From the NCBI RefSeq assembly GCF_029637485.1, contig NZ_CP069128.1, positions 2,760,001-2,824,000 of the forward strand: a stretch of DNA of 64,000 bases, read 5' to 3'. The notes under the pieces are model-generated. The model saw only the letters and a list, made by a program, of their open reading frames with translations, searched no databases and was not told the DNA's origin. Within the stretch, counting starts at the first letter, position 1; each line of letters starts with the position of its first letter. The translations under genes were made by a program, and so were the position numbers. This DNA comes from Sphingomonas sp. LHG3406-1 (GTDB taxonomy: Bacteria > Pseudomonadota > Alphaproteobacteria > Sphingomonadales > Sphingomonadaceae). This document shows, one piece after another, positions 1 to 64,000 of this stretch.

Positions 1-1
1 G

Positions 2-493
2 TCCATCACGCCGCTCAGCCGCGAGGCCGCCGCCACCAAGTCGCAGCCGCAGCCAGCGCCGGAACCCCAAGCCAAGCCGGTCCAGTCGCCGGCCAAGCCC
101 AAGGGCAGGGTGCCGCCGCCGCGGCCGGTCACCAGCGCTCCGGTGCGCCGCGCCACCATCCACGGCAATCTCGACAGCCACTGGGAGCGGCGGTTGAAGA
201 ACGGCAATTTCGCGGTTGACCGTACGCTCGACCTTCACGGAATGAACCTGACCCAGGCCTATGAAGCGCTCGACCTCGCGCTGGAGCGGGCGATCGCGGC
301 CGGGGACCGGCTGCTGCTGCTGGTCACCGGTCATCACCGCCCGGGCGAGCCGCCGGTCCAGCGTGGCAAGATCCGCGCCGCAGTGCACGACTGGCTCGCC
401 GTGTCCCGCCACGCCGAACGCATTGCGGCCGTGCGCAGCGCCCACCGGCGGCATGGGGGCGGGGGCAGCCTTTACCTGATCCTGAGGCGATAG
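2..493 (+). CDS. Smr/MutS2-type domain protein, 5'-truncated by window edge
   Basis: The reading frame is open from the first bases, so the true start lies upstream of the window; 163 residues are visible. The first ~50 residues are a Pro/Ala/Lys/Gln-rich linker. After it comes an Smr domain: the LDLHG motif, a helix, a strand ending in VTGHH, and a C-terminal HGGGGSLYLILRR that matches the Gly-rich end of Smr domains. Stand-alone Smr proteins are DNA or RNA nucleases/binding proteins; the substrate here is unknown. A GTG in frame at 110 could serve as an internal start but would sit inside the linker. The family call is firm, the cellular role is not. Confidence 0.85.
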   Translation, partial: SITPLSREAAATKSQPQPAPEPQAKPVQSPAKPKGRVPPPRPVTSAPVRRATIHGNLDSHWERRLKNGNFAVDRTLDLHGMNLTQAYEALDLALERAIAAGDRLLLLVTGHHRPGEPPVQRGKIRAAVHDWLAVSRHAERIAAVRSAHRRHGGGGSLYLILRR

Positions 494-543
494 TCCGGAC
501 CTATACCGCTTTTTAACACCCGTGTCTTAACCAAGCTCGGGTC

Positions 544-2223
544 ATGAAGGTGGGCAGCGCACAGAAGTTCAGCAACATGCTCCTGTCGGGGCTGGCCGGC
601 GTCGCGTCCTTCGTCTTCTCGCTTTACGCCTTCCTTACCATCAAGCACCTGCCCGAGCAGGTCGCGGCGGCGGTCATCGCCGGGGCCTTCTGCCTGATCA
701 TCTGCTACGTCGCCGCCGAACGCCCCAACAGCGAGGGCGCGCGGGCACTTGCCGCGCTTCGCGACCGGCTGCTGGCGGTGGAGGAGGGCGACCTCACCTC
801 GCCGGCGCCCGAGCTCGTCCGCCGCGCGATGCCCAAGGTCGCCTCGGCCGTGGACAGCCTGTTCGCCGAGGTGCGCAGCTCGATCGACAATGCCCATGCG
901 CTCGGCATGTACGATCCAGTCACGAGCCTGCCCAACCGGCTGAACTTCCGCGCCGAGGCCGAGCGGCTGCTCGCCGAATCGGGCACCAGGCAGACCGTCA
1001 TGCTGTTCCTCGACCTCGACCGGTTCAAGGCGGTCAACGACAGCCTTGGTCATGCCCGCGGCGACCAGCTGCTGGTGATGGTCGCCAACCGCCTGCGGGT
1101 GCTGATCAACGGTGAGGCCGCCAACGGCGCGACGCGGCCCCTGCTGGCGAGGCTCGCCGGCGACGAATTCACGCTCTTCTTCCCCGACGCTGCCGGCAGC
1201 GGCGAGGCCGAGCGCCTCGCCCGCCGGGTCGTGCTGGCCCTGGGCGAGCCGTTCGAACTGCAGGGGCACAGCGTGGACATCGGCGCATCGGTCGGCGTCG
1301 CCATGGGACCGACGCATGGCCGCAGCGTCGAGGAGCTGATGCGCGCGGCCGACGTCGCCATGTATCGCGCCAAGGCGCTCGGCGGCCACCAGCACTGCCT
1401 GTTCAACGATACGCTGGCCGACGAGCATCGGCACCGGCTCGAAACGGAAAAGGCACTGGTCGACGCCGTGCAGCGTGATGAATTCCTGCTGGCGCTGCAG
1501 CCGCAGCTCAGCCTGGTGACGGGCGCGGTGACCGGGTGCGAGGCGCTGCTGCGCTGGAACCACCCGACCCGCGGCATCGTCGCGCCGGGCGACTTCATCG
1601 ACATCGCCGAGCAGACCGGCACCATCAACGACATCGGCGACTGGGTCATGGCCGAAGTGGCGGCGATGATCGCCAGCTGGGACGAGACCCGTACCGGAAT
1701 GGGGCGAATCGCCTTCAACGTCTCGCCGCGCCAGCTTGAGCGGCAGGACTTCTTCCCCCGCCTTCGCCAAATCTTCGGCGATGCCGGCATTTCGCTCGAC
1801 CGAGTCGAACTGGAGTTCACCGAGACGGCGGCGATGGAATGTTCAGCCGGTGTCCTGGCCGAGATCGCCGAACTTCGCCGAGAGGGCGCGACCATCGCCA
1901 TCGACGACTTCGGCACCGGCTATTCCAACATCGCCCGGCTTCGCCAGCTGCCCATCGACCGGGTCAAGCTCGATCCATCGCTGATCCACGACATCGTCGA
2001 CAGCGAGCAGGCACGAAACGTCGTCCAGTCGGTCATCCAGCTGGTGCGGGCGGTCGACTGCGAATTGGTAGCAGAGGCGGTCGAGACCGTCGCCCAGGCC
2101 GATATCCTTCGCGCCATGGGCTGCGAGACGATCCAGGGCTTCGTCTTCGCCGAGCCGATGATGGAGACCGAATTCCTCGCCTGGACCTCGCACGCCGGTG
2201 CGAGTGATCGAAGCGCGGCCTGA
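544..2223 (+). CDS. membrane-bound GGDEF-EAL cyclic-di-GMP signalling protein
   Basis: 559 residues. Two hydrophobic segments (about residues 10-32 and 38-57) anchor it in the inner membrane, with no obvious periplasmic sensor. A GGDEF domain follows (about 120-290) with the signature degenerated to AGDEF (205-209); AGDEF cyclases can be active, and no RxxD inhibitory site is seen just upstream. The EAL domain (about 300-550) looks complete: EALLRW at 333, FNVSPRQLE, EFTE, DDFGTGY at 454-460, DRVKLD, EAVET and QGF. It is therefore most likely a phosphodiesterase, perhaps bifunctional. It stands alone and converges on dapE with a 4-bp gap, so it does not share a transcript with it. Confidence 0.9.
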   Translation: MKVGSAQKFSNMLLSGLAGVASFVFSLYAFLTIKHLPEQVAAAVIAGAFCLIICYVAAERPNSEGARALAALRDRLLAVEEGDLTSPAPELVRRAMPKVASAVDSLFAEVRSSIDNAHALGMYDPVTSLPNRLNFRAEAERLLAESGTRQTVMLFLDLDRFKAVNDSLGHARGDQLLVMVANRLRVLINGEAANGATRPLLARLAGDEFTLFFPDAAGSGEAERLARRVVLALGEPFELQGHSVDIGASVGVAMGPTHGRSVEELMRAADVAMYRAKALGGHQHCLFNDTLADEHRHRLETEKALVDAVQRDEFLLALQPQLSLVTGAVTGCEALLRWNHPTRGIVAPGDFIDIAEQTGTINDIGDWVMAEVAAMIASWDETRTGMGRIAFNVSPRQLERQDFFPRLRQIFGDAGISLDRVELEFTETAAMECSAGVLAEIAELRREGATIAIDDFGTGYSNIARLRQLPIDRVKLDPSLIHDIVDSEQARNVVQSVIQLVRAVDCELVAEAVETVAQADILRAMGCETIQGFVFAEPMMETEFLAWTSHAGASDRSAA

Positions 2224-2227
2224 AGCG

Positions 2228-3361
2228 TCAGGCCGTCAGCCCACCCTCGAACACCCGCCGGTAGACCCGCGTCAGGGCCTCGATGTCGGCCAGCGAAGCG
2301 CTTTCCCCAACCTTGTGCATGGTCGCATTGGGCAGGCCGAAGTCGACTACCGGGCAGAGCTTGATGAGGAATCGCCCGTCCGACGTGCCGCCGCCCGTCG
2401 ACAGCTCCGGCTCGATCCCGCACTCGGCGCGAATGGCGTCGGTCACCAGATCGTAGAGCCTGCCGGGTGGGGTGAGGAAGGCCTCGCCAGAGATGCGCGT
2501 CCTGATCTCGCAGCCAGGGTCGATCGCCCGCGCGGTGTCGGTCAGCAGCCGGATCAGTTCGTCGCCCGTGTGGAGATTGTTGAAGCGGATATTTCCCTGC
2601 GCGCTCGCCTCGCCCGGGATGAGGTTGCTGGCGGCGGTCGGCGTTCCCAACGCGACGAACTCCAGGTTGGACGGCGGAAAGGCCTCGGTGCCGTCGTCGA
2701 GGTGGATGTCCGACAGGGCGGCGACGATGCGGGCGAGGCGCGGCACCGGATTGTCGGCCTTGTGCGGATAGGCGACATGGCCCTGCACGCCCTTCACCTT
2801 GATCCAGAAATTGACCGATCCGCGCCGCCCGATCTTGACCGTGTCGCCGAGCCGCGTCTCGCTGGTCGGTTCGCCGATCAGGATCATGTCGGGGCGGATG
2901 CCGCGCTCGTCCAGCCAGTCGATGATCCGCGGCGTGCCGTAGGTAGCGTAGCCTTCCTCGTCGCCGGTGATGAGGAAGGAGAGGGTGCCCGACTGTTGAT
3001 CGATCCGCGAGGCGGCGGCGGCTGCGGCGGCGATGGCGCTCTTCATGTCGTTGGCGCCGCGGCCGACCAGCCGCCCGTCCTCGATGCGCGCGGTGAAGGC
3101 ATCGCCGGTCCAGCCCTCGCCGGCCGGCACCACGTCGAGGTGACCGGCAAAGCCGACGTGGAGGCCGGGACCCCGCTCCCGGATCGCGACCATATTCTCG
3201 GTCGGGCCGTCCGGCGCCTCGCCGAGGGTGAAGCGATGGACGGTGAAGCCGAGGGCGGACAGCGCCTCGTCGAGCACGTCGAATACCTCGCCACTCGCGG
3301 GCGTGACCGACGGCACGGAAATCAGCTTGGCAGCAAGGTCGATGGGGTCGATGGTGGTCAT
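2228..3361 (-). CDS. dapE: succinyl-diaminopimelate desuccinylase
   Basis: 377 residues, normal for the family. DapE hydrolyses N-succinyl-LL-diaminopimelate to LL-DAP and succinate in the cytoplasm, feeding lysine and peptidoglycan synthesis. M20 metallopeptidase features are visible: GHLDVVP (first metal His and Asp), GRGANDMK (bridging Asp), the catalytic TGDEEG, GEPTS, and the C-terminal NATMHKVGES supplying the last metal-binding His. The gene ends 4 bp from the convergent GGDEF-EAL gene, and its start lies 30 bp from the divergent cupin gene. ArgE/acetylornithine deacetylase is the main alternative, but the overall pattern fits DapE better. Confidence 0.93.
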   Translation of the reverse strand: MTTIDPIDLAAKLISVPSVTPASGEVFDVLDEALSALGFTVHRFTLGEAPDGPTENMVAIRERGPGLHVGFAGHLDVVPAGEGWTGDAFTARIEDGRLVGRGANDMKSAIAAAAAAASRIDQQSGTLSFLITGDEEGYATYGTPRIIDWLDERGIRPDMILIGEPTSETRLGDTVKIGRRGSVNFWIKVKGVQGHVAYPHKADNPVPRLARIVAALSDIHLDDGTEAFPPSNLEFVALGTPTAASNLIPGEASAQGNIRFNNLHTGDELIRLLTDTARAIDPGCEIRTRISGEAFLTPPGRLYDLVTDAIRAECGIEPELSTGGGTSDGRFLIKLCPVVDFGLPNATMHKVGESASLADIEALTRVYRRVFEGGLTA

Positions 3362-3391
3362 GGGAAGCAGGCGCTAGCATGGGGAAGCGGA

Positions 3392-3829
3392 ATGCCGAAA
3401 CTCGACCTTGAGACGATCGAGCAGACCAACGCCACCGGCTACCCCGAGCCCCATGCGGCAGCGGTGCGGGGGCGCTGGTACCGCCGCCTCGCCCCGGCGT
3501 CCGGGATCAGCGACTTCGGTGCGAGCCAGGTGACGCTGGAGCCCGGCGCCTGGTCGAGCCAGCGCCACTGGCATGCGGAGGAGGACGAACTGGTCGTCAT
3601 GCTTGAAGGGGAAGCAGTGCTGGTCGAGGAGGACGGCCGCACCTTGCTCCGCCCCGGCGACATTGCCGCCTTCCCGAAGGGCGTGGCGAACGGCCATCAC
3701 CTCATCAACGAAGGCGATGTGCCCTGCCGCTTCGTCGCCATTGGGCGTCCGGCGGCGAGCGATTGCCATTATCCGGACATCGACATGCACCTCGACGGCC
3801 GGACCATGAAGTTCGTGCGCAAGGCCTAG
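3392..3829 (+). CDS. cupin-domain protein
   Basis: 145 residues. The ATG at 3392 is preceded by a purine-rich GGGGAAG at 3381-3387, a good ribosome-binding site. The core is a small double-stranded beta-helix cupin: motif 1 is visible as HWHAEEDELVVMLEGE (two His and a Glu as metal ligands) and motif 2 as RPGDIAAFPKGVANGHH. No catalytic domain is attached. Such proteins can be sugar-nucleotide or small-molecule binding proteins or dioxygenase-like; the substrate cannot be read from the sequence. Its 3' end overlaps by 4 bp with the convergent lipoprotein gene. Confidence 0.8.
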   Translation: MPKLDLETIEQTNATGYPEPHAAAVRGRWYRRLAPASGISDFGASQVTLEPGAWSSQRHWHAEEDELVVMLEGEAVLVEEDGRTLLRPGDIAAFPKGVANGHHLINEGDVPCRFVAIGRPAASDCHYPDIDMHLDGRTMKFVRKA

Positions 3830-4182
3830 CTGGCGAGCGCTCCGACGAGGGCGGTGAAGCCGGTCGGGACGAGTCCGCAGCGGCCGCCGGCACGCGCGAT
3901 GGTGAGCGGGATCTGCGGATCGCGGATCTCGCCGCTGACCCGCATCAGATCGTCGACCCCCAAGCGGGCGGGGTTGGGATCGCTGTCCCGGTAGGCGCGT
4001 GCGGCCCGGGCCAGCTCGAGCAGCTGGGCGGTGTTGAGATCGCGCTGGAGATGGCCCCCCATGCATTCGGCGCGCCCCCGGTCGAGCCCATAACCCGTGA
4101 GCGTGTCGGCAATCCGTTCCTTCGGGCTGGACGCACAGGCGCCGAGTGCAAGCATCGCGGCGTAAAGGGAAATTTGACGCAT
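3826..4182 (-). CDS. small predicted lipoprotein
   Basis: 118 residues from the chosen ATG at 4182. An upstream in-frame ATG at 4230 would add 16 charged residues before the signal sequence and is unlikely. The N-terminus (MRQISLYAAMLALGAC) is a lipoprotein signal peptide with lipobox LGAC. The mature part is about 100 residues with two further Cys. The family is not recognised. The start lies 22 bp downstream of the glutathione-transferase-like gene on the same strand, so the two are probably co-transcribed. Confidence 0.75.
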   Translation of the reverse strand: MRQISLYAAMLALGACASSPKERIADTLTGYGLDRGRAECMGGHLQRDLNTAQLLELARAARAYRDSDPNPARLGVDDLMRVSGEIRDPQIPLTIARAGGRCGLVPTGFTALVGALAS

Positions 4183-4204
4183 GCCACCCCGACGAACGGG
4201 AGGT

Positions 4205-4876
4205 TCAGGCGGTTCCCTGCGCCCCTTCATATTGCTCGATCACCCACGGCTCGTCCTGCGCGGCCTCGATCCATTCGGCGACGTGGGGATGGCGCAGCAC
4301 GTCCGACATATATTGCCGGGCGAACGGCGGGACGGGGATGGAATAGGTGAGAAAGCGGGTGACGACCGGCGCATACATCATGTCCGCCGCGGTCCAGGCG
4401 CCGAACAGGAACGGACCGCTGCCGCCGTGACGCGCGCGGGCCTGCGCCCACAGGACGAGGATTCGGTTGATGTCGGCGACGGTCTCGTCCGACAGCCGGG
4501 GCAGGGGACCGCTACGGCGGACGTTCATAGGGCATTCGCGGCGCAGGGCAGCGAAGCCCGAGTGCATCTCGGCGGCCATCGACCGCGCCATCGCCCGCGC
4601 GCCGACTTCCTCCGGCCAGAATTTCGTCGTCTCGGTGAGATCGGCGCAATATTCGATGATGGCGAGGCTGTCCCACACCACGACGTCGTCATGCCAAAGC
4701 AGGGGGACCTTGCCCGACGAGGGGGCGAACTCGTCGCCTTCGCGCCGCTCGTCCCAGTCATTGTTGTAGAGCGGGACGACCAGTTCCTCGAAGTCGAGGC
4801 CCGATGCCTTCAGCGCCAGCCAGCCGCGCATCGACCAGGAGGAATAGGCCTTGTTGCCGATGATGATCTTGAGCAT
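4205..4876 (-). CDS. glutathione S-transferase family protein
   Basis: 223 residues from the ATG at 4876; a more upstream start at 4897 would add seven residues before the conserved first beta-strand. The N-terminal thioredoxin-like domain begins LKIIIGNKAYSSWSMRGW, with the SSW/SMR region in the position of the glutathione-activating residue, and has the cis-Pro segment GKVPLLWHDD and the DSLAIIEY motif. An all-helical C-terminal domain follows, including FGAWTAADMMYAP. The fold is clear, the electrophilic substrate is not. The gene lies downstream of engB, separated by a palindromic repeat. Confidence 0.85.
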   Translation of the reverse strand: MLKIIIGNKAYSSWSMRGWLALKASGLDFEELVVPLYNNDWDERREGDEFAPSSGKVPLLWHDDVVVWDSLAIIEYCADLTETTKFWPEEVGARAMARSMAAEMHSGFAALRRECPMNVRRSGPLPRLSDETVADINRILVLWAQARARHGGSGPFLFGAWTAADMMYAPVVTRFLTYSIPVPPFARQYMSDVLRHPHVAEWIEAAQDEPWVIEQYEGAQGTA

Positions 4877-4890
4877 GCGGTCTCCGCCTT

Positions 4891-4980
4891 GCGTCACCCC
4901 GGACTCGATCCGGGGCCCGCTTCTTGTCTTGGAATTGCAGAAGAAGAAGCGGGACCCCGGGTCAAGCCCGGGGTGACGGG
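4891..4980. repeat. palindromic intergenic repeat (REP-like, family A)
   Basis: Two imperfect inverted arms fill the gap between engB and the GST-like gene. The left arm at 4891-4925 begins GCGTCACCCCGGACTCGATC and the right arm at 4941-4978 ends with the complementary TCAAGCCCGGGGTGACG. Each arm also folds on its own around the CCCCGG/CCGGGG core. Together they could form a long hairpin that attenuates read-through or protects mRNA ends. Similar elements are, from general knowledge, common in sphingomonad and other alphaproteobacterial genomes. Confidence 0.8.
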
Positions 4981-4983
4981 CAG

Positions 4984-5622
4984 TCAGGAAAGCGCGTCAC
5001 CAAGCACGGCCGCACGAACCTCGGCAATTCCCATGCCCTTCTCGCTCGACGTGGCGATCAGCTCAGGGAAGGCGGCGGGGTGCTTGCGCGCTTCCGCCTC
5101 GGTCGCGGCGCGGACCGCGGCAAGCTCGCTCGCCTTGATCTTGTCGGCCTTGGTCAGCACCAGCCGGTAGCCGACCGCTGCGGAATCGAGCATCTCCATG
5201 ATCTCACGGTCGACCGGCTTCACGCCATGGCGGCTGTCGATCAGGACGATCGCCCGCTTCAGCACGGCGCGCCCGCGCAGATAGTCGTTCACCAGGAAGC
5301 GCCAGCGCTTGACCATGTCCTTGGGCGCCTCGGCGAAGCCATAGCCTGGCATGTCGACCAGCCGCAGCGTCAACGGGTCGCCGACGTCGAAGAAGTTGAG
5401 CTCCTGCGTCCGGCCCGGCGTGTTCGACGTCCGTGCCAGCTTGTTGCGGCCGGTGATGGCGTTGAGCAGTGACGACTTGCCGACGTTGGAACGGCCGGCG
5501 AAGGCGATTTCCGGCGCCCGCCCGTCGGGCAGAAATTCGAGTCCCGGTGCCGACTTCAGGAATTCGACGGGACCCGCGAACAGCTTGCGCGCCCGCTCCT
5601 CGATGTCGTCCTCATAGTCCAT
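4984..5622 (-). CDS. engB: ribosome biogenesis GTP-binding protein YsxC/EngB
   Basis: 212 residues. A TrmE-Era-EngA-EngB-Septin family GTPase that assists assembly of the large ribosomal subunit. G-motifs are visible: [14 protein letters not shown] (P-loop, about residue 41), a threonine G2 in the NTPGRT region, DMPGYGF (G3) and TKADK (G4). Its ATG overlaps the yidC stop by one base (TGATG), giving translational coupling. It is the last gene of the rpmH-rnpA-yidD-yidC-engB block before the palindromic repeat. Confidence 0.95.
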
Positions 5623-7361
5623 CAGGTCTTGGCCGCCAGCCCGGCCCGGGCTGCGATCTTCTCCGCGTCATACTTGGAATAGAGATACTTCTGCTGCGCG
5701 ATGCCGAGGATATTGGACACCACCCAGTAAAGCTGCAGGCCGGCCGCGAACGGCGCCATGGCGAACATCAGCACCCACGGCATGATCGAGAAGATCTGCT
5801 TCTGGATATCGTCCATGGGCGCCGGGTTGAGCCGGAACTGCAGCCACATGGTCACGCCGAGCAGGATCGGCAGGACGCCGAGGTGCAGGAGGCCGGGCGG
5901 ATCGAAGTTCAGCAGGCCGAACAGGTTGATCGGGGTCAGCGGATCGGGCGCCGACAGGTCCTTGATCCACAGCTCCCACGGCTGGTGGCGCATTTCGACG
6001 GTCACTGTCAGCACCTTATAGAGCGCGTAGAAGACCGGGATCTGGAGGAAGATCGGAAGGCAGCCCGCGGCCGGATTGATCTTCTCGCGCTTGTACAGCT
6101 CGAGCAGCTCCGTCTGCATCTTGGTCCGGTCGTCCTTGTGACGCTCCTGGATCTCCTTCATCTTCGGCTGCATCGCCCGCATCGCCGCCATCGACCGGAA
6201 CTGGCGGTCGAAGATCGGATACATCAGCAGGCGGACGATGAAGGTCAGCGCGATGATCGCCCAGCCGAAGTTGCCGATGGTGTTGAACAGCCAGATCAGC
6301 AGCGAGAAGATCGGCCGCATGAACCATTCGAAATAGCCCCAGTCGATCGAGTCCGAGATGACCGGCAGGGTGCCGTCGGCCTCGTACGCGTCGAGCCACT
6401 TCTTTTCCTTGGCGCCGGCGAACAGGCGGGTGGTGTTCTCGCTTGCCTGACCGGGCGCGAGGATCTTCGGCTCGAGGGCGTAATCGGCCTGGTAGCTGGT
6501 GCCCTGCCCGCGGCGGAAGCTGGCGCCGAGCGGCGCGTCGCCGGCCGGCGCGAGTGCGGTCAGCCAATATTTGTCGGTGAAGCCGAGCCAGCCATTGTTG
6601 CCGGTGAAGCGCTTGCCGCCCTGCTCCTCGTCGAGCGTATCGTAGTTGACGCCATATTCGGCCGCCCCGTCGAACACGCCCATTGGGCCGACATGGTGGG
6701 TCCAGCCGTCGAAATTGGCATCGGGTCCGCTGTTGGCGCGGCTGAGCAGGCCGAACGGACGGACCGCGACCGGGCCGCCACCCTGGTTCACGACCCGCTG
6801 CTTGACGGTGAACAGATAGCCGTCGTCGACCGCGACGATCAGTTCGAAGCGCTGGCCGGTGGGATTGGTCCAGCTGAGGGTGATCGGCTTGCCCGGGACG
6901 AGGGTCGGCGCGCTGGTGGTCCAGACGCTGTTGGCATCGGGCACGGCGACGCCCTGGCCGGTCCAGCCGAAGCGGGCAAAATAGGCGCCCGGCGCGCCGG
7001 CCGGACTGAGCAGCCGGGCCGGCTGGGCATTGTTGCCGACACGGTCGGTGTGACGGACCATCCGCAGGTCGTCGAAGGTCGCACCCTTGAGGCTGATCGA
7101 GCCGTCGAGGCTGGGCGTCGTGACCTTGACCCGCGGAACGCCGCGAAGTGCTTGGGCGCGGGTCATGGTCGGTGCGGCAGAGGTGGGTGCTGCGGTGGCG
7201 GCCGCCGGCGCGGTGCCGGGCGCGGCCGGCATGCCGCTCTTCTGCGCGGTCGCCGCCGGCTTGGGCGTCGGCATGAACCGCTCCGACAGGAACCCCCAGC
7301 CGAGCAGCACCAGGGCGCTCAGCGCAATGGCGAGGATCATGTTGCGCGTGTCGTTGTTCAC
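5622..7361 (-). CDS. yidC: membrane protein insertase YidC (Oxa1 family)
   Basis: 579 residues, the usual size for proteobacterial YidC with the large periplasmic domain. An N-terminal signal anchor (about residues 8-26) is followed by a Pro/Ala-rich linker, the beta-sandwich periplasmic domain (about 60-340), and the conserved C-terminal five-helix core including [19 protein letters not shown] and [16 protein letters not shown]. It inserts and folds inner-membrane proteins with or without SecYEG. The start is a GTG at 7361 overlapping the yidD stop (GTGA). Confidence 0.96.
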
Positions 7362-7606
7362 TTCAGTTCATGTCCTCGTGACTGACCCGTCGGTTCCGGT
7401 ACCGGATCGTAGCCCTGGCCCCCCCAGGGATGGCAGCGGCCGATCCGCTTGCATGCGAGCCAGCTTCCGCGAAGCGCCCCATAGCGGCGCCAGGCCGTGA
7501 TTGCATAGGCCGAGCAGCTCGGCTGAAAGCGGCAGGAAGGCGGCAGGATGGCGCTCGGCCCGATCTGCCAGCCGCGCGCAAGCAGGATGAGCAGGCGGGC
7601 GATCAT
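7358..7606 (-). CDS. yidD: membrane protein insertion efficiency factor YidD
   Basis: 82 residues. The motif LPPSCRFQPSCSAYAITAW, with its two characteristic Cys and the invariant SCSxYA core, identifies YidD, a small amphipathic membrane-associated protein that supports YidC-dependent insertion. Later GRCHPWGGQGYDPVP matches the conserved C-terminus. It overlaps rnpA by 4 bp upstream and yidC by 4 bp downstream, so the three are translated in a coupled chain. Confidence 0.95.
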   Translation of the reverse strand: MIARLLILLARGWQIGPSAILPPSCRFQPSCSAYAITAWRRYGALRGSWLACKRIGRCHPWGGQGYDPVPEPTGQSRGHELK

Positions 7607-8067
7607 GTCGCCACCTTTCGCAGCGCCTTGGCGAGCTCGGCGCGAAGCTTGGCGAAGTCGCGCTCGATCCCGCTCTGGCGGCCGATGATCACATGGTCGG
7701 CGCCGGCGACGCCTTCGGCGGGCAGCAGCTCGGCAGCAAGCGCGCGCAGGCGCCGCTTCATCCGGTTGCGGACAACGGCGTTGCCGACCTTCTTGCTGAC
7801 GGTATAGCCGACGCGCTTTGTGGCCGAGCCGTCGCCGCGATGGCGGACCAGCAGGACGAAACCGGGCATGGCTGCGCGCCGGCCGCTATTGGCCGCGAGA
7901 AAATCCGCGCGCTTGCTTAAGGTGACTAGGCGCTCAGCTTCTTGCGGCCGCGCGCCCGGCGGGCCGCCAGCACCTTGCGTCCGCCCACCGTCGCCGAGCG
8001 CGAACGGAAGCCGTGACGCCGCTTGCGGACGAGGTTGCTGGGCTGGAAAGTGCGCTTCATCGCTCAT
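7603..8067 (-). CDS. rnpA: ribonuclease P protein component, N-terminally extended over rpmH
   Basis: 154 residues if started at the ATG at 8067. The protein subunit of RNase P helps the catalytic RNA bind and process tRNA precursors. The conserved core is seen in the last ~105 residues: [36 protein letters not shown] (the RNR motif) and a C-terminal helix. No ATG, GTG or TTG occurs in frame between the core N-terminus (about 7915) and 8067; the first codons of the core read CTA GTC ACC TTA. The next internal ATG (MPGFVL, about 7869) would remove the conserved LSKRADF helix. The only canonical start that preserves the core therefore lies upstream of rpmH, placing rpmH wholly inside rnpA in another frame. 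The ~50-residue extension is Pro/Arg/Ala-rich. The family call is certain, the start is inferred. Confidence 0.8.
7926..8060 (-). CDS. rpmH: 50S ribosomal protein L34 (nested inside rnpA frame)
   Basis: 44 residues, exactly the usual L34 length, starting [18 protein letters not shown] and ending GRKKLSA. This is the smallest large-subunit protein, extremely basic. It is read in a different frame from rnpA and is completely covered by the extended rnpA frame; the two ATG codons (8067 and 8060) are 4 nt apart. The AAGG at 8070-8073 is 9 nt from this ATG, an optimal distance, so L34 should be the better-translated product. Confidence 0.97.
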
Positions 8068-8069
8068 TG

Positions 8070-8074
8070 CCTTA
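8070..8074 (-). promoter_or_regulatory. Shine-Dalgarno shared by rpmH and extended rnpA
   Basis: The minus-strand motif TAAGG sits 2 nt before the rnpA ATG at 8067 and 9 nt before the rpmH ATG at 8060. The distances favour rpmH, so this one site could set the ratio of abundant L34 to scarce RnpA. This is inferred from spacing only. Confidence 0.5.
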
Positions 8075-8153
8075 GGTTTGGGAACAAAAAGGGCCGCCCC
8101 GACGAGGGCAGCCGCATTGCTTGGCGCGCCGTTACTGAAGGCGGCGTCCGGAG

Positions 8154-8582
8154 TCAATGGCGGGGCGCCGGCTCGGCAGGTGCGACTTCGGCAGGGGTGG
8201 GGTCGACCGGCGACAGTTCGAGCCCGGCCTTGGGGAGGGGATCGTCGATCCGCGGGACCTCCGACAGCGGCGGCGCCTCGGCCCGCTCTCGCTCCTTGCG
8301 CAAGGCCTCGCGGCGCTTGGCACTGCCGCGTCGGAGGCCCCAGTCGAACCAGGTCCCGGCGCGGGGCTGCCAGCGCTTGAAATGGACGTAGCGGCGCTTT
8401 GCCCACAGGCTGGTGCGGAGGACCAGCGTCAGCCCGGCGGCGGCCAGCAGCAGCCCGCCGGGGCCGGGCAGGGGACTGGCGAGCGGGGCTGCGACGAACA
8501 GCAAGATCATGCCGAGGACGAACAGCATGCTCTGGACCATGCGCGTGTTGCGGATCGCGGCGAGGCGCTCGAGCAGGGTCAT
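8154..8582 (-). CDS. small membrane protein of unknown function
   Basis: 142 residues from the ATG at 8582. An ATG-initiated extension to 8660 is possible but is Pro-rich and precedes the likely start. Two hydrophobic stretches (about residues 17-36 and 40-57) form a hairpin in the membrane, followed by a basic segment (RTSLWAKRRYVHFKRWQPRAG) and a Pro/Glu/Ala-rich tail. It lies upstream of rpmH on the same strand with a 93-bp gap. Proteins of this layout are seen next to rpmH in sphingomonads, but I do not recognise a named family. Confidence 0.7.
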   Translation of the reverse strand: MTLLERLAAIRNTRMVQSMLFVLGMILLFVAAPLASPLPGPGGLLLAAAGLTLVLRTSLWAKRRYVHFKRWQPRAGTWFDWGLRRGSAKRREALRKERERAEAPPLSEVPRIDDPLPKAGLELSPVDPTPAEVAPAEPAPRH

Positions 8583-8744
8583 TGCAAGGTGATGTAGGGA
8601 GATAGGACGGCAGGGAAAAGGGGGCGGGGCCGGCCCCTTGTCCTCCAGTGGGTTGCTCAACTCCCGCTACCAGCGTAGCCTCCTGTTCGCCGAGCTAGGG
8701 GGCTGTTTGCTTCGTTCATTGCCGGTGCCCGGAGGTCGCGCCTG

Positions 8745-10253
8745 ATGGTCGCGATCGTGTCCACCGTCGCCTATCTCGGTCTCGAGGCCCGCGCCGTCGA
8801 GGTGCAGGTCCAGCTGTCGACCGGCATCCCGCGCTTCGTCATCGTCGGTCTGCCCGACAAGGCGGTGGCCGAAAGTCGCGAGCGGGTGCGGGCCGCGCTG
8901 ACCGCCATTGGCCTCGCGCTCCCGCCCAAGGTCATCACCGTCAACCTGTCACCGGCCGACCTGCCCAAGGAAGGCAGCCATTTCGACCTGCCGATCGCAC
9001 TCGGCCTGCTCGCCGCGGTCGGCGCGGTCGATGCCGATATGCTGTCCCACTATGTCGCCGTCGGCGAGCTCTGTCTCGACGGACGCATCACCGCCTCGCC
9101 CGGCGTGCTGCTCGCCGCGCTGCATGCGGCTGGCGAGGAGAAGGGGCTGATCTGCCCGGCGGCGCAAGGAGCCGAAGCGGCCTGGGCTGGGGAGGTGGAG
9201 GTGCTCGCCGCCCCCGACCTCCTCGCCCTGCTCGCTCACCTGCGGGGGACGACCCTGCTGCCGCCGCCGCCGCCCGGCGTGGCGGAGCCGGCGGTCGGCG
9301 GTCCCGACCTCGTTCAGGTCAAGGGACAGGAAGTCGCCAAGCGCGCGCTGGAGATCGCCGCCGCGGGCGGGCACAACCTGCTGATGAGCGGGCCGCCGGG
9401 CGCCGGCAAGTCGCTGCTCGCTTCCTGCCTTCCCGGGATCCTCCCGCCATTGTCGCCGGCCGAGGCGCTCGAAGTGTCGATGGTCGCCTCCGTCGCGGGC
9501 GAGATGGTCGGTGGGCAGATGAAGCGCCGCCGGCCGTTCCGCGCGCCGCATCACAGCGCCTCCATGCCAGCCCTCGTCGGCGGCGGCCTCAAGGTCCGGC
9601 CGGGCGAGATCAGCCTTGCCCATCTCGGAGTCCTCTTCCTCGACGAGCTGCCCGAATTCCAGCGTGCCGTGCTCGACAGCCTGCGCCAGCCGCTCGAGAC
9701 CGGAACGGTCAGCGTCGCCCGCGCCAACGGGCACCTGACCTTTCCCGCCCGCGTGCAGCTGATCGCCGCGATGAACCCCTGCCGCTGCGGCCATCTCGGC
9801 GATGCTTCACTCGCCTGTTCTCGCGCCCCGCGCTGCGCCGGCGACTATCAGGCGCGCGTGTCCGGTCCCTTGCTCGACCGCATCGACCTCCATGTCGAGG
9901 TGGCGGGGGTCAGCGCCGCCGACCTCTCGCTGCCGCCGCCCGCCGAAGGGACCGCCGCCGTGGCGGAGCGGGTGGCGCGGGCGAGGGGGGTACAGAGCGC
10001 CCGTTACGGCCCGGCCGGCCCGCGCACCAATGCCGAGGTCGACGGTGAGCTGCTCGATGCCGTTGCCACGCCCGACGAGCCCGGCCGCCGTCTCCTCGCC
10101 GATGCGGCCGCCGCCATGCGCCTCAGCGCCCGCGGTTATCACCGTGTGCTCCGTGTCGCCCGCACCATCGCCGACCTTGCCGGGATTGAGCAGGTCGGAC
10201 GCATCCATATTGCGGAGGCGCTCAGCTATCGCCGGGTCGCTCCGCGTAACTAG
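8745..10253 (+). CDS. comM: YifB family Mg-chelatase-like AAA+ ATPase (ComM)
   Basis: 502 residues; GGAGG at 8731-8735 supports the ATG at 8745. The N-terminal ChlI-type domain (VSTVAYLGLEARAVEVQVQL) is followed by an AAA+ core: Walker A GPPGAGKS (about residue 219), FRAPHHSAS, the Walker B region LFLDELPEF, and the NPCRCG motif with a following Cys-containing loop. A C-terminal helical Mg-chelatase domain closes the protein. ComM homologues are hexameric helicases that promote branch migration of donor DNA in natural transformation. The window also carries a comEC gene at 60.1 kb, but they are far apart. Confidence 0.93.
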   Translation: MVAIVSTVAYLGLEARAVEVQVQLSTGIPRFVIVGLPDKAVAESRERVRAALTAIGLALPPKVITVNLSPADLPKEGSHFDLPIALGLLAAVGAVDADMLSHYVAVGELCLDGRITASPGVLLAALHAAGEEKGLICPAAQGAEAAWAGEVEVLAAPDLLALLAHLRGTTLLPPPPPGVAEPAVGGPDLVQVKGQEVAKRALEIAAAGGHNLLMSGPPGAGKSLLASCLPGILPPLSPAEALEVSMVASVAGEMVGGQMKRRRPFRAPHHSASMPALVGGGLKVRPGEISLAHLGVLFLDELPEFQRAVLDSLRQPLETGTVSVARANGHLTFPARVQLIAAMNPCRCGHLGDASLACSRAPRCAGDYQARVSGPLLDRIDLHVEVAGVSAADLSLPPPAEGTAAVAERVARARGVQSARYGPAGPRTNAEVDGELLDAVATPDEPGRRLLADAAAAMRLSARGYHRVLRVARTIADLAGIEQVGRIHIAEALSYRRVAPRN

Positions 10254-10304
10254 AAGTTAACGCGACGCTGTGACATCTTCGGTCGTCATCAGGGGAGACC
10301 AGTC

Positions 10305-10733
10305 ATGGGAGCGTTCGAGTCCGTCGCTTACAGCTTTCGGCACTTCGCGGACTTCAAGAGCCGCGCGTCGCGCTCTGAATTCTGGATTTTCTTCTTCTTT
10401 GTCATCCTGCTGAACCTGGTGGCGGGCACGTTCGGCATCCGGATCAGCGGGATCGTGGCGCTGGTCCTGTTCGTGCCGCAGCTGTCGGTCGCCGTCCGCC
10501 GGCTGCACGACGTCGGCTGCTCCGGCAAGGAGCTGATCATCCCCTTCGCGCTGATGTTCGCCGCCGGCCTCCTTGCGGTCTTCCCGGGCTTCCTTTCGAA
10601 GATGGTGACGCTTGGCGTGATCGGCACTGCGCTCATCTTCTTCGCTGCTCTGCTGCGCCACCTCGTCAAGGAAGGCAGTCGCGTTCCCAACAAGTGGGGC
10701 GCGAGCCCGACCGCCTTCTCCTTCGCCCGCTAG
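10305..10733 (+). CDS. DUF805 family membrane protein
   Basis: 142 residues, with AGGGGAGA at 10291-10298 as ribosome-binding site. It begins with a short amphipathic region rich in aromatics (FRHFADFKSRASRSEFW), the DUF805 hallmark, followed by three to four membrane segments and the motif RRLHDVG between them. The function of DUF805 proteins is unknown. It stands just upstream of tRNA-Leu and downstream of comM. Confidence 0.85.
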   Translation: MGAFESVAYSFRHFADFKSRASRSEFWIFFFFVILLNLVAGTFGIRISGIVALVLFVPQLSVAVRRLHDVGCSGKELIIPFALMFAAGLLAVFPGFLSKMVTLGVIGTALIFFAALLRHLVKEGSRVPNKWGASPTAFSFAR

Positions 10734-10740
10734 GCGCCGC

Positions 10741-10769
10741 TTGCCGCTTCCGGGGCCTTCCCCTAGGAG
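10741..10769 (+). promoter_or_regulatory. possible sigma-70 type promoter of tRNA-Leu
   Basis: TTGCCG at 10741 and TAGGAG at 10764 are separated by 17 nt, and the tRNA begins 11 nt after the -10-like box. The match to consensus is partial. A similarly spaced pair precedes tRNA-Asp. Confidence 0.35.
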
Positions 10770-10779
10770 GATCCCGGAA

Positions 10780-10863
10780 GCCCCCGTGGCGGAATGGTAG
10801 ACGCGACCGACTCAAAATCGGTTGTCGAGAGACGTGTCCGTTCGAGTCGGACCGGGGGCACCA
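10780..10863 (+). tRNA. tRNA-Leu (anticodon CAA)
   Basis: 84 nt including an encoded CCA. The acceptor GCCCCCG pairs perfectly with CGGGGGC at 10853-10859. The anticodon stem ACCGA/TCGGT encloses the loop CTCAAAA, giving anticodon CAA (codon UUG). A long variable arm, typical of tRNA-Leu, and the T-loop GTTCGAGTC are present. Confidence 0.95.
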
Positions 10864-11152
10864 AGGCGCAAGAGAAGAGAGGGCGGCCCGAACGGACGTC
10901 CATCTGTCAGAAATCTGCTTTCGTCTCGTTGCGGACATCGAATGCCGGCAGCGGTCCCAATCGCCAGATACGCAGGATTCTGATTCCTTCGACTTTGTAC
11001 GTGGCGACCGTCCGCGCTCCTCCGATGGGAAAGACTCGTGATCGGTTGCGAGTCTGCCTGACCCTCGTCCGTCGCGTCACAGCCGCGGTTTCTTCTGAGA
11101 CGCAGGGAAATCGCCGGGAAAGCCGGCAATCCTCGAAAGAGTGCGAGTTAGC
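10864..11152. other. 289-bp spacer after tRNA-Leu, nothing recognised
   Basis: No reading frame with coding character, no clear terminator and no repeat of the tRNA 3' end was seen. It is less GC-rich than most of the window. Confidence 0.5.
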
Positions 11153-11992
11153 TCAACCGTTGGGTCTGGCAGAGATCTGCTGCTGCCAACGCTCCCGTTC
11201 GCGGCGTGCGCGCTCGACCTCTTCCTTGTGTCTGGCGGCCTCCGCTTCGTAGCGCCTCTGAGCTTCTGCGGCTCGCTGCCCTGCAGCCTCCGCAGCCTTC
11301 TGATTGGCAATCTTCTGCTGCTCGGCCGCCCTGATGGCCTCTTCACGTTCACGAGCAAGCCGCTTGTACTCAGCAAGTTCAGCTTCGTACTTCGCATCAC
11401 GTTCCGCCCGGAGGCTGGCGCGAGATTCTATCGCCGAAGCTTGGCTTGTGGCCGGCCTTGACGGTGCAACGCCGACCTCCTGAGTCCTTTTCGAAGGTTT
11501 CTCCGGCTCTGGGTTCATCAACTTTCGCAAGGCCGCCATGCCTTCCTCGTCACAGCGGCCATTTTCCTGCACCGTAACTCCGGTCTTCATGCGGGCATTG
11601 GTGGTCATGATCATGAATTCGAAATGGTATGTGCCACCGGCGGATACGGTGGTGAATGACGATCGCGAGGTCCGCGCGAAGCCGTCGTCTTGATAGACAG
11701 GGCGGTCCACTTCGCACTCATGGGACGCTGCGATCCAGCAGAAGGACAGTCCCTGTGGGGTGATCTGCAGATTTCGGGCGGTGTGGGGTGCGTCGTTTCC
11801 CGTCTGGTGGGTCAAAGTCTTTCCGTCGGTCCGCAGCGTGAAGTTCTTGGGCGATGGCCCGCCAATCACGCCACCTCTCCCGTGAGGATTGTAGATCTTC
11901 ATGTCGCTGATGCCGGTGCACTTGAGCACCACTTCCTGCGCCTGCGCTGGCTGCACGCCAAGCAGGGCCAGGGTCCACATTATTCGCTTCAT
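11153..11992 (-). CDS. exported orphan protein with C-terminal coiled coil
   Basis: 279 residues from the ATG at 11992. A Sec signal peptide is visible (basic MKR, a hydrophobic core, cleavage after AQA). The mature N-terminal half (about residues 20-170) is a mixed domain with four Cys, which could form disulfides. The last ~90 residues are a very Ala/Glu/Arg-rich heptad-like helix, a predicted coiled coil. No known family is recognised. Base composition is lower in GC than the neighbours, and it sits with another secreted orphan downstream of a tRNA, so it may be lineage-specific or acquired. Confidence 0.7.
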   Translation of the reverse strand: MKRIMWTLALLGVQPAQAQEVVLKCTGISDMKIYNPHGRGGVIGGPSPKNFTLRTDGKTLTHQTGNDAPHTARNLQITPQGLSFCWIAASHECEVDRPVYQDDGFARTSRSSFTTVSAGGTYHFEFMIMTTNARMKTGVTVQENGRCDEEGMAALRKLMNPEPEKPSKRTQEVGVAPSRPATSQASAIESRASLRAERDAKYEAELAEYKRLAREREEAIRAAEQQKIANQKAAEAAGQRAAEAQRRYEAEAARHKEEVERARRERERWQQQISARPNG

Positions 11993-12073
11993 ACGCCAGC
12001 CCCCCAATGAGCAATCGCCAAGAACCATGGACGGGGATGGCATCAGGCATGCCATCCCCGTATTCAGTGGTGA

Positions 12074-12349
12074 TCAGCCGCGACAGCTACCCCGGTGGTT
12101 GGCAACGTAGGCAACGCAAATCCACTCTCCGCTATTCTCCCTGCAGCTGCTCACGAGAGCCGGCGTGTAGCAGTTGCCCTGCCCGTGCCGGCGCTGCGAT
12201 TCGTAGCGGGCCTGCTCGTTCGCGTGAGCCATCGCCGCCGCTCGCGAACCACCAACGCCCTCGATGGGAGTTCCGGCGATAGCGGCTGTACTCGTGAGCG
12301 CGAGCGCCAGGATGGCCGGCACAGCGAGGATTCTCGAAACTTTGTCCAT
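12074..12349 (-). CDS. small secreted Cys-containing protein
   Basis: 91 residues. A clear signal peptide (MDKVSRILAVPAILALALTS, cleaved near AIAG) leaves a mature peptide of about 65 residues with four Cys (in NCYT, SSC, WICVA and GSCRG), consistent with two disulfide bonds. The family is not recognised. It lies upstream of the coiled-coil exported protein on the same strand, 81 bp away, and may share its transcript. Confidence 0.65.
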   Translation of the reverse strand: MDKVSRILAVPAILALALTSTAAIAGTPIEGVGGSRAAAMAHANEQARYESQRRHGQGNCYTPALVSSCRENSGEWICVAYVANHRGSCRG

Positions 12350-12736
12350 GGATTTTACCCCCTTCTACATCGCTTGCGCATTAATCTGCGAAGCACATGC
12401 AGATTAACAAAGCCAATGTAGTTGGCAACCACCTCCGATTGGCGCTGGAGAGCGGTCGTTGCCGCATGGCTCAGCCCACGTAGGCAATCGCTTCGCAACT
12501 CAGTTCCCAGCGAGTGGCCCGGGGAGGGTTCGTGAAGTGCTGGGACAGTGATTGCACGTCAGTTGCAGACGTTCGCGTTCCATCCCCTTTAAGCAATGGA
12601 GCGATCCGGGTCAGCATATCGCCTTGGAAGTGCATGTCTTCGATCAAGACGCCCCACCAGGGCATCAGATTTCCAGGTCTCTCCAGGGCCAGGCGCTCTT
12701 CGCACCCGTAATCGCCTGTCGCGCATTAGCGCTGGC
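12350..12736. other. 387-bp non-coding interval with a perfect hairpin
   Basis: This comparatively AT-rich interval lies between the divergent secreted-peptide gene and the antiporter. It contains a perfect 9-bp inverted repeat TTAATCTGC (12381-12389) / GCAGATTAA (12399-12407) with a 9-nt spacer, placed about 35-60 bp upstream of the secreted-peptide ATG. This could be an operator or an mRNA hairpin. A 64-codon frame on the minus strand (12471-12665) shows no coding features and was not accepted. Confidence 0.5.
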
Positions 12737-14026
12737 ATGTTCGAATTCGACAATTTCCATATTTCGATGGCCGGTCTCGGGCTTGCGGTCCTCGTTGCCT
12801 ATTGGCTGCCGCGCTTCGTGTCGGGGAGGGAGCCGGCGGCGTCGGCGCTGCTGATCCTGCTCGGCTTCACGACCTTCCTCTTCTTCCCCGAAATCTCCGT
12901 CTCGCTCGATCCCGTCGAGCATCCGAAATATTGGGAGATGGCGGCGGAGTTCTGCGTCATCATCGGACTGTTCGGGACCGGGCTGCGGATCGACCGTCTG
13001 GTCAAGCGCGAGCAGTGGATGCCGACCGCCCGACTGCTCGGCATTGCCATGCCGCTCTGCATCGGTGCGCTGGCCCTGTTCGGCTGGGCCGTGGCGGGAC
13101 TGACGCTTGCGGGCGCCCTGCTGCTCGGCGCAATCCTGGCGCCCACCGACCCGGTGCTGGCAGGGGACGTGCAGGTGGGGCCACCAAGCGAGGGCGGCGA
13201 GCACCCGGTTCGCTACACCCTCACCACCGAGGCGGGGCTCAACGACGGGCTTGCCTTCCCGTTCGTCCATCTCGGCATCCTGGTGGCGACGGCGGGCGGG
13301 CTGAGCCTCGAACTTGCCGGCGAGTGGCTTGCGCGGGACGTCATCTACCGGATCATCATCGGGGTCATCTCTGGAACCGCGACCGGGTGGCTGCTTGGCA
13401 AACTGCTGTTCGAATGGCCGCGCGGAAACGCCCTCGCCAAAACCGAAAGCGGGGTCATTGCCTTCGCCGGGGTGCTGCTCGCTTATGGCGGAACCGAATT
13501 GATCGAAGGCTATGGTTTCATCGCGGCCTTCGTCGCCGGTCTGACCCTTCGTCGCAGTGAAAGCGGGCATGAATATCACAAGCGCCTTCACGACTTCTCC
13601 GAATCGCTGGAGCATGCATTGACTGCCATGCTACTGGTCGCGCTCGGAGCCGCGCTGCCGGTGCTTTGGCCGCACTTCACCTTGGCCGCACTGGCAGTCG
13701 CCGCCGCCCTGATCCTGGTGATCCGTCCGGCGTCGGCGTGGCTGTCGCTGGCGGGCACCCGCTTCAAGGGCCGGCAGCGGGCGGTGGTCGCCTTCTATGG
13801 AGTGCGAGGGATCGGCTCCATCTACTACCTCGCTTATGCCGGGCGCCACGTCGACCTCGCCAACGAATATGAGTTGTGGGCGATCGTCGCCTGCACCATC
13901 ATCGTGTCGACGGTTGTTCATGGCCTCACCGCCGGGCTTGCAGTCGAGAAGGTGACGGACGGCGCCGACGAGGACGATCTCCAAACCGGCCTTGGTCGGG
14001 TCGAGAAGGCCGAAATGGGCGGTTAG
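12737..14026 (+). CDS. cation:proton antiporter, CPA1/NhaP type
   Basis: 429 residues from the ATG at 12737; the frame is open further upstream but without hydrophobic or conserved character. There are about 12 membrane segments. The family hallmark LGAILAPTDPVLAGDVQVGPP holds the ion-binding TDP motif, followed by EAGLNDGLAFPFV (the ND motif, with the catalytic Asp) and later FYGVRGIGSIYYLAYA. It would exchange Na+ or K+ for H+ across the inner membrane for pH and salt homeostasis. The cation specificity cannot be read from the sequence. Confidence 0.9.
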   Translation: MFEFDNFHISMAGLGLAVLVAYWLPRFVSGREPAASALLILLGFTTFLFFPEISVSLDPVEHPKYWEMAAEFCVIIGLFGTGLRIDRLVKREQWMPTARLLGIAMPLCIGALALFGWAVAGLTLAGALLLGAILAPTDPVLAGDVQVGPPSEGGEHPVRYTLTTEAGLNDGLAFPFVHLGILVATAGGLSLELAGEWLARDVIYRIIIGVISGTATGWLLGKLLFEWPRGNALAKTESGVIAFAGVLLAYGGTELIEGYGFIAAFVAGLTLRRSESGHEYHKRLHDFSESLEHALTAMLLVALGAALPVLWPHFTLAALAVAAALILVIRPASAWLSLAGTRFKGRQRAVVAFYGVRGIGSIYYLAYAGRHVDLANEYELWAIVACTIIVSTVVHGLTAGLAVEKVTDGADEDDLQTGLGRVEKAEMGG

Positions 14027-14036
14027 GCTGCCTTCC

Positions 14037-14391
14037 ATGGCCGAGCGAACCTGCAAGAGCTTCGAGGATTTCTGGCCTGGCTACCTGCGCGAGCATGCCA
14101 GCCCCCGGCACGCGCGGGCTCCATAATCTAGGGACGGCGCTCGTCATCGCCGCCGCATCGGCGCTTGCGGTGACGGGCAACTGGTGGTGGCTGATCGCCA
14201 TGCCGCTCGCGGGCTACGGCTTCGCCTGGTCCGCGCACCTCTTCGTCGAGAAGAACCGGCCCGCCACCTTCACCTATCCCTGGTGGAGCCTCCGGAGCGA
14301 CATCCGCATGTTCCTGCTGTGCGCGACCGGACGGCTTGGTCCCCACCTCCAGGCGGCGGGCGTGGGTGCTGGCGGAGCGACGCGTGCCTGA
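14037..14391 (+). pseudogene. Mpo1-like (DUF962) protein with apparent +1 frameshift
   Basis: The frame from the ATG at 14037 reads a normal DUF962 N-terminus (SFEDFWPGYLREHASPRHAR) and then hits TAA at about 14124. The rest of the family (LHNLGTALVI..., two membrane helices, YGFAWSAHLFVEKNRPATF, YPWWSLRSDIRM) continues in another frame to 14391. Skipping one G in the GGG run near 14118-14120 restores a single ~118-residue protein of normal length. Alternatives are a sequencing error or initiation at the in-frame ATG at 14095, which would lose the conserved N-terminus. The family is related to yeast Mpo1, a 2-hydroxy fatty acid dioxygenase. It follows the antiporter stop by 10 bp. Confidence 0.7.
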
Positions 14392-14404
14392 CTAGAGTGT
14401 GGCC

Positions 14405-15604
14405 ATGGACGCACCCGCTTCAAACCACGACCACACCGAGGACGAAGCGGCGGTCATTGCCGAACATATCACCATCAAGCGGGACCGGCTGCTTGCCTCG
14501 CTGACGCTGATCGCCGGCATCGGCCTCATTTTCGCTCTTCCCTTCGCCCTTCGCGCCGGCGCCGAATTTTTCCTTCCGGTCACCGCCGCGCTGGTGATCG
14601 CCATCGCTTTGGTGCCCCTGCTCGAATGGTTCGAGCGGCGCGGGCTGCCCTCGGCGCTGTCGGCGCTGTCCTGTGTCATCATCTTCCTTTGCGTCATGGC
14701 CTTCGCCCTGCTGTCGATCGTCATTCCGGCCATCGACTGGGTCGCGCTCCTGCCGGAGCGCATCGGGCGGGTGCGGGAGGCGCTCGAACCGGTGCTCGCC
14801 CTGGTCAACAACCTGGAGCGGTTCGTCGACCGCATCCTGAACCAGCTCCCGACTGCGGCGGAGGGCGGCGCGCGGACGGTCCAGCTGGAGACTCCGAACA
14901 GCCTTTTCGACCTTCTCACCAGCTCCGCGCCGCATGCGCTGATCCAGCTCTTCTTCGCGCTGCTGGTGATCTTCTTCTTCCTGTCCGGCTGGACCGCCAT
15001 GCGCAAGCAGACGATCACCAGCCGCGGCAGCTTCGAGGGAGCGCTCACCACTGCCCGCGTGATCCAGCAGGTGGTCGCCGCCACTTCCACCTATCTCGGC
15101 ACCATCACCCTCATCAACGTCCTGCTGGGCACCGGCATGGCGCTGATCCTGTGGTGGCTGGGGATGGACTCGCCGCTGATGTGGGGCGGCATTGTCGCGG
15201 TGCTGAACTACATTCCCTATCTTGGTCCGATCGCGGCGGCGCTGCTGCTGGCGCTGGGCGGGCTGATCAGCTTCCCCGATGTCTGGACGGCGCTGCTGCC
15301 GCCCCTGATCTTCATCGGCCTGCACATGGTCGAGGCCAATGCGATCACACCTTTGGTCGTGGGCATGCGGGTTCGTATCAACCCGTTGCTGATCCTCATC
15401 TCACTGAGCTTCTGGGCCTGGGTGTGGGGAACGACCGGCGCCCTCCTCGCCATCCCCCTGCTGATCATCCTCAAGACGGTCTTCGCCGCCGCCGGCACCC
15501 CCGATATCGCCGGTTTTCTGTTCGAACAGGGCACGCTGACCCACGCGGGCGAGGAGGATGAGGAAGATGAGGCCGAGCCCCCCATACAACCGGTGGTCCA
15601 GTAG
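14405..15604 (+). CDS. AI-2E family (UPF0118) transporter
   Basis: 399 residues from the ATG at 14405; a GTG two codons earlier is an alternative. Eight or so membrane segments are arranged as in the AI-2 exporter TqsA/PerM family, with the long central extramembrane domain and conserved GTGMALILWWLGMDSPLMWG, LNYIPYLGPI and MVEANAITPLVVG. The substrate in this organism is unknown; many members act as small-molecule or ion exporters rather than AI-2 transporters. The C-terminal tail is very acidic. Confidence 0.88.
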   Translation: MDAPASNHDHTEDEAAVIAEHITIKRDRLLASLTLIAGIGLIFALPFALRAGAEFFLPVTAALVIAIALVPLLEWFERRGLPSALSALSCVIIFLCVMAFALLSIVIPAIDWVALLPERIGRVREALEPVLALVNNLERFVDRILNQLPTAAEGGARTVQLETPNSLFDLLTSSAPHALIQLFFALLVIFFFLSGWTAMRKQTITSRGSFEGALTTARVIQQVVAATSTYLGTITLINVLLGTGMALILWWLGMDSPLMWGGIVAVLNYIPYLGPIAAALLLALGGLISFPDVWTALLPPLIFIGLHMVEANAITPLVVGMRVRINPLLILISLSFWAWVWGTTGALLAIPLLIILKTVFAAAGTPDIAGFLFEQGTLTHAGEEDEEDEAEPPIQPVVQ

Positions 15605-15688
15605 TTCTCGGCCATCGTGCGGCCGCAGAAGAAGCACAGGGCTCCGCCTTCCGATGGAGAAGAGTGAGGCTCAGCCCAAGAAAGGCGG

Positions 15689-15717
15689 TTGACGCTCCCC
15701 CGCCTCTCCCCTAGTTG
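15689..15717 (+). promoter_or_regulatory. probable promoter of tRNA-Asp
   Basis: TTGACG (15689-15694) is followed after 17 nt by TAGTTG (15712-15717), placing transcription initiation about 10 nt before the tRNA at 15734. The -35 box is good, the -10 box weak. Confidence 0.45.
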
Positions 15718-15733
15718 GCCGCCCACACCGTTC

Positions 15734-15810
<77 letters not shown>

Positions 15811-15865
15811 TTTTCTTTCATCGATGGACAATCGCGTTGCGGCTCGGCCGCGGCGGCGGGTGCGC

Positions 15866-17008
15866 TTACTGCGCCGCGCCGCCTGCTGCTGCCGGAGGTG
15901 TCGCCGCCGCCGATTCGGTCGGCGTCTTGCGGCCGAGGGGCGCCTGGTCGACGGCGTCGGGCGTCGTGCCGGTGAGACCCCATTTGAGGCTGCTCGATGC
16001 GGCGGCGAGGAGCTCGCGGCTTTCCGCCTTCGGCTCGTCACGGCGCTTTCCGTCAAGGCGAACGGCGATGCGGCTTTCGCCCTTGGCACCGAGCTCCGCC
16101 TCGACCAGCCTGGCGAGCTCCGGAGGCAGCTCCTGACGCGCCTGAAGCACCACCGCAGGGGTCGTCTCCTCAGGCTCGGCGGCGGCATAGCGTGCCTCGG
16201 CGGCCAGCGCGGCGCTGCGCAGCGCTGCGGGATCGCCCTCGCGCTTCGCCCATTTCTGGTTGAACGCCGCCGGCTGCCCCCAGCCACCCGGCCAGCGGTA
16301 GAAGATATGCGCGCCGATCACCGCATTCTTGACCAGCGTCGGCGCCCAATAGGGCAGCACGTAATTGGCATGGTAATGGGTGGCATTGCCGACCGGCGCG
16401 GCGACATGGCCCTTCAGCGCCTCGTCGGCGACGCGGCGAGCGCGGTCCCAATAGCCGCGCATCGGCGCGCGAGCGAGGGAGCCGTCGCAGGTGAAGCTGA
16501 ACTGGCAACCCGTCGTCCGCTCCGCGCCCTGGTAGACGACGCCGCAGACGGTCGCCGGATAGGCCGGGTGGCGCATGCGGTTGAGCACCACCTGTGCGAC
16601 CGCGCGCTGTCCTTCCTCGGATTCGCGGGCGGCTTCGTAGTAGATGGCTTCGGACAGGCACTGGAGCGCGCGCTTGTAGGTCGCGCTTTCCGCCTTCATC
16701 ACGAACGGCAGGGCAGGCGGATTGGGACCGCCGGCGAGCGGCACGGCGGCGTTGAGCTTGAGCGCCTCGTCAGCCGACACCTGGCGCACCGCGAAGGGCG
16801 TCATCGCCTGGACCGAGCGGACCGGCGCCGCGACTGCTTCGGGTCGCACCGGAACCGCGCCGCTGGGGTTGGCGACCGCCGCGATCGACGCGATCACGGC
16901 TGCGAGCAGCAGCCCGCCGCCGGCCGTCTCACGCGGGTGCGAACGGACCAGGTCGAGCGCCTGTCGGACCGCGGTGGGCCGGGCCGGGGGGAGGGTCATT
17001 GCGGTCAT
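15866..17008 (-). CDS. SleB-like cell wall hydrolase
   Basis: 380 residues. One N-terminal membrane helix (about residues 29-48) acts as signal anchor, followed by an Ala/Pro-rich linker and a Hydrolase_2/SleB domain (about residues 110-240): LSEAIYYEARRESEEGQRAVAQ-type sequence with the catalytic Glu, VVLNRMRHPAYPATVCGVVYQG, CQFSFTCDG, and THYHANYVLPYW. The domain cleaves peptidoglycan glycan strands (lytic transglycosylase fold). The C-terminal ~130 residues are low-complexity, charged and Ala-rich. It lies alone on the minus strand, downstream of the DUF2842 gene. Confidence 0.9.
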   Translation of the reverse strand: MTAMTLPPARPTAVRQALDLVRSHPRETAGGGLLLAAVIASIAAVANPSGAVPVRPEAVAAPVRSVQAMTPFAVRQVSADEALKLNAAVPLAGGPNPPALPFVMKAESATYKRALQCLSEAIYYEAARESEEGQRAVAQVVLNRMRHPAYPATVCGVVYQGAERTTGCQFSFTCDGSLARAPMRGYWDRARRVADEALKGHVAAPVGNATHYHANYVLPYWAPTLVKNAVIGAHIFYRWPGGWGQPAAFNQKWAKREGDPAALRSAALAAEARYAAAEPEETTPAVVLQARQELPPELARLVEAELGAKGESRIAVRLDGKRRDEPKAESRELLAAASSSLKWGLTGTTPDAVDQAPLGRKTPTESAAATPPAAAGGAAQ

Positions 17009-17045
17009 GAGCGGGTGTTCGATGTAGCTAATACAGTCCCAAAAT

Positions 17046-17297
17046 TCAAGGTTGCGGGGGATCGCTCCGCCACCGCCCGGTTTCGCTCCAGCGCAGGATC
17101 GGCTTCAGCGGCAGGATCCAGACGATGCCTGCGACGATGTAGAAAATGAGCTGAACCAACGCTGGCCAGCGCGTCACGGTGTCGGAGACGGAGGCGATAA
17201 GCGCGGCCCAGACGATGATGATTCCGAGGATCATGAACACCGCCGCGGTCGGCCGCGGGCGGGGCTCTTCTTCGAAGGTCGGATCGTCAGGCACCAT
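17046..17297 (-). CDS. DUF2842 family small membrane protein
   Basis: 83 residues from the ATG at 17297. An acidic N-terminus is followed by two membrane segments (about residues 18-38 and 47-64); the motif IVAGIVWILPLKPILRWSETGRW is the DUF2842 signature, found in alphaproteobacteria. The function is unknown. It overlaps the 3' end of the 5-formyl-THF cyclo-ligase gene by 11 bp, indicating co-transcription. Confidence 0.85.
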   Translation of the reverse strand: MVPDDPTFEEEPRPRPTAAVFMILGIIIVWAALIASVSDTVTRWPALVQLIFYIVAGIVWILPLKPILRWSETGRWRSDPPQP

Positions 17298-17883
17298 GAT
17301 TGAACTCCTGAAGGCCGGCGGGGCTAACGAACGCATCGAGCTTCTGGTCCCATGGATCGGGCTCCAGAGCGCGGTCGAGCAACTGAAAGTGCCAGCCGAT
17401 CCCGACCAGCCGAGCCTTGGCCCGTAGACCATCGAGCGCCCGGTCGTAATGGCCCTGGCCCATGCCGATGCGATTGCCCCGGCGGTCGCAGGCGACGAGC
17501 GGGACAAGCACGAGGTCAGGCTCGACCGGCGGCGACGACAAGGGCGGCTGGAGGAGACCCCACGGCCCGGCCTCGCTCCCCTCACCCTCGCGGAAGGTCA
17601 TGCGCGAGTCGCGGGCGGCGAAGGCGGGCAGGGCGACGATCTTGCCGAGCGTCCGGGCGAGGGCGAGCGCGGGAAGCGGGCTCAGCTCCTCCTTCATCGG
17701 CTGATAACCGGCGATGACCTGGGCTCCGAACAGCAGCGGCTCGAGCAGCCGGGCGACCTCCGCCTCGAGCGCGGCGCGGGTCTCGGGATCAAGGCTCGCC
17801 GCATACTCGCGCCGCCTCTGCCTCATCTCGGCACGAAGCACGGCCTTGGCAGAGGGGGTAGGGGAGGGTGACGGGACCACCAT
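17287..17883 (-). CDS. fau: 5-formyltetrahydrofolate cyclo-ligase
   Basis: 198 residues from the ATG at 17883. It converts 5-formyl-THF to 5,10-methenyl-THF with ATP. Visible signatures are the N-terminal AEMRQRRREYAAS helix, GYQPMKEEL (substrate pocket with Glu), and the C-terminal DLVLVPLVACDRRGNRIGMGQGHYDRAL, the diagnostic G-x-G-x-G-Y-Y/H-D loop. The start lies immediately after the putative 3' end of the 6S RNA, the classical zapA-ssrS-ygfA arrangement. Confidence 0.93.
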   Translation of the reverse strand: MVVPSPSPTPSAKAVLRAEMRQRRREYAASLDPETRAALEAEVARLLEPLLFGAQVIAGYQPMKEELSPLPALALARTLGKIVALPAFAARDSRMTFREGEGSEAGPWGLLQPPLSSPPVEPDLVLVPLVACDRRGNRIGMGQGHYDRALDGLRAKARLVGIGWHFQLLDRALEPDPWDQKLDAFVSPAGLQEFNHGA

Positions 17884-18055
17884 GAGGTCGTTGCTCTGTA
17901 ATCCTCTGACGCCTCTAGCATCAGGTGGGAACCGTGTGTGCCAGGCCAGGGCCTGACCAGGGACAGCCCCCATGGATCGGGAATAGCCTCAGGGATTTCG
18001 CGAAGCTCGTGCCAGGCAGTACCCGTCGTCTTCCAACTTAGGCGCTTGCGACCTC
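17884..18055 (-). ncRNA. ssrS: 6S RNA (SsrS), ends approximate
   Basis: The ~155-bp gap between zapA and fau is where 6S RNA is encoded in most proteobacteria. The minus strand contains the characteristic GGTTCCCACCTGA segment and a long hairpin-forming centre. The outer ends can pair: GAGGTCG at 18049-18055 (inside the zapA 3' end) with CGACCTC at 17884-17890, and next to it GCGCCT with AGGCGT, giving the long closing stem expected of 6S RNA. It would sequester the housekeeping RNA polymerase holoenzyme in stationary phase. The 5' end would then overlap the last codons of zapA. Confidence 0.75.
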
Positions 18056-18361
18056 TTTCTCAAGGTGAGCGGCGAGCCTTTCGAGGCGCTCGGCCAGCGC
18101 GTCCACCCGGCGCACGACCTGCGGGTCGGGCGGAAGCGGCGGGGGCGGCGGCATGACGCCATTCTTCTCGATCAGCTGGTCGGCCAGCAGGAGCGAGGCG
18201 AACAGCAGGGTCCGGCCCTCCGACAGTGCACCCAATCCGGCCAGGGCCTCGCGGCTCTTGCCGTCGACCAGCTGTGCGGCATGGCGGAGGTTATCCTCCT
18301 CGCCGTCGCGGCAGGCCACGCGATAGTGGCGTCCGGCGATGGTGATGTCGACTTCCGCCAT
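18038..18361 (-). CDS. zapA: cell division protein ZapA
   Basis: 107 residues from the ATG at 18361. The N-terminal domain MAEVDITIAGRHYRVACRDGEE is the standard ZapA beta-strand region that binds FtsZ. The middle helix (NLRHAAQLVDGKSREAL) and the C-terminal coiled coil (RRVDALAERLERLAAHLEKEV) mediate dimer/tetramer formation. A short poly-Pro linker separates them. ZapA cross-links FtsZ filaments at the division ring. Its gene follows a 58-codon coiled-coil gene by 4 bp. Confidence 0.92.
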   Translation of the reverse strand: MAEVDITIAGRHYRVACRDGEEDNLRHAAQLVDGKSREALAGLGALSEGRTLLFASLLLADQLIEKNGVMPPPPPLPPDPQVVRRVDALAERLERLAAHLEKEVASA

Positions 18362-18365
18362 GGAA

Positions 18366-18542
18366 TCAGGCCTCCACCTTGCGGATGATCGAGTCGAGCT
18401 CGGCGATGGCGTCTCGCACCTTGGCGCGCAGCCGTTCCTCGCCTTCGCCGCTGCGGCGGCCGAGCTGTTCGGATACGCGCTCCACCCGGGCAAGCGCCCG
18501 CTCGGCGCGGGTCAGCGCCGCTTCCAGTGCTTCCTGTGTCAT
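18366..18542 (-). CDS. 58-residue coiled-coil protein upstream of zapA
   Basis: The frame from the ATG at 18542 to the TGA at 18366-18368 encodes MTQEALEAALTRAERALARV and continues as an almost uninterrupted charged amphipathic helix ending IRKVEA. Its coding quality is good (GC-rich third positions), it lies 4 bp upstream of zapA, and both appear to be one operon. The family is not recognised; by location and coiled-coil nature it may act with ZapA or in the divisome, which is inference only. Confidence 0.75.
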   Translation of the reverse strand: MTQEALEAALTRAERALARVERVSEQLGRRSGEGEERLRAKVRDAIAELDSIIRKVEA

Positions 18543-18676
18543 GTCCCTGACCTATGCCTTGTGCGGGGCCGTGCCAAGCGGCGCGGGTGTTGACGCTCAA
18601 CGGCTCACCGCCCAAAGGGGCCGCACTATCGGCACCGCCGACTCTGGCCGGGCCGTCACGAACAAGCGGAGCTTCG

Positions 18677-20740
18677 ATGCAGCCGACCCAGCGCCGTCTC
18701 GCCAATGCCATCCGGGCCTTGGCCATGGACGCGGTCGAGGCCGCAAATTCGGGCCATCCCGGCATGCCGATGGGCATGGCCGACGCGGCGACCGCCCTGT
18801 TCACCCGAGTGATGAAGTACGATCCGGCGGATCCCAGGTGGCCGGACCGCGACCGCTTCGTGCTGTCGGCCGGTCACGGATCGATGCTCATCTACGCGCT
18901 GCTCCATCTGACCGGCTACGAACGGCCGACGATGGAGGACATCAAGCGCTTCCGTCAGCTGCACAGCCCCTGCGCCGGCCACCCCGAGAACTTCGAGCTG
19001 GCGGGCATCGAGACCACCACCGGTCCTCTGGGCCAGGGCCTTGCCACCGCCGTCGGCATGGCAATCGCCGAGCGCCACCTCAATGCTGTCTACGGTGACG
19101 ACCTCGTTGATCACCGCACCTATGTGATTGCGGGCGACGGCTGCCTTATGGAAGGCATCAACCACGAGGCGGTCGGTCTTGCCGGCCATCTCAAGCTCGG
19201 CCGGCTGATCGTCCTGTGGGACGACAACAAGATCACCATCGACGGCTCGACCGACCTTAGCCGCTCCGAAGACGTCATGGCCCGCCATGCGGCGAGCGGA
19301 TGGCAGACGATCGAATGTGACGGCCTCGACGCCGGCAAGGTCGCGCAGGCGCTGGAGAAGGCCAATGCCGACCCGCGCCCGACCCTGATCCGCTGCAGGA
19401 CGGTGATCGGCTATGGCGCACCCAACAAGCAGGGCACATCCGCGACCCACGGCGCGGCCCTCGGCAAGGCCGAGGTCGAGGCCGCTCGCAAGGAACTAGG
19501 GCTCGAGCCGCGGGAATTCACCATTCCCGCCGACGTGCGCGACGCCTGGTTGAAGGCTGGCGGTCGCGGCGCTGCCGAACGCGCGGCTTGGGAACAGCGT
19601 CTGGCGAAGAGCGGCAAGGCCGACGAATTCCGTCGCCGCATGGCCGGCGAGGTCGATGGCCGCTGGCTCCAGCCCTACCTCGACGAACTATTGAAGAGCC
19701 CGCCGACCGTCGCCACCCGCAAGGCGTCGGAGATGGCGCTGGAGGTGATCAATACGGCGGTGCCGGCAACCATCGGCGGTTCGGCCGACCTCACCGGTTC
19801 CAACAACACCAAGACCAAGTCGACCGGTCCGCTGACGGCCGAGGATTATGCCGGACGCTATGTCTACTACGGCATCCGCGAATTCGGCATGGCCGCGGCG
19901 ATGAACGGCATGGCGCTGCATGGCGGCGTCATTCCCTATGGCGGCACCTTCCTCGTCTTCTCCGACTATTGCCGCGCGGCCATCCGCCTGTCGGCGCTGC
20001 AGAATGCCCGGGTCGTCTATGTCATGACCCACGACAGCATCGGCCTCGGCGAGGACGGCCCGACCCACCAGCCGGTCGAACATGTCATGAGCCTGCGCCT
20101 GATGCCGAACCTCGAGGTATGGCGGCCGGCCGACGCGGTCGAGACGGCGGAATGCTGGGCCGAGGCGCTGAAGCAGGACGGACCGTCGGTGCTGTGCCTG
20201 TCGCGCCAGAATCTGAAGCCGATCCGCGCTGAAGCATCCGCCGACAATCTCAGCGCGCGCGGCGGCTATGTCGTGCGGGATGCGGTAGACCCGAAGGTCA
20301 TTCTCATCGCCACCGGGTCCGAAGTGGAAATCGCCCTTGAGGCGGCCGAGCGGCTGAATGGGGAGGGCGTCGCGGCACGGGTCGTCAGCCTGCCCAACTG
20401 GCGTCGCTTCGAGGCGCAGGACGATGGCTATCGTGAGCAGGTGCTGCCGGACGTCCCGCCGGAGAAGATCCTGCGCGTCTCGATCGAGGCCGGCACGACC
20501 TTCGGCTGGGAGCGGCTGACCATGGCCCGCGGCCTCCGCTTCGGTCTCGACGGCTTCGGCGCGAGCGCGCCCGCCAAGGACCTCTACGACCATTTCGGCC
20601 TGACCGCCGACAAGATCGTGCCGCAGGTGTTGGAGCGCCTCAAGGAACTTGGCGGCGGCGCAAGCGCTTCGGCTGGCAATGAGGGCGCATCCGCGGCCGG
20701 CGCCGCCTCGCTTGCCGAGGCAGAGGCGCACCCGAGTTAG
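18677..20740 (+). CDS. tkt: transketolase
   Basis: 687 residues from the ATG at 18677 (AAGCGGA upstream). It transfers two-carbon ketol units between sugar phosphates in the pentose phosphate pathway using thiamine diphosphate. Seen: ANSGHPGMPMG, the TPP motif GDGCLMEG...(about residue 155) ending in N, the pyrimidine domain around DSIGLGEDGPTHQPVEH, and the C-terminal IATGSEVEIAL domain. The last ~28 residues form an Ala/Ser/Gly/Glu tail beyond the usual end. It heads a carbon-metabolism run with gap, pgk and the aldolase. Confidence 0.96.
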   Translation: MQPTQRRLANAIRALAMDAVEAANSGHPGMPMGMADAATALFTRVMKYDPADPRWPDRDRFVLSAGHGSMLIYALLHLTGYERPTMEDIKRFRQLHSPCAGHPENFELAGIETTTGPLGQGLATAVGMAIAERHLNAVYGDDLVDHRTYVIAGDGCLMEGINHEAVGLAGHLKLGRLIVLWDDNKITIDGSTDLSRSEDVMARHAASGWQTIECDGLDAGKVAQALEKANADPRPTLIRCRTVIGYGAPNKQGTSATHGAALGKAEVEAARKELGLEPREFTIPADVRDAWLKAGGRGAAERAAWEQRLAKSGKADEFRRRMAGEVDGRWLQPYLDELLKSPPTVATRKASEMALEVINTAVPATIGGSADLTGSNNTKTKSTGPLTAEDYAGRYVYYGIREFGMAAAMNGMALHGGVIPYGGTFLVFSDYCRAAIRLSALQNARVVYVMTHDSIGLGEDGPTHQPVEHVMSLRLMPNLEVWRPADAVETAECWAEALKQDGPSVLCLSRQNLKPIRAEASADNLSARGGYVVRDAVDPKVILIATGSEVEIALEAAERLNGEGVAARVVSLPNWRRFEAQDDGYREQVLPDVPPEKILRVSIEAGTTFGWERLTMARGLRFGLDGFGASAPAKDLYDHFGLTADKIVPQVLERLKELGGGASASAGNEGASAAGAASLAEAEAHPS

Positions 20741-20767
20741 TTTTTCCTTCGCGGCTTCGAACAAGGG

Positions 20768-20845
20768 CTCGTTCGCCCTGAGCGAAGTCAAAGGGCGCTC
20801 GCGCCACACCGCAACAGGGCTTCGACTTCGCTCAGCCCGAACGAG
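20768..20845. repeat. palindromic repeat upstream of gap (REP-like, family B)
   Basis: Arms at 20768-20789 (contains CCCTGAGCGAAGTC) and 20824-20845 (contains GACTTCGCTCAG) are inverted copies with about 20 of 22 positions matching, separated by 34 nt. The element lies in the tkt-gap gap, its end 17 nt before the gap ATG. A second copy follows gap at 21886-21967. Confidence 0.85.
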
Positions 20846-20862
20846 TTTGGGAGAATGAAGTA

Positions 20863-21870
20863 ATGACCAAAGTCGCCATCAACGGGTTTGGACGGATCGG
20901 CCGTCTGGTCGCGCGGGCCATCCTCGAGCGGCCCGACTGCGGCCTCGAACTGGTCGCCATCAATGACCTTGCCGATGCCAAGTCCAACGCCTGGCTGTTC
21001 AGCCGCGACAGCGTCCATGGTCGCTTCCCGGGCGACGTGAAGGCCGAGGGCGATGCGATCATCATCAACGGCAAGCGCATCGCGGTGACCGCCGAGCGCG
21101 ACCCCGCCAACCTCCCGCACAAGGAGCATGGGGTCGAGCTGGCGCTGGAGTGCACCGGCTTCTTCACCTCCAAGGAAGGCGGCGAGAAGCACATCGCCGC
21201 CGGTGCAAGGCGCGTGCTCATCTCCGCCCCGGCGAAGGGCGCGGACCTCACGGTCGTCTACGGCGTCAATCACGACAAGCTCACGGCCGAGCATCGCGTC
21301 GTTTCCAACGCCAGCTGCACGACCAACTGTCTGGCGCCTGTCGCCAAGGTGCTGAACGATGCCATCGGCATCGAACGCGGGCTGATGACCACCATCCACG
21401 CCTACACCAACGACCAGAAGATCCTGGACCAGATCCATTCCGACATGCGCCGCGCCCGCGCCGCCGGCATGAGCATGATTCCGACCACCACCGGTGCCGC
21501 CCGCGCGGTCGGCGAGGTGCTTCCGGAGCTCAAGGGCAAGCTCGACGGCTCGGCCATCCGCGTGCCGACGCCGAACGTCTCGATGGTCGACCTGACCTTC
21601 ACGCCGAAGCGCGACACCACCCTCGACGAGGTGAACGGCGTGCTCAAGGCAGCCTCGGAGAGCGAGCCGCTGAAGGGGATCCTCGCCTATACGGACGAGC
21701 CGCTCGTCTCGATCGACCTCAACCACAATCCGGCCAGCTCGACCGTCGACAGTCTCGAGACGGCGGTGCTGGAAGGCAAGCTGGTCCGCGTGCTCAGCTG
21801 GTACGACAATGAGTGGGGCTTTTCGAACCGCATGGTCGATACCGCCTGCGCAATGGCCAAGCTGGGCTAG
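20863..21870 (+). CDS. gap: glyceraldehyde-3-phosphate dehydrogenase, type I
   Basis: 335 residues, the normal length. It oxidises and phosphorylates glyceraldehyde-3-phosphate with NAD(P)+. The Rossmann motif [14 protein letters not shown] is at the N-terminus, the active-site [12 protein letters not shown] holds the catalytic Cys, HAYTNDQ the catalytic His region, and [15 protein letters not shown] the C-terminal signature. It is bracketed by two copies of the same palindromic repeat within the tkt-gap-pgk-fda cluster. Confidence 0.97.
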
Positions 21871-21885
21871 GCCGGTCACGAAAGG

Positions 21886-21967
21886 GTTCGTTCGCCCTGA
21901 GCGAAGTCGAAGGGCGCTGGACGGGGCCCTTCGACTTCGCGCTTCGCGCTCCGCTCAGGACTAACGA
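21886..21967. repeat. palindromic repeat downstream of gap (REP-like, family B)
   Basis: A second copy of the element found before gap. The left arm has TTCGCCCTGAGCGAAGTCGA, the right arm has CCCTTCGACTTCGC followed by a small insertion and CCGCTCAGGACTAACG. It separates gap from pgk by 113 bp and could form a stable mRNA hairpin between the two cistrons. Confidence 0.85.
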
Positions 21968-21983
21968 CGTTAGGAAATCTGAC

Positions 21984-23189
21984 TTGCCCAAGTTCCAATC
22001 TCTCGACGACCTCCCCACCGAACTCACCGGCAAGCGCGTCCTCGTTCGCGTTGACCTGAACGTGCCCATGCAGGACGGGGCCGTGTCCGACGCCACCCGG
22101 CTGCAGGCCGCGCTCCCGACCATGCTCGAGCTGTCGGACCGCGGCGCCGTGGTCTTGCTGCTGAGCCATTTCGGCCGGCCGAAGGGGCAGAACCGCCCGG
22201 ACATGTCGACCGCACTGCTGGTCAAGCCGCTGACCGACCTCACCGGACGTTCGGTGCGCTTCGTCGAGGATTGCGCGGGCGAATATGCGGCGCGTGCGGT
22301 CTCGACCATGACCCCTGGGTCGATCGCGGTGCTGGAGAACACGCGTTTCCATGGCGGCGAAGAGAAGAACGATCCCAATCTCAGCCGGAGCATCGCCGCG
22401 CTTGGGGACTATTACGTCAACGACGCCTTTTCGGCCGCGCATCGCGCCCATTCGTCGACCGAAGGCGTAGCGCACTTGCTGCCAAGCTTTGCAGGCCGGG
22501 CGATGGAAGCGGAGCTGAAGGCGCTTGAAGCCGCCCTTGGCAGCCCCGAACGGCCGGTCGCAGCCGTCGTCGGCGGGGCCAAGGTTTCCTCCAAGCTTGC
22601 CGTACTCGGCCATCTGGTCGGCAAGGTCGACCATTTGATCATCGGCGGCGGCATGGCCAACACCTTCCTTGCCGCACGCGGGGTCAAGGTCGGAAGATCG
22701 CTGTGCGAGCATGACCTGACCGGCGAGGCCGAAGCCATCCTCGACGCCGCCGATCGAGCGAACTGCACCGTCCACCTGCCCTATGACGTAGTGGTCGCGA
22801 AGGAGTTCGCCGCCAACCCGCCAAGCCTGCGCACCTGCAACGTCCACGAAGTCGCCGAGGACGAGATGATCCTCGATGTCGGCCCGGCGGCAGTCGAAGC
22901 GCTCGGCGACGCCCTGAAGACCTGCCGGACCCTCGTCTGGAACGGGCCCCTCGGCGCTTTCGAGACCCCGCCCTTCGACACGGCCACGGTGGCGCTCGCC
23001 CGCATTGCTGCTGCGCTGACGCAGGACGGCAGCCTGGTTTCGGTCGCCGGCGGAGGCGACACCGTCGCCGCGCTCAACCATGCCGGCGTCGCCGCCGACT
23101 TCACCTTCGTTTCTACCGCCGGGGGGGCTTTTCTGGAGTGGATGGAAGGCCGCACGCTGCCCGGCGTGGCGGCGCTCCAGCAGCAATAA
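21984..23189 (+). CDS. pgk: phosphoglycerate kinase (TTG start)
   Basis: 401 residues from the TTG at 21984, preceded by TTAGGA at 21971-21976; no ATG gives the conserved N-terminus. It transfers phosphate from 1,3-bisphosphoglycerate to ADP. Signatures: [16 protein letters not shown] (about residue 16), [10 protein letters not shown], the [12 protein letters not shown] nucleotide region, and the C-terminal [11 protein letters not shown]. The length is normal for bacteria. Confidence 0.95.
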
Positions 23190-23205
23190 GGACGAGTAAA
23201 GACCG

Positions 23206-24093
23206 ATGCAGTTCAACGACATGCGCGAGAAGATCGCAGCCGGACAGGGGTTCATCGCCGCCCTCGACCAGTCGGGCGGCTCCACCCCCAAGGCGCTCAA
23301 GGGCTATGGGGTCGAGGAAGACGCCTATTCGGGTGAGGAGGAGATGTTCGGCCTCATCCACCAGATGCGCAGCCGGATCATCACCTCGCCCTGCTTCTCG
23401 GGCGAGAAGGTGATTGGTGCCATTCTGTTCGAGCGCACGATGGACGGCGAGGTCGACGGGAAGCCGACCCCGGCCGCGCTGACCGAGCGCGGGATCGTCC
23501 CTTTCATCAAGATCGACAAGGGCCTCGAGGACGAGCGTGACGGCGTCCAGCTGATGAAGCCGATGCCGGAGCTCGACGCCTTGCTCACCCGCGCCAAGGA
23601 TCTCGGCGTGTTCGGGACCAAGGAACGCTCGGTCATCAATCTCGCCAACGAGGCGGGCATCGCGGCGGTGGTCGCCCAGCAGTTTGAGGTCGCGACCCAG
23701 GTGCTCCGCCACGGCCTCGTTCCGATCATCGAGCCGGAAGTGAACATCAAGAGCGCCGATCGCGACGCCTGCGACCGGCTGCTTCGTGACGAGATCCTCC
23801 GCCATCTCGATCGCCTGCCGGAAGGCAGCGAGGTCATGCTCAAGCTGTCCATCCCTGCAGAAGCCGGCCTGTTCCAGCCGCTGATCGATCATCCGCGCGT
23901 GCTTCGCGTCGTGGCGCTGTCGGGCGGCTTCAGCCGGGTTGATGCCTGCGCGCAGCTTGCGCAGAACCCCGGCATGATCGCGAGCTTCAGCCGCGCGCTC
24001 CTGTCGGACCTGCGCCACCAGCAGTCTGACGAGGAGTTCGACAAGACGCTCGGCACCGCCATCGACGAGATCCACGCCGCCTCGGTGGCCTGA
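23206..24093 (+). CDS. fda: fructose-bisphosphate aldolase, class I
   Basis: 295 residues. A Schiff-base (metal-independent) aldolase: the N-terminus FIAALDQSGGSTPKALKGYG and the catalytic-Lys region EVMLKLSIPAEAGLF are visible, together with GTKERSVINLANEAGI and VPIIEPEVNI. It cleaves fructose-1,6-bisphosphate to the two triose phosphates in glycolysis or gluconeogenesis. It starts 16 bp after pgk and is probably the last gene of that transcript; it converges on the regulator gene that follows. Confidence 0.92.
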   Translation: MQFNDMREKIAAGQGFIAALDQSGGSTPKALKGYGVEEDAYSGEEEMFGLIHQMRSRIITSPCFSGEKVIGAILFERTMDGEVDGKPTPAALTERGIVPFIKIDKGLEDERDGVQLMKPMPELDALLTRAKDLGVFGTKERSVINLANEAGIAAVVAQQFEVATQVLRHGLVPIIEPEVNIKSADRDACDRLLRDEILRHLDRLPEGSEVMLKLSIPAEAGLFQPLIDHPRVLRVVALSGGFSRVDACAQLAQNPGMIASFSRALLSDLRHQQSDEEFDKTLGTAIDEIHAASVA

Positions 24094-24108
24094 TCCCGGG
24101 CTGCGGAA

Positions 24109-25257
24109 TCAGCTTGCGCGGCGGCTCCGCAGCACGAGGCTGAAGGAGAGCGCGAGGGCGGCGATGAAGATCGCCCCCTCGATCGCGCCCGCCGCCGTAA
24201 GCAGCAGCGGCGACAGATCGCCAAGCAGGCGGCCGAGCGGTGCTTCGGGATGCGCGGCGGCGAGGCCGGCGAGGCTTCCCGCCATCATCTTGCCACCGCC
24301 GATCGTGACCAGCAGGCCCGCGACCGCTCCGATGAGCCCACCAACCGCTGCCAGTTGCGGGGGTAGCGCGTCCCGCTCCTGCTCCACCCGCCAGAAGGCG
24401 GCGCCGGCAAGTGCGCCGATCAGCAGCCCCTCGCTCCCGCCTGTGATTGCCAGCGGACGGCTGCCGATCAGCAGGGAAAAGGCATCAAGCCCGATCAGCC
24501 GCCCGAACGAGCCGACCACCAACCCACCGATGGCCCCGCCCAGCATCAGCGGGAACAGGCGCCCCGGCCCGACCAGCCTGCCGGCGGCAATGCCCAACCC
24601 CACGCCGACGCCTGCAAGCAGCCCGACCAGCAGGCAGACGCAGGTCATCACGAGCAGGATCGAGATGGCGCCGGTCCCGGCAGGCGGATCGGTCGCGGCG
24701 AGCAGGCCATAGCCAATTCCCCCGATCAGCCCCGCCGCTCCCCCGCCTGCCAGCCCGGCCCCGGCAAGAAGCAGCACCTCGGCTGGGGCGGAGGGTGGGT
24801 TCGAAGACGGGTTGGCGTTCAGGCCGCCAAGTGCCGGGTGAGTTGATGTTGCTTGCGGGAGAGCCGCGGGGATAGTGGTGGCTTCGACCCCGCTCATATC
24901 GTTCCCGCCGCCCGCCACCGCTGCAGCATCAGGACCCCCCACCTCCCGTACCGCCGCCACGAACCGATAGCCGTGCTTGGGCACCGTCTCGATGAACTTC
25001 GGACGCGCGGCTTCGTCACGAAGGGCCTTGCGGAGCGAGCGGATGCACTGGGTGAGTGCTTCGTCGGTGACCGGCACCCCGCGCCAGACCTCATCCATGA
25101 AACGGTCCTTGGTGATCAGCTCGCCCGGATGCCGCGCCAGCAGGAGCAAGGCATCGAGGTAGCGCTGGCTGACCTCGACCGCCGCCCCGTCACGGCTCAG
25201 ACGCCGTTCCGCAGCTTCCAGGCGGAAGCCGCCGAACTCCAGCACCGCATTGCTCAT
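24109..25257 (-). CDS. ToxR/CadC-type wHTH regulator fused to a polytopic membrane domain
   Basis: 382 residues from the ATG at 25257. Residues ~5-105 are an OmpR/PhoB-fold DNA-binding domain: LEFGGFRLEAAERRLSRDG, a recognition-helix region VTDEALTQCIRSLRKALRDE, and the wing FIETVPKHGYRFVA. A ~40-residue linker follows, then about 230 residues of Gly/Ala-rich hydrophobic segments, perhaps six to eight helices. Unlike CadC there is no large periplasmic sensor domain, so any signal would be sensed in the membrane. The start lies 93 bp from the divergent membrane-protein gene, a candidate target. Confidence 0.8.
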   Translation of the reverse strand: MSNAVLEFGGFRLEAAERRLSRDGAAVEVSQRYLDALLLLARHPGELITKDRFMDEVWRGVPVTDEALTQCIRSLRKALRDEAARPKFIETVPKHGYRFVAAVREVGGPDAAAVAGGGNDMSGVEATTIPAALPQATSTHPALGGLNANPSSNPPSAPAEVLLLAGAGLAGGGAAGLIGGIGYGLLAATDPPAGTGAISILLVMTCVCLLVGLLAGVGVGLGIAAGRLVGPGRLFPLMLGGAIGGLVVGSFGRLIGLDAFSLLIGSRPLAITGGSEGLLIGALAGAAFWRVEQERDALPPQLAAVGGLIGAVAGLLVTIGGGKMMAGSLAGLAAAHPEAPLGRLLGDLSPLLLTAAGAIEGAIFIAALALSFSLVLRSRRAS

Positions 25258-25350
25258 CCCCGTCAGCAAAGGCTCATCTCCCGCTCATGCCTTTCAGCAG
25301 AGCCAGGGGCAGGTGGACAAGCATCATCGACTAACGACAGGATGTTTCCC

Positions 25351-25872
25351 ATGACCGTCACCGGCAAGCCGCGCCGTCCCTTCCTTAATCCCTGGCGGAT
25401 CTTTGGCTGGGGTCTGGTCGCCACCCTGCTGTCGCTTCCCGCTATCCTGCGATTTCCATGGACCCCCGGTGACTTCATCGCCATGGGCATCATGCTCGGC
25501 ACGGTCGGGCTCGCCATCGAATTCCTGGTGCGCCGGTCCGGCAATGCCTTCGTCCGCCTTGGCGCCGTAGTCGGCGTGGTGACCTGCTTCCTGACGATAT
25601 GGGTCAACCTCGCGGTCGGCATGATCGGCAACGAGGACGACGCCTACAATCAGCTGTTCCTCATCCCCATCCTCGTCTTCATCGGCGGCGCCTTCGTCAC
25701 GCGCTTCCGACCATCGGGCATGACCATCGTCATGCTCATCGCCGCCGCCGTCCAGTTCGGCCTTGCCCTCGGGGGCATCGGGATCGACCCGCTCGGCGCC
25801 AGATTTACCATGGTGTTCGCCCTCTTCTGGCTGTTCGGCGGGGCCCTGTTCCGGGCGGGGGCGAAGCGCTAG
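25351..25872 (+). CDS. polytopic membrane protein of unknown function
   Basis: 173 residues from the ATG at 25351, which has AGGA at a good distance; an ATG three codons upstream is an alternative. Five membrane segments can be counted, with a short acidic loop (GNEDDAYNQ) between the third and fourth. The family is not recognised. It is divergent from the ToxR-like regulator and ends 9 bp before thiE, so it may be regulated by the former and co-transcribed with the latter. Confidence 0.7.
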   Translation: MTVTGKPRRPFLNPWRIFGWGLVATLLSLPAILRFPWTPGDFIAMGIMLGTVGLAIEFLVRRSGNAFVRLGAVVGVVTCFLTIWVNLAVGMIGNEDDAYNQLFLIPILVFIGGAFVTRFRPSGMTIVMLIAAAVQFGLALGGIGIDPLGARFTMVFALFWLFGGALFRAGAKR

Positions 25873-25881
25873 GGAGGCGCC

Positions 25882-26565
25882 ATGGACGATGAGGAACTAG
25901 AGCTTTCCATTACCGGCTTCGCCGACCGGTTCGACGCGCAGGGCAGGGGCGATGCCATGCTCTACCTGGTCAGCCCGCAGGAGGTCGGCGGCGATTTCCC
26001 CGACCGGCTGCGGGCGGCGCTTGCTGCCGGACCGGTCTCGGCCTTCCAGCTGCGGGTGAAGGGCATGGACCAGCATGCGCTGGCCAAGCTGGCCGAGCCG
26101 CTGCAGCGTATCTGCGCCGACGCTGAGGTCGCCTTCATCGTCAACGACGACATGAGCCTTGCCAAGAGGATCGGCGCCGACGGCGTCCACCTCGGGCAGA
26201 AGGACGGCGACCCGCGGGAGGCGCGTGCCCTGCTCGGTCCGGCGGCCCAGATCGGGGTCACCTGCCACGACAGCCGGCACCTCGCCATGGAAGCGGGCGA
26301 AGCCGGTGCCGACTATGTCGCTTTCGGGGCCTTCTTCCCGACCACGACCAAGGAGGTGCGGCACGTGCCCGAGCTCGACATCCTCGGCTGGTGGGCGACC
26401 CTGTTCGAGATCCCCTGCGTGGCGATCGGCGGGATCACGCCCGCCAACGGCGGCCCGCTGGTGAAGGCGGGCGCCGACTTCCTCGCCGTCTGCAGCGCGG
26501 TGTGGGACGCCGCCGATCCCGCCGCGGCCGTCGCTGCCTTCGCGCCGGTGCTCAAGCGCGGTTGA
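25882..26565 (+). CDS. thiE: thiamine-phosphate synthase
   Basis: 227 residues; GGGAGGC just upstream supports the ATG. It joins the HMP-pyrophosphate and thiazole-phosphate moieties to thiamine phosphate. TIM-barrel signatures: FQLRVKGMD, FIVNDDMSLAKRIGADGVHLGQKDG, GVTCHDSRH, ADYVAFGAFFPTTTK, and CVAIGGITPANGGPL. The first ~25 residues are an extra acidic extension; the barrel proper starts at MLYLVSP. No TPP riboswitch was seen in the 9-bp upstream gap. The 3' end overlaps the convergent HAD gene by 14 bp. Confidence 0.88.
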   Translation: MDDEELELSITGFADRFDAQGRGDAMLYLVSPQEVGGDFPDRLRAALAAGPVSAFQLRVKGMDQHALAKLAEPLQRICADAEVAFIVNDDMSLAKRIGADGVHLGQKDGDPREARALLGPAAQIGVTCHDSRHLAMEAGEAGADYVAFGAFFPTTTKEVRHVPELDILGWWATLFEIPCVAIGGITPANGGPLVKAGADFLAVCSAVWDAADPAAAVAAFAPVLKRG

Positions 26566-27208
26566 GCGGGCTGTCGTCGAAGCGGGCGAGCAGGTCCGCG
26601 ACATCGTCGTAGATGGCGATGGCACCGGCCAGCGTCGGGTCCGAGAAGAGGCCGGAGCGCACGGCCACGGTGGCGATGCCAGCCGCGTTTGCCGCTTCGA
26701 CGTCCCACGGCGTGTCGCCGACCACCATGGCTTCGGCCGGCGCCACCCCCGCCTTGGCGGAAGCGGTGATGAACACCTCCGGGCAGGGCTTGGAGCAGCC
26801 GACGTCGTCCGCGCTGGTGAAGCCGTCGACGAGATCGCGCGCGTCCAGCACGTCGAGATGATGATCGAGCTCTTCGCCGCTGGCCGACGAGGCGAGCATC
26901 ACCTTCAGCCCCTGGTCCTTGCACCGGCTGAGGAGGTCGCGGGCATGGGGGAAGGGCTTCAGCCGGCGAAAGTAGTGCTGCTTGAACAGCCGCGAATGCG
27001 CGTCGCGCAGCGCCTGTGCTTTCTCCTCGCCGATTTCGGGCAGGAGCGCCTTGACGTAATTGTCCCCACCCTTGCCGATCTGGTCGTGCAGGTCGCGGAG
27101 GCGAAAATCGTGGCCGGCGGCGTGAAGCGCCTCCGCCCAGGCCAGCACATGGTAGTTGTTGCTGTCGACCAGCGTGCCGTCGATGTCGAAGAGAATGGCC
27201 TTAAGCAT
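26552..27208 (-). CDS. HAD-superfamily phosphatase (phosphoglycolate phosphatase-like)
   Basis: 218 residues. HAD motif I is LFDIDGTLVDS (catalytic DxD, about residue 8), a helical cap follows, motif II is MLASSASG, motif III is the Lys in GCSKPCPEVF, and motif IV is VVGDTPWDVEAA. The cap type resembles phosphoglycolate and beta-phosphoglucomutase-like enzymes; the substrate is not determinable. It is convergent to thiE and downstream of the beta-barrel gene, with a terminator between. Confidence 0.88.
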   Translation of the reverse strand: MLKAILFDIDGTLVDSNNYHVLAWAEALHAAGHDFRLRDLHDQIGKGGDNYVKALLPEIGEEKAQALRDAHSRLFKQHYFRRLKPFPHARDLLSRCKDQGLKVMLASSASGEELDHHLDVLDARDLVDGFTSADDVGCSKPCPEVFITASAKAGVAPAEAMVVGDTPWDVEAANAAGIATVAVRSGLFSDPTLAGAIAIYDDVADLLARFDDSPLNRA

Positions 27209-27220
27209 CAGGGCTCAACG

Positions 27221-27258
27221 AGAAAGGGGCGCGACCGTTGCTGGCCACGCCCCTTCTT
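27221..27258 (-). terminator. Rho-independent-type terminator after the beta-barrel gene
   Basis: The inverted repeat AAGGGGCG (27224-27231) / CGCCCCTT (27248-27255) has a 16-nt loop and is followed on the minus strand by a short pyrimidine run. It lies between the stop of the outer-membrane protein and the HAD gene start. Confidence 0.6.
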
Positions 27259-27278
27259 CGTGCTTCCAGGGCAGCCGC

Positions 27279-27860
27279 TTAGAAGCGGAAGCCGACCTTG
27301 CCCGCCAGCTGGCGGCGCTGCAGGTTGATGCCCTCGAACTTGCCGAAGTCCGAGTAGTTGCCCTCGATGCCCCAATAGGCGTTCTTGCCCATGTTGCCCT
27401 CGACGCCGAGGCCGCCGCCGATGCCACCCTTGGTGTCGCTGTAGTCGTCGGCGCCGGCGCCCTCGAGGCTCAGCTTGATGTTCGAATAGCCGACCTTGCC
27501 ATAGAGGTTGATGTTGCCGAGACCGAAGCCGACCCGGCCACCGAGCTGATAGTTGCGGCCGACCTTGATCGAGACGGACGAGAAATCGTCTTCCAGCTCG
27601 ACCGAGCTCTGCTCCCAGCTGGCGTAGGGGCCGACGGTGACGGTCGGCGAAATCGCCAGGTCATAGCCGACTTCGGCGCCGTAGCTGACGGCCGAACCGA
27701 GCTTGTAGACGTCGCCGTCGCCGCTGACGGTCGGGGTTTCCCAGCCGATGCGAGCCTCGATGCGGGCGCCGTCGAAATTGTTGGTGCTGCCGGTGGCAGT
27801 CTGGGCGGCGGCAGGAGTCGCCGCCGCGAGCGCGATCGCGCTCACGATGAGAGTACGCAT
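27279..27860 (-). CDS. outer-membrane beta-barrel (porin-family) protein
   Basis: 193 residues from the ATG at 27860; a GTG two codons upstream is less well placed for the GGGGGAAG Shine-Dalgarno. Signal peptide MRTLIVSAIALAAATPAAAQ, then alternating hydrophobic strands (for example GYDLAISPTVTVGPYASWEQ, VGRNYQLGGRVGFGLGNINL) and a C-terminal strand ending in Phe (AGKVGFRF), the usual BAM recognition signal. The size suggests an eight-stranded barrel of the OmpA/Opa-like type. It is divergent from the L,D-transpeptidase gene. Confidence 0.85.
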   Translation of the reverse strand: MRTLIVSAIALAAATPAAAQTATGSTNNFDGARIEARIGWETPTVSGDGDVYKLGSAVSYGAEVGYDLAISPTVTVGPYASWEQSSVELEDDFSSVSIKVGRNYQLGGRVGFGLGNINLYGKVGYSNIKLSLEGAGADDYSDTKGGIGGGLGVEGNMGKNAYWGIEGNYSDFGKFEGINLQRRQLAGKVGFRF

Positions 27861-28014
27861 TGTCACTTCCCCCCTTGGGAATGAATGAAGGCAGCGGGTG
27901 CCGCCGGGGCGGCCGCTTAAAGACGGGTTGCAGCTGGAACAAGACCGCGGGGGAAAGAAGCCGTCCTTTGGTCGTTACGGGTGCAAGGAAAGCACATCGC
28001 ATCGGAGGCATCAC

Positions 28015-29142
28015 TTGCCAGTCACGCGTCACAAACATCTCGCCGTTGCTTCGGCACTGACCCTGGCGGTCGCCGGCGTGGCCATGGCCCACAATCACGA
28101 GGCCGATGCCGCCGTCGCCAAGGCAGGTCAGTCGGGGCCGACGCAAGCCATGCAGGAACGGGCCGCCTGGGTGGCCCCGGGGACACCCGGTTCGCCGATC
28201 GACGGGCAGGTCTTCCACGCCCAGGTGCTACTCGACATCGCCGGCTTCCCGAGCGGGGTCATCGATGGCAAGAAAGGCACGGTGTTCGGACAGGCCGTCC
28301 GCGGCTTCCAGCAGAGTCGCGGCCTTCCGGTCACCGGCGAACTCGATGGAGCGACCCGCGCCGCCCTCCTTCAGCTTGAACGACCTTCGACCCGGATGCT
28401 CCAGCTGACCGAGAACGACGTCGGCGGTCCGTTCGTCCTTCCCTTCCCCGAGGAAGCCGCCGATCAGGCCAAGCTCGACGGGCTCCATTATCGCAACATG
28501 CTGGAAAAGCTGGCCGAGCGCTTCCACACGACGCCGCAGACGATCGTTGCCTTGAATGGCCCCGACAAGTTGATCGGCACCGGCCAGACACTGCGCCTGC
28601 CCAACGTCCTTCCCTCAGCCCGCGACTATTCCGGCGCGATCGACGACAAGCAGCAGCGCCTGCTCAGCTTCTTCAACGTCGATCCCAATCAGCCGAGCGG
28701 CGACTTCATCGTGGTCGACAAGAGCGAAGGCGTGATGCGCGTCTATGAGGGCGAAGTGCCGACGTCCAACAAGCTCGGCGACGATGCTGGCAAGCTGGTT
28801 GCACAATTTCCCGTTACCATGGGGTCGGCCCAATATCCGCTTCCGATCGGCCGCTGGAAGGTGACCACCTACGCTTTCGAGCCGCCCTTCAACTATCAGC
28901 CCGAGTTGCTTCAGGGAACCGACGAGGACGACACGCAGCAGATGCTTCCGCCGGGTCCCAACGGACCTGTCGGCGTGGCCTGGCTCGACCTGACCAAGGA
29001 GCATTACGGCATTCACGGCACCGACAGCCCGTCGACCATCGGCCGGGCCGAAAGCTCGGGCTGCATCCGCTTGTCGAACTGGGACGTGATGCGTCTCAGC
29101 CGGATCATGAAGCCGGGCTTCACCGCCATCTTCCAGGCCTGA
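28015..29142 (+). CDS. L,D-transpeptidase (YkuD) with peptidoglycan-binding domain
   Basis: 375 residues from a TTG at 28015, preceded by GGAGG at 28004-28008; no ATG/GTG gives a proper signal peptide. An exported N-terminus (hydrophobic VASALTLAVAGVAMA) leads to a PG_binding_1 domain (about residues 60-120), a LysM-like region (about 160-200), and a YkuD catalytic domain with HGTD (His334) and SSGCIRLSN (nucleophile Cys350). It would form 3-3 peptidoglycan cross-links or attach proteins to the wall. The next gene, 13 bp downstream, is an M23 peptidase, so a cell-wall operon is likely. Confidence 0.92.
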   Translation: MPVTRHKHLAVASALTLAVAGVAMAHNHEADAAVAKAGQSGPTQAMQERAAWVAPGTPGSPIDGQVFHAQVLLDIAGFPSGVIDGKKGTVFGQAVRGFQQSRGLPVTGELDGATRAALLQLERPSTRMLQLTENDVGGPFVLPFPEEAADQAKLDGLHYRNMLEKLAERFHTTPQTIVALNGPDKLIGTGQTLRLPNVLPSARDYSGAIDDKQQRLLSFFNVDPNQPSGDFIVVDKSEGVMRVYEGEVPTSNKLGDDAGKLVAQFPVTMGSAQYPLPIGRWKVTTYAFEPPFNYQPELLQGTDEDDTQQMLPPGPNGPVGVAWLDLTKEHYGIHGTDSPSTIGRAESSGCIRLSNWDVMRLSRIMKPGFTAIFQA

Positions 29143-29155
29143 CGGAAGACCCAGG

Positions 29156-29824
29156 ATGAGCGGACGAGCGCTGAGCGTGTTCGGCAATGCGGTGGTGTTC
29201 GCCGTGCTGGCGTTCGGCGCCTGGCTCTGGTGGCGCAATGTCACTTCGACGGCCGACCCGCCGCCGGCGGCGGTGGCCATGCTGTCGGAGACGGCGGGAA
29301 GGGCCGGGATCGACCCCGCCGCCGGTGCACCGCGGGTGGCATCACGGCTTCCGCCGGGGTCGCTGACCTTCGCCGCGTCGGGGCTCGTGGTCCCCGTCGC
29401 GGGGATCGAGGCTCCCGACCTCGTCGACACCTACACTCAGAGTCGCGGTGGCGGCAGCCGCATCCACAATGCGATCGACATCATGGCTTCGCGCGGGACG
29501 CCGGTGGTGTCGGCCAGTGACGGCTTGGTCGAGAAGCTTTATTTCTCCCGGGGCGGCGGCGGGATCACGGCCTATGTCCGCTCGCTGGACGGCCTCTGGC
29601 TCCATTATTACGCTCACCTCGATTCTTATGCGCCGGGCCTGAGGGAGGGGCAGCGAATCCGTCGTGGCGACCAGATCGGAACGGTCGGGATCAGCGGCAA
29701 CGCCAGCCCGTCTGGCCCGCACCTCCACTATGCCATCTACCGGATGCGTCCGGGTGAGCGCTGGTGGCAGGGAGCGCCAATCAACCCTTACCCCCTGCTT
29801 GCCGGAAAGACGGCCAGCCGCTAG
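29156..29824 (+). CDS. M23 family peptidase (LytM/DipM-type)
   Basis: 222 residues. A single N-terminal membrane anchor (about residues 8-26), a Pro/Ala linker, then an M23 domain: HNAIDIMASRGTPVVS provides the first zinc His and Asp, HLDSYAPGLREGQRI the loop, and GPHLHY the HxH motif, so all zinc ligands appear intact. It cleaves peptidoglycan cross-bridges. Its neighbour encodes an L,D-transpeptidase, suggesting joint action in the periplasm. Confidence 0.9.
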   Translation: MSGRALSVFGNAVVFAVLAFGAWLWWRNVTSTADPPPAAVAMLSETAGRAGIDPAAGAPRVASRLPPGSLTFAASGLVVPVAGIEAPDLVDTYTQSRGGGSRIHNAIDIMASRGTPVVSASDGLVEKLYFSRGGGGITAYVRSLDGLWLHYYAHLDSYAPGLREGQRIRRGDQIGTVGISGNASPSGPHLHYAIYRMRPGERWWQGAPINPYPLLAGKTASR

Positions 29825-29905
29825 AGGCCGGCCCAAGATGCCGGAACTCGCCAGGGCGGGGACCGGAGGCTCTTTCAACCTCGTTAAGCGGAAAGCGGAT
29901 CGCGC

Positions 29906-30469
29906 ATGAAGATCAGCGGCGTGGACATTCGTCCCGGCAACATCATCGAATATGAAGGCGGTATCTGGCGTGCGGTGAAGATCCAGCACACCCAGCCCGG
30001 CAAGGGCGGCGCCTACATGCAGGTCGAACTCAAGAACCTGCGCGATGGCCGCAAGAACAACGTCCGCTTCCGCTCGGCCGAGACGGTGGAGCGCGTCCGC
30101 CTCGACACCAAGGACTTCCAGTTCCTCTATCCCGAAGGCGACATGCTCGTCTTCATGGACAAGGAGACCTACGACCAGGTCAGCCTGCCGCGCGACCTGC
30201 TCGGCGATGCGGCAGCCTTCCTTCAGGACGGCATGGACGTGGTGATGGAGCTCTACGAGGAGGAAGCCATTTCGGTGCAGCTCCCCGATACCATCGAAGC
30301 GACCATCGTCGAGGCCGATGCCGTGGTGAAGGGCCAGACTGCCTCGTCCAGCTACAAGCCGGCCGTGCTCGACAATGGCGTGCGAGTCATGGTCCCGCCG
30401 CACATTTCGAGCGGAACGCGGATCGTCGTCGACGTTTACGAGCAGACCTACGTCCGCCGCGCGGACTGA
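29906..30469 (+). CDS. efp: translation elongation factor P
   Basis: 187 residues, the standard length. It relieves ribosome stalling at polyproline. The N-terminal KOW-like domain carries the modified-residue loop TQPGKGGAY (Lys33), followed by two OB-fold domains with [15 protein letters not shown] and the C-terminal [19 protein letters not shown]. The Lys at the loop tip suggests beta-lysylation by EpmA; no epmA/epmB is present in this window. Confidence 0.96.
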
Positions 30470-30475
30470 GCTTTT

Positions 30476-30568
30476 CCCCTCCCGCTCGCGGGAGGGGCAG
30501 GGGAGGGCCTGTTCGCCGCCTTCCTCGAAGACAATCCCTCCCCCAGCCCCTCCCGCGAGCGGGAGGGG
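30476..30568. repeat. twin palindromes between efp and suhB (REP-like, family C)
   Basis: Two perfect hairpins with 9-bp stems CCCCTCCCG/CGGGAGGGG and 4-nt loops lie at 30476-30497 (loop CTCG) and 30547-30568 (loop CGAG). The sequences between them are themselves near-inverted repeats, so the whole block resembles a bacterial interspersed mosaic element. It fills almost the entire efp-suhB gap. Confidence 0.85.
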
Positions 30569-30579
30569 AGGAGAATGAC

Positions 30580-31395
30580 ATGGTTTCCCACTCCGGTCTC
30601 ATCGCCGTCATGCAGAAGGCCGCGCGCAAGGCGGCGCCGAAGCTCCGCCGCGATTTCGGCGAGGTGGGCGAGCTGCAGGTGTCGAAGAAGGGTCCTGGCG
30701 ACTTCGTCACCATGGCCGACAAGCGCGCCGAGGAGACGCTCGTTTCCGAACTGAGGGCGGCGCGTCCGGACTGGGGCTTCCTGCTCGAGGAAGGCGGCGA
30801 GATCGAGGGCAATCCGGCCAAGCCGCGCTTCATCATCGATCCGCTCGACGGGACCACCAACTTCCTCCACTCCATTCCGCACTTCGCCATGTCGATCGCG
30901 GTCGAGGAGAAGAAGCCCAACGGCCAGCCGGACATCACCCATGCGCTGGTTTACCAGCCGCTGACCGACGAGACCTTCTGGGCCGAGAAGGGGCGGGGCG
31001 CCTGGCTCCACGACCGCCGCCTGCGCGTCTCGGCACGGCGCTACCTCGACGAAAGCCTGATCGGCACCGGGATCCCGCACCTTGGCCGGTCGGATTCCGA
31101 ACGCTGGACCCGGATCTACAATGCCATTGCGCCCGAAGTAGCCGGGATCCGCCGCTTCGGCGCTGCCAGCCTCGACTTCGCCTGGGTCGCCGCCGGCCGG
31201 ATGGACGGTTTCTGGGAAGACGACCTTGATCCGTGGGACAGCGCGGCGGGCATGCTGCTGGTCAAGGAAGCCGGCGGCTTCGTCAGCGATTTCCGCGGCC
31301 AGGACCGGATGATGGAGCGCCGCGAATATCTCGCCGCCAACGGCGATCTCCACAGCCGCCTCCACAAGCTGCTCGGGGGCGCGCTGCGGGGCTGA
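30580..31395 (+). CDS. suhB: inositol monophosphatase family protein (SuhB/ImpA)
   Basis: 271 residues. Li+-sensitive phosphatase fold with all metal motifs: DFVTMADKRAEETL (motif with Asp), LLEEGG (Glu pair), IIDPLDGTTNFLH (the signature), and DPWDSAAGMLLVKEAGG near the C-terminus. It may dephosphorylate inositol-1-phosphate or a related sugar phosphate; E. coli SuhB also acts in rRNA transcription, so the role cannot be fixed by sequence. Confidence 0.92.
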   Translation: MVSHSGLIAVMQKAARKAAPKLRRDFGEVGELQVSKKGPGDFVTMADKRAEETLVSELRAARPDWGFLLEEGGEIEGNPAKPRFIIDPLDGTTNFLHSIPHFAMSIAVEEKKPNGQPDITHALVYQPLTDETFWAEKGRGAWLHDRRLRVSARRYLDESLIGTGIPHLGRSDSERWTRIYNAIAPEVAGIRRFGAASLDFAWVAAGRMDGFWEDDLDPWDSAAGMLLVKEAGGFVSDFRGQDRMMERREYLAANGDLHSRLHKLLGGALRG

Positions 31396-31692
31396 TCCGC
31401 GGGGAAAAAGGCATAGCGTCCAGTTCGTCCACTTTCCGGTGAGCAGGCCGCGGCGCCAAGGATACGCGGCTAAAGGAAAATGTGCCAGCATGGTTAGTTA
31501 TGCCGCACGAAGTCCTACAGTTCAAGCGTGTCTGCTCGTTCCTCTTCCGTCATGGCGTCCGACCCGTTGCCGATCGCTTCCGGGGAGCCGCCCACTGAGC
31601 GTCCGAAGGGAACTGAATCCGGGCCCTGACATGTTGTGTCGGAAAGAGCGCTGCTCTAGAGGGCGCCCAAGCTGAAAGTACCGGAGTCTCAC
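31396..31692. other. 297-bp leader region of the nuo operon
   Basis: No convincing gene. A TTGTGT at 31634 and TAGAGG at 31657 with 17-nt spacing could be a weak promoter, about 25 nt before nuoA's leader. A 78-codon frame at 31439-31675 has no homology-like features and is rejected. Since a large operon starts at 31693, its main promoter must be here or further upstream. Confidence 0.4.
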
Positions 31693-32070
31693 GTGGCCGC
31701 AGTCGCCGCACAATATCTGCCGATCCTGCTGTTCCTGGGCGTCGCCCTGGCGCTCAGCCTGGTGTTCGTGATCGCGCCGATCATCGCGTCCAAGTTCACC
31801 GGCGCCGACCAGCCCTATGCCGAGAAGCTCACCGAATATGAGTGCGGCTTCCCGGCGTTCGAGGACTCGCGCAGCCAGTTCGATGTCCGCTTCTATCTCG
31901 TCGCCATCCTGTTCATCGTGTTCGACCTCGAAGCGGCCTTCCTGTTCCCGTGGGCGGTGACGCTCGACGAGACGGGCTGGCTCGGCTGGGGCGCGATGAT
32001 GGTGTTTCTCGCCGAACTGGCGCTCGGCCTTGCCTATGCCTGGAAGAAGGGAGCGCTCGAATGGGAGTGA
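31693..32070 (+). CDS. nuoA: NADH-quinone oxidoreductase subunit A
   Basis: 125 residues from the GTG at 31693 with GGAG at 31683-31686. Three membrane helices, and the conserved loop [25 protein letters not shown], which contributes to the quinone-site/membrane-arm junction. First gene of the operon; its stop overlaps the nuoB start by 10 bp. Confidence 0.96.
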
Positions 32071-32642
32071 TGCTCGACCCCGCGGCGAACCCTTATCCGA
32101 CCGAGGAGGAGCTCGCCCGCGCCTACGGACTGGTCCCGGGCAGCCCCGAGCACCAGCGCCTGACCGAAATGGGCAAGGACCTCGACGACAAGGGCTTCCT
32201 CGTCACCTCCGCCGAGGACCTTTTCACCTGGGCCCGCACCGGGTCGCTGTGGTGGATGACCTTCGGCCTCGCCTGCTGCGCGGTGGAGATGATCCACGTC
32301 AACATGCCGCGCTACGACCTCGAACGCTTCGGCGTCGCCCCGCGCGCTAGCCCGCGCCAGTCGGACGTGATGATCGTCGCCGGCACGCTGTGCAACAAGA
32401 TGGCGCCGGCGCTGCGCCGGGTCTACGACCAGATGGCCGAGCCGCGCTACGTCATCTCGATGGGTAGCTGCGCCAATGGCGGCGGCTATTATCACTACAG
32501 CTATTCGGTGGTGCGTGGCTGCGACCGCATCGTGCCGGTCGACATCTACGTCCCCGGCTGTCCCCCGACCGCCGAGGCATTGCTCTACGGCATCATGCAA
32601 TTGCAGCGGAAGATCCGCCGCGAGGGGACGATCGAGCGGTGA
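32061..32642 (+). CDS. nuoB: NADH-quinone oxidoreductase subunit B
   Basis: 193 residues from the ATG at 32061 (a second ATG at 32070 is possible). It carries the terminal N2 [4Fe-4S] cluster: the tandem Cys in [10 protein letters not shown], the Cys in [10 protein letters not shown] and that in [14 protein letters not shown] are all present. N2 donates electrons to quinone. The N-terminal ~50 residues are a hydrophilic extension. It overlaps nuoA and nuoC. Confidence 0.96.
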
Positions 32643-33523
32643 GCCACTCAGCGCCGAAGACGGCTTCCGACGAGGGCGTGATCGAGGCGGCGACTGCCGC
32701 GCTCGGCGACCTCATCATCGAGACCAAGCATGCCGCCGACGAGGTCACGCTGACCGTCGTGCGCGAAGGTGTTGCGGAGGCCTGCCGGCTGCTCCGTGAC
32801 ACGCCAGGCCTCGAGTATCAGCAGCTGATGGAGATAGCCGGGGTCGACTATCCGGATAATGCGGAGCGGTTCGAGGTCAACTACCACCTGCTGTCGCTGA
32901 CGCAGAACCGCCGGATCCGGGTCAAGGTGCGGACCGACGAGGTCACGCCGGTGCCGACCGTGACGACCCTCTGGCCGGTCGCCGGCTGGCTCGAGCGCGA
33001 GGTGTTTGACCTTTACGGCGTCACCTTCGCCGGCAATCCGGACCTCCGCCGGATTCTTACCGATTACGGGTTCGAAGGGCATCCGCTGCGCAAGGACTTC
33101 CCGCTGACCGGCTTCACCGAGATGCGCTATTCGGAAGCCGAGAAGCGCGTGGTCTACGAGCCCGTCAGCCTCGCCCAGGACTTCCGTGCCTTCGACTTCC
33201 TGACGCCCTGGAACGGGCCGGAATACCGGCTGCCGGGTGACGAGAAGGCCGAGCCGCAGGCAGCCGGCGCGCCGACCCCGGCGCCGGCCACCGCTGAAGC
33301 ACCGAAGGTCGTTCCTGCGGCTGGTGCCGGCAAGCGCGGCGGCGAGAAGCCGTACAATACCGACAATGAGGACCGGAAGACGTCCGGCGCCGCCGAAGCC
33401 AGTGGCGAGGCGCGGAAGTCCAACGAGGCCAAGTCGGCCGACGTCGGCGGCAGGACCACCGACATCAAGGAACCGCTGCCCGACAGCAGCAAGGTGACCC
33501 GCGACAGCGGGGAGGCGCAGTAA
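32639..33523 (+). CDS. nuoC: NADH-quinone oxidoreductase subunit C, with long C-terminal extension
   Basis: 294 residues from a GTG at 32639 (overlapping the nuoB stop as GTGA). The 30-kDa-subunit domain occupies about residues 30-205, with the signature [22 protein letters not shown] and HPLRKDFPL. The canonical protein ends soon after [17 protein letters not shown]; here another ~80 residues follow, made almost only of Ala, Pro, Lys, Glu, Ser, Thr and Asp with no predicted fold. The extension is read without interruption to the nuoD start (overlap of one base). Confidence 0.93.
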
Positions 33524-34806
33524 TGCCGATCCAGGAAGACACGCTGCCGGTCAACGGCTCGCTGACCGCGAACGAGGTCCAGAAGCAGACCCGCCGGGTC
33601 GAGGTCGGGGTCATTCCCGACCTTGAGCCGGGCGACCAGGCGATCAACAATTACACGATCAACTTCGGGCCCCAGCATCCGGCCGCGCACGGCGTGCTGC
33701 GCCTGATCATGGAGCTGGACGGCGAGATCGTCGAGCGCTGCGATCCGCACGTCGGGCTGCTTCACCGCGGCACCGAGAAGCTGATCGAATACAAGACCTA
33801 CGCCCAGGCGATCCCTTACTTCGACCGCCTCGATTACTGCTCGCCCATGTGCATGGAGCACAGCTTCGTGCTCGCGGCCGAGAAATTGATGGGCCTCGAG
33901 GTCCCGCTGCGCGCCCAGTATATTCGGGTGATGATGGCGGAGCTGACCCGCATCAAGAACCACATGCTGAACCTCGGCTCCCACGTCATGGACGTGGGCG
34001 CGATGACTCCGAACCTGTGGATGTTCGAGCTTCGCGAGGATCTGATGCAGATCTACGAGAGCGTGTCGGGCGCGCGCATGCACGCCAATTATTTCCGCGT
34101 CGGCGGGGTCCACCAGGACATTCCGCCCAAGGTGCTGAACGACATCGGCGACTTCCTCGACAACCGGCTCCAGCTGTTCGAGGACGCGATCAGCCTGGTC
34201 GCCGACAACCGCATCTTCAAGCAGCGCAACGTCGATATCGGCATCGTCAGCAAGGAAGATGCCATCGCCTGGGGCTTCTCGGGCCCGATGATCCGCGGCT
34301 CGGGCATCCCCTGGGACATCCGCAAGTCGCAGCCCTACGAAGTCTATGACCGGATGGAGTTCGACGTTCCCGTCGGCACCAGCGGCGACTGCTACGACCG
34401 GTTCATGTGCCGCGTGGAGGAGGTCCGCCAGAGCTGGCGCATCGTCCGGCAGTGCCTGAACGAGATGCCGCAGGGGCCAATCGGCACCGACGACCGCAAG
34501 GTCTTCCCGCCCAAGCGCGCCGAGATGAAGACCTCGATGGAGGCGCTCATCCACCACTTCAAGCTCTACACCGAGGGCTTCCACGTGCCGGCCGGCGAAG
34601 TCTATGTCGCGACGGAAAGCCCCAAGGGCGAGTTCGGCGTCTATCTGGTCAGCGACGGCACCAACAAGCCCTACCGCTGCAAGATCCGCCCGACCGCCTT
34701 CAGCCATTTGCAGGCGATGGACTTCATGATGAAAGGTCACATGCTGGCGGATACGACGGCGGTGCTGGGTGCGATGGATATCGTGTTCGGGGAGTGTGAC
34801 CGCTAA
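33523..34806 (+). CDS. nuoD: NADH-quinone oxidoreductase subunit D
   Basis: 427 residues. The 49-kDa hydrogenase-like subunit lining the quinone pocket: [15 protein letters not shown] and [18 protein letters not shown] are the diagnostic motifs (the pocket His in the first), then [18 protein letters not shown] helix and the C-terminal [12 protein letters not shown]. The first ~40 residues are a variable hydrophilic leader. Confidence 0.96.
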
Positions 34807-35498
34807 TGGCCGAGCGTCACTTCGCCCCCGACGTCCCCGAGCTGCGCGAGCGCTGGGGCGGGTTCACCTGGGATAAGGCGCACGCGCCGGAGGCCCAGCG
34901 CGCGCTCCAGAAGTATCCGGAAGGGCGCAAGGCGTCGGCCGTGATCCCGCTGCTCGACCTCGCCCAGCGGCAGGTCGGTGCAGAGACGGGAACGCAGGGC
35001 TGGCTGCCGATTCCCGTGATCGAGTTTGTCGCCGCCGAATGCGGGCTGCCGCCGGTGCGGGCGATGGAGGTCGCCAGCTTCTACACCATGTTCAACCTGG
35101 TGCCCGTCGGAAAGTATCATGTGCAGGTGTGCGGCACGACGCCGTGCATGCTGCGCGGCTCCGACGACGTGCTCAAGGCCTGCTATGCCAAGGGCATGAA
35201 GAAGGGAAAGACGACCGCCGACGGTCTCTTCACCCTGACCGAGGTCGAGTGCCTGGGCGCCTGCGCCAACGCACCGATGGTCCAGATCAACGACGACAAT
35301 TTCGAGGATCTGACCGAGGCCAGCATGACGGCAGTGCTCGACGCGCTCGCGTCCGGCAAGCCGGTCAAGGCGGGTTCGCAGATCGGGCGGCAGACCAGCT
35401 GCGCGGAAGGTGGTCCGACCAACCTCAAGAAGATGACCGAGCGCAACTATGACTATCGTCCGATGTGGGCCGATGCGCCGGCCGGAGAGGACGCCTAA
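34806..35498 (+). CDS. nuoE: NADH-quinone oxidoreductase subunit E
   Basis: 230 residues. The 24-kDa subunit holding the [2Fe-2S] cluster N1a: the first Cys pair in VCGTTPCMLRGSDD and the second in ECLGACANAPMVQIND are all visible. A C-terminal ~50 residues extend past the thioredoxin-like domain. The nuoD stop and this ATG share a base (TAATG). The stop is directly followed, with no gap, by the 46-codon membrane gene. Confidence 0.95.
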   Translation: MAERHFAPDVPELRERWGGFTWDKAHAPEAQRALQKYPEGRKASAVIPLLDLAQRQVGAETGTQGWLPIPVIEFVAAECGLPPVRAMEVASFYTMFNLVPVGKYHVQVCGTTPCMLRGSDDVLKACYAKGMKKGKTTADGLFTLTEVECLGACANAPMVQINDDNFEDLTEASMTAVLDALASGKPVKAGSQIGRQTSCAEGGPTNLKKMTERNYDYRPMWADAPAGEDA

Positions 35499-35639
35499 GT
35501 GGATAGCACCGTCCTCGGCATCATCGTCGGCGTGGTCGCCGGCCTCATCGTCCTCAAATTCGTCAAGGGCGTGATCAAGTTCGTGGTGCTCGGCATCGTG
35601 GTCCTGGTCGCGCTCGCGCTTGCCGGGGTGTTCAACTGA
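35499..35639 (+). CDS. 46-residue membrane peptide between nuoE and nuoF
   Basis: The frame begins with a GTG directly after the nuoE TAA and ends with a TGA sharing one base with the nuoF ATG. It encodes two hydrophobic segments ([16 protein letters not shown] and [18 protein letters not shown]) joined by KGVIK, a small membrane hairpin. It has no similarity that I recognise to a Nuo subunit. Position and coupling imply co-expression with complex I; a role in its assembly or stability is conjecture. Confidence 0.75.
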
Positions 35640-36949
35640 TGGGCTATACCGGGCCTCTCGCGGACAAGGACCGCATCTTCACCAACGTCTACGGCTTCCA
35701 GTCGCCCGATCTGAAGGCGGCGCAGGCGCGGGGCGACTGGGACAATACCAAGGCGCTGATGGCCGACGGCCCCGACGCGATCATCGACGCGGTCAAGGCT
35801 TCGGGCCTGCGCGGGCGGGGCGGCGCGGGATTCCCGACCGGCATGAAGTGGAGCTTCATGCCCAAGGAGCCGAAGCCGGGTAAACCGAACTTCCTCGTCA
35901 TCAACGCCGACGAGTCCGAGCCGGGGTCCTGCAAGGACCGCGAGATCATCCGCCATGATCCGCACAAGCTGATCGAAGGCGCGCTGATCGCCAGCTTCGC
36001 GATGCGGGCGCGAGCCTGCTACATCTACATCCGCGGCGAATATATTCGCGAAGCGCAGGCGCTCGAGAAGGCGATCGCGGAGGCCTATGCCGCGGGCCTG
36101 GTCGGCAAGAATGCGGCGGGGTCGGGCTACGACTTCGACATCTTCTGCCATCGCGGCGCAGGCGCCTACATCTGCGGCGAAGAGACCGCGATGCTGGAGA
36201 GCCTGGAAGGCAAGCAGGGCCGTCCGCGCCTGAAGCCGCCGTTCCCGGCGGGCGCCGGCCTCTATGGCTGCCCGACGACCGTCAACAATGTCGAGTCCAT
36301 CGCGGTCGTCCCGACCATCCTGCGCCGGGGCGCGGCCTGGTTCGCCGGCTTCGGGCGCGAGAAGAACGAGGGCACCAAGCTCTTCCAGATCTCCGGCCAT
36401 GTGGTGAAGCCGACGGTCGTCGAGGAGAGCATGAGCATCTCCTTCCGCGAGCTGATCGACCGCCATTGCGGCGGCATCCGCGGCGGCTGGGACAATCTGC
36501 TCGCCGTGATCCCCGGCGGCTCCTCGGTGCCTTTGGTGCCAGCGGCCGAGATCATGGACGCACCGATGGACTTCGACGGGCTGAAGGCGCTTGGGTCCGG
36601 CCTCGGCACGGCGGCGATCATCGTCATGGACAGGTCGACCGACATCGTCCGCGCGATCAGCCGCATCAGCTATTTCTACAAGCATGAGAGCTGCGGCCAG
36701 TGCACCCCGTGCCGCGAAGGCACCGGCTGGATGTGGCGGATCATGGAGCGGCTGCGCGAAGGCGACGGATCCCCTGAGCTGATCGACAAGCTCTACGACG
36801 TCACCAAGCAGGTCGAAGGCCACACCATCTGCGCGTTGGGCGACGCGGCGGCCTGGCCGATCCAGGGCCTGATCAAGCACTTCCGCCCCGAGCTGGAGCG
36901 TCGCATCGCCGAGCGCAACGGCGGCGCGATGCTGGAGGCGGCTGAGTGA
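35639..36949 (+). CDS. nuoF: NADH-quinone oxidoreductase subunit F
   Basis: 436 residues. It binds NADH and FMN and carries the N3 [4Fe-4S] cluster. Visible: [16 protein letters not shown] (FMN/NADH glycine-rich loops), [29 protein letters not shown], and the cluster motif [12 protein letters not shown] with the later Cys in HTICALGD. Length and motifs are normal. Confidence 0.96.
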
Positions 36950-37155
36950 GCCTGAGCCTCTTCGTCATTCTCATCCTGTCGGCGGTGGCGTTCCTCTACG
37001 CCCTGACAGCGCTGCGTCGCGTGAAGCGGCAGGGCGCGCGACAGTATGGCGATGGCGGTTACGAAGGTGGCTATTCCTCCAGGGACAAGAGTTCGGACGG
37101 CGACAGTGACGGCGGTGATGGCGGTGGCGGCGATGGCGGCGGAGGAGGCGACTGA
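36946..37155 (+). CDS. 69-residue membrane-anchored Gly/Asp-rich peptide in nuo operon
   Basis: A GTG start overlaps the nuoF stop (GTGA). One hydrophobic helix ([20 protein letters not shown]) is followed by a basic stretch and then a tail consisting almost only of Gly, Asp and Ser. The topology predicts a periplasm-in, cytoplasm-out single anchor or the reverse. The TGA is shared with the next ATG. Family unknown; the low-complexity end may be spurious in function but its coupling to nuoF argues it is translated. Confidence 0.65.
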
Positions 37156-37229
37156 TGCCTAAGGTCATTGTCGATGGTCAGGAAATCGAGGTCTGCGCGG
37201 GTGTGACCGTGGTGGAGGCGGCAGAATGA
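37155..37229 (+). pseudogene. 24-codon diverged copy of the nuoG 5' end
   Basis: [20 protein letters not shown] followed by EAAE and a TGA. It matches the first 24 residues of the downstream nuoG ([20 protein letters not shown]...) at 18 of 24 positions, and about 55 of 72 bases. It starts by overlapping the preceding stop (TGATG) exactly as the full nuoG does, and its TGA overlaps the ATG of the next gene. It therefore looks like the stub of a duplicated nuoG left when the next gene came to lie between the copies. It may now serve only to couple translation. Confidence 0.8.
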
Positions 37230-37906
37230 TCCTTCCGGTCATCCTGGTCGCCATCGCCACCGCGCCGTCTGGCAAGAACGAGTGGCGTGAAGCGGTTGCG
37301 TCCGACACGCGGCAGGTCCTCCAGGCCTATGCCCGCTGCTCCGCCAAGCTCGAGCCGGACCTTGCCGCGCGCTTCGTGCTCATGAACGACGGTGAGCGTC
37401 TTCCGGAACGCGACTTTCGACGCCTGTTCGATGGCAAGTGCCTCGGCTTGCGGGGAGGCCAGATGCGGATGCGTGCGTGGCGCTCCCGCGCCGCTTTGGC
37501 GGAAGCCTTGATCGTCCGAAACAATGATCGCTTCAAGCGCGACTCCTTTGCTTCGGTTCCGCCACTCGAGTGGACGATCACCCAGCCTGTCCCCGACGTG
37601 CCGACGGATGCCGCCGCCGCTCAACTACACGCGCAGGTGTCGCAAGCCGAGGCGCAGCACGCCGCCCTCGGGGAGTGCGTATCCCGCGCCGATCCCGTTT
37701 CCACGCTCGCCGTGCTCAAGTCGAAGATCGACTCCGATGACGAGATGGCCAAGCTCAAGGCCCTCGCGCCACGGATCGCCGGCTGCGTTCAGCAGGGCCA
37801 GACCCTTGCCTTTAACCGAACGCACCTGCGCGCTGGCATGGCGCTGGCCTATTATCGCCTGGCCGCCGGCCCGACGGGCGCTCGCCCGACTGCAGGAACA
37901 AACTGA
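37226..37906 (+). CDS. exported-looking protein with internal duplication, inserted before nuoG
   Basis: 226 residues. The N-terminus (MILPVILVAIATAPS) is a short hydrophobic, signal-like segment. Two repeats of about 60 residues follow: one around YARCSAKLEPDLAARFVL...KCLGLRGGQ, the other around LGECVSRADPVSTLAVLK...GCVQQGQTLAFNRTHLRAG. Both have Cys, ~10 residues, a helical part, Cys and a G-Q/R region, so disulfide-containing repeats are likely. I recall Cys-repeat proteins of this type in sphingomonads with no assigned function. It is coupled by ATGA to the nuoG fragment and by TGATG to nuoG. Confidence 0.75.
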   Translation: MILPVILVAIATAPSGKNEWREAVASDTRQVLQAYARCSAKLEPDLAARFVLMNDGERLPERDFRRLFDGKCLGLRGGQMRMRAWRSRAALAEALIVRNNDRFKRDSFASVPPLEWTITQPVPDVPTDAAAAQLHAQVSQAEAQHAALGECVSRADPVSTLAVLKSKIDSDDEMAKLKALAPRIAGCVQQGQTLAFNRTHLRAGMALAYYRLAAGPTGARPTAGTN

Positions 37907-39918
37907 TGCCCAAGGTCACCGTCGACGGACAAGAAATCGAGGTCCCCGCAGGGGCGACCGTGCTGCAGGCGTGCGAGCTTGCCGGCAAGGAGATCCCGCG
38001 CTTCTGCTACCACGAGCGGCTGAGCATTGCCGGCAATTGCCGCATGTGCCTGGTCGAAGTGTCGCCGGGGCCGCCCAAGCCGCAGGCGAGTTGCGCGCTT
38101 CCGGCGGCCGACAATCAGGTGATCCGCACCGATACGGCGATGGTCAAGAAGGCACGGGAAGGGGTGATGGAGTTCCTCCTCATCAACCACCCGCTCGACT
38201 GCCCGATCTGCGACCAGGGTGGCGAATGCGACCTGCAGGACCAGGCCATGTCCTATGGCCGCTCGTCCAGCCGCTTCGACGAAAACAAGCGATCGGTCGA
38301 CGACAAATATATGGGGCCGATCATCAAGACGGCCATGACCCGATGCATCCAGTGCACCCGCTGCGTGCGCTTCGCCGAGGAAGTGGCGGGGACGCCCGAG
38401 ATCGGCATGCTCTACCGCGGCGAGGATGCGCAGATCACCGCCTATCTGGAGCGGGCGCTGACCAGCGAGCTTTCCGGCAACCTCGCCGACCTCTGCCCGG
38501 TGGGTGCGCTGCTGCAGGCGCCGCAGAATTTTGAATATCGGCCGTGGGAGCTGCGCAAGATTCCGTCGATCGACGTGATGGACGCGGTCGGCAGCAACAT
38601 CCGCCTCGACGTGCGCGGGCCGCAGGTGATGCGGATCCTGCCGCGCATCAACGAGGACGTGAACGAGGAGTGGATCAGCGACAAGACGCGGCATCATGCC
38701 GACGCGCTAGTCCGCAACCGCCTCGACCGCCCGTGGATGCGCGAGAACGGCAAGCTTCGCGCCACCACCTGGGCGGAGGCGCTCGACGTCTTCGCGGCCG
38801 AGCTGCGCAGCGCCGGGTCGAAGGTCGCGGCGATCGCCGGTGACCTCGTCGATGCGGAGACCATGTTCGCGGTGAAGAAGCTGCTGGAGGGGCAGGGGTC
38901 CACCCTCCTCGAAGGGCGCCAGACCGGGCTCGACTATGACGTGACCAGTCTCTCGGCGGTGGCCTTCAATTCGACGCTCACGGGCATCGAAGACGCTGAC
39001 GCCATCCTGCTGATCGGCACCAACCCGCGCTGGGAAGCCCCGTTGGTGAATACGCGGCTGCGCAAGGCGGTCCGCCGCCAGGGCGCGCCGGTGTTCAGCA
39101 TCGGACCGGCGGTCGACCTCACCTTCCCCGTTACCGACATCGGCGATGATCTGTCGCTGCTCGGCAAGCTGCCTGCGGCCGTGACCGAGGCCTTTGCCGC
39201 CGCGAAGCGTCCGGCGGTGATCGTCGGCCCGGGCGCGCTCGGCGCGGGCGCGCTCGGCGCGGCGCTGGCGCTGGTCGAACCGCTCGGCCTGATCAAGGAC
39301 GGCTGGAACGGCTTCAATGTCATCCACACCGCCGCCAGCCGCATGGCGTCCCTTCTGCTCGGCTTTGCGCAGAAGGGCGGGATCGCCGATCTCGAGGCCG
39401 CCGCGCCCGAGCTCGTGCTGCTGCTCGGTGCCGACGAAGTCGCGCCGGAGCGATTCGCAGGGGCCTTCAAGGTTTACATCGGCCACCATGGCGACAAGGG
39501 CGCGCGTCAGGCCGACCTCGTCCTTCCGGCCGCCGCCTACAGCGAGAAGCACGGCACCTTCGTCAACATGGAGGGCCGCGTGCAGCGCGCCGAAAAGGCC
39601 AGCTTCTCGCCCGGCGAAGCACGCGAGGACTGGACCATCCTGCGGGCCGTCAGCGACCTCGTCGGCAAGCCGCTTCCCTTCGACCGCTTCGACCAGCTCC
39701 GCGCCGCGATGATCGCCGAAGTGCCGCAGCTCGGCACCGACGGCCTGATCGCCATGCCATGGTCGCCGCCGAAGCTTGCTGCGGAAGCGAGCGGGCCGGT
39801 GACGCTCCCGGTCAAGGATTTCTATCTCACCAACCCGATCAGCCGCGCCAGCCCGACCATGCAGCGCTGCTCCGCCGAGCTGATCCATGGACAGAGTTTC
39901 GCCGAGGCCGCCGAATGA
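37906..39918 (+). CDS. nuoG: NADH-quinone oxidoreductase subunit G
   Basis: 670 residues. Residues 1-80 hold a [2Fe-2S] ferredoxin domain (Cys34, Cys45, Cys48 in [16 protein letters not shown] and Cys62). A His-coordinated [4Fe-4S] domain follows ([18 protein letters not shown]), then a second [4Fe-4S] motif [10 protein letters not shown]. The C-terminal half is a molybdopterin-oxidoreductase-like domain without cofactor. Its start overlaps the preceding gene (TGATG) and its end overlaps nuoH by 4 bp. Confidence 0.96.
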
Positions 39919-40967
39919 CCGCTACCTTCCAGGGCTGGGGCCTGACCTACGAATGGTCGTGGTTCATCGCGACCATCGCCGGTATCCTGCTCATCGCGCT
40001 TCCGCTGATGCTGGCGGTGGCGATGATCATCTATGCCGAGCGCAAGATCTGGGCCGCCATCGCGCTTCGTCGCGGCCCCAACGTTGTCGGTCCGTTCGGC
40101 CTGCTGCAGAGCTTCGCGGACGGCCTCAAGGTCTTCCTCAAGGAGACGATCGTCCCGACCAGCGCCAACAAGGGCCTGTTCCTTCTGGCGCCGATCATCA
40201 GCTTCACCGTCGCGCTGATCGTCTGGGCGGTGGTGCCGTTCGAAGTCGGCGTGGTGCTGTCCGACATCAACGTCGGCCTGCTCTACATCCTCGCGGCGAG
40301 CAGCCTTGGCGTCTACGGCATCATCATCGCCGGCTGGGCGTCCAACTCCAAATATCCCTTCTTCTCGGCCCTGCGCGCGGCCGCGCAGATGGTCAGCTAT
40401 GAAGTGTCGATCGGCTTCGTGCTGATCTGCGTCGTCCTCTACGCCGGCACCTTCAACATGACCCAGATCGTCCTGGGTCAGCAGGGCCATGTGTTCGGGA
40501 TCCTCAATGGCTACGGCTTCAACCCGCTGCTGTTCCCGATGGCGGTGGTGTTCCTCATCTCGTCCATGGCCGAGACCTTCCGCACGCCGTTCGACCTGAC
40601 CGAGGCGGAAAGCGAGCTCGTCGCCGGTTTCCAGACCGAATATAGCTCCATGAGCTTCGCGCTCTTCTGGCTCGGCGAATATGGCAACGTCATCCTGATG
40701 TGCGCCTTGAACGCCATCCTCTTCTGGGGCGGGTTCCTGCCGCCACTGAACATCGATCTTCTGCCCTGGTTCGATATCCCCGGCATCATCTGGCTGTTCG
40801 CCAAGATGCTATTGTTCTTCTTCATCTTCGGCTGGGTCCGCGCGACCGTGCCGAGGTACCGCTACGATCAGCTGATGCGGCTGGGCTGGAAGATCTTCCT
40901 CCCGCTGTCGCTGTTCTTCGTCTTCGCGATCAGCCTGTGGCTGATGCTGACGAGGTATGGCGGATGA
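39915..40967 (+). CDS. nuoH: NADH-quinone oxidoreductase subunit H
   Basis: 350 residues from the ATG at 39915, which overlaps the nuoG stop. Eight membrane helices. It contains the classical [30 protein letters not shown] sequence, forming part of the quinone chamber, and the conserved [18 protein letters not shown] near the E-channel. The C-terminal helix ends in LMLTRYGG. Confidence 0.96.
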
Positions 40968-41449
40968 TCGCGGGCCTCGTCCTGTTGGCGCTGGCGCAAC
41001 CCACGACGGTTACGCGCCAGGCGCCGAGCGACCGCCCAGCCGTCCACGGGGTCGCCTTCCGCTGCCCCATGACCCTGGCGCCCGGCAGCTACGCCACCTT
41101 GGTGGGCACGGTGCCGACGTTCGAGGCAGGGTGGAACACCGGCGATCGTCGCGGCCTTGATGTGACCGGCAATGGCCCCGAATGGGTGAGAGGGCGGCAC
41201 TTCGCCTCGCTGGTCACGTTCAATGCCGGCCACCGCCGTTATCTCATCTCGTTCGCCGACCCTGAGACAGCCGACGCATCCTATCAGTTCGACGTCATCC
41301 TGCTCCCTGATGGGGCCAAAGGCATGGGCGTTCTCCGCCACGTCGGACCCTATGTTTCCGGCCAAGATCCGGTCCGCACTTCGCGACTTGTCGCGACCAG
41401 TTACTGCGATTCCGATTGGACGGCCGCCAAAGGAATTCGGAAGCAATGA
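40964..41449 (+). CDS. 161-residue exported-looking protein between nuoH and nuoI
   Basis: An ATG overlapping the nuoH stop and an end overlapping the nuoI ATG (ATGA at both borders). The N-terminus ([13 protein letters not shown]) is a short hydrophobic signal-like segment; the rest is soluble, with only two Cys (FRCPM and SYCDSDW), one near each end, that could form a disulfide, and beta-rich sequence such as [20 protein letters not shown]. No similarity to a complex I subunit is recognised. Position suggests co-expression with the membrane arm. Confidence 0.72.
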
Positions 41450-41928
41450 TTGCCCAGTTCATCAAGTCGTTCACCCTGTGGGAGCTGGTGAAGGGCCATG
41501 CCCTGACCCTGAAGTATTTCTTCAAGCCCAAGGCGACGATCAACTACCCCTACGAGAAGACCCCGCAGAGCCCGCGCTTCCGGGGTGAGCATGCGCTGCG
41601 CCGTTATCCCAACGGCGAAGAGCGCTGCATTGCCTGCAAACTCTGCGAGGCGGTGTGCCCGGCGCTCGCCATCACCATCGAGGCCGAGCCGCGCGAGGAC
41701 GGGTCGCGGCGGACGACCCGCTACGACATCGACATGGTCAAGTGCATCTATTGCGGCCTGTGCGCCGAGGCCTGCCCGGTCGATGCCATCGTCGAAGGGC
41801 CGAACCTCGAATTTTCAACCGAGACGCGTGAGGAGCTGCTCTACGACAAGGCCAAGCTGCTCGCCAACGGTGACCGCTGGGAACAGGCCATCGCGGCGAA
41901 CCTTGCCGCCGATGCGGCCTACCGTTAA
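41446..41928 (+). CDS. nuoI: NADH-quinone oxidoreductase subunit I
   Basis: 160 residues from the ATG at 41446, overlapping the previous stop. An N-terminal amphipathic helix, then the two tandem [4Fe-4S] motifs [12 protein letters not shown] and [12 protein letters not shown] (clusters N6a/N6b). Normal length for the 23-kDa TYKY subunit. It is followed 15 bp later by nuoJ. Confidence 0.96.
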
Positions 41929-41943
41929 GCGCCCGGCCAACCC

Positions 41944-42546
41944 ATGATCGCGCTCATCGCCTTCTACCTGTTCGCAGCCGTCACCATCACGTCCGCCGTG
42001 CTGGTGATCTTCGCGCGCAATCCCGTCCACTCGGTGCTGTGGCTGATCCTTGCCTTCTTCAATGCGGCCGGGCTGATGCTGCTGGTCGGGGCCGAGTTCA
42101 TCGCCATGCTGCTGGTGATCGTCTACGTCGGCGCGGTCGCGGTGCTGTTCCTGTTCGTGGTCATGATGCTGGACATCGACTTCAGCCAGCTGCGCTCCGG
42201 CTTCAACCGCAACCTGCCGTTCGGCCTGCTGATCGCCATCGTGCTGCTGGCCGAGATCGTCATCGCTTTTTCGGCCTACAGGGCGGGCCCGGCGGTCGCC
42301 GCCCAGCCGGTCGCGAGCCCCGTGCCCAACATCGAGGCGCTCGGCGTCGAGCTCTACAGCCGCTACCTGCTGCCGTTCGAGCTTGCCGGCCTGATCCTGC
42401 TGGTCGCGATGATCGGCGCGATCGTGCTGACTCACCGCAGCCGCGGCGACGCGCGCGGCCAGAATGCCTCCAAGCAGATCGGCCGCCGCCCGCAAGATGC
42501 GGTGCGCAACGTCAACCAGCCCGTCGGCGAGGGGATGAAGCTGTGA
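41944..42546 (+). CDS. nuoJ: NADH-quinone oxidoreductase subunit J
   Basis: 200 residues with five membrane helices. [20 protein letters not shown] is the conserved third helix containing the pi-bulge region that couples electron transfer to proton pumping. The last ~35 residues are a basic/polar cytoplasmic tail. Its TGA overlaps the nuoK GTG. Confidence 0.95.
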
Positions 42547-42848
42547 TCGGCCTCACGCACTATCTCACCGTGTCGGCGATCCTGTTCGTGATCGGCGTGC
42601 TCGGCATCTTCCTCAACCGCCGCAACGTCATCCTGATGCTGATGGCGATCGAGCTGCTGCTGCTCTCGGTCAACATCAACCTCGTCGCCTTCAGCGCCTT
42701 CCTCGGCGACATGAAGGGGCAGATCTTCGCCATGTTCGTCCTGACCGTCGCCGCCGCCGAGGCTGCGATCGGGCTGGCGATCCTGGTCATCTTCTTCCGT
42801 CGCCGCGGGACCATCGCGGTCGACGCCGCCGACAGCATGCACGGGTAA
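42543..42848 (+). CDS. nuoK: NADH-quinone oxidoreductase subunit K
   Basis: 101 residues from the GTG at 42543 (overlapping the nuoJ stop). Three helices with the conserved Glu residues: [17 protein letters not shown] and [17 protein letters not shown], both needed for proton translocation. Exactly the usual size. Confidence 0.95.
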
Positions 42849-42849
42849 G

Positions 42850-44895
42850 ATGCAGTCCATCATCCTCATCGTCTTCCTGCCTTTGCTGGCCGCGATCGTC
42901 GCCGGCCTGGGCGGACGCGCGATCGGCAAGGTGCCGGCCAAGGTCATCACCACCGGCGCGCTGTTCATCAGCTGCGCGCTTAGCTGGCCGATCTTCCTCG
43001 GCTTCCTGTCGGGCGCGAACACCGCGACCGTCGTGCCGGTGCTCGAGTGGATCAATTCTGGCGACCTGCAGGTGGACTGGAGTCTCCGCGTCGATACGCT
43101 GACGGCGGTCATGCTGGTGGTGATCACCACCGTCTCCAGCCTCGTCCACCTCTACAGCTGGGGCTATATGGAGGAGGATCCCTCCCAGCCCCGCTTCTTC
43201 GCCTATCTGTCGCTGTTCACCTTCGCCATGCTGATGCTGGTGACGGCCGACAGCCTGATCCAGATGTTCTTCGGCTGGGAAGGGGTGGGCCTCGCGTCCT
43301 ACCTTCTGATCGGCTTCTGGTACCACAAGCCGTCGGCCAATGCGGCGGCAATCAAGGCGTTCGTCGTCAACCGCGTCGGCGACTTCGGCTTTTCGCTCGG
43401 CATCTTCGGCACCTTCCTGGTGTTCGGCACCGTGTCGATCCCGGCGATCCTCGAAGCGGCACCCGGCATGGCGGGCTCGACCATCGGCTTTGCCGGCATG
43501 CGGGTCGACACCATGACCCTGCTCTGCCTGCTGCTGTTCGTCGGCGCGATGGGCAAGTCGGCGCAGCTTGGCCTGCACACCTGGCTTCCGGACGCGATGG
43601 AAGGCCCGACCCCGGTCAGCGCGCTGATCCATGCCGCGACCATGGTCACCGCCGGCGTGTTCATGGTCTGCCGCCTGTCGCCGATGTTCGAGACGAGCGA
43701 GACGGCGCTGACCGTGGTCACCTATGTCGGCCTCGCCACGGCGCTGTTCGCGGCGACGGTTGGCCTGGTCCAGAACGACATCAAGCGGGTGATCGCCTAT
43801 TCGACCTGCAGCCAATTGGGCTTCATGTTCTTCGCGGCGGGCGTCGGCGCCTATGGCGCGGCCATGTTCCACCTCTTCACCCACGCCTTCTTCAAGGCGT
43901 TGCTGTTCCTCGGTGCAGGCTCGGTCATCCATGCCATGCACCATGAACAGGATATGCGTTACTATGGCGCGCTCCGCAAAGAGATCCCGCTTACCTTCTG
44001 GGCGATGATCCTCGGCACGCTGGCGATCACCGGCGTCGGCATCTACGGCGTGTTCGGTTTCGCCGGTTTCTATTCGAAGGACGCCATCCTCGAGAGCGCC
44101 TATGCCGCCGGCACCGTCCCGGGCACCATGGCCTTCTGGATCGGCGCCTTCACCGCGCTCCTGACCAGCTTCTATTCGTGGCGGCTTATCTTCCTGACCT
44201 TCTTCGGCCAGGCGCGCTGGGCGGCCAGCGAGCATATCCAGCATGCGGTGCATGGCGATCATCACGATCACCCGGACGAGGAGCATGGCGACAGCAGCGA
44301 CTCGGCCCATGCCGCGCCGGTCACCGGCACCGCCGGCTATCACCCGCACGAAAGCCCCTGGCCGATGCTGGTACCGCTGGCCGTGCTCAGCCTCGGCGCG
44401 GTGTTCGCCGGCTTCGCTTTCTATTATCCCTTCTTCGGGACCGAAGAGGGCGCGGCCTTCTGGGCTGGCAGCCTCGTCCATGACGAGCATCTCGTCCATG
44501 CCGCCCACGAGGTGCCTTTGTGGGTGAAGCTGACCCCGGCCGTCGTCATGCTGATCGGCCTCGGCCTTGCCTGGAACAACTACATTCGCCGTCCTGACAT
44601 GCCGGCCAAGTGGATCGCTGCTACGGGACCGATCCACAACTTCTTCATGAACAAGTGGTATTTCGACGAGCTCTACGCCTTCCTGTTCATCCGCCCGAGC
44701 CTCGCGCTCGGCCGGCTGTTCTGGAAGCGTGGCGATGAGAAGACCATCGACCGTTTCGGCCCGCATGGCGCCGCCTATGCGGTGGGGATCGGCAACCGCA
44801 TGACCGCCCGGCTGCAGTCGGGTTATCTCAACTCCTATGCCCTCGTCATGCTGCTCGGCCTGGTCGGCGCGGCTACCTGGGTGATGACCCGCTGA
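42850..44895 (+). CDS. nuoL: NADH-quinone oxidoreductase subunit L
   Basis: 681 residues; antiporter-like subunit with about 16 helices and the long lateral helix at the C-terminus. Conserved [18 protein letters not shown] and [25 protein letters not shown] are present, with the channel Lys and Glu in the expected helices. A cytoplasmic loop at about residues 463-500 is rich in His and acidic residues ([13 protein letters not shown]), which could bind metal. Separated from its neighbours by single bases. Confidence 0.96.
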
Positions 44896-44896
44896 T

Positions 44897-46444
44897 ATGG
44901 ACTTTCCCATCCTCTCCCTGATGATCGCCCTGCCGCTGCTCGCGGCACTCGGCTGCCTGTTCCTGAGTGCGAACGGCGCCCGCTGGCTGGCGCTCGGCGC
45001 CACGCTGGCGCTGTTCGTGCTCGGCTGCCTGCTGTGGGCCGGCTATGATGTCGGCGGCGCGCAATGGCAGTTCCAGGAGCGGGTGAGCCTCGGCACGCCC
45101 TATCTCAACTGGGCACTCGGCATCGACGGCATCGCCCTCATGCTGATCATGCTGTCGGTGTTCCTGATGCCGATCTGCATCGGCGCGAGCTGGCGCGCCA
45201 TCGGCCGCCGTGTGCCGGAATATATGGCTGCCTTCCTCCTCATGGAGGCGCTGATGCTCGGCGTCTTCATGGCCCAGGACCTTCTGCTCTTCTACATCTT
45301 CTTCGAAGCCGGCCTGATCCCGATGTATCTCATCATCGGCATCTGGGGCGGGGCGGAGAAGATCAAGGCCGCCTACAAGTTCTTCCTCTATACCCTGCTC
45401 GGCTCGGTGCTGATGCTGGTCGCGATGCTGGTGATGATCGGCCAGGCCGGCACCGGCGACATCCCGACCCTGATGGCGACCGACTTTGCACCGGGGCTTC
45501 AGACCTGGCTGTGGCTGGCCTTCTTCGCGAGCTTCGCGGTGAAGATGCCGATGTGGCCGGTCCACACCTGGCTTCCCGATGCCCACGTCCAGGCGCCGAC
45601 CGCCGGCTCGGTGATCCTGGCCGGCGTGCTGCTGAAGATGGGCGGCTACGGCTTCATCCGCTTCAGCCTGCCGATGTTCCCGGACGCGAGCGCCCAGTTT
45701 GTGCCGCTGGTCTTCATCCTGTCGAGCATCGCCATCGTCTACACCAGCCTCGTCGCGCTGGTTCAGGCCGACATGAAAAAGCTGATCGCTTATTCGTCGG
45801 TCGCCCACATGGCCTTCGTCACCTTCGGCCTGTTCGCCTTCAACCGGCAGGGGATCGAAGGCGCGCTGATGGTCATGCTCAGCCACGGCCTCGTCTCGGG
45901 CGCGCTCTTCCTGTGCGTCGGCGTCATCTATGACCGCATGCACACCCGCGAGATCGCCAAATATGGCGGCCTTGCCAACAACATGCCGGCCTATGCCCTC
46001 CTGTTCCTGCTGTTCACCATGGCCTCGGTCGGCCTGCCCGGCACGAGCGGCTTCGTCGGCGAGTTCCTGGCGATGATGGGCACGTACGAAGTGTCGACCT
46101 GGGGCGCGATCTTCGCCACCACCGGCATTATCCTCGGCGCCGCCTACATGCTGTGGCTCTACTGGCGCATCGCCTACGGCACCGCCCGCACGGCGGAGGC
46201 TGCGGCGATGACCGACCTCGACCGGCGCGAGTGGCTGCTGCTTGCACCGATTGCGGCCATCGTCCTCTGGATGGGCGTCTATCCCGAAAGCTTCATGGCG
46301 CCGATGCGCGACGACGTCGGCCGGCTGCTGACCCGCATCGAGCGGGCGACCCCGGCCGGTGACAGCCGTCCGACCGCCGGTAATCCGGCCGCCGCTGCCG
46401 AAGCTGCCGAGGCTTCCGAACATGGCGCCGGGGAGGCGCACTGA
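44897..46444 (+). CDS. nuoM: NADH-quinone oxidoreductase subunit M
   Basis: 515 residues, second antiporter-like subunit with 14 helices: FYIFFEAGLIPMYLIIGIWGG (the conserved Glu) and VHTWLPDAHVQAPTAGSVILAG, with the channel Lys in FFASFAVKMPMWP. The final ~25 residues are an Ala/Glu-rich tail beyond the last helix. It shares one base with the nuoN ATG. Confidence 0.96.
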   Translation: MDFPILSLMIALPLLAALGCLFLSANGARWLALGATLALFVLGCLLWAGYDVGGAQWQFQERVSLGTPYLNWALGIDGIALMLIMLSVFLMPICIGASWRAIGRRVPEYMAAFLLMEALMLGVFMAQDLLLFYIFFEAGLIPMYLIIGIWGGAEKIKAAYKFFLYTLLGSVLMLVAMLVMIGQAGTGDIPTLMATDFAPGLQTWLWLAFFASFAVKMPMWPVHTWLPDAHVQAPTAGSVILAGVLLKMGGYGFIRFSLPMFPDASAQFVPLVFILSSIAIVYTSLVALVQADMKKLIAYSSVAHMAFVTFGLFAFNRQGIEGALMVMLSHGLVSGALFLCVGVIYDRMHTREIAKYGGLANNMPAYALLFLLFTMASVGLPGTSGFVGEFLAMMGTYEVSTWGAIFATTGIILGAAYMLWLYWRIAYGTARTAEAAAMTDLDRREWLLLAPIAAIVLWMGVYPESFMAPMRDDVGRLLTRIERATPAGDSRPTAGNPAAAAEAAEASEHGAGEAH

Positions 46445-47871
46445 TGAACACCGCCGCAATCCTTCCTGAAATCATCATCGGCCTCGGCGCGATTGCGCTG
46501 ATGATGGTCGCGGCCTTCGTTCGCCGCCCTGCTGCCATCACGCACTGGGGAGCCACGGTCCTCCTCCTTGCCGCCACGGTCGCCCTCATTGGTGCGCCGC
46601 AGGAAGCCGGCCGCGTGTTCGAGGGCATGTGGGCGGCCGACGGCTTCGCCGCCTTCGGCAAGGTCATCATCTACCTGGCCGCCGCGGTCGCAGTGATCAT
46701 GGCGCACGGCTGGTTCGACCGGAATCATGAGCATGGCGCCGAATATGCGGTGCTGATCCTGCTGTCGGCGCTCGGCGCATCGGTGATGGTCTCCGCGACC
46801 GACCTGATGATGCTCTACGTCGGCCTCGAGCTGCAGAGCCTGTCGGCCTACGTCCTCGCTTCCTACCGCCGCCACGACGAGCGATCGGCCGAGGCGGGCC
46901 TCAAATATTTCGTGCTCGGCGGCCTTGCCAGCGGCATCCTGCTCTACGGCATCAGCCTGCTCTACGGATTTGCCGGCACCACCTATTTCGACGGCATCGC
47001 GGCTGCCTTCGCCGGCTCGGGGGGAATCAATCTCGGCCTGCTGTTCGGGCTGGTCTTCACCCTCGCCGGCCTCGCCTTCAAGATCTCGGCCGTGCCCTTC
47101 CACATGTGGACGCCGGACGTCTACGAAGGCGCGCCGACTCCGGTCGCCGCCTTCTTCGCCGCCGGCCAGAAGGCTGCCGCCATCCTCCTCGCCACCCGCG
47201 TCTGCCTCGAAGCGATGGGCCCGGTGACCGACCAGTGGCGCCAGATCGTCATCTTCGCGGCCTTGGCCTCGATCATCCTCGGCGCGGTCGCCGCCTACGG
47301 CCAGAACAACATCAAGCGGCTGCTCGCCTATTCCTCGATCAACAATGTCGGCTTCGCGCTCGTCGGCCTCGCCGCCGGCGGTGCGGCGGGCGCGCAGGCG
47401 GTGCTGGTCTATGTCGCCGTCTATGTGGTGATGACGCTCGGCGCCTTCCTCTGCGTCATGCGCATGCGCGACGCCGACGGCCGCCCGGTTGAAAGTCTCG
47501 CCAGCCTGTCAGGCCTGTCGCAGACCCGGCCCTTGCTGGCGCTGGCGCTGGCGATGTTCATGTTCAGCCTTGCCGGCATCCCGCCATTGTTCGGCTTCTG
47601 GCCCAAGCTGATGGTGTTCCAGGCCGCGGTCGCCGCCGACCTTCAGCTCCTTGCCCTTGCCGCCGCGGCACTGACCGTGGTCGGCGCTTACTACTACCTC
47701 AAGGTCATCAAGATCATGTACTTCGACGCGCCGGCGGAGCCCTTCGCGGCTGCCCGGGGCAAGGTCGAGACCGCGCTGATCTTCCTCTGCGCGCTGGTCA
47801 TCAGCCCGCTTGGCTATTTCCTGATCAACCCGCTGACCGCAGCGGCGGCCAACGCGGCGAGCGTCTTCTGA
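46444..47871 (+). CDS. nuoN: NADH-quinone oxidoreductase subunit N
   Basis: 475 residues, third antiporter-like subunit. Visible: MMLYVGLELQSLSAYVLASY (conserved Glu), KYFVLGGLASGILLYG, FHMWTPDVYEGAPTPVAAFFA and the lysine helix IKRLLAYSSINNVGFALVG. This completes a full set of fourteen separate nuo genes (nuoC and nuoD are not fused). Confidence 0.96.
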   Translation: MNTAAILPEIIIGLGAIALMMVAAFVRRPAAITHWGATVLLLAATVALIGAPQEAGRVFEGMWAADGFAAFGKVIIYLAAAVAVIMAHGWFDRNHEHGAEYAVLILLSALGASVMVSATDLMMLYVGLELQSLSAYVLASYRRHDERSAEAGLKYFVLGGLASGILLYGISLLYGFAGTTYFDGIAAAFAGSGGINLGLLFGLVFTLAGLAFKISAVPFHMWTPDVYEGAPTPVAAFFAAGQKAAAILLATRVCLEAMGPVTDQWRQIVIFAALASIILGAVAAYGQNNIKRLLAYSSINNVGFALVGLAAGGAAGAQAVLVYVAVYVVMTLGAFLCVMRMRDADGRPVESLASLSGLSQTRPLLALALAMFMFSLAGIPPLFGFWPKLMVFQAAVAADLQLLALAAAALTVVGAYYYLKVIKIMYFDAPAEPFAAARGKVETALIFLCALVISPLGYFLINPLTAAAANAASVF

Positions 47872-47890
47872 TGGTCACGAGGGAGCGGGC

Positions 47891-48592
47891 TTGAGCCGCA
47901 TCCGCTTCGTCGAGCGAACCGGCTCGACCAACAGCGACCTTCTCGCCGCGAGCGAGCTGCCGGAAGGCGAATGGCTGGTCGCCGAACGCCAGGATCAGGG
48001 AAGGGGCCGCCAGAACCGCTGTTGGGAAAGCCCGACAGGAAACTTCCACGGTTCGACTCTCGTCCGGCTCCAGCCTTCCGACCCGCCGGCCGGCTCCCTC
48101 GCGCTGTGCGCAGGCCTGGCCCTGATCCGCGCGGTGGAGGCTGCCGCGCCCGCCACCGGTCTGATGCTCAAATGGCCCAACGACCTGCTGCTCGGCCGGG
48201 CAAAGCTGGCTGGCATTCTGCTCGAACGGCAGGAGGATCGGGTTGTGGCCGGTTTCGGCGTCAACCTTGCCCAGGCGCCCACCATCGAAGGCCGCGAAAC
48301 CGCCGCCCTGTCATCGGTTGCACTGGTCAGCCCGAAGTCCTTTGCGCCCCTCCTCGCCGCCGCCTTCGCCCGCGAGCTCGGCCGCTGGCGCGACGATCGG
48401 CAGGCACTCACGGCCCTGTGGCTCGAAAGCGCGCACCCCGTGGGCACGCCGCTCTCCGTCCATGTCATGGCGGACGAGAAGCTGGAAGGCACCTTCGCCG
48501 GCCTCGCCGAAGACGGCGCGCTTCGCCTCGCCTTGCCGCACGGCGAGGAACGGCGCATCCATGCCGCCGACGTGATGCTCGGGAACGACTGA
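47891..48592 (+). CDS. birA: biotin-[acetyl-CoA carboxylase] ligase, catalytic domain only
   Basis: 233 residues from a TTG at 47891 with GAGGGA upstream; an ATG right after nuoN reaches a stop after seven codons. It attaches biotin to the acetyl-CoA carboxylase carrier protein via biotinyl-AMP. Visible: STNSDLL, the biotin/ATP loop GRGRQNRCWES (normally GRGRxGRxW), LKWPNDLLLG, AGILLE, and the C-terminal SH3-like domain. No N-terminal DNA-binding domain, so it is not a repressor as in E. coli. Nineteen bp after nuoN. Confidence 0.92.
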   Translation: MSRIRFVERTGSTNSDLLAASELPEGEWLVAERQDQGRGRQNRCWESPTGNFHGSTLVRLQPSDPPAGSLALCAGLALIRAVEAAAPATGLMLKWPNDLLLGRAKLAGILLERQEDRVVAGFGVNLAQAPTIEGRETAALSSVALVSPKSFAPLLAAAFARELGRWRDDRQALTALWLESAHPVGTPLSVHVMADEKLEGTFAGLAEDGALRLALPHGEERRIHAADVMLGND

Positions 48593-48595
48593 TCC

Positions 48596-49381
48596 ATGCT
48601 GCTCGCCATTGATGCCGGCAATACCAACGTCGTCTTCGCGCTGGTGGCGGAGGACGGAAGCATTGCCGCGCGCTGGCGGATCGCGACGGACGCGCGCCGG
48701 ACGGCCGACGAATATGCGGTCTGGCTGCACCAGTTGCTTGCGCTCGAAGGCTATGGCCGGAGCGATGTCACCGGAGTCATCATCGGCACGGTCGTCCCGC
48801 GCGCCCTCCACAACCTCGAGGTGCTCGCAAGCAAATACTTCCACCAGGAAGCGTTGATCGCCGGGCAGGGGAGTGCCGCCTGGGGCATCCGGCTTGATGT
48901 CGACGAGCCGCAGAATGTCGGTGCCGATCGGGCGCTCAACGCGATCGCTGCTCACGCGCGGCACAAGGGCGACCTCGTCGTCATCGACTTCGGCACCGCC
49001 ACCACCTTCGACGTCGTCGACTATGACGGTGCCTACAAGGGCGGGATCATCGCGCCGGGCATCAACCTCAGCCTCGACGCGCTGGTCGCCGCCGCCGCCA
49101 AGCTGCCGCGTGTCGCGATCGAAGCGCCGGCCGATCCGACCGTCATCGGCCGCACCACCAACAGCCAGATGCTGTCGGGCATCTACTGGGGCTATGTGGC
49201 GATGATCGAAGGCCTGCTCGCCCGCGTGAAGGCGGAGATCGGTCGTCCAATCACCACCATTGCGACCGGCGGCCTCGCCACCCTTTTCCAGCAGCATACG
49301 CGCGTGTTCGACGCCATCGAACCCGATCTCACCATTCAGGGGTTGGCCCTCCTGTGGCAGCGGAGCCGGTCCGCGCGCTGA
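48596..49381 (+). CDS. coaX: type III pantothenate kinase
   Basis: 261 residues. It phosphorylates pantothenate, the first step of coenzyme A synthesis. The ASKHA fold motifs are visible: [16 protein letters not shown] (phosphate 1), [25 protein letters not shown] (phosphate 2 with catalytic Asp) and ATGGLATLF. Starts 3 bp after birA; the pair birA-coaX is a conserved neighbour of the nuo operon in many alphaproteobacteria. Confidence 0.94.
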
Positions 49382-49389
49382 CGATATTC

Positions 49390-49480
49390 GAGGAGCGGTG
49401 CGACGAAGCAATCCAGTCGCCGCTCCTGACATGAGCAATGGATTGCTTCGCGTCGCCCGAAATGACGGGCGCTGGCTCAG
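49390..49480. repeat. palindromic repeat between coaX and rnj (REP-like, family D)
   Basis: The inverted arms GGTGCGACGAAGCAATCCA (49397-49415) and TGGATTGCTTCGCGTCGCC (49439-49457) fill the coaX-rnj gap. The right arm is followed by CGAAATGACGGGC. Elements with the TGGATTGCTTCG core are, from memory, dispersed in sphingomonads. It is the only sizable gap in the run from nuoN to the DUF1467 gene. Confidence 0.75.
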
Positions 49481-49489
49481 GACGACTAC

Positions 49490-51124
49490 GTGACCTCAAG
49501 CAAAGAACTGATCTTCCTGGCCCTCGGCGGCTCGGGCGAAATCGGCATGAACGCCAATCTCTACGGCTGCGACGGCAAGTGGCTGATGGTCGACTGCGGA
49601 ATGACCTTCGGCGAACAGGATTATCCGGGCATCGACCTCATCCTGCCCGACCTCGAATTTATCGAGAAAAAGCGCAAGGACCTGGTCGGGCTGGTCCTGA
49701 CCCATGGCCATGAGGATCATATCGGGGCGATCCCCTATCTCGCCGCCGATCTCCACGTGCCGCTCTACGCGACGCCCTTCACCGCCGGGCTCATCGCCCA
49801 CAAGCTGGAGGAGGAGGGCCTGACCGGCCAGGTGCCGCTCAGGATCATCCACCCCGACGACGTGCTCGAGCTCGGGCCCTTCCGGGTCCGCCCGGTACCG
49901 CTCGCCCACTCGATTCCCGAATCGAACGGCCTGCTGATCGAGACGCCGCACGGCCGCATCTTCCACACCGGCGACTGGAAGCTCGACCCGACTCCGGTGC
50001 TTGGCAATCCGACCAGCCCGGAAAAGCTCCGGGCGATCGGCGACCTCGGCGTCGACGTGATGGTCTGCGATTCGACCAATGCCTTCACCGACAAGGTGTC
50101 GGGCTCCGAAGCCGAGGTATTCGACGGCCTGCTGGGCGCCGTCACCGAGGCACCCGGCCGGGTCCTCGTCACCACCTTCGCCTCCAATGCCGCGCGGCTC
50201 CACACGATCGGCCGGGTGGCCGAAGAAAGCGGGCGGCGGATCGCCGTCGCCGGCCGCTCGATCGAGCGCTACCTCAAGGTCGCCAGGGCGACCGGCTACC
50301 TCACCGACTTCCCCGAGACAGTCCGCTACTACGAGGCCATGCGGCTGCCGCGCAAGGAATTGCTGGTGGTCGCCACCGGCGGGCAGGGCGAGCCACGCGC
50401 CGCACTTGGCCGCATCGCCGCCGGTCAGCATGAGCTGAAGCTTGCCGAAAATGACACCGTCATCTTCTCCTCGCGCCAGATTCCCGGCAACGAGAATGCC
50501 GTAGGCCGGGTGATGAACCAGCTGGCCGACCTTGGCGTCCGCACCGTCACCGAGCGGCAGGCCCATGTGCACGTTTCGGGCCACCCGGGTCGTCCCGAGC
50601 TGGTCCAGATGTATGATTGGATCCGGCCCAAGCTGCTGATCCCGGTGCATGGCGAGCGCCGCCACATGCTCGAACAGGCCCGCCTCGGCCTGTCCAGCGG
50701 CATTCCGGGCGCCCTCGTGCAGAAGAATGGCGACCTCATTCGCCTCGCGCCCGGCGATCCGAAGAAGGTCGGCGAAGAAAGGGTCGGGCGGCTGGTGCTC
50801 GATGGAGACGTCATCCTGCCCGCCGACGGCACGACCATGAACGAGCGCCGCCGGATCGCCTTTCAGGGCGTGATCGCGGTCAGCATCGTGCTCCGCAGCA
50901 ACGGCAATCTCGCCGCCGATCCGGTCGTCCGCGCGGTCGGTGTGCCGGTCGAGGAGGACCGAGACGACTTCATTCGCGATGCGCAGGCGACCGCGGCGAA
51001 GGCGGTCACGCCGATCAAGGACGAGGACAAGCTACGGGAGAATGTCCGGCTGGCGGTGAGGCGCTGTGCCACGCTGTGGACGGGCAAGAAGCCCAACGTC
51101 GAAGTCATGGTGACCCGCCTGTGA
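49490..51124 (+). CDS. rnj: ribonuclease J
   Basis: 544 residues from a GTG at 49490. A beta-CASP metallo-beta-lactamase exo/endoribonuclease that matures and degrades RNA. Zinc motif HGHEDHIGAIPYL (about residue 75), HTGDWKLD, CDSTNAF, the beta-CASP region with FSSRQIPGNENA, and HVSGHPGRPE plus IPVHGERRHM near residue 380. A C-terminal ~150-residue domain follows. Overlaps the DUF1467 gene by 4 bp. Confidence 0.94.
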   Translation: MTSSKELIFLALGGSGEIGMNANLYGCDGKWLMVDCGMTFGEQDYPGIDLILPDLEFIEKKRKDLVGLVLTHGHEDHIGAIPYLAADLHVPLYATPFTAGLIAHKLEEEGLTGQVPLRIIHPDDVLELGPFRVRPVPLAHSIPESNGLLIETPHGRIFHTGDWKLDPTPVLGNPTSPEKLRAIGDLGVDVMVCDSTNAFTDKVSGSEAEVFDGLLGAVTEAPGRVLVTTFASNAARLHTIGRVAEESGRRIAVAGRSIERYLKVARATGYLTDFPETVRYYEAMRLPRKELLVVATGGQGEPRAALGRIAAGQHELKLAENDTVIFSSRQIPGNENAVGRVMNQLADLGVRTVTERQAHVHVSGHPGRPELVQMYDWIRPKLLIPVHGERRHMLEQARLGLSSGIPGALVQKNGDLIRLAPGDPKKVGEERVGRLVLDGDVILPADGTTMNERRRIAFQGVIAVSIVLRSNGNLAADPVVRAVGVPVEEDRDDFIRDAQATAAKAVTPIKDEDKLRENVRLAVRRCATLWTGKKPNVEVMVTRL

Positions 51125-51381
51125 ACCCCGGAAGCGCTCTCGCCGTCTATTTCCTCATCTTCGTCTTCACCGCCTTCCTGATGCTGCCGTTCGGCATGCG
51201 GACGGACGAGGAGGTGGGGGCGCCGAAGATGGTCGGACAGGCCGAGAGCGCCCCCCACCGGTTCGACCTGAAGCGCCACCTGCTGCGCGCGGGACTGATC
51301 TCGGCCGTTCTGTTCGCCCTGTTCTACGCCAACTGGACGCAGGGCTGGGTGACGGCCGAGGACCTCGACTTCTATCACTAA
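51121..51381 (+). CDS. DUF1467 family membrane protein
   Basis: 86 residues from the GTG at 51121 (overlap with the rnj stop as GTGA). Two membrane helices flank a charged middle: VYFLIFVFTAFLMLPFGMRT and LISAVLFALFYANWTQGW. FGMRTDEEVGAPKMVGQAESAP is the family signature. The function is unknown, but the location next to rnj is typical for the group. Confidence 0.85.
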   Translation: MNPGSALAVYFLIFVFTAFLMLPFGMRTDEEVGAPKMVGQAESAPHRFDLKRHLLRAGLISAVLFALFYANWTQGWVTAEDLDFYH

Positions 51382-51389
51382 GGGCTGGT

Positions 51390-53690
51390 CTAGCGGCGGC
51401 GCTCCACCACCTGCGCCAGCGCCGTGTAGAGCTTGCCCATGTCGCTCGACAGCAGGGTGACGGCCATCATTCCGCCCTCGCGCTCGCCCGACAAGCGGCG
51501 GAGCATCGCCTCGAAGTCGTGGACGTAGCGGGTGACCGCAGCGGCGAATTCGGGATCGCTGGCGATCTGCTGGTCGATCGCGCGCATCTCGCCGCTCGAC
51601 AGCAGCCGCACGGCCCGCCGGGTGAACACGCCGCGGTCACCCTTGAGATAGGCCGCCCATGCGCGGTCGTCGACTTCGTCCGACAGGATCCGGCCGACGT
51701 CGATCGCCGCCGAGTGAAGCGAGTCGATCAGCACTGCCGAGCGCCGCGCGAAATTCTCGCTTTCGGCCAGGCGGTCGTCGTCGGCTACCTTGACCATATG
51801 CTGCTCGAGCGCGCTCGCCGTTCGGCCGATGTTGAGCATCTGCTGCGACAGGCCCTCGGATGCCCTGCGGGCGGCCTTGAGCGCTTCGGCCGCGACCCGT
51901 TCCACCTCCATCAGCTGGGTACGTACGCTATCCTCGACCGCGCGGCCGAGCGCCTTTCTCGTCTCGGCGGAAAGCTGGTCGGCCGTTTCGGGCACCACCG
52001 CCGACAGCGCCTCCCGCGCCCGCATCGCCGCCTGCGATGCCGCCTCGCGGATCTGGACCATGGCCTGGACCAAGGCCGGGCCGGTTTCGGACTGCAGCCG
52101 CGAAGCGTCCTGCTCGGCCGAGGCGATCGCTGCCGCCAGCTCGCCGAGGCGCCGCTCGGCCCCGCCCACGCCCTGGTCGATGGTGGAGAGCAGGGCATCA
52201 AGCCGCTCCTGCTGGCCGGACAGGCCCGCCGTTCCGGCCTCAAGCCGACTGCCGGCCTCGGCAGCCGCTTCGCGCATCTGCTCGACCTCAGGCCGGGCGG
52301 CCTGCACCGCCGCCAGCAATCGCTCAGCGCCGCCTTCGGCCGAGCCGAGGGCGCCGGTCAGCTGTTCGCCGAATTCCTGATGGAGCGCCGCAACCGAGTG
52401 GCGGAGCTGCTCGGTTCGTCCGGCAAGGTCCTCCAGAGTCCCGCCGCTCGCCGCCTGCTGGCTGGCGAGCATGTCCAGCTCGCGGCGCACCCGGTCGATC
52501 GCGGTCGCCACCGCCTGGGCGCGAAGGTCTCCCTCCGCGGCAAGGTCCACGAAGCGCTGGTCGACCTCGGCCAGCTGCTGCTCCAGCCCACCGATCATTG
52601 CCGTCACCGCCCGGTCCTGCTCGGCAACCCGCGCCGACATGCCGTCGAGAAGCTGAGAGGCGGACCCCAGCCGCGTGCCGAGCTGACTCGCCGCTTCCTG
52701 GCCGGCAAGGCCGATCGCCGCTGCACTCTGGTCGACGAGGGCGCGAACTGCGGCCGCCTGCTCGTCGATTCCGCTGCGGACCTGGTTCAGCGCGTCGCCG
52801 GTACGGGCCAGGAGCGCGTCCACCTCGGCCGAGGCGCTGCCGCCGGCATCGCCGACCCGGGCCGCCGCCGCCGCTCCCGCACTCTCGATCTGGGTAAGAT
52901 GGGCGACCAGCCGCTGCGCCGCGCCGCTTACATTGTCCTCGGCCTCGCGCGCCCGGCCGCTGACCGCGGCAAGCTGGGCTTCGAGCGCCGCCGCCTGCGC
53001 ACTCGCCTCGCGGCCAGAGACGCGCAGTTCCTCGGCCATCGCCTTGCTGCTTGCCTCGGCACGCGGAAGATCCTCGAGCAGCACACCGATGTCCGTCCGC
53101 GCGCTCTCGGCCGCCCGGTCGAGCGCCGCGGCATGGCGGCTCAACGTCTCGCTGCCTGCCGTCAGGTCACGGGTCACGCCGCCCAGCCGGTGGCTCGCCT
53201 CATCGCCCAGCCGCATCAGCCGCTCGGCATGGCCGGACAGGGCCGCCTGCTCCTCGTCCAGCCGCTGGCGCAGGACGCCGAGCAGCTGCTCCAGGCTGCG
53301 CGCTTCCGAGCGCATCAGCTGCACCGACCGGGTGAAGCGCTCGGCTTCCTTGCGGCGGGTCCGCCCGAAGATCAGCCAGGTGAGGCCGAGCAGCATCAGG
53401 GGTGCGGCGGCGGTCGCCAGCCATTGCGCCAGCTGCGGCGCGTTCACCGCCTCGCCGATCGCGCGGCCGGCGCTCCAGCCGGCAAAACCGATCCAGGCCA
53501 GCGCCAGGATCGCCAGCGTCCAGCCGAGCACCCGCCGGCCGTCGGCGCCTTGCTCGACCGGCGCTTCTTCCAGCACCCAGTCTGCGAAATTGTCGGGTGC
53601 TTCCTGATATGCGTCGACCGGTGCAGCCTCCGTCAGTTCGAGCGGTTCAACCGGCGTACCGGTGGCGGAACGGGGCAGGGGCGAGCTCAT
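51390..53690 (-). CDS. large membrane-anchored coiled-coil protein of unknown function
   Basis: 766 residues from the ATG at 53690; an ATG three codons upstream (53699) is an alternative. An acidic ~50-residue leader is followed by two membrane helices (about 54-73 and 88-109), then ~530 residues rich in Ala, Glu, Arg, Gln and Leu with heptad character, resembling apolipoprotein/chemoreceptor-type helices, and a compact charged C-terminal domain of about 110 residues (DEVDDRAWAAYLKGDRGVFTRRAVRLL). No known family is recognised. The divergent gene is 67 bp away. It could be a scaffold for cell-envelope or division functions; inference only. Confidence 0.75.
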   Translation of the reverse strand: MSSPLPRSATGTPVEPLELTEAAPVDAYQEAPDNFADWVLEEAPVEQGADGRRVLGWTLAILALAWIGFAGWSAGRAIGEAVNAPQLAQWLATAAAPLMLLGLTWLIFGRTRRKEAERFTRSVQLMRSEARSLEQLLGVLRQRLDEEQAALSGHAERLMRLGDEASHRLGGVTRDLTAGSETLSRHAAALDRAAESARTDIGVLLEDLPRAEASSKAMAEELRVSGREASAQAAALEAQLAAVSGRAREAEDNVSGAAQRLVAHLTQIESAGAAAAARVGDAGGSASAEVDALLARTGDALNQVRSGIDEQAAAVRALVDQSAAAIGLAGQEAASQLGTRLGSASQLLDGMSARVAEQDRAVTAMIGGLEQQLAEVDQRFVDLAAEGDLRAQAVATAIDRVRRELDMLASQQAASGGTLEDLAGRTEQLRHSVAALHQEFGEQLTGALGSAEGGAERLLAAVQAARPEVEQMREAAAEAGSRLEAGTAGLSGQQERLDALLSTIDQGVGGAERRLGELAAAIASAEQDASRLQSETGPALVQAMVQIREAASQAAMRAREALSAVVPETADQLSAETRKALGRAVEDSVRTQLMEVERVAAEALKAARRASEGLSQQMLNIGRTASALEQHMVKVADDDRLAESENFARRSAVLIDSLHSAAIDVGRILSDEVDDRAWAAYLKGDRGVFTRRAVRLLSSGEMRAIDQQIASDPEFAAAVTRYVHDFEAMLRRLSGEREGGMMAVTLLSSDMGKLYTALAQVVERRR

Positions 53691-53757
53691 GACCGCCATG
53701 TTTACCACCTTTGCACGTCCAAGGAAGCGTGCAACAGGGAGGCAGGGAAGGGTGGGG

Positions 53758-54942
53758 ATGGCGCTCGGCGCATTGATTGCAGCGATTGGCGAAGATGACG
53801 AAGGCGGGCTCCACGCGCTGGCGCCGCTCGCCGGTCGTACGCTCATCGAATATCAGGCGCGCTGCGCCGCGGCCGTCGGCGCCGCGCCGATCGTCGTGCT
53901 GGTCGAACGCGTGCCGCCCGCGCTGCAGACCGCCTTCGAGCGGCTTCGAACCGAAGGCATCGGCGTCGTGCCGGTCAGCGATGCGATGGAAGCCGCCGCC
54001 CGCTTCGACCCTGATCTCGCGGTTCTGCAGCTGGCCGATGGGGTCGCGCCGGCACCGGCCCTGCTCGCCGACCTTGCCGAAGAGCCTGCCCGCACCATCC
54101 TCACCGTCCCCGACGACGAGAGCCACGAGGGCTTTGAGCGGATCGACGACCGGAATCGCTGGGCGGGAATCTCGGTGGTCGACAGCGCCCTCCTGAAGGA
54201 CACGGCGCGGATGCTCGGCGACTGGGACCTGCAGTCGACCTTGCTTCGCCGCGCCGTCCAGTCGGGCGCACGGCTGCTTCCCGCCACCGAAGGCCTGTCG
54301 CCCTTCCTTGCTGGCAACAACGTCAGCGCCGACGCCTTCGACCGACACCTGCTCGACAGCAGTCGCCAGCGCCGCCGCGATTGGCCGAGCCGCTTCATCC
54401 TGCCGCCGCTCGAGGATGTCCTCACCCGCCAGCTGATGGGTGCCCCGGTGAAGCCCGGCTGGCTGCCCTGGGCGGCGCTGGTAATGGTGCTTGCCGCGGC
54501 CCTTCTGTTTACCCGTGGAAGTGCGACCTGGGCGATGGGCCTGCTGGTCGCCGCGAGCCCGCTCGACCGCCTCGCCGAGCGGCTTGCGACGGTCCGCCTC
54601 CGCCCGCTTTCGCGCCATGCTTTATCCCTCCGCTTGCTCGCCCCGGCTCATGCGCTGGCGCTCACCGGCCTGGCCTGGTTCGAGACCCGTCACGGGGGCG
54701 GCTGGGGTGCCCTCGTCGCCGCCGGCGCCACCGTCGCCTTTGCCGAAGCCAAGCGCGTCGAGCGCAGGGGGCGCGAACTCGGTCCCGACCTCTGGCTCTT
54801 CAGCCCGCGCAGCGCCGTCTTCGCCGCCATTCCGTTCGCGGCGTTTGGCGCGTGGAGCCTGCTGATCGTCTTCCTCGCCCTCTACGCCACCGCCAGCTTC
54901 TTCATCGTCCAGTCGCTTGTGCACGGCCCGGACCGCGATTGA
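53758..54942 (+). CDS. nucleotidyltransferase-like domain fused to membrane helices
   Basis: 394 residues from the ATG at 53758 (GGGAAGGGTGGGG upstream); starts further upstream would overlap the divergent gene. Residues 1-~230 resemble a GT-A/MobA-type NTP-transferase: the beta-strand VVLVERVPPALQ, ATEGLSPFLAGNNVSADAFD, but the Gly-rich nucleotide loop at the N-terminus is poorly conserved. Residues ~250-385 contain five or six membrane segments with a basic loop (AKRVERRGREL), reminiscent in layout, not in motif, of CDP-alcohol phosphotransferases. No known product is assignable. Confidence 0.6.
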   Translation: MALGALIAAIGEDDEGGLHALAPLAGRTLIEYQARCAAAVGAAPIVVLVERVPPALQTAFERLRTEGIGVVPVSDAMEAAARFDPDLAVLQLADGVAPAPALLADLAEEPARTILTVPDDESHEGFERIDDRNRWAGISVVDSALLKDTARMLGDWDLQSTLLRRAVQSGARLLPATEGLSPFLAGNNVSADAFDRHLLDSSRQRRRDWPSRFILPPLEDVLTRQLMGAPVKPGWLPWAALVMVLAAALLFTRGSATWAMGLLVAASPLDRLAERLATVRLRPLSRHALSLRLLAPAHALALTGLAWFETRHGGGWGALVAAGATVAFAEAKRVERRGRELGPDLWLFSPRSAVFAAIPFAAFGAWSLLIVFLALYATASFFIVQSLVHGPDRD

Positions 54943-54980
54943 CGCGCCGTTAACGCGTAATTTGCTAACAGGGTCGGCAG

Positions 54981-56003
54981 ATGCCCGACGAGTGGCCCAT
55001 CGCCGCGCCTCCCCAAGAGGAGCGCCAAGAACGATCCTCGACCGCTTACCCAGCGGGCGGGGAACGGCGGCTTGCGGCCGTCGTCCAGGACTTCTTCCTT
55101 GCCGACGAGGCGCGGCTGACCGAGCAGGGACGGGCGCTGATGAGCGCCATGCTCCACCACCTGGTCGAAAGCATTGCAGTCGAGCTTCGCGCCCGTCTCG
55201 AACCGGAGATGGCAGCGGGCTGCGCCGCCGACGCACCGGAACTCATCGCCGATCTCGGCCGTGCCGGCCTGATCCAGGACGAGACGCTGGTCGGGCTCCT
55301 GCTGCGCCGGGCCGACGTCCAGCGCCTCGCGCAGGGCGGACGCGGCGGCCGGACCCTGCTCCAGCGCTGGACCGCCGATCCCGACGGTGACATCGCCGGG
55401 GCGGCCATGGCATTGGTCACGGCACGAGGGCGCAGCCGCGACCGCTTTGGCCGCACTACGCTCGACCTCGTCGACCTGCCCGCGCCGCTCGCCCACGGCC
55501 TTGTTCTCGCCATCGCCGCCGCGCTCGGCACGCGCAGCGGCAAGGAAAGCGATTCCGCCCTTGCAGGAGCCGCCGCCGATCTCGTCCGGAGCCAGCGCGA
55601 GGAGCGCCGGCTGGAGGAACTGGAAACGGCTCTGGCCGAAGCCCTCGGACCCGACCGCCGCCGCTCGCCGGGCCTGCTCGTCACGCTTGCCGACGAAGGG
55701 GATTCGTCGCTGCTCGCCGCCATCCTCGCCACCGAAGCCGGCATTCCCGCCGAGGAGGCTTGGTCGGCACTGCTGGGCGGCGGCGAGCGGGTGGCGCTGC
55801 TGCTTCGACTTGCCGACGTGACCCGGCCCGAAGCAGGTGCACTGCTCGCCGCCTCGGGGCCGGCGCTCGGGCTCGGCGATCCGGTGCTGGCGATCGAGAC
55901 TTTCGACTCTCTTTCGGCCGCCGCGGTCGAGGACGCACGCAGTGATTACCGGCTCCCGCCAGGCTATCGCCGCGCTGCGAGGAGGCTCCGGCGCCATGGC
56001 TAG
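54981..56003 (+). CDS. DUF2336 domain protein
   Basis: 340 residues, soluble and mostly helical, rich in Ala, Leu and Arg. The helical-repeat pattern (RRLAAVVQDFFLADEARLT near the start, LIADLGRAGLIQDETLVGLLLRRAD in the middle) fits DUF2336, an alphaproteobacterial family of unknown function that is often located next to signalling genes. It overlaps the following histidine-kinase-like gene by 8 bp, so the two are likely partners. Confidence 0.8.
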   Translation: MPDEWPIAAPPQEERQERSSTAYPAGGERRLAAVVQDFFLADEARLTEQGRALMSAMLHHLVESIAVELRARLEPEMAAGCAADAPELIADLGRAGLIQDETLVGLLLRRADVQRLAQGGRGGRTLLQRWTADPDGDIAGAAMALVTARGRSRDRFGRTTLDLVDLPAPLAHGLVLAIAAALGTRSGKESDSALAGAAADLVRSQREERRLEELETALAEALGPDRRRSPGLLVTLADEGDSSLLAAILATEAGIPAEEAWSALLGGGERVALLLRLADVTRPEAGALLAASGPALGLGDPVLAIETFDSLSAAAVEDARSDYRLPPGYRRAARRLRRHG

Positions 56004-57315
56004 CCTTCCCGCTCAGCCGCCGATCGCTGCGCGCGTCGATCGCGACGGCCGTCTGGTCGCCGCAGACGCGCCCTTGCTTGCCCTCCAGCAGGAGGCCGGA
56101 GGAAGGCTCGGAAGCAAGCTCGCGGTGCCGCAGCTCGCCGGACTCGCCCGCCTCGCCGCCCGGCTTGGCGTCGCCATCACCCGCCCGGTCACCGCCGCAA
56201 GCGAGGAGGAGGATCTCGACCTCGTCGTCCGCGCCGAGCCGGATGCGGACGGTGTCGCCCTGTCGGTCGAACGCTGGACCGCCCGCCTGCCGGTGCGCTC
56301 GCGCTGGTCGGGTGCGGGTGCGCCCGTGCAGGAAGAGGAGCGCGCAGCCGAGGAAGATGTCGTCACCGACTCCTCCCTTCGCATCGTCAGCCTCAGCCCT
56401 GGCCTTGCCCGTCGCCTTGGCAAAATGGCGGACGACCTCGTCGGCCAGCCGCTCGCCCGCGCCTTCCGCCCGGTCGAAGATGCCGCCGGCAACCTCCCGC
56501 TTCTGGAGGCGCTCGCCGGACGCACTCACTTCTCCGCCCAGCCAGCCGAGCTTCGCGCCGGCGAAGGGGCAGTGTTGCTCGACGGGCAGCCGCGCCTCGA
56601 GGACGGCCGCTTCCTCGGCTACGTCGTCCGGGTCCGGAGGGATTCGTCGACAGGCACTACGCCCGCCCTCGTGCCCATGCCGCCGCTCGACGATCTGCTG
56701 CGCGAGCCGCTCGCCTCGATCATCGGTCAGGCGCAGGAGATTGCTGGGCGCAGCCAGGGTCCGCTCAAGACCGATTATGCGGGCTATGGCGCGGACATCG
56801 CTGCCGCCGCCCGCCACCTCCTCGACCTTCTGACCGATCTCGGCGCCGACGGCGATGAGCCGGGCAGCCCAGCGATGGGCGAACTGGTCGACCTAGCCGA
56901 ACTGGTCCTCGACGCGGCCGGTCTCGTGCAGGCGCAGGCCGCCGCACGCGGAGTCATGCTCGACGTTGGCGGCGAGGGCCGAGCGCCCGCCCGCGGCCAG
57001 CCCCGCGCCATCACCCAGATCCTCGTCAACCTGATCGGCAATGCCGTCCGCTTCTCGCCCGAGGGCGGCACGGTCGCCATCAACCTCGGGAACGGCACGG
57101 CTGCCAGCGTCACGGTGACGGACCAGGGCCCGGGAGTGGCGCCCGGCGACCGCGTCCGCATCTTCGAGAAGTTCGAGCAGGGCGCCTCGGCCGAGGGCGG
57201 ATCGGGCCTCGGCCTCGCCATTTCGCGCCGTCTCGCGCGGGAGATGGGCGGAGAGGTGGCGCTGCTCGACGGCGGCGCCGGGGCCAGTTTTCGCCTGACC
57301 CTGCCCTCCGCGTGA
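55996..57315 (+). CDS. histidine-kinase-like protein with Asp in place of the phospho-His
   Basis: 439 residues from the ATG at 55996. A PAS-like sensor region (about 10-215) without membrane helices precedes a dimerisation segment LDDLLREPLASIIGQAQE (231-248). In kinases this segment reads HELRTPL; here the His position is Asp233. The ATP-binding domain has an N-box (NLIGNAVRF, about 335-343), G1 box DQGPG (366-370), and G2 box GGSGLGLAI (391-399), so ATP binding looks intact. It cannot autophosphorylate in the usual way and may be a pseudokinase or a phosphatase-type regulator, such as the Tyr-containing DivL of Caulobacter. Paired with the DUF2336 gene. Confidence 0.82.
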   Translation: MASLPAQPPIAARVDRDGRLVAADAPLLALQQEAGGRLGSKLAVPQLAGLARLAARLGVAITRPVTAASEEEDLDLVVRAEPDADGVALSVERWTARLPVRSRWSGAGAPVQEEERAAEEDVVTDSSLRIVSLSPGLARRLGKMADDLVGQPLARAFRPVEDAAGNLPLLEALAGRTHFSAQPAELRAGEGAVLLDGQPRLEDGRFLGYVVRVRRDSSTGTTPALVPMPPLDDLLREPLASIIGQAQEIAGRSQGPLKTDYAGYGADIAAAARHLLDLLTDLGADGDEPGSPAMGELVDLAELVLDAAGLVQAQAAARGVMLDVGGEGRAPARGQPRAITQILVNLIGNAVRFSPEGGTVAINLGNGTAASVTVTDQGPGVAPGDRVRIFEKFEQGASAEGGSGLGLAISRRLAREMGGEVALLDGGAGASFRLTLPSA

Positions 57316-57324
57316 TCCCTCCTC

Positions 57325-58605
57325 CTAGCGGTTCGGGACGGGCACGTAGTCCCGCTGCGTCGCGCCGGTGTAGAGCTGGCGCGGACGGCCGATCTTCTGC
57401 TCGGGATCGGCGATCATCTCGTTCCACTGCGCGACCCAGCCGACAGTGCGGGCGAGGGCGAACAGGGCGGTGAACATCTCGGTCGGGAAGCCGATCGCGT
57501 TGAGGATCACGCCCGAATAGAAGTCGACGTTCGGGTAGAGCTTCTTCTCGACGAAATAGCTGTCGCTGAGTGCGATCCGCTCCAGCTCCTTGGCGACGTC
57601 GAGGACCGGATCGGAGATGTTGAGCTCGCGCAGCACCTCGTCGGCGGTCTCCTTCATCACTTTCGCGCGGGGATCGAAGTTCTTGTAGACGCGGTGGCCG
57701 AAGCCCATCAGCCGGAAGGGATCGTCCTTGTCCTTGGCGCGGGCGATGTAGGCGGGGATGTTCTCGACCCGGCCGATCTCGCGCAGCATGTTGAGCGCGG
57801 CCTCGTTGGCCCCGCCGTGCGCCGGGCCCCACAGGCAGGCGATGCCGGCCGCGATGCAGGCGAAGGGATTGGCGCCCGACGAGCCCGCCAGGCGGACGGT
57901 CGAGGTCGAGGCGTTCTGCTCATGGTCGGCGTGGAGGATGAAGATCCGGTCCATCGCCTTCTCGACAATCGGATTGACCACATATTCCTCGGCCGGGACG
58001 CCGAAGGTCATGCGCAGGAAATTGCCAGTGTAGGACAGCGAATTGTCCGGATACAGGAACGGCTGGCCAATGCTGTACTTGTAGGCCATCGCCGCGATGG
58101 TCGGCATCTTGGCGATCAGGCGGTGCGAGGCGATCTCGCGCTGCTTGGGGTCGGTGATGTCGGTGCTGTCGTGGTAGAAGGACGACAGGGCGCCGACCAC
58201 GCCGCACATGATCGCCATCGGGTGCGCGTCGCGGCGGAACCCGCGGAAGAACATCGCCAGCTGCTCGTGCAGCATGGTGTGGCGGCTGATGGTGTAGGTG
58301 AAGCGGTCGAGCTCGTCCTTGCTCGGCAGTTCGCCGTGCAGCAGCAGCGAGGCGACTTCCATGAAGGTCGATTTCTCGGCCAGCTGGTCGATCGGATAGC
58401 CGCGGTGAAGCAGGATCCCGGCCTCGCCGTCGATGTAGGTGATGGCGCTGCGGCAGCTGGCGGTCGAGGTGAAGCCCGGATCGTAGGTGAAGACGTCGGC
58501 CTGCCCGTAAAGCTTGCGGATGTCGACGACATCCGGCCCCACGCTGCCGCTCAGCACCGGCAGGTCGAGACTCTTCTCGCCCAGCTTCAGATTGGCATTC
58601 GACAT
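57325..58605 (-). CDS. gltA: citrate synthase
   Basis: 426 residues, the typical size of hexameric type II bacterial enzymes. It condenses oxaloacetate and acetyl-CoA. Visible: the N-terminal beta-domain ([20 protein letters not shown]), GYPIDQLAE, the catalytic His region [25 protein letters not shown] (second His), [14 protein letters not shown] (third), and [15 protein letters not shown] with the catalytic Asp. The stop lies 9 bp from the convergent kinase-like gene. Confidence 0.96.
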
Positions 58606-58606
58606 C

Positions 58607-60028
<1,422 letters not shown>

Positions 60029-60084
60029 GCGCGCTTTCCTCTTTCACTGTTCCCGCCGGATCGTGCCACCCGAAGGGAGGCAGC

Positions 60085-62190
60085 ATGCAGGTCGCCGCTT
60101 CCCCGGCTGACGCACCGGCGTTCACGCACTGGCAAGCCAGCGCGTTCTTCGCAAGTGCGGAAAAACGCCTTGAGGCCGAACGTTCCCAGCTTGCGCCCTG
60201 GTCGGTCGTCGCCTTCGGCCTCGGCATTGCCCTCTGGCTGGTGCTCGCCGATCCTTCCCGATGGCTCGCCCTGCTGCTCGGCGCAGGCGGCGCGCTGGTC
60301 GCGGGATTGGTGCTTGGGGGCCGAACCGGCCGGGCTCTTGCCACCGCGGCGGTCGCGCTTGCCCTCGGTCTGTCGTTGATCTGGTGGCGGAGCGACCGGG
60401 TCGCGGCACCGAGACTCGACTCGCCGCGCATCGTCGCCTTCGAGGGCGAAGTGCTGAAGGCCGAGCGGCTTGTCGCCCGCGACAGCCTCCGACTGCTGAT
60501 CGCGCCCGCCGACGCCGCGATCCCGCCCAGAGTGCGGGTCTCGATCCCGCTCGCCGACGCCGACCGGCTCGGGCCGCGGATAGGGGGCGGCGCCAAGGTC
60601 CGCCTTCGTGCCCGCCTCGCGCCGCCCATGCCCATGGCCTTGCCAGGCACCCACGATTTCTCCCGCGATGCCTGGTTCATGGGTCTCGGCGCCACCGGCA
60701 AGGCGCTGGGTCAGATCACCATCCTTCGCCCGGCGCACGAGACCGGCCTCGACGCCTTCCGCCGCCGCCTCGACGGCCACATCCGCGCACGGCTGCCGGG
60801 CGGTGAGGGGGGCATCGCCACCGCCCTCGTCACGGGCGACCAGGGTTCGGTCAGCGAGGCCGATGCCGACGCCATGCGCCGATCCGGCCTGGCCCACCTG
60901 CTCTCGGTCAGCGGGCTTCATATCGCCGCGGTGGTCGGCTTCTTCTACTTCCTTGTCCTGCGCCTATTCGCCCTCGTGCCGGCGCTGGCGCTGCGCTGGA
61001 ACCTGGTCGCGCTCGGCTTTGCCGCCGGCGCCCTCGCCGGCGTCGCTTACACGATCCTCACCGGGCTACAGGTGCCCACGGTGCGAAGCTGCATCGCCGC
61101 GCTGCTGGTCCTCGCCGGCACCCTCCTCGGCCGCGAAGCACTCAGCATCCGCCTGATCGCCACGGGTGCGCTCGCCGTACTGGTCGTTCGCCCCGAAGCC
61201 ATCGCCGGGGCCAGCTTCCAGCTCAGCTTCGCCGCCGTCACGGCGCTCGTCACCCTCTATCAATGGCCGGCGTTCAAGCGCTGGTTCGAGCGACGCGAGG
61301 AAGGCCGCGTCCGTGCCAGCGGCCGGGTCTTCGGCGCCATGATCGCAACCGGCCTCGCGGTGGAAATCGCGCTCATGCCCTTCGCCCTCTACCATTTCCA
61401 TCGCTCCGGCCTCTACGGGGTGGCCGCAAATCTCGTCGCCATTCCGCTCACCACCTTCGTCATCATGCCCCTCGAGGCGGCCGCCCTGCTGCTCGATTCG
61501 GTCGGTCTTGGCGGCCCCTTGTGGAGCCTGACCGGCTGGAGCATCGGCCTCCTGCTCGGGCTCGCCCACACCACCGCCAACGCAAGCGGGGCGGTGGTCA
61601 TCCTCCCCGCCATGCCGCGCGCCGCCTTCGCGCTGATCGTCGCCGGCGGGCTGTGGCTCTGCCTGTGGATACGGCCCTGGCGCCGCTGGGGGCTGGCGCC
61701 GATCGCTGCCGGCATCCTCCTCACCCTCGCCGAGCCGCTCCCGACCCTGCTGGTCACCGGCGACGGCAAGCATCTCGCCGTGATCGACGAGCGTGGCACC
61801 CCCTGGTTGCTGCGGGACCGGGCCGGCGACTTCGTGCGCGACATGATGGCGGAAAATGCCGGGTTCGACGGCGATCCGCCGCCGCTCGCCGCCTACCCAC
61901 GCGCCCGCTGCAGCGCGGACGCCTGCGTCGCCGATCTCGGCACGTCGGGCCGCACGTTGCTTGCGCTTCGCTCGACCCAGCGCCTCGACTGGGTCGAACT
62001 CACCCGCGCCTGCGCCGCTGCCGACATCGTCGTCGCCGATCGCCGCCTGCCGCGCGGCTGCAGGGCGCGCTGGCTGACCCTCGACGCACCCCGTCTGCGC
62101 GCCAGCGGCGGTCTGGTCGTCCATGCGGAAGAGGGCAGGGTGGCCAGCGTCGCGGACCGGCTGAAGCGCCTGCCCTGGGCGAGGCCCTAG
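60085..62190 (+). CDS. comEC: ComEC/Rec2 family DNA-uptake channel protein, lacking metallo-beta-lactamase domain
   Basis: 701 residues from the ATG at 60085 (GGGAGGCAG upstream). An N-terminal DUF4131 region, with helices at about 40-110, precedes the competence domain with ~10 helices and the diagnostic LAHLLSVSGLHIAAVVGF and TGLQVPTVRSCIAALLVL. The C-terminal ~130 residues (VIDERGTPWLLRDRAGDFVRD...) are hydrophilic but have no HxHxDH metal motif, as in many alphaproteobacteria. It would form the inner-membrane channel for transforming DNA. Confidence 0.9.
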   Translation: MQVAASPADAPAFTHWQASAFFASAEKRLEAERSQLAPWSVVAFGLGIALWLVLADPSRWLALLLGAGGALVAGLVLGGRTGRALATAAVALALGLSLIWWRSDRVAAPRLDSPRIVAFEGEVLKAERLVARDSLRLLIAPADAAIPPRVRVSIPLADADRLGPRIGGGAKVRLRARLAPPMPMALPGTHDFSRDAWFMGLGATGKALGQITILRPAHETGLDAFRRRLDGHIRARLPGGEGGIATALVTGDQGSVSEADADAMRRSGLAHLLSVSGLHIAAVVGFFYFLVLRLFALVPALALRWNLVALGFAAGALAGVAYTILTGLQVPTVRSCIAALLVLAGTLLGREALSIRLIATGALAVLVVRPEAIAGASFQLSFAAVTALVTLYQWPAFKRWFERREEGRVRASGRVFGAMIATGLAVEIALMPFALYHFHRSGLYGVAANLVAIPLTTFVIMPLEAAALLLDSVGLGGPLWSLTGWSIGLLLGLAHTTANASGAVVILPAMPRAAFALIVAGGLWLCLWIRPWRRWGLAPIAAGILLTLAEPLPTLLVTGDGKHLAVIDERGTPWLLRDRAGDFVRDMMAENAGFDGDPPPLAAYPRARCSADACVADLGTSGRTLLALRSTQRLDWVELTRACAAADIVVADRRLPRGCRARWLTLDAPRLRASGGLVVHAEEGRVASVADRLKRLPWARP

Positions 62191-62531
62191 GCCGTCACCC
62201 AGACCGCCAGCTCGTTGCCGCCAGGATCGATGAAGTGGAATCGGCGTCCGCCCGGAAAGGCGAAGATCGGCTTGGCGATATGCCCGCCGGCCTTCACCAC
62301 CGCATCGAAGGCGGCCTCGATGTCGTCGACCCTGATGACCGGGAGTGGCGCCGACAGCGCCTCCTCGCGATCGCCCTGCAAGCCGACCGAGACCGCATCG
62401 CCCTCATGGGCGCTATAGTCCGGGCCATAATCGGCGAAGGTCCAATCGAATGCCTTGCTGTAAAAGGCCCGCGTCAGCTCATGCGCGCTCGCGCTCGGAA
62501 GTTCGACGTAATCGATTTTGCCCTTGCTCAC
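62187..62531 (-). CDS. VOC family (glyoxalase/bleomycin-resistance fold) protein
   Basis: 114 residues from a GTG at 62531 that overlaps the cytochrome b561 stop (GTGA); an upstream ATG at 62558 would add nine residues inside that gene. A single beta-alpha-beta-beta-beta module: KIDYVELPSASAHELTRAFYSKAFDWTF ... FHFIDPGGNELAVW, the usual C-terminal metal-Glu motif. Substrate unknown. Confidence 0.85.
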   Translation of the reverse strand: MSKGKIDYVELPSASAHELTRAFYSKAFDWTFADYGPDYSAHEGDAVSVGLQGDREEALSAPLPVIRVDDIEAAFDAVVKAGGHIAKPIFAFPGGRRFHFIDPGGNELAVWVTA

Positions 62532-63226
62532 AGTCCCGGTACTCCGTTCGAAATCCACCAGGTCACGCCCATCGCGAGGGCGAGGCAGAGGATCAGCCGC
62601 ACCGGCCCTGCCGCGACCATGCCCGGCGTGCCCGCCGCATTCTCGCTGCTCCGTCCCGTGACCATTGCCCGCACGAGGCGCTTGCCCTTCCAGCGATAGA
62701 AGAGGATCGCGGCGACATGAAGCGCGATCAGCGCCAGCAGCCCATTGAACAGCAGTTCGTGCACCTCATGCGCCCATTCGGCCGTATCGAAGCTCACCAG
62801 CCGGTTCAGCGGACCGGTCACCACCCCATATTCGTCGCTTAGCGGCAGCCCGAGCGACACCTGCAGGCTTAGCAGGGCGAGCAGCGCGACGACACTCAGC
62901 GCGCCCAGCGGCGTGTGGCCGATCCCGCGCCAGCTATCGGAGTCGCGCAGATAGTCCCGAACCTTGCGCGGTCCCGTCACGAATGAGCGGAAGCGCGCGG
63001 TCGAACTGCCGAAGAAGCCCCACAGGATGCGGAAGACCAGCAGGAACAGCACCATGAGCCCGCTCCTCACGTGCCACTCGATCTCCTCATTTTCCGCCGA
63101 CCACCAGGAAAAGGCGATCAGCAGGACGAGGCTCCAGTGGACGATCCGCACCGGCAGGTCCCACACCGGGACCGCCAAGGCCGCTTCCGCGACCTTGGTT
63201 TCCGTCTGCTGCTCCGGCTCAGTCAT
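62528..63226 (-). CDS. cytochrome b561-type membrane protein
   Basis: 232 residues from the ATG at 63226, overlapping the upstream cytochrome c gene by 8 bp. Five hydrophobic segments; the first holds VWDLPVRIVHW with a putative haem His, a second His lies in EWHVRSGLMVLF, and further His in GHTPLGALSV and HELLFNGLLALIALHVAAILF. This is the di-haem cytochrome b561/Ni-Fe hydrogenase b-type fold. With the c-type partner it may form a small electron-transfer pair. Confidence 0.88.
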   Translation of the reverse strand: MTEPEQQTETKVAEAALAVPVWDLPVRIVHWSLVLLIAFSWWSAENEEIEWHVRSGLMVLFLLVFRILWGFFGSSTARFRSFVTGPRKVRDYLRDSDSWRGIGHTPLGALSVVALLALLSLQVSLGLPLSDEYGVVTGPLNRLVSFDTAEWAHEVHELLFNGLLALIALHVAAILFYRWKGKRLVRAMVTGRSSENAAGTPGMVAAGPVRLILCLALAMGVTWWISNGVPGL

Positions 63227-63767
63227 CCTTCTGGCGGAAGCGGTCGTGGCAGCTGCCGCAGGTCTTGCCGAGATTGGCGTGTGCTTCCTTGATCTGCGCG
63301 AGGTCACCGGTCATCGCGGCTGCCCGGAACGCCCTCGCCGCCTCGTTGAACCTGGTCATTCCCTGGTCGAATTCGGCGCGCTGCTGCCAGATCTCGGCCC
63401 TTGCGCCGGTCTTGCCCACGTCGGGACCGGTACCGGCCGGGAACCAGCCGATCGCCTGGGGTGCGAGCGTGGCGATCTGGTCGGCCGGGGCCTTCACCGC
63501 CGCCGGGTCGCCCTTGTCGATCGCCTGCTTGGCCGCGCGCATGGCCTTGCCGATCTCCTCATAGCCATCGTGCCGCTCCTTCATCTTGGCGAGGGCGGCT
63601 TCCTTCTCGAGCGGCGTGTCCGCGGCATTCAGCACCGCATTTTCGACGGTGGCACTGGCCTCCGCACCGCTCGCATTGGCTTCGTTGAGGATCTGACTGG
63701 TATACTCTCCGCCTGGATTGCAGCCGGCGAGCGAGAAGGCGGCGGCGGCGAGGAGGAGAAGGCGCAT
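63219..63767 (-). CDS. cytochrome c-prime-like lipoprotein
   Basis: 182 residues. A lipoprotein signal (MRLLLLAAAAFSLAGC) with Cys16 as acylation site. The mature protein is a four-helix bundle ending in the C-type haem motif CGSCHDRFRQKDD near the C-terminus, the hallmark of cytochrome c-prime/c556 families. It probably exchanges electrons with the b561 protein encoded immediately downstream (overlapping genes). Confidence 0.9.
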   Translation of the reverse strand: MRLLLLAAAAFSLAGCNPGGEYTSQILNEANASGAEASATVENAVLNAADTPLEKEAALAKMKERHDGYEEIGKAMRAAKQAIDKGDPAAVKAPADQIATLAPQAIGWFPAGTGPDVGKTGARAEIWQQRAEFDQGMTRFNEAARAFRAAAMTGDLAQIKEAHANLGKTCGSCHDRFRQKDD

Positions 63768-63815
63768 CGGGCAGTGGCTCCTTTCGGGTTCGCGTCGGAA
63801 GGCGATTGCGCCAGC

Positions 63816-64000
63816 TTAGTTGCTTGTCTCCGGCGGCGTCCAGCTGTCGTCGATCATCTTGATGATGGCCGAGAAGTCCTTGCCGCCACCGCCGCGGGCC
63901 ACGAAGCGCTGGTAGAGTTCCTCCGCTTCGCCGCCCATCGGTGTATAGGCGCCAGCCGCCTGCGCCGCTTCCATGGCGAGCTTGAGATCCTTCAGCATCA
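63816..64000 (-). CDS. mmsB: 3-hydroxyisobutyrate dehydrogenase, C-terminal fragment at window edge
   Basis: Only the last ~61 residues are inside the window; the start lies beyond 64000. The sequence MLKDLKLAMEAAQAAGAYTP followed by MGGEAEELYQRFVARGGGGKDFSAII matches the C-terminal helical domain of 3-hydroxyisobutyrate dehydrogenases, which oxidise the valine-catabolism intermediate to methylmalonate semialdehyde. The stop lies 49 bp from the start of the cytochrome c-prime gene on the same strand. Confidence 0.85.
   Translation of the reverse strand, partial: MLKDLKLAMEAAQAAGAYTPMGGEAEELYQRFVARGGGGKDFSAIIKMIDDSWTPPETSN

Follow-up and report, generated by a model that had tools for sequence, protein, structure and literature searches.

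The genes rpmH and rnpA in the window, by which we mean the whole 64,000-nucleotide stretch of Sphingomonas sp. LHG3406-1 DNA that was analyzed, most probably form a single translation-start cluster, in which one Shine–Dalgarno sequence would serve two AUG codons seven bases apart and give rise to ribosomal protein L34 and an N-terminally extended RnpA. On the comparison of related loci, we place the probability of this reading at about 0.87. Judged by the same comparison, the nested layout in the window is neither a local accident nor a sequencing error.

Organization of the locus

The gene order on the minus strand is rpmH, rnpA, yidD, and yidC (Table 1). Both L34 profiles, PF00468 and TIGR01030, match the rpmH product over its full length (residues 1–44 of 44), and RnpA reaches 75.7 bits against PF00825 (cut-off 22.3) and 59.9 bits against TIGR00188 (cut-off 38.35). 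An earlier reading of the letters alone (hereafter, the sequence-only reading) had claimed that rpmH lies out of frame inside the rnpA frame with no canonical start between 8067 and the conserved RnpA core, and that the two ATGs stand 4 nt apart behind one AAGG, 9 nt and 2 nt away. Translation and a codon scan of the window agree with the former, and the coordinates and distances of the latter are right. Relative to rpmH, RnpA is read in the −1 frame, which is open across the whole of that gene; between the rnpA ATG (8067–8065) and the rpmH ATG (8060–8058) lie the four bases AGCG, which gives an offset of 7.

No ATG, GTG, or TTG occurs in frame between 8067 and the RnpA core of the window, and the interval from the rpmH stop to the core is also without ATT, ATC, ATA, and CTG. 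The codons that span the rpmH stop, from the end of the extension into the core, are CTA GTC ACC TTA AGC AAG CGC, and the earliest canonical start codon within the core is the ATG at 7869 (residue 67). In the 5′ direction, the frame continues open past 8067, with an in-frame TTG at 8157 and GTG at 8406, and is still open beyond 8406; 8067 is the nearest upstream start for RnpA in the window, and other starts exist farther off. The putative −35 box contains this TTG, and the start point of the putative promoter is downstream of both the TTG and the GTG.

Table 1. Features of the rpmH–rnpA locus (positions within the window)
Feature	Position	Strand	Remarks
Putative promoter, TTGACT-N17-TAACGG	8129..8157	-	family pattern TTGAC[TC]-N15..18-TA[TAG]
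Leader hairpin, terminator-like, followed by TTTTT (8090-8086)	8092..8113	-	between the putative promoter and the start codons
AAGG, Shine–Dalgarno-like, common to both genes	8070..8073	-	2 nt to the rnpA ATG, 9 nt to the rpmH ATG
Proposed rnpA start codon ATG, position −7 from rpmH	8065..8067	-	start codon there in 171/222 distinct family loci
rpmH start codon ATG	8058..8060	-	
rnpA, extended reading frame, 154 aa	7603..8067, stop included	-	stop-free frame; PF00825 and TIGR00188 above cut-off
rpmH, ribosomal protein L34, 44 aa	7926..8060	-	PF00468, TIGR01030; wholly within rnpA, out of frame
RnpA N-terminal extension, residues 1–47	7927..8067	-	overlaps rpmH; predicted disordered
Conserved RnpA core, residues 48–152	7612..7926	-	PF00825 match; fold match to solved RNase P proteins
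Internal ATG, residue 67, rejected as start	7867..7869	-	M in 125/169 nested relatives
yidD, next gene, ATG overlaps the rnpA stop	7358..7606	-	PF01809

Conservation in the genus and family

An rnpA match was obtained in 68 of 71 genomes of the genus; 67 loci were fetched without regard to the codon at −7, and 66, including the window's own, were analyzed. All 66 distinct loci carry a start codon at −7 (65 ATG, 1 TTG), and in 65 of them the genes are close, the relative frame is the same, and the frame is open from −7 to the core, with no other canonical start ahead of the core in 64 of the 65. The exception is L021, in which rnpA lies 265 bases behind rpmH with an insert between them and the −7 ATG is retained. 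The ends of this insert are, by eye, inverted repeats of about 27 bases, and an in-frame GTG stands in its end; the insert may supply a new rnpA start. In L096 (G013), from a genome that is 86% complete, the rnpA match falls into two overlapping pieces as if by a frameshift, perhaps an assembly error.

When genus, family, named, and pattern loci are pooled, 222 distinct family loci remain. The sequence-only reading had proposed an alignment of rnpA starts in related genomes, and this places an ATG, GTG, or TTG at −7 in 171 of them. Among these 171, rnpA follows within 100 bases of rpmH in 170 and is in the frame of the −7 codon in 169 of the 170. The frame is open from −7 to the core in all 169 nested loci, and openness played no part in choosing them. 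Their −7 codon is ATG in 162, TTG in 6, and GTG in 1. Of the 169, 131 (the strict nested loci) have no further canonical start from the rpmH ATG to the core, and 38 do; the −7 codon is the sole canonical start of the entire open frame in 53 of the strict loci.

Two of the 222 loci (L021 and L205) have a −7 start without a matching open frame, and 51 lack the −7 start. Of the latter, 41 possess their own later rnpA start and ten have neither, although one of the ten, L213, has an in-frame ATG at −10. The nine without ATG, GTG, or TTG at −7 or before the core are L112, L115, L124, L128, L131, L218, L223, L225, and L233, the last being Novosphingobium fuchskuhlense; L218 and L233 show in-frame starts farther upstream. 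Some sphingomonads may, to judge by these nine loci, start rnpA at a rare codon.

A more even census of the family, less biased than the fetched loci, scores the −7 codon by pattern and covers the rnpA frame for part of its positives. The rpmH pattern was recognized in 290 of 298 genomes, and a start codon stands at −7 in 97 of the 298, distributed over 33 of 96 genera; counted from the list, these are 80 ATG, 11 TTG, and 6 GTG, and about 14 would be expected by chance. Among distinct named loci, which were selected for similarity to the window's RnpA (best 80 of 468) and hence favor close relatives, the pair is nested in 44/44 Sphingomonas and 4/4 Sphingobium and not nested in Sphingopyxis (4), Sphingorhabdus (1), or Novosphingobium (2 with their own start, 2 with neither); of two Parasphingopyxis loci, one is nested and one is not. 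Sphingomonas rhizophila is a named member of the window's genus; its loci L010 and L160 are one and the same contig stretch.

Outside the genus, 189 family genomes had a match and 88, mostly better-scoring, were fetched. Removed before counting were L001 (the same place as L002), 25 duplicates, and 16 loci whose L34 was not recognized by the pattern (L077, L108, L146, L147, L153, L164, L177, L193, L210, L241, L242, L252, L264, L266, L268, and L272); among the removed loci, L108 and L146 appear to be nested, unlike L147. One record titled Arthrobacter sp. TPD3018 (L198, QDFQ01000001.1) carries the sphingomonad type of nested rpmH/rnpA and is probably misnamed.

Controls outside the family

Of 56 class-sample genomes that are not of the family and show the rpmH pattern, 4 have a start codon at −7, each of them TTG; equal base frequencies would predict about 2.6. 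None of the three analyzable loci with this TTG is nested. The 23 class control loci with close genes divide among the three relative frames as 11, 7, and 5, without a single −7 start that leads into rnpA; L258 and L259 gave no RnpA match. Among close pairs, the matching frame occurs in 65/65 genus, 69/71 fetched family, and 62/64 named loci. The order sample outside the family gave a −7 start in 0 of 83 genomes, a count that has no rpmH denominator. Among the 249 genomes searched in the phylum sample, L291 has the only ATG at −7 outside the family, and rnpA there is in rpmH's own frame and not nested. In the remaining sampled alphaproteobacteria, frames are mixed and rnpA has a separate start.

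The start codon of RnpA

On the best reading of these alignments, RnpA would start at the ATG at 8067, be about 46 residues longer than otherwise, and share one ribosome-binding site with L34. The N-terminally extended RnpA of 154 aa proposed in the sequence-only reading is thereby supported by family comparison, through the conserved −7 start and the open matching frame. Neighboring in-frame places are rarely start codons in the 169 nested loci (0 at −4, 3 at −10, 4 at −13, and 1 at −16). The distance from the rpmH stop to the core takes 17 values in nested loci, from −4 to 89, and the frame nevertheless matches in 169 of 170; a start located after rpmH would not need such a match.

The bases around the −7 codon are also conserved. 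The Shine–Dalgarno bases are G in 93% (position −10) and 78% (position −9) of nested loci; spacing was taken from such base frequencies, and the positions from a duplex-energy script were judged imprecise and set aside. At −4 (8064 in the window), directly behind the rnpA start codon, 98% of nested loci carry an A, versus 24% of the 51 others. The resulting ATGA contains a TGA that terminates the rpmH frame immediately before rpmH itself; the A may aid initiation, or it may serve to close that frame.

One should be cautious with the openness of the frame, which on its own is weak evidence because an open frame across rpmH occurs as well in 42/51 family loci that lack a −7 start and in 6/8 GC-rich class controls. 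The wobble T that would create a stop is found at 0 of 925 sites in nested loci versus 797 of 5213 (15.3%) safe sites; since it is likewise low in family loci without the −7 start (3/278) and in GC-rich class controls (2/51), its avoidance is not taken as proof of selection. When synonymous codons were re-dealt, a procedure that ignores general wobble bias, 73.5 open frames were expected among 114 representatives versus 114 seen.

Four other explanations should be weighed, three of which (a non-canonical codon after rpmH, the internal ATG, and a sequencing error) the sequence-only reading had itself raised against the long form. In the one that survives best, though we consider it improbable, RnpA begins by re-initiation at a non-canonical codon (for example, GTC, ATC, ATT, or TTA) at or just after the rpmH stop, and the −7 ATG plays no part. 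Ordinary RnpA does have its conserved first residues at the rpmH stop, ATC or ATT occupies residue 48 in 26 of the 88 strict nested loci of the commonest spacing, and in the nine loci listed above canonical starts seem to be missing at −7 and −10 and from the rpmH start onward. Yet the window and 21 others (22/88) are without even ATT, ATC, ATA, or CTG at that place, and re-initiation leaves both the start codon at −7 in 171/222 loci and the matching frame in 169/170 close loci unexplained; the conserved start and frame together disfavor it.

Less probable still is a −1 frameshift within rpmH that would yield an L34–RnpA fusion, or an rnpA start far upstream at TTG 8157 or GTG 8406. The RnpA frame is indeed the −1 frame of rpmH and is open past 8406 in the window. 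An upstream start is not general, however, because the −7 codon is the only canonical start of the open frame in 53/131 strict relatives, and frameshifting would need no start codon at −7; inspection of the rpmH end, by eye only, showed no slippery site.

A start at the internal ATG is very unlikely. It is the first canonical start in the core, and M is the commonest residue at that place (125/169), but residue 67 varies: it is T in 39/169 and another residue in 5, and among the 65 genus loci it is M in 35 and T in 27. Residues 53–60, upstream of it, are strongly conserved, with R53, D55, A59, and N60 invariant or nearly so, and a start there would lose the first helix of the RnpA fold, predicted by AlphaFold at residues 53–61; that conserved residues and a helix precede this Met disfavors it. 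Loss of a start codon through sequencing error fails as an explanation and is refuted by the relatives, since the same absence is common to 131 distinct loci, several from one-contig genomes.

The N-terminal extension

The AlphaFold model, whose input alignment comprised 61 family proteins out of 162 nested proteins, has block mean pLDDT values of 44–54 for residues 1–40, 69 for residues 41–50, and at least 89 for residues 51–154. The predicted core fold matches PDB RNase P proteins, and its first helix (residues 53–61) lies ahead of the internal ATG.

Wobble sites of rpmH coincide with first codon positions in the RnpA frame. Diversity at the four-fold wobble sites of rpmH showed no significant constraint on the extension, being 0.457 in nested loci versus 0.435 in the rest of the family (p = 0.37 over 29 paired columns). 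In the RnpA core, the corresponding values are 0.516 and 0.446, so that, as a plain numerical comparison, rpmH wobble diversity relative to the core is slightly lower in nested loci. What these sequences keep is the start and the absence of stops, the latter partly given by GC-rich codon use. We therefore read the extension, most probably disordered, as a by-product that is tolerated and as the price paid for a common start site, rather than as a domain with a function.

Promoter and leader

The promoter pattern given in Table 1 is found upstream of the pair in 203 of the 217 family loci with at least 150 nt of upstream sequence, versus a mean of 0.7 in mononucleotide shuffles. A stricter sigma-70 scan did not find the putative promoter at 8129..8157. 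With a conserved promoter-like pattern before the pair, rpmH and rnpA can be read from one mRNA with a short leader. The putative −35 box overlaps (8154–8157) the stop codon of an upstream ORF at 8154–8660 on the minus strand, which encodes 168 aa with no Pfam match.

The terminator-like leader hairpin was aligned over 47 of 54 hand-picked family leaders, with L113, L117, L133, L138, L142, L145, and L150, all without the −7 start, omitted. In this alignment, 95.7% of cells are paired, and 3 of 7 pairs show changes on both sides. For the 83-nt leader in its entirety, folding is no better than in shuffled sequences (z −0.12), and no Rfam match was found in 7000–9000. The hairpin may be an attenuator or a 5′ stabilizer.

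Proposed mechanism

The mRNA would present a single Shine–Dalgarno sequence followed by two AUGs seven bases apart. Initiation at the second AUG would give L34; initiation at the first would take the ribosome through rpmH in the −1 frame and give RnpA with about 46 extra residues. A Shine–Dalgarno spacing of about 8–9 nt is good for initiation and one of 1–2 nt is poor. The first AUG, only 1–2 nt from the Shine–Dalgarno sequence versus about 8–9 nt for the rpmH AUG, would seldom be used, and with poor spacing for rnpA and good spacing for rpmH, most ribosomes should make L34 and few RnpA.

We infer that the first AUG is used and, from this geometry, that its use is rare, giving a low RnpA:L34 ratio that would be set by spacing and would suit an abundant ribosomal protein and a scarce enzyme subunit. 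The built-in L34:RnpA ratio suggested in the sequence-only reading fits the Shine–Dalgarno spacing.

Evolutionary history

In family loci with close genes that lack the −7 start, the nested frame is still present in 34 of 37, as would be expected if nested ancestors had gained a new rnpA start. On a tree of RnpA and YidD, the nested state is clustered, requiring 12 changes versus 51.3 in shuffles. Support is below 80 on 92 of 192 inner branches and the outgroup branches are long; we therefore use the tree for clustering and regard it as too weak to count or date gains and losses.

The nesting in sphingomonads likely arose independently of the arrangement in Thermus, because nothing similar is seen in the class controls (no nesting in 23 close loci) and L291 of the phylum sample is not nested. 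A fuller scenario, which we offer tentatively and rate somewhat short of even odds, is that a dual-start device arose in sphingomonads, separately from that of Thermus, and that its single ribosome-binding site splits initiation between two essential genes. Its spacing would be tuned for an excess of L34 and rare RnpA, a conserved promoter and terminator-like hairpin would control both genes, and lineages such as Novosphingobium and Sphingopyxis would later have un-nested the pair by gaining an rnpA start.

Comparison with known systems

In Thermus, the nesting of rpmH in rnpA was reportedly described by Feltens et al. in 2003 (PNAS 100:5724). A 2022 paper describes the Thermus rpmH as nested in rnpA, with the start sites AUGGAUG behind one Shine–Dalgarno motif, presents it as the only bacterial case described until then, and reports that both genes were shown to be expressed (PMC9841429). 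The precedent to which the sequence-only reading had appealed, of a nested pair in Thermus with starts a few nucleotides apart, is confirmed by this account. A literature search, in which subscription papers were thinly covered, found no report of nested rpmH/rnpA in sphingomonads or other alphaproteobacteria.

With a second group, distant from the first and rich in culturable species, one can test whether such sites fix protein ratios and likewise study the birth and undoing of a nested pair. The starts of rnpA are possibly misannotated in sphingomonad genomes, a point that comes from sequence comparison and not from the annotations themselves, and we recommend that peptides of the extension be sought in existing proteomes.

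The ordinary rpmH–rnpA pair of other bacteria has the same neighbors, but its rnpA has its own start after rpmH. The ambiguous AUGUG/GUGUG start sites that the 2022 paper describes for Escherichia coli pqiA, tamA, and narQ (PMC9841429) are similar in that two starts compete in one initiation region and lead into overlapping frames; as presented there, they differ in that the start codons overlap in a single five-base motif and in that no pair of housekeeping genes is involved.

The closest likeness is with Thermus as that paper portrays it. Expression of both genes is reported there, whereas the sphingomonad case is read from sequence; the sphingomonads belong to another phylum and are nested in part of the family only, and the window's rnpA AUG nearly touches the Shine–Dalgarno sequence, unlike that of Thermus. 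The start spacing also differs, with an offset of 7 (ATGAGCGATG) in the window versus 4 (AUGGAUG) in Thermus, but both offsets give the same rnpA frame relative to rpmH. With an L34 gene wholly within rnpA, AUGs a few bases apart, and one Shine–Dalgarno motif in each, the sphingomonad arrangement, as read from its sequence, matches that of Thermus by anatomy.
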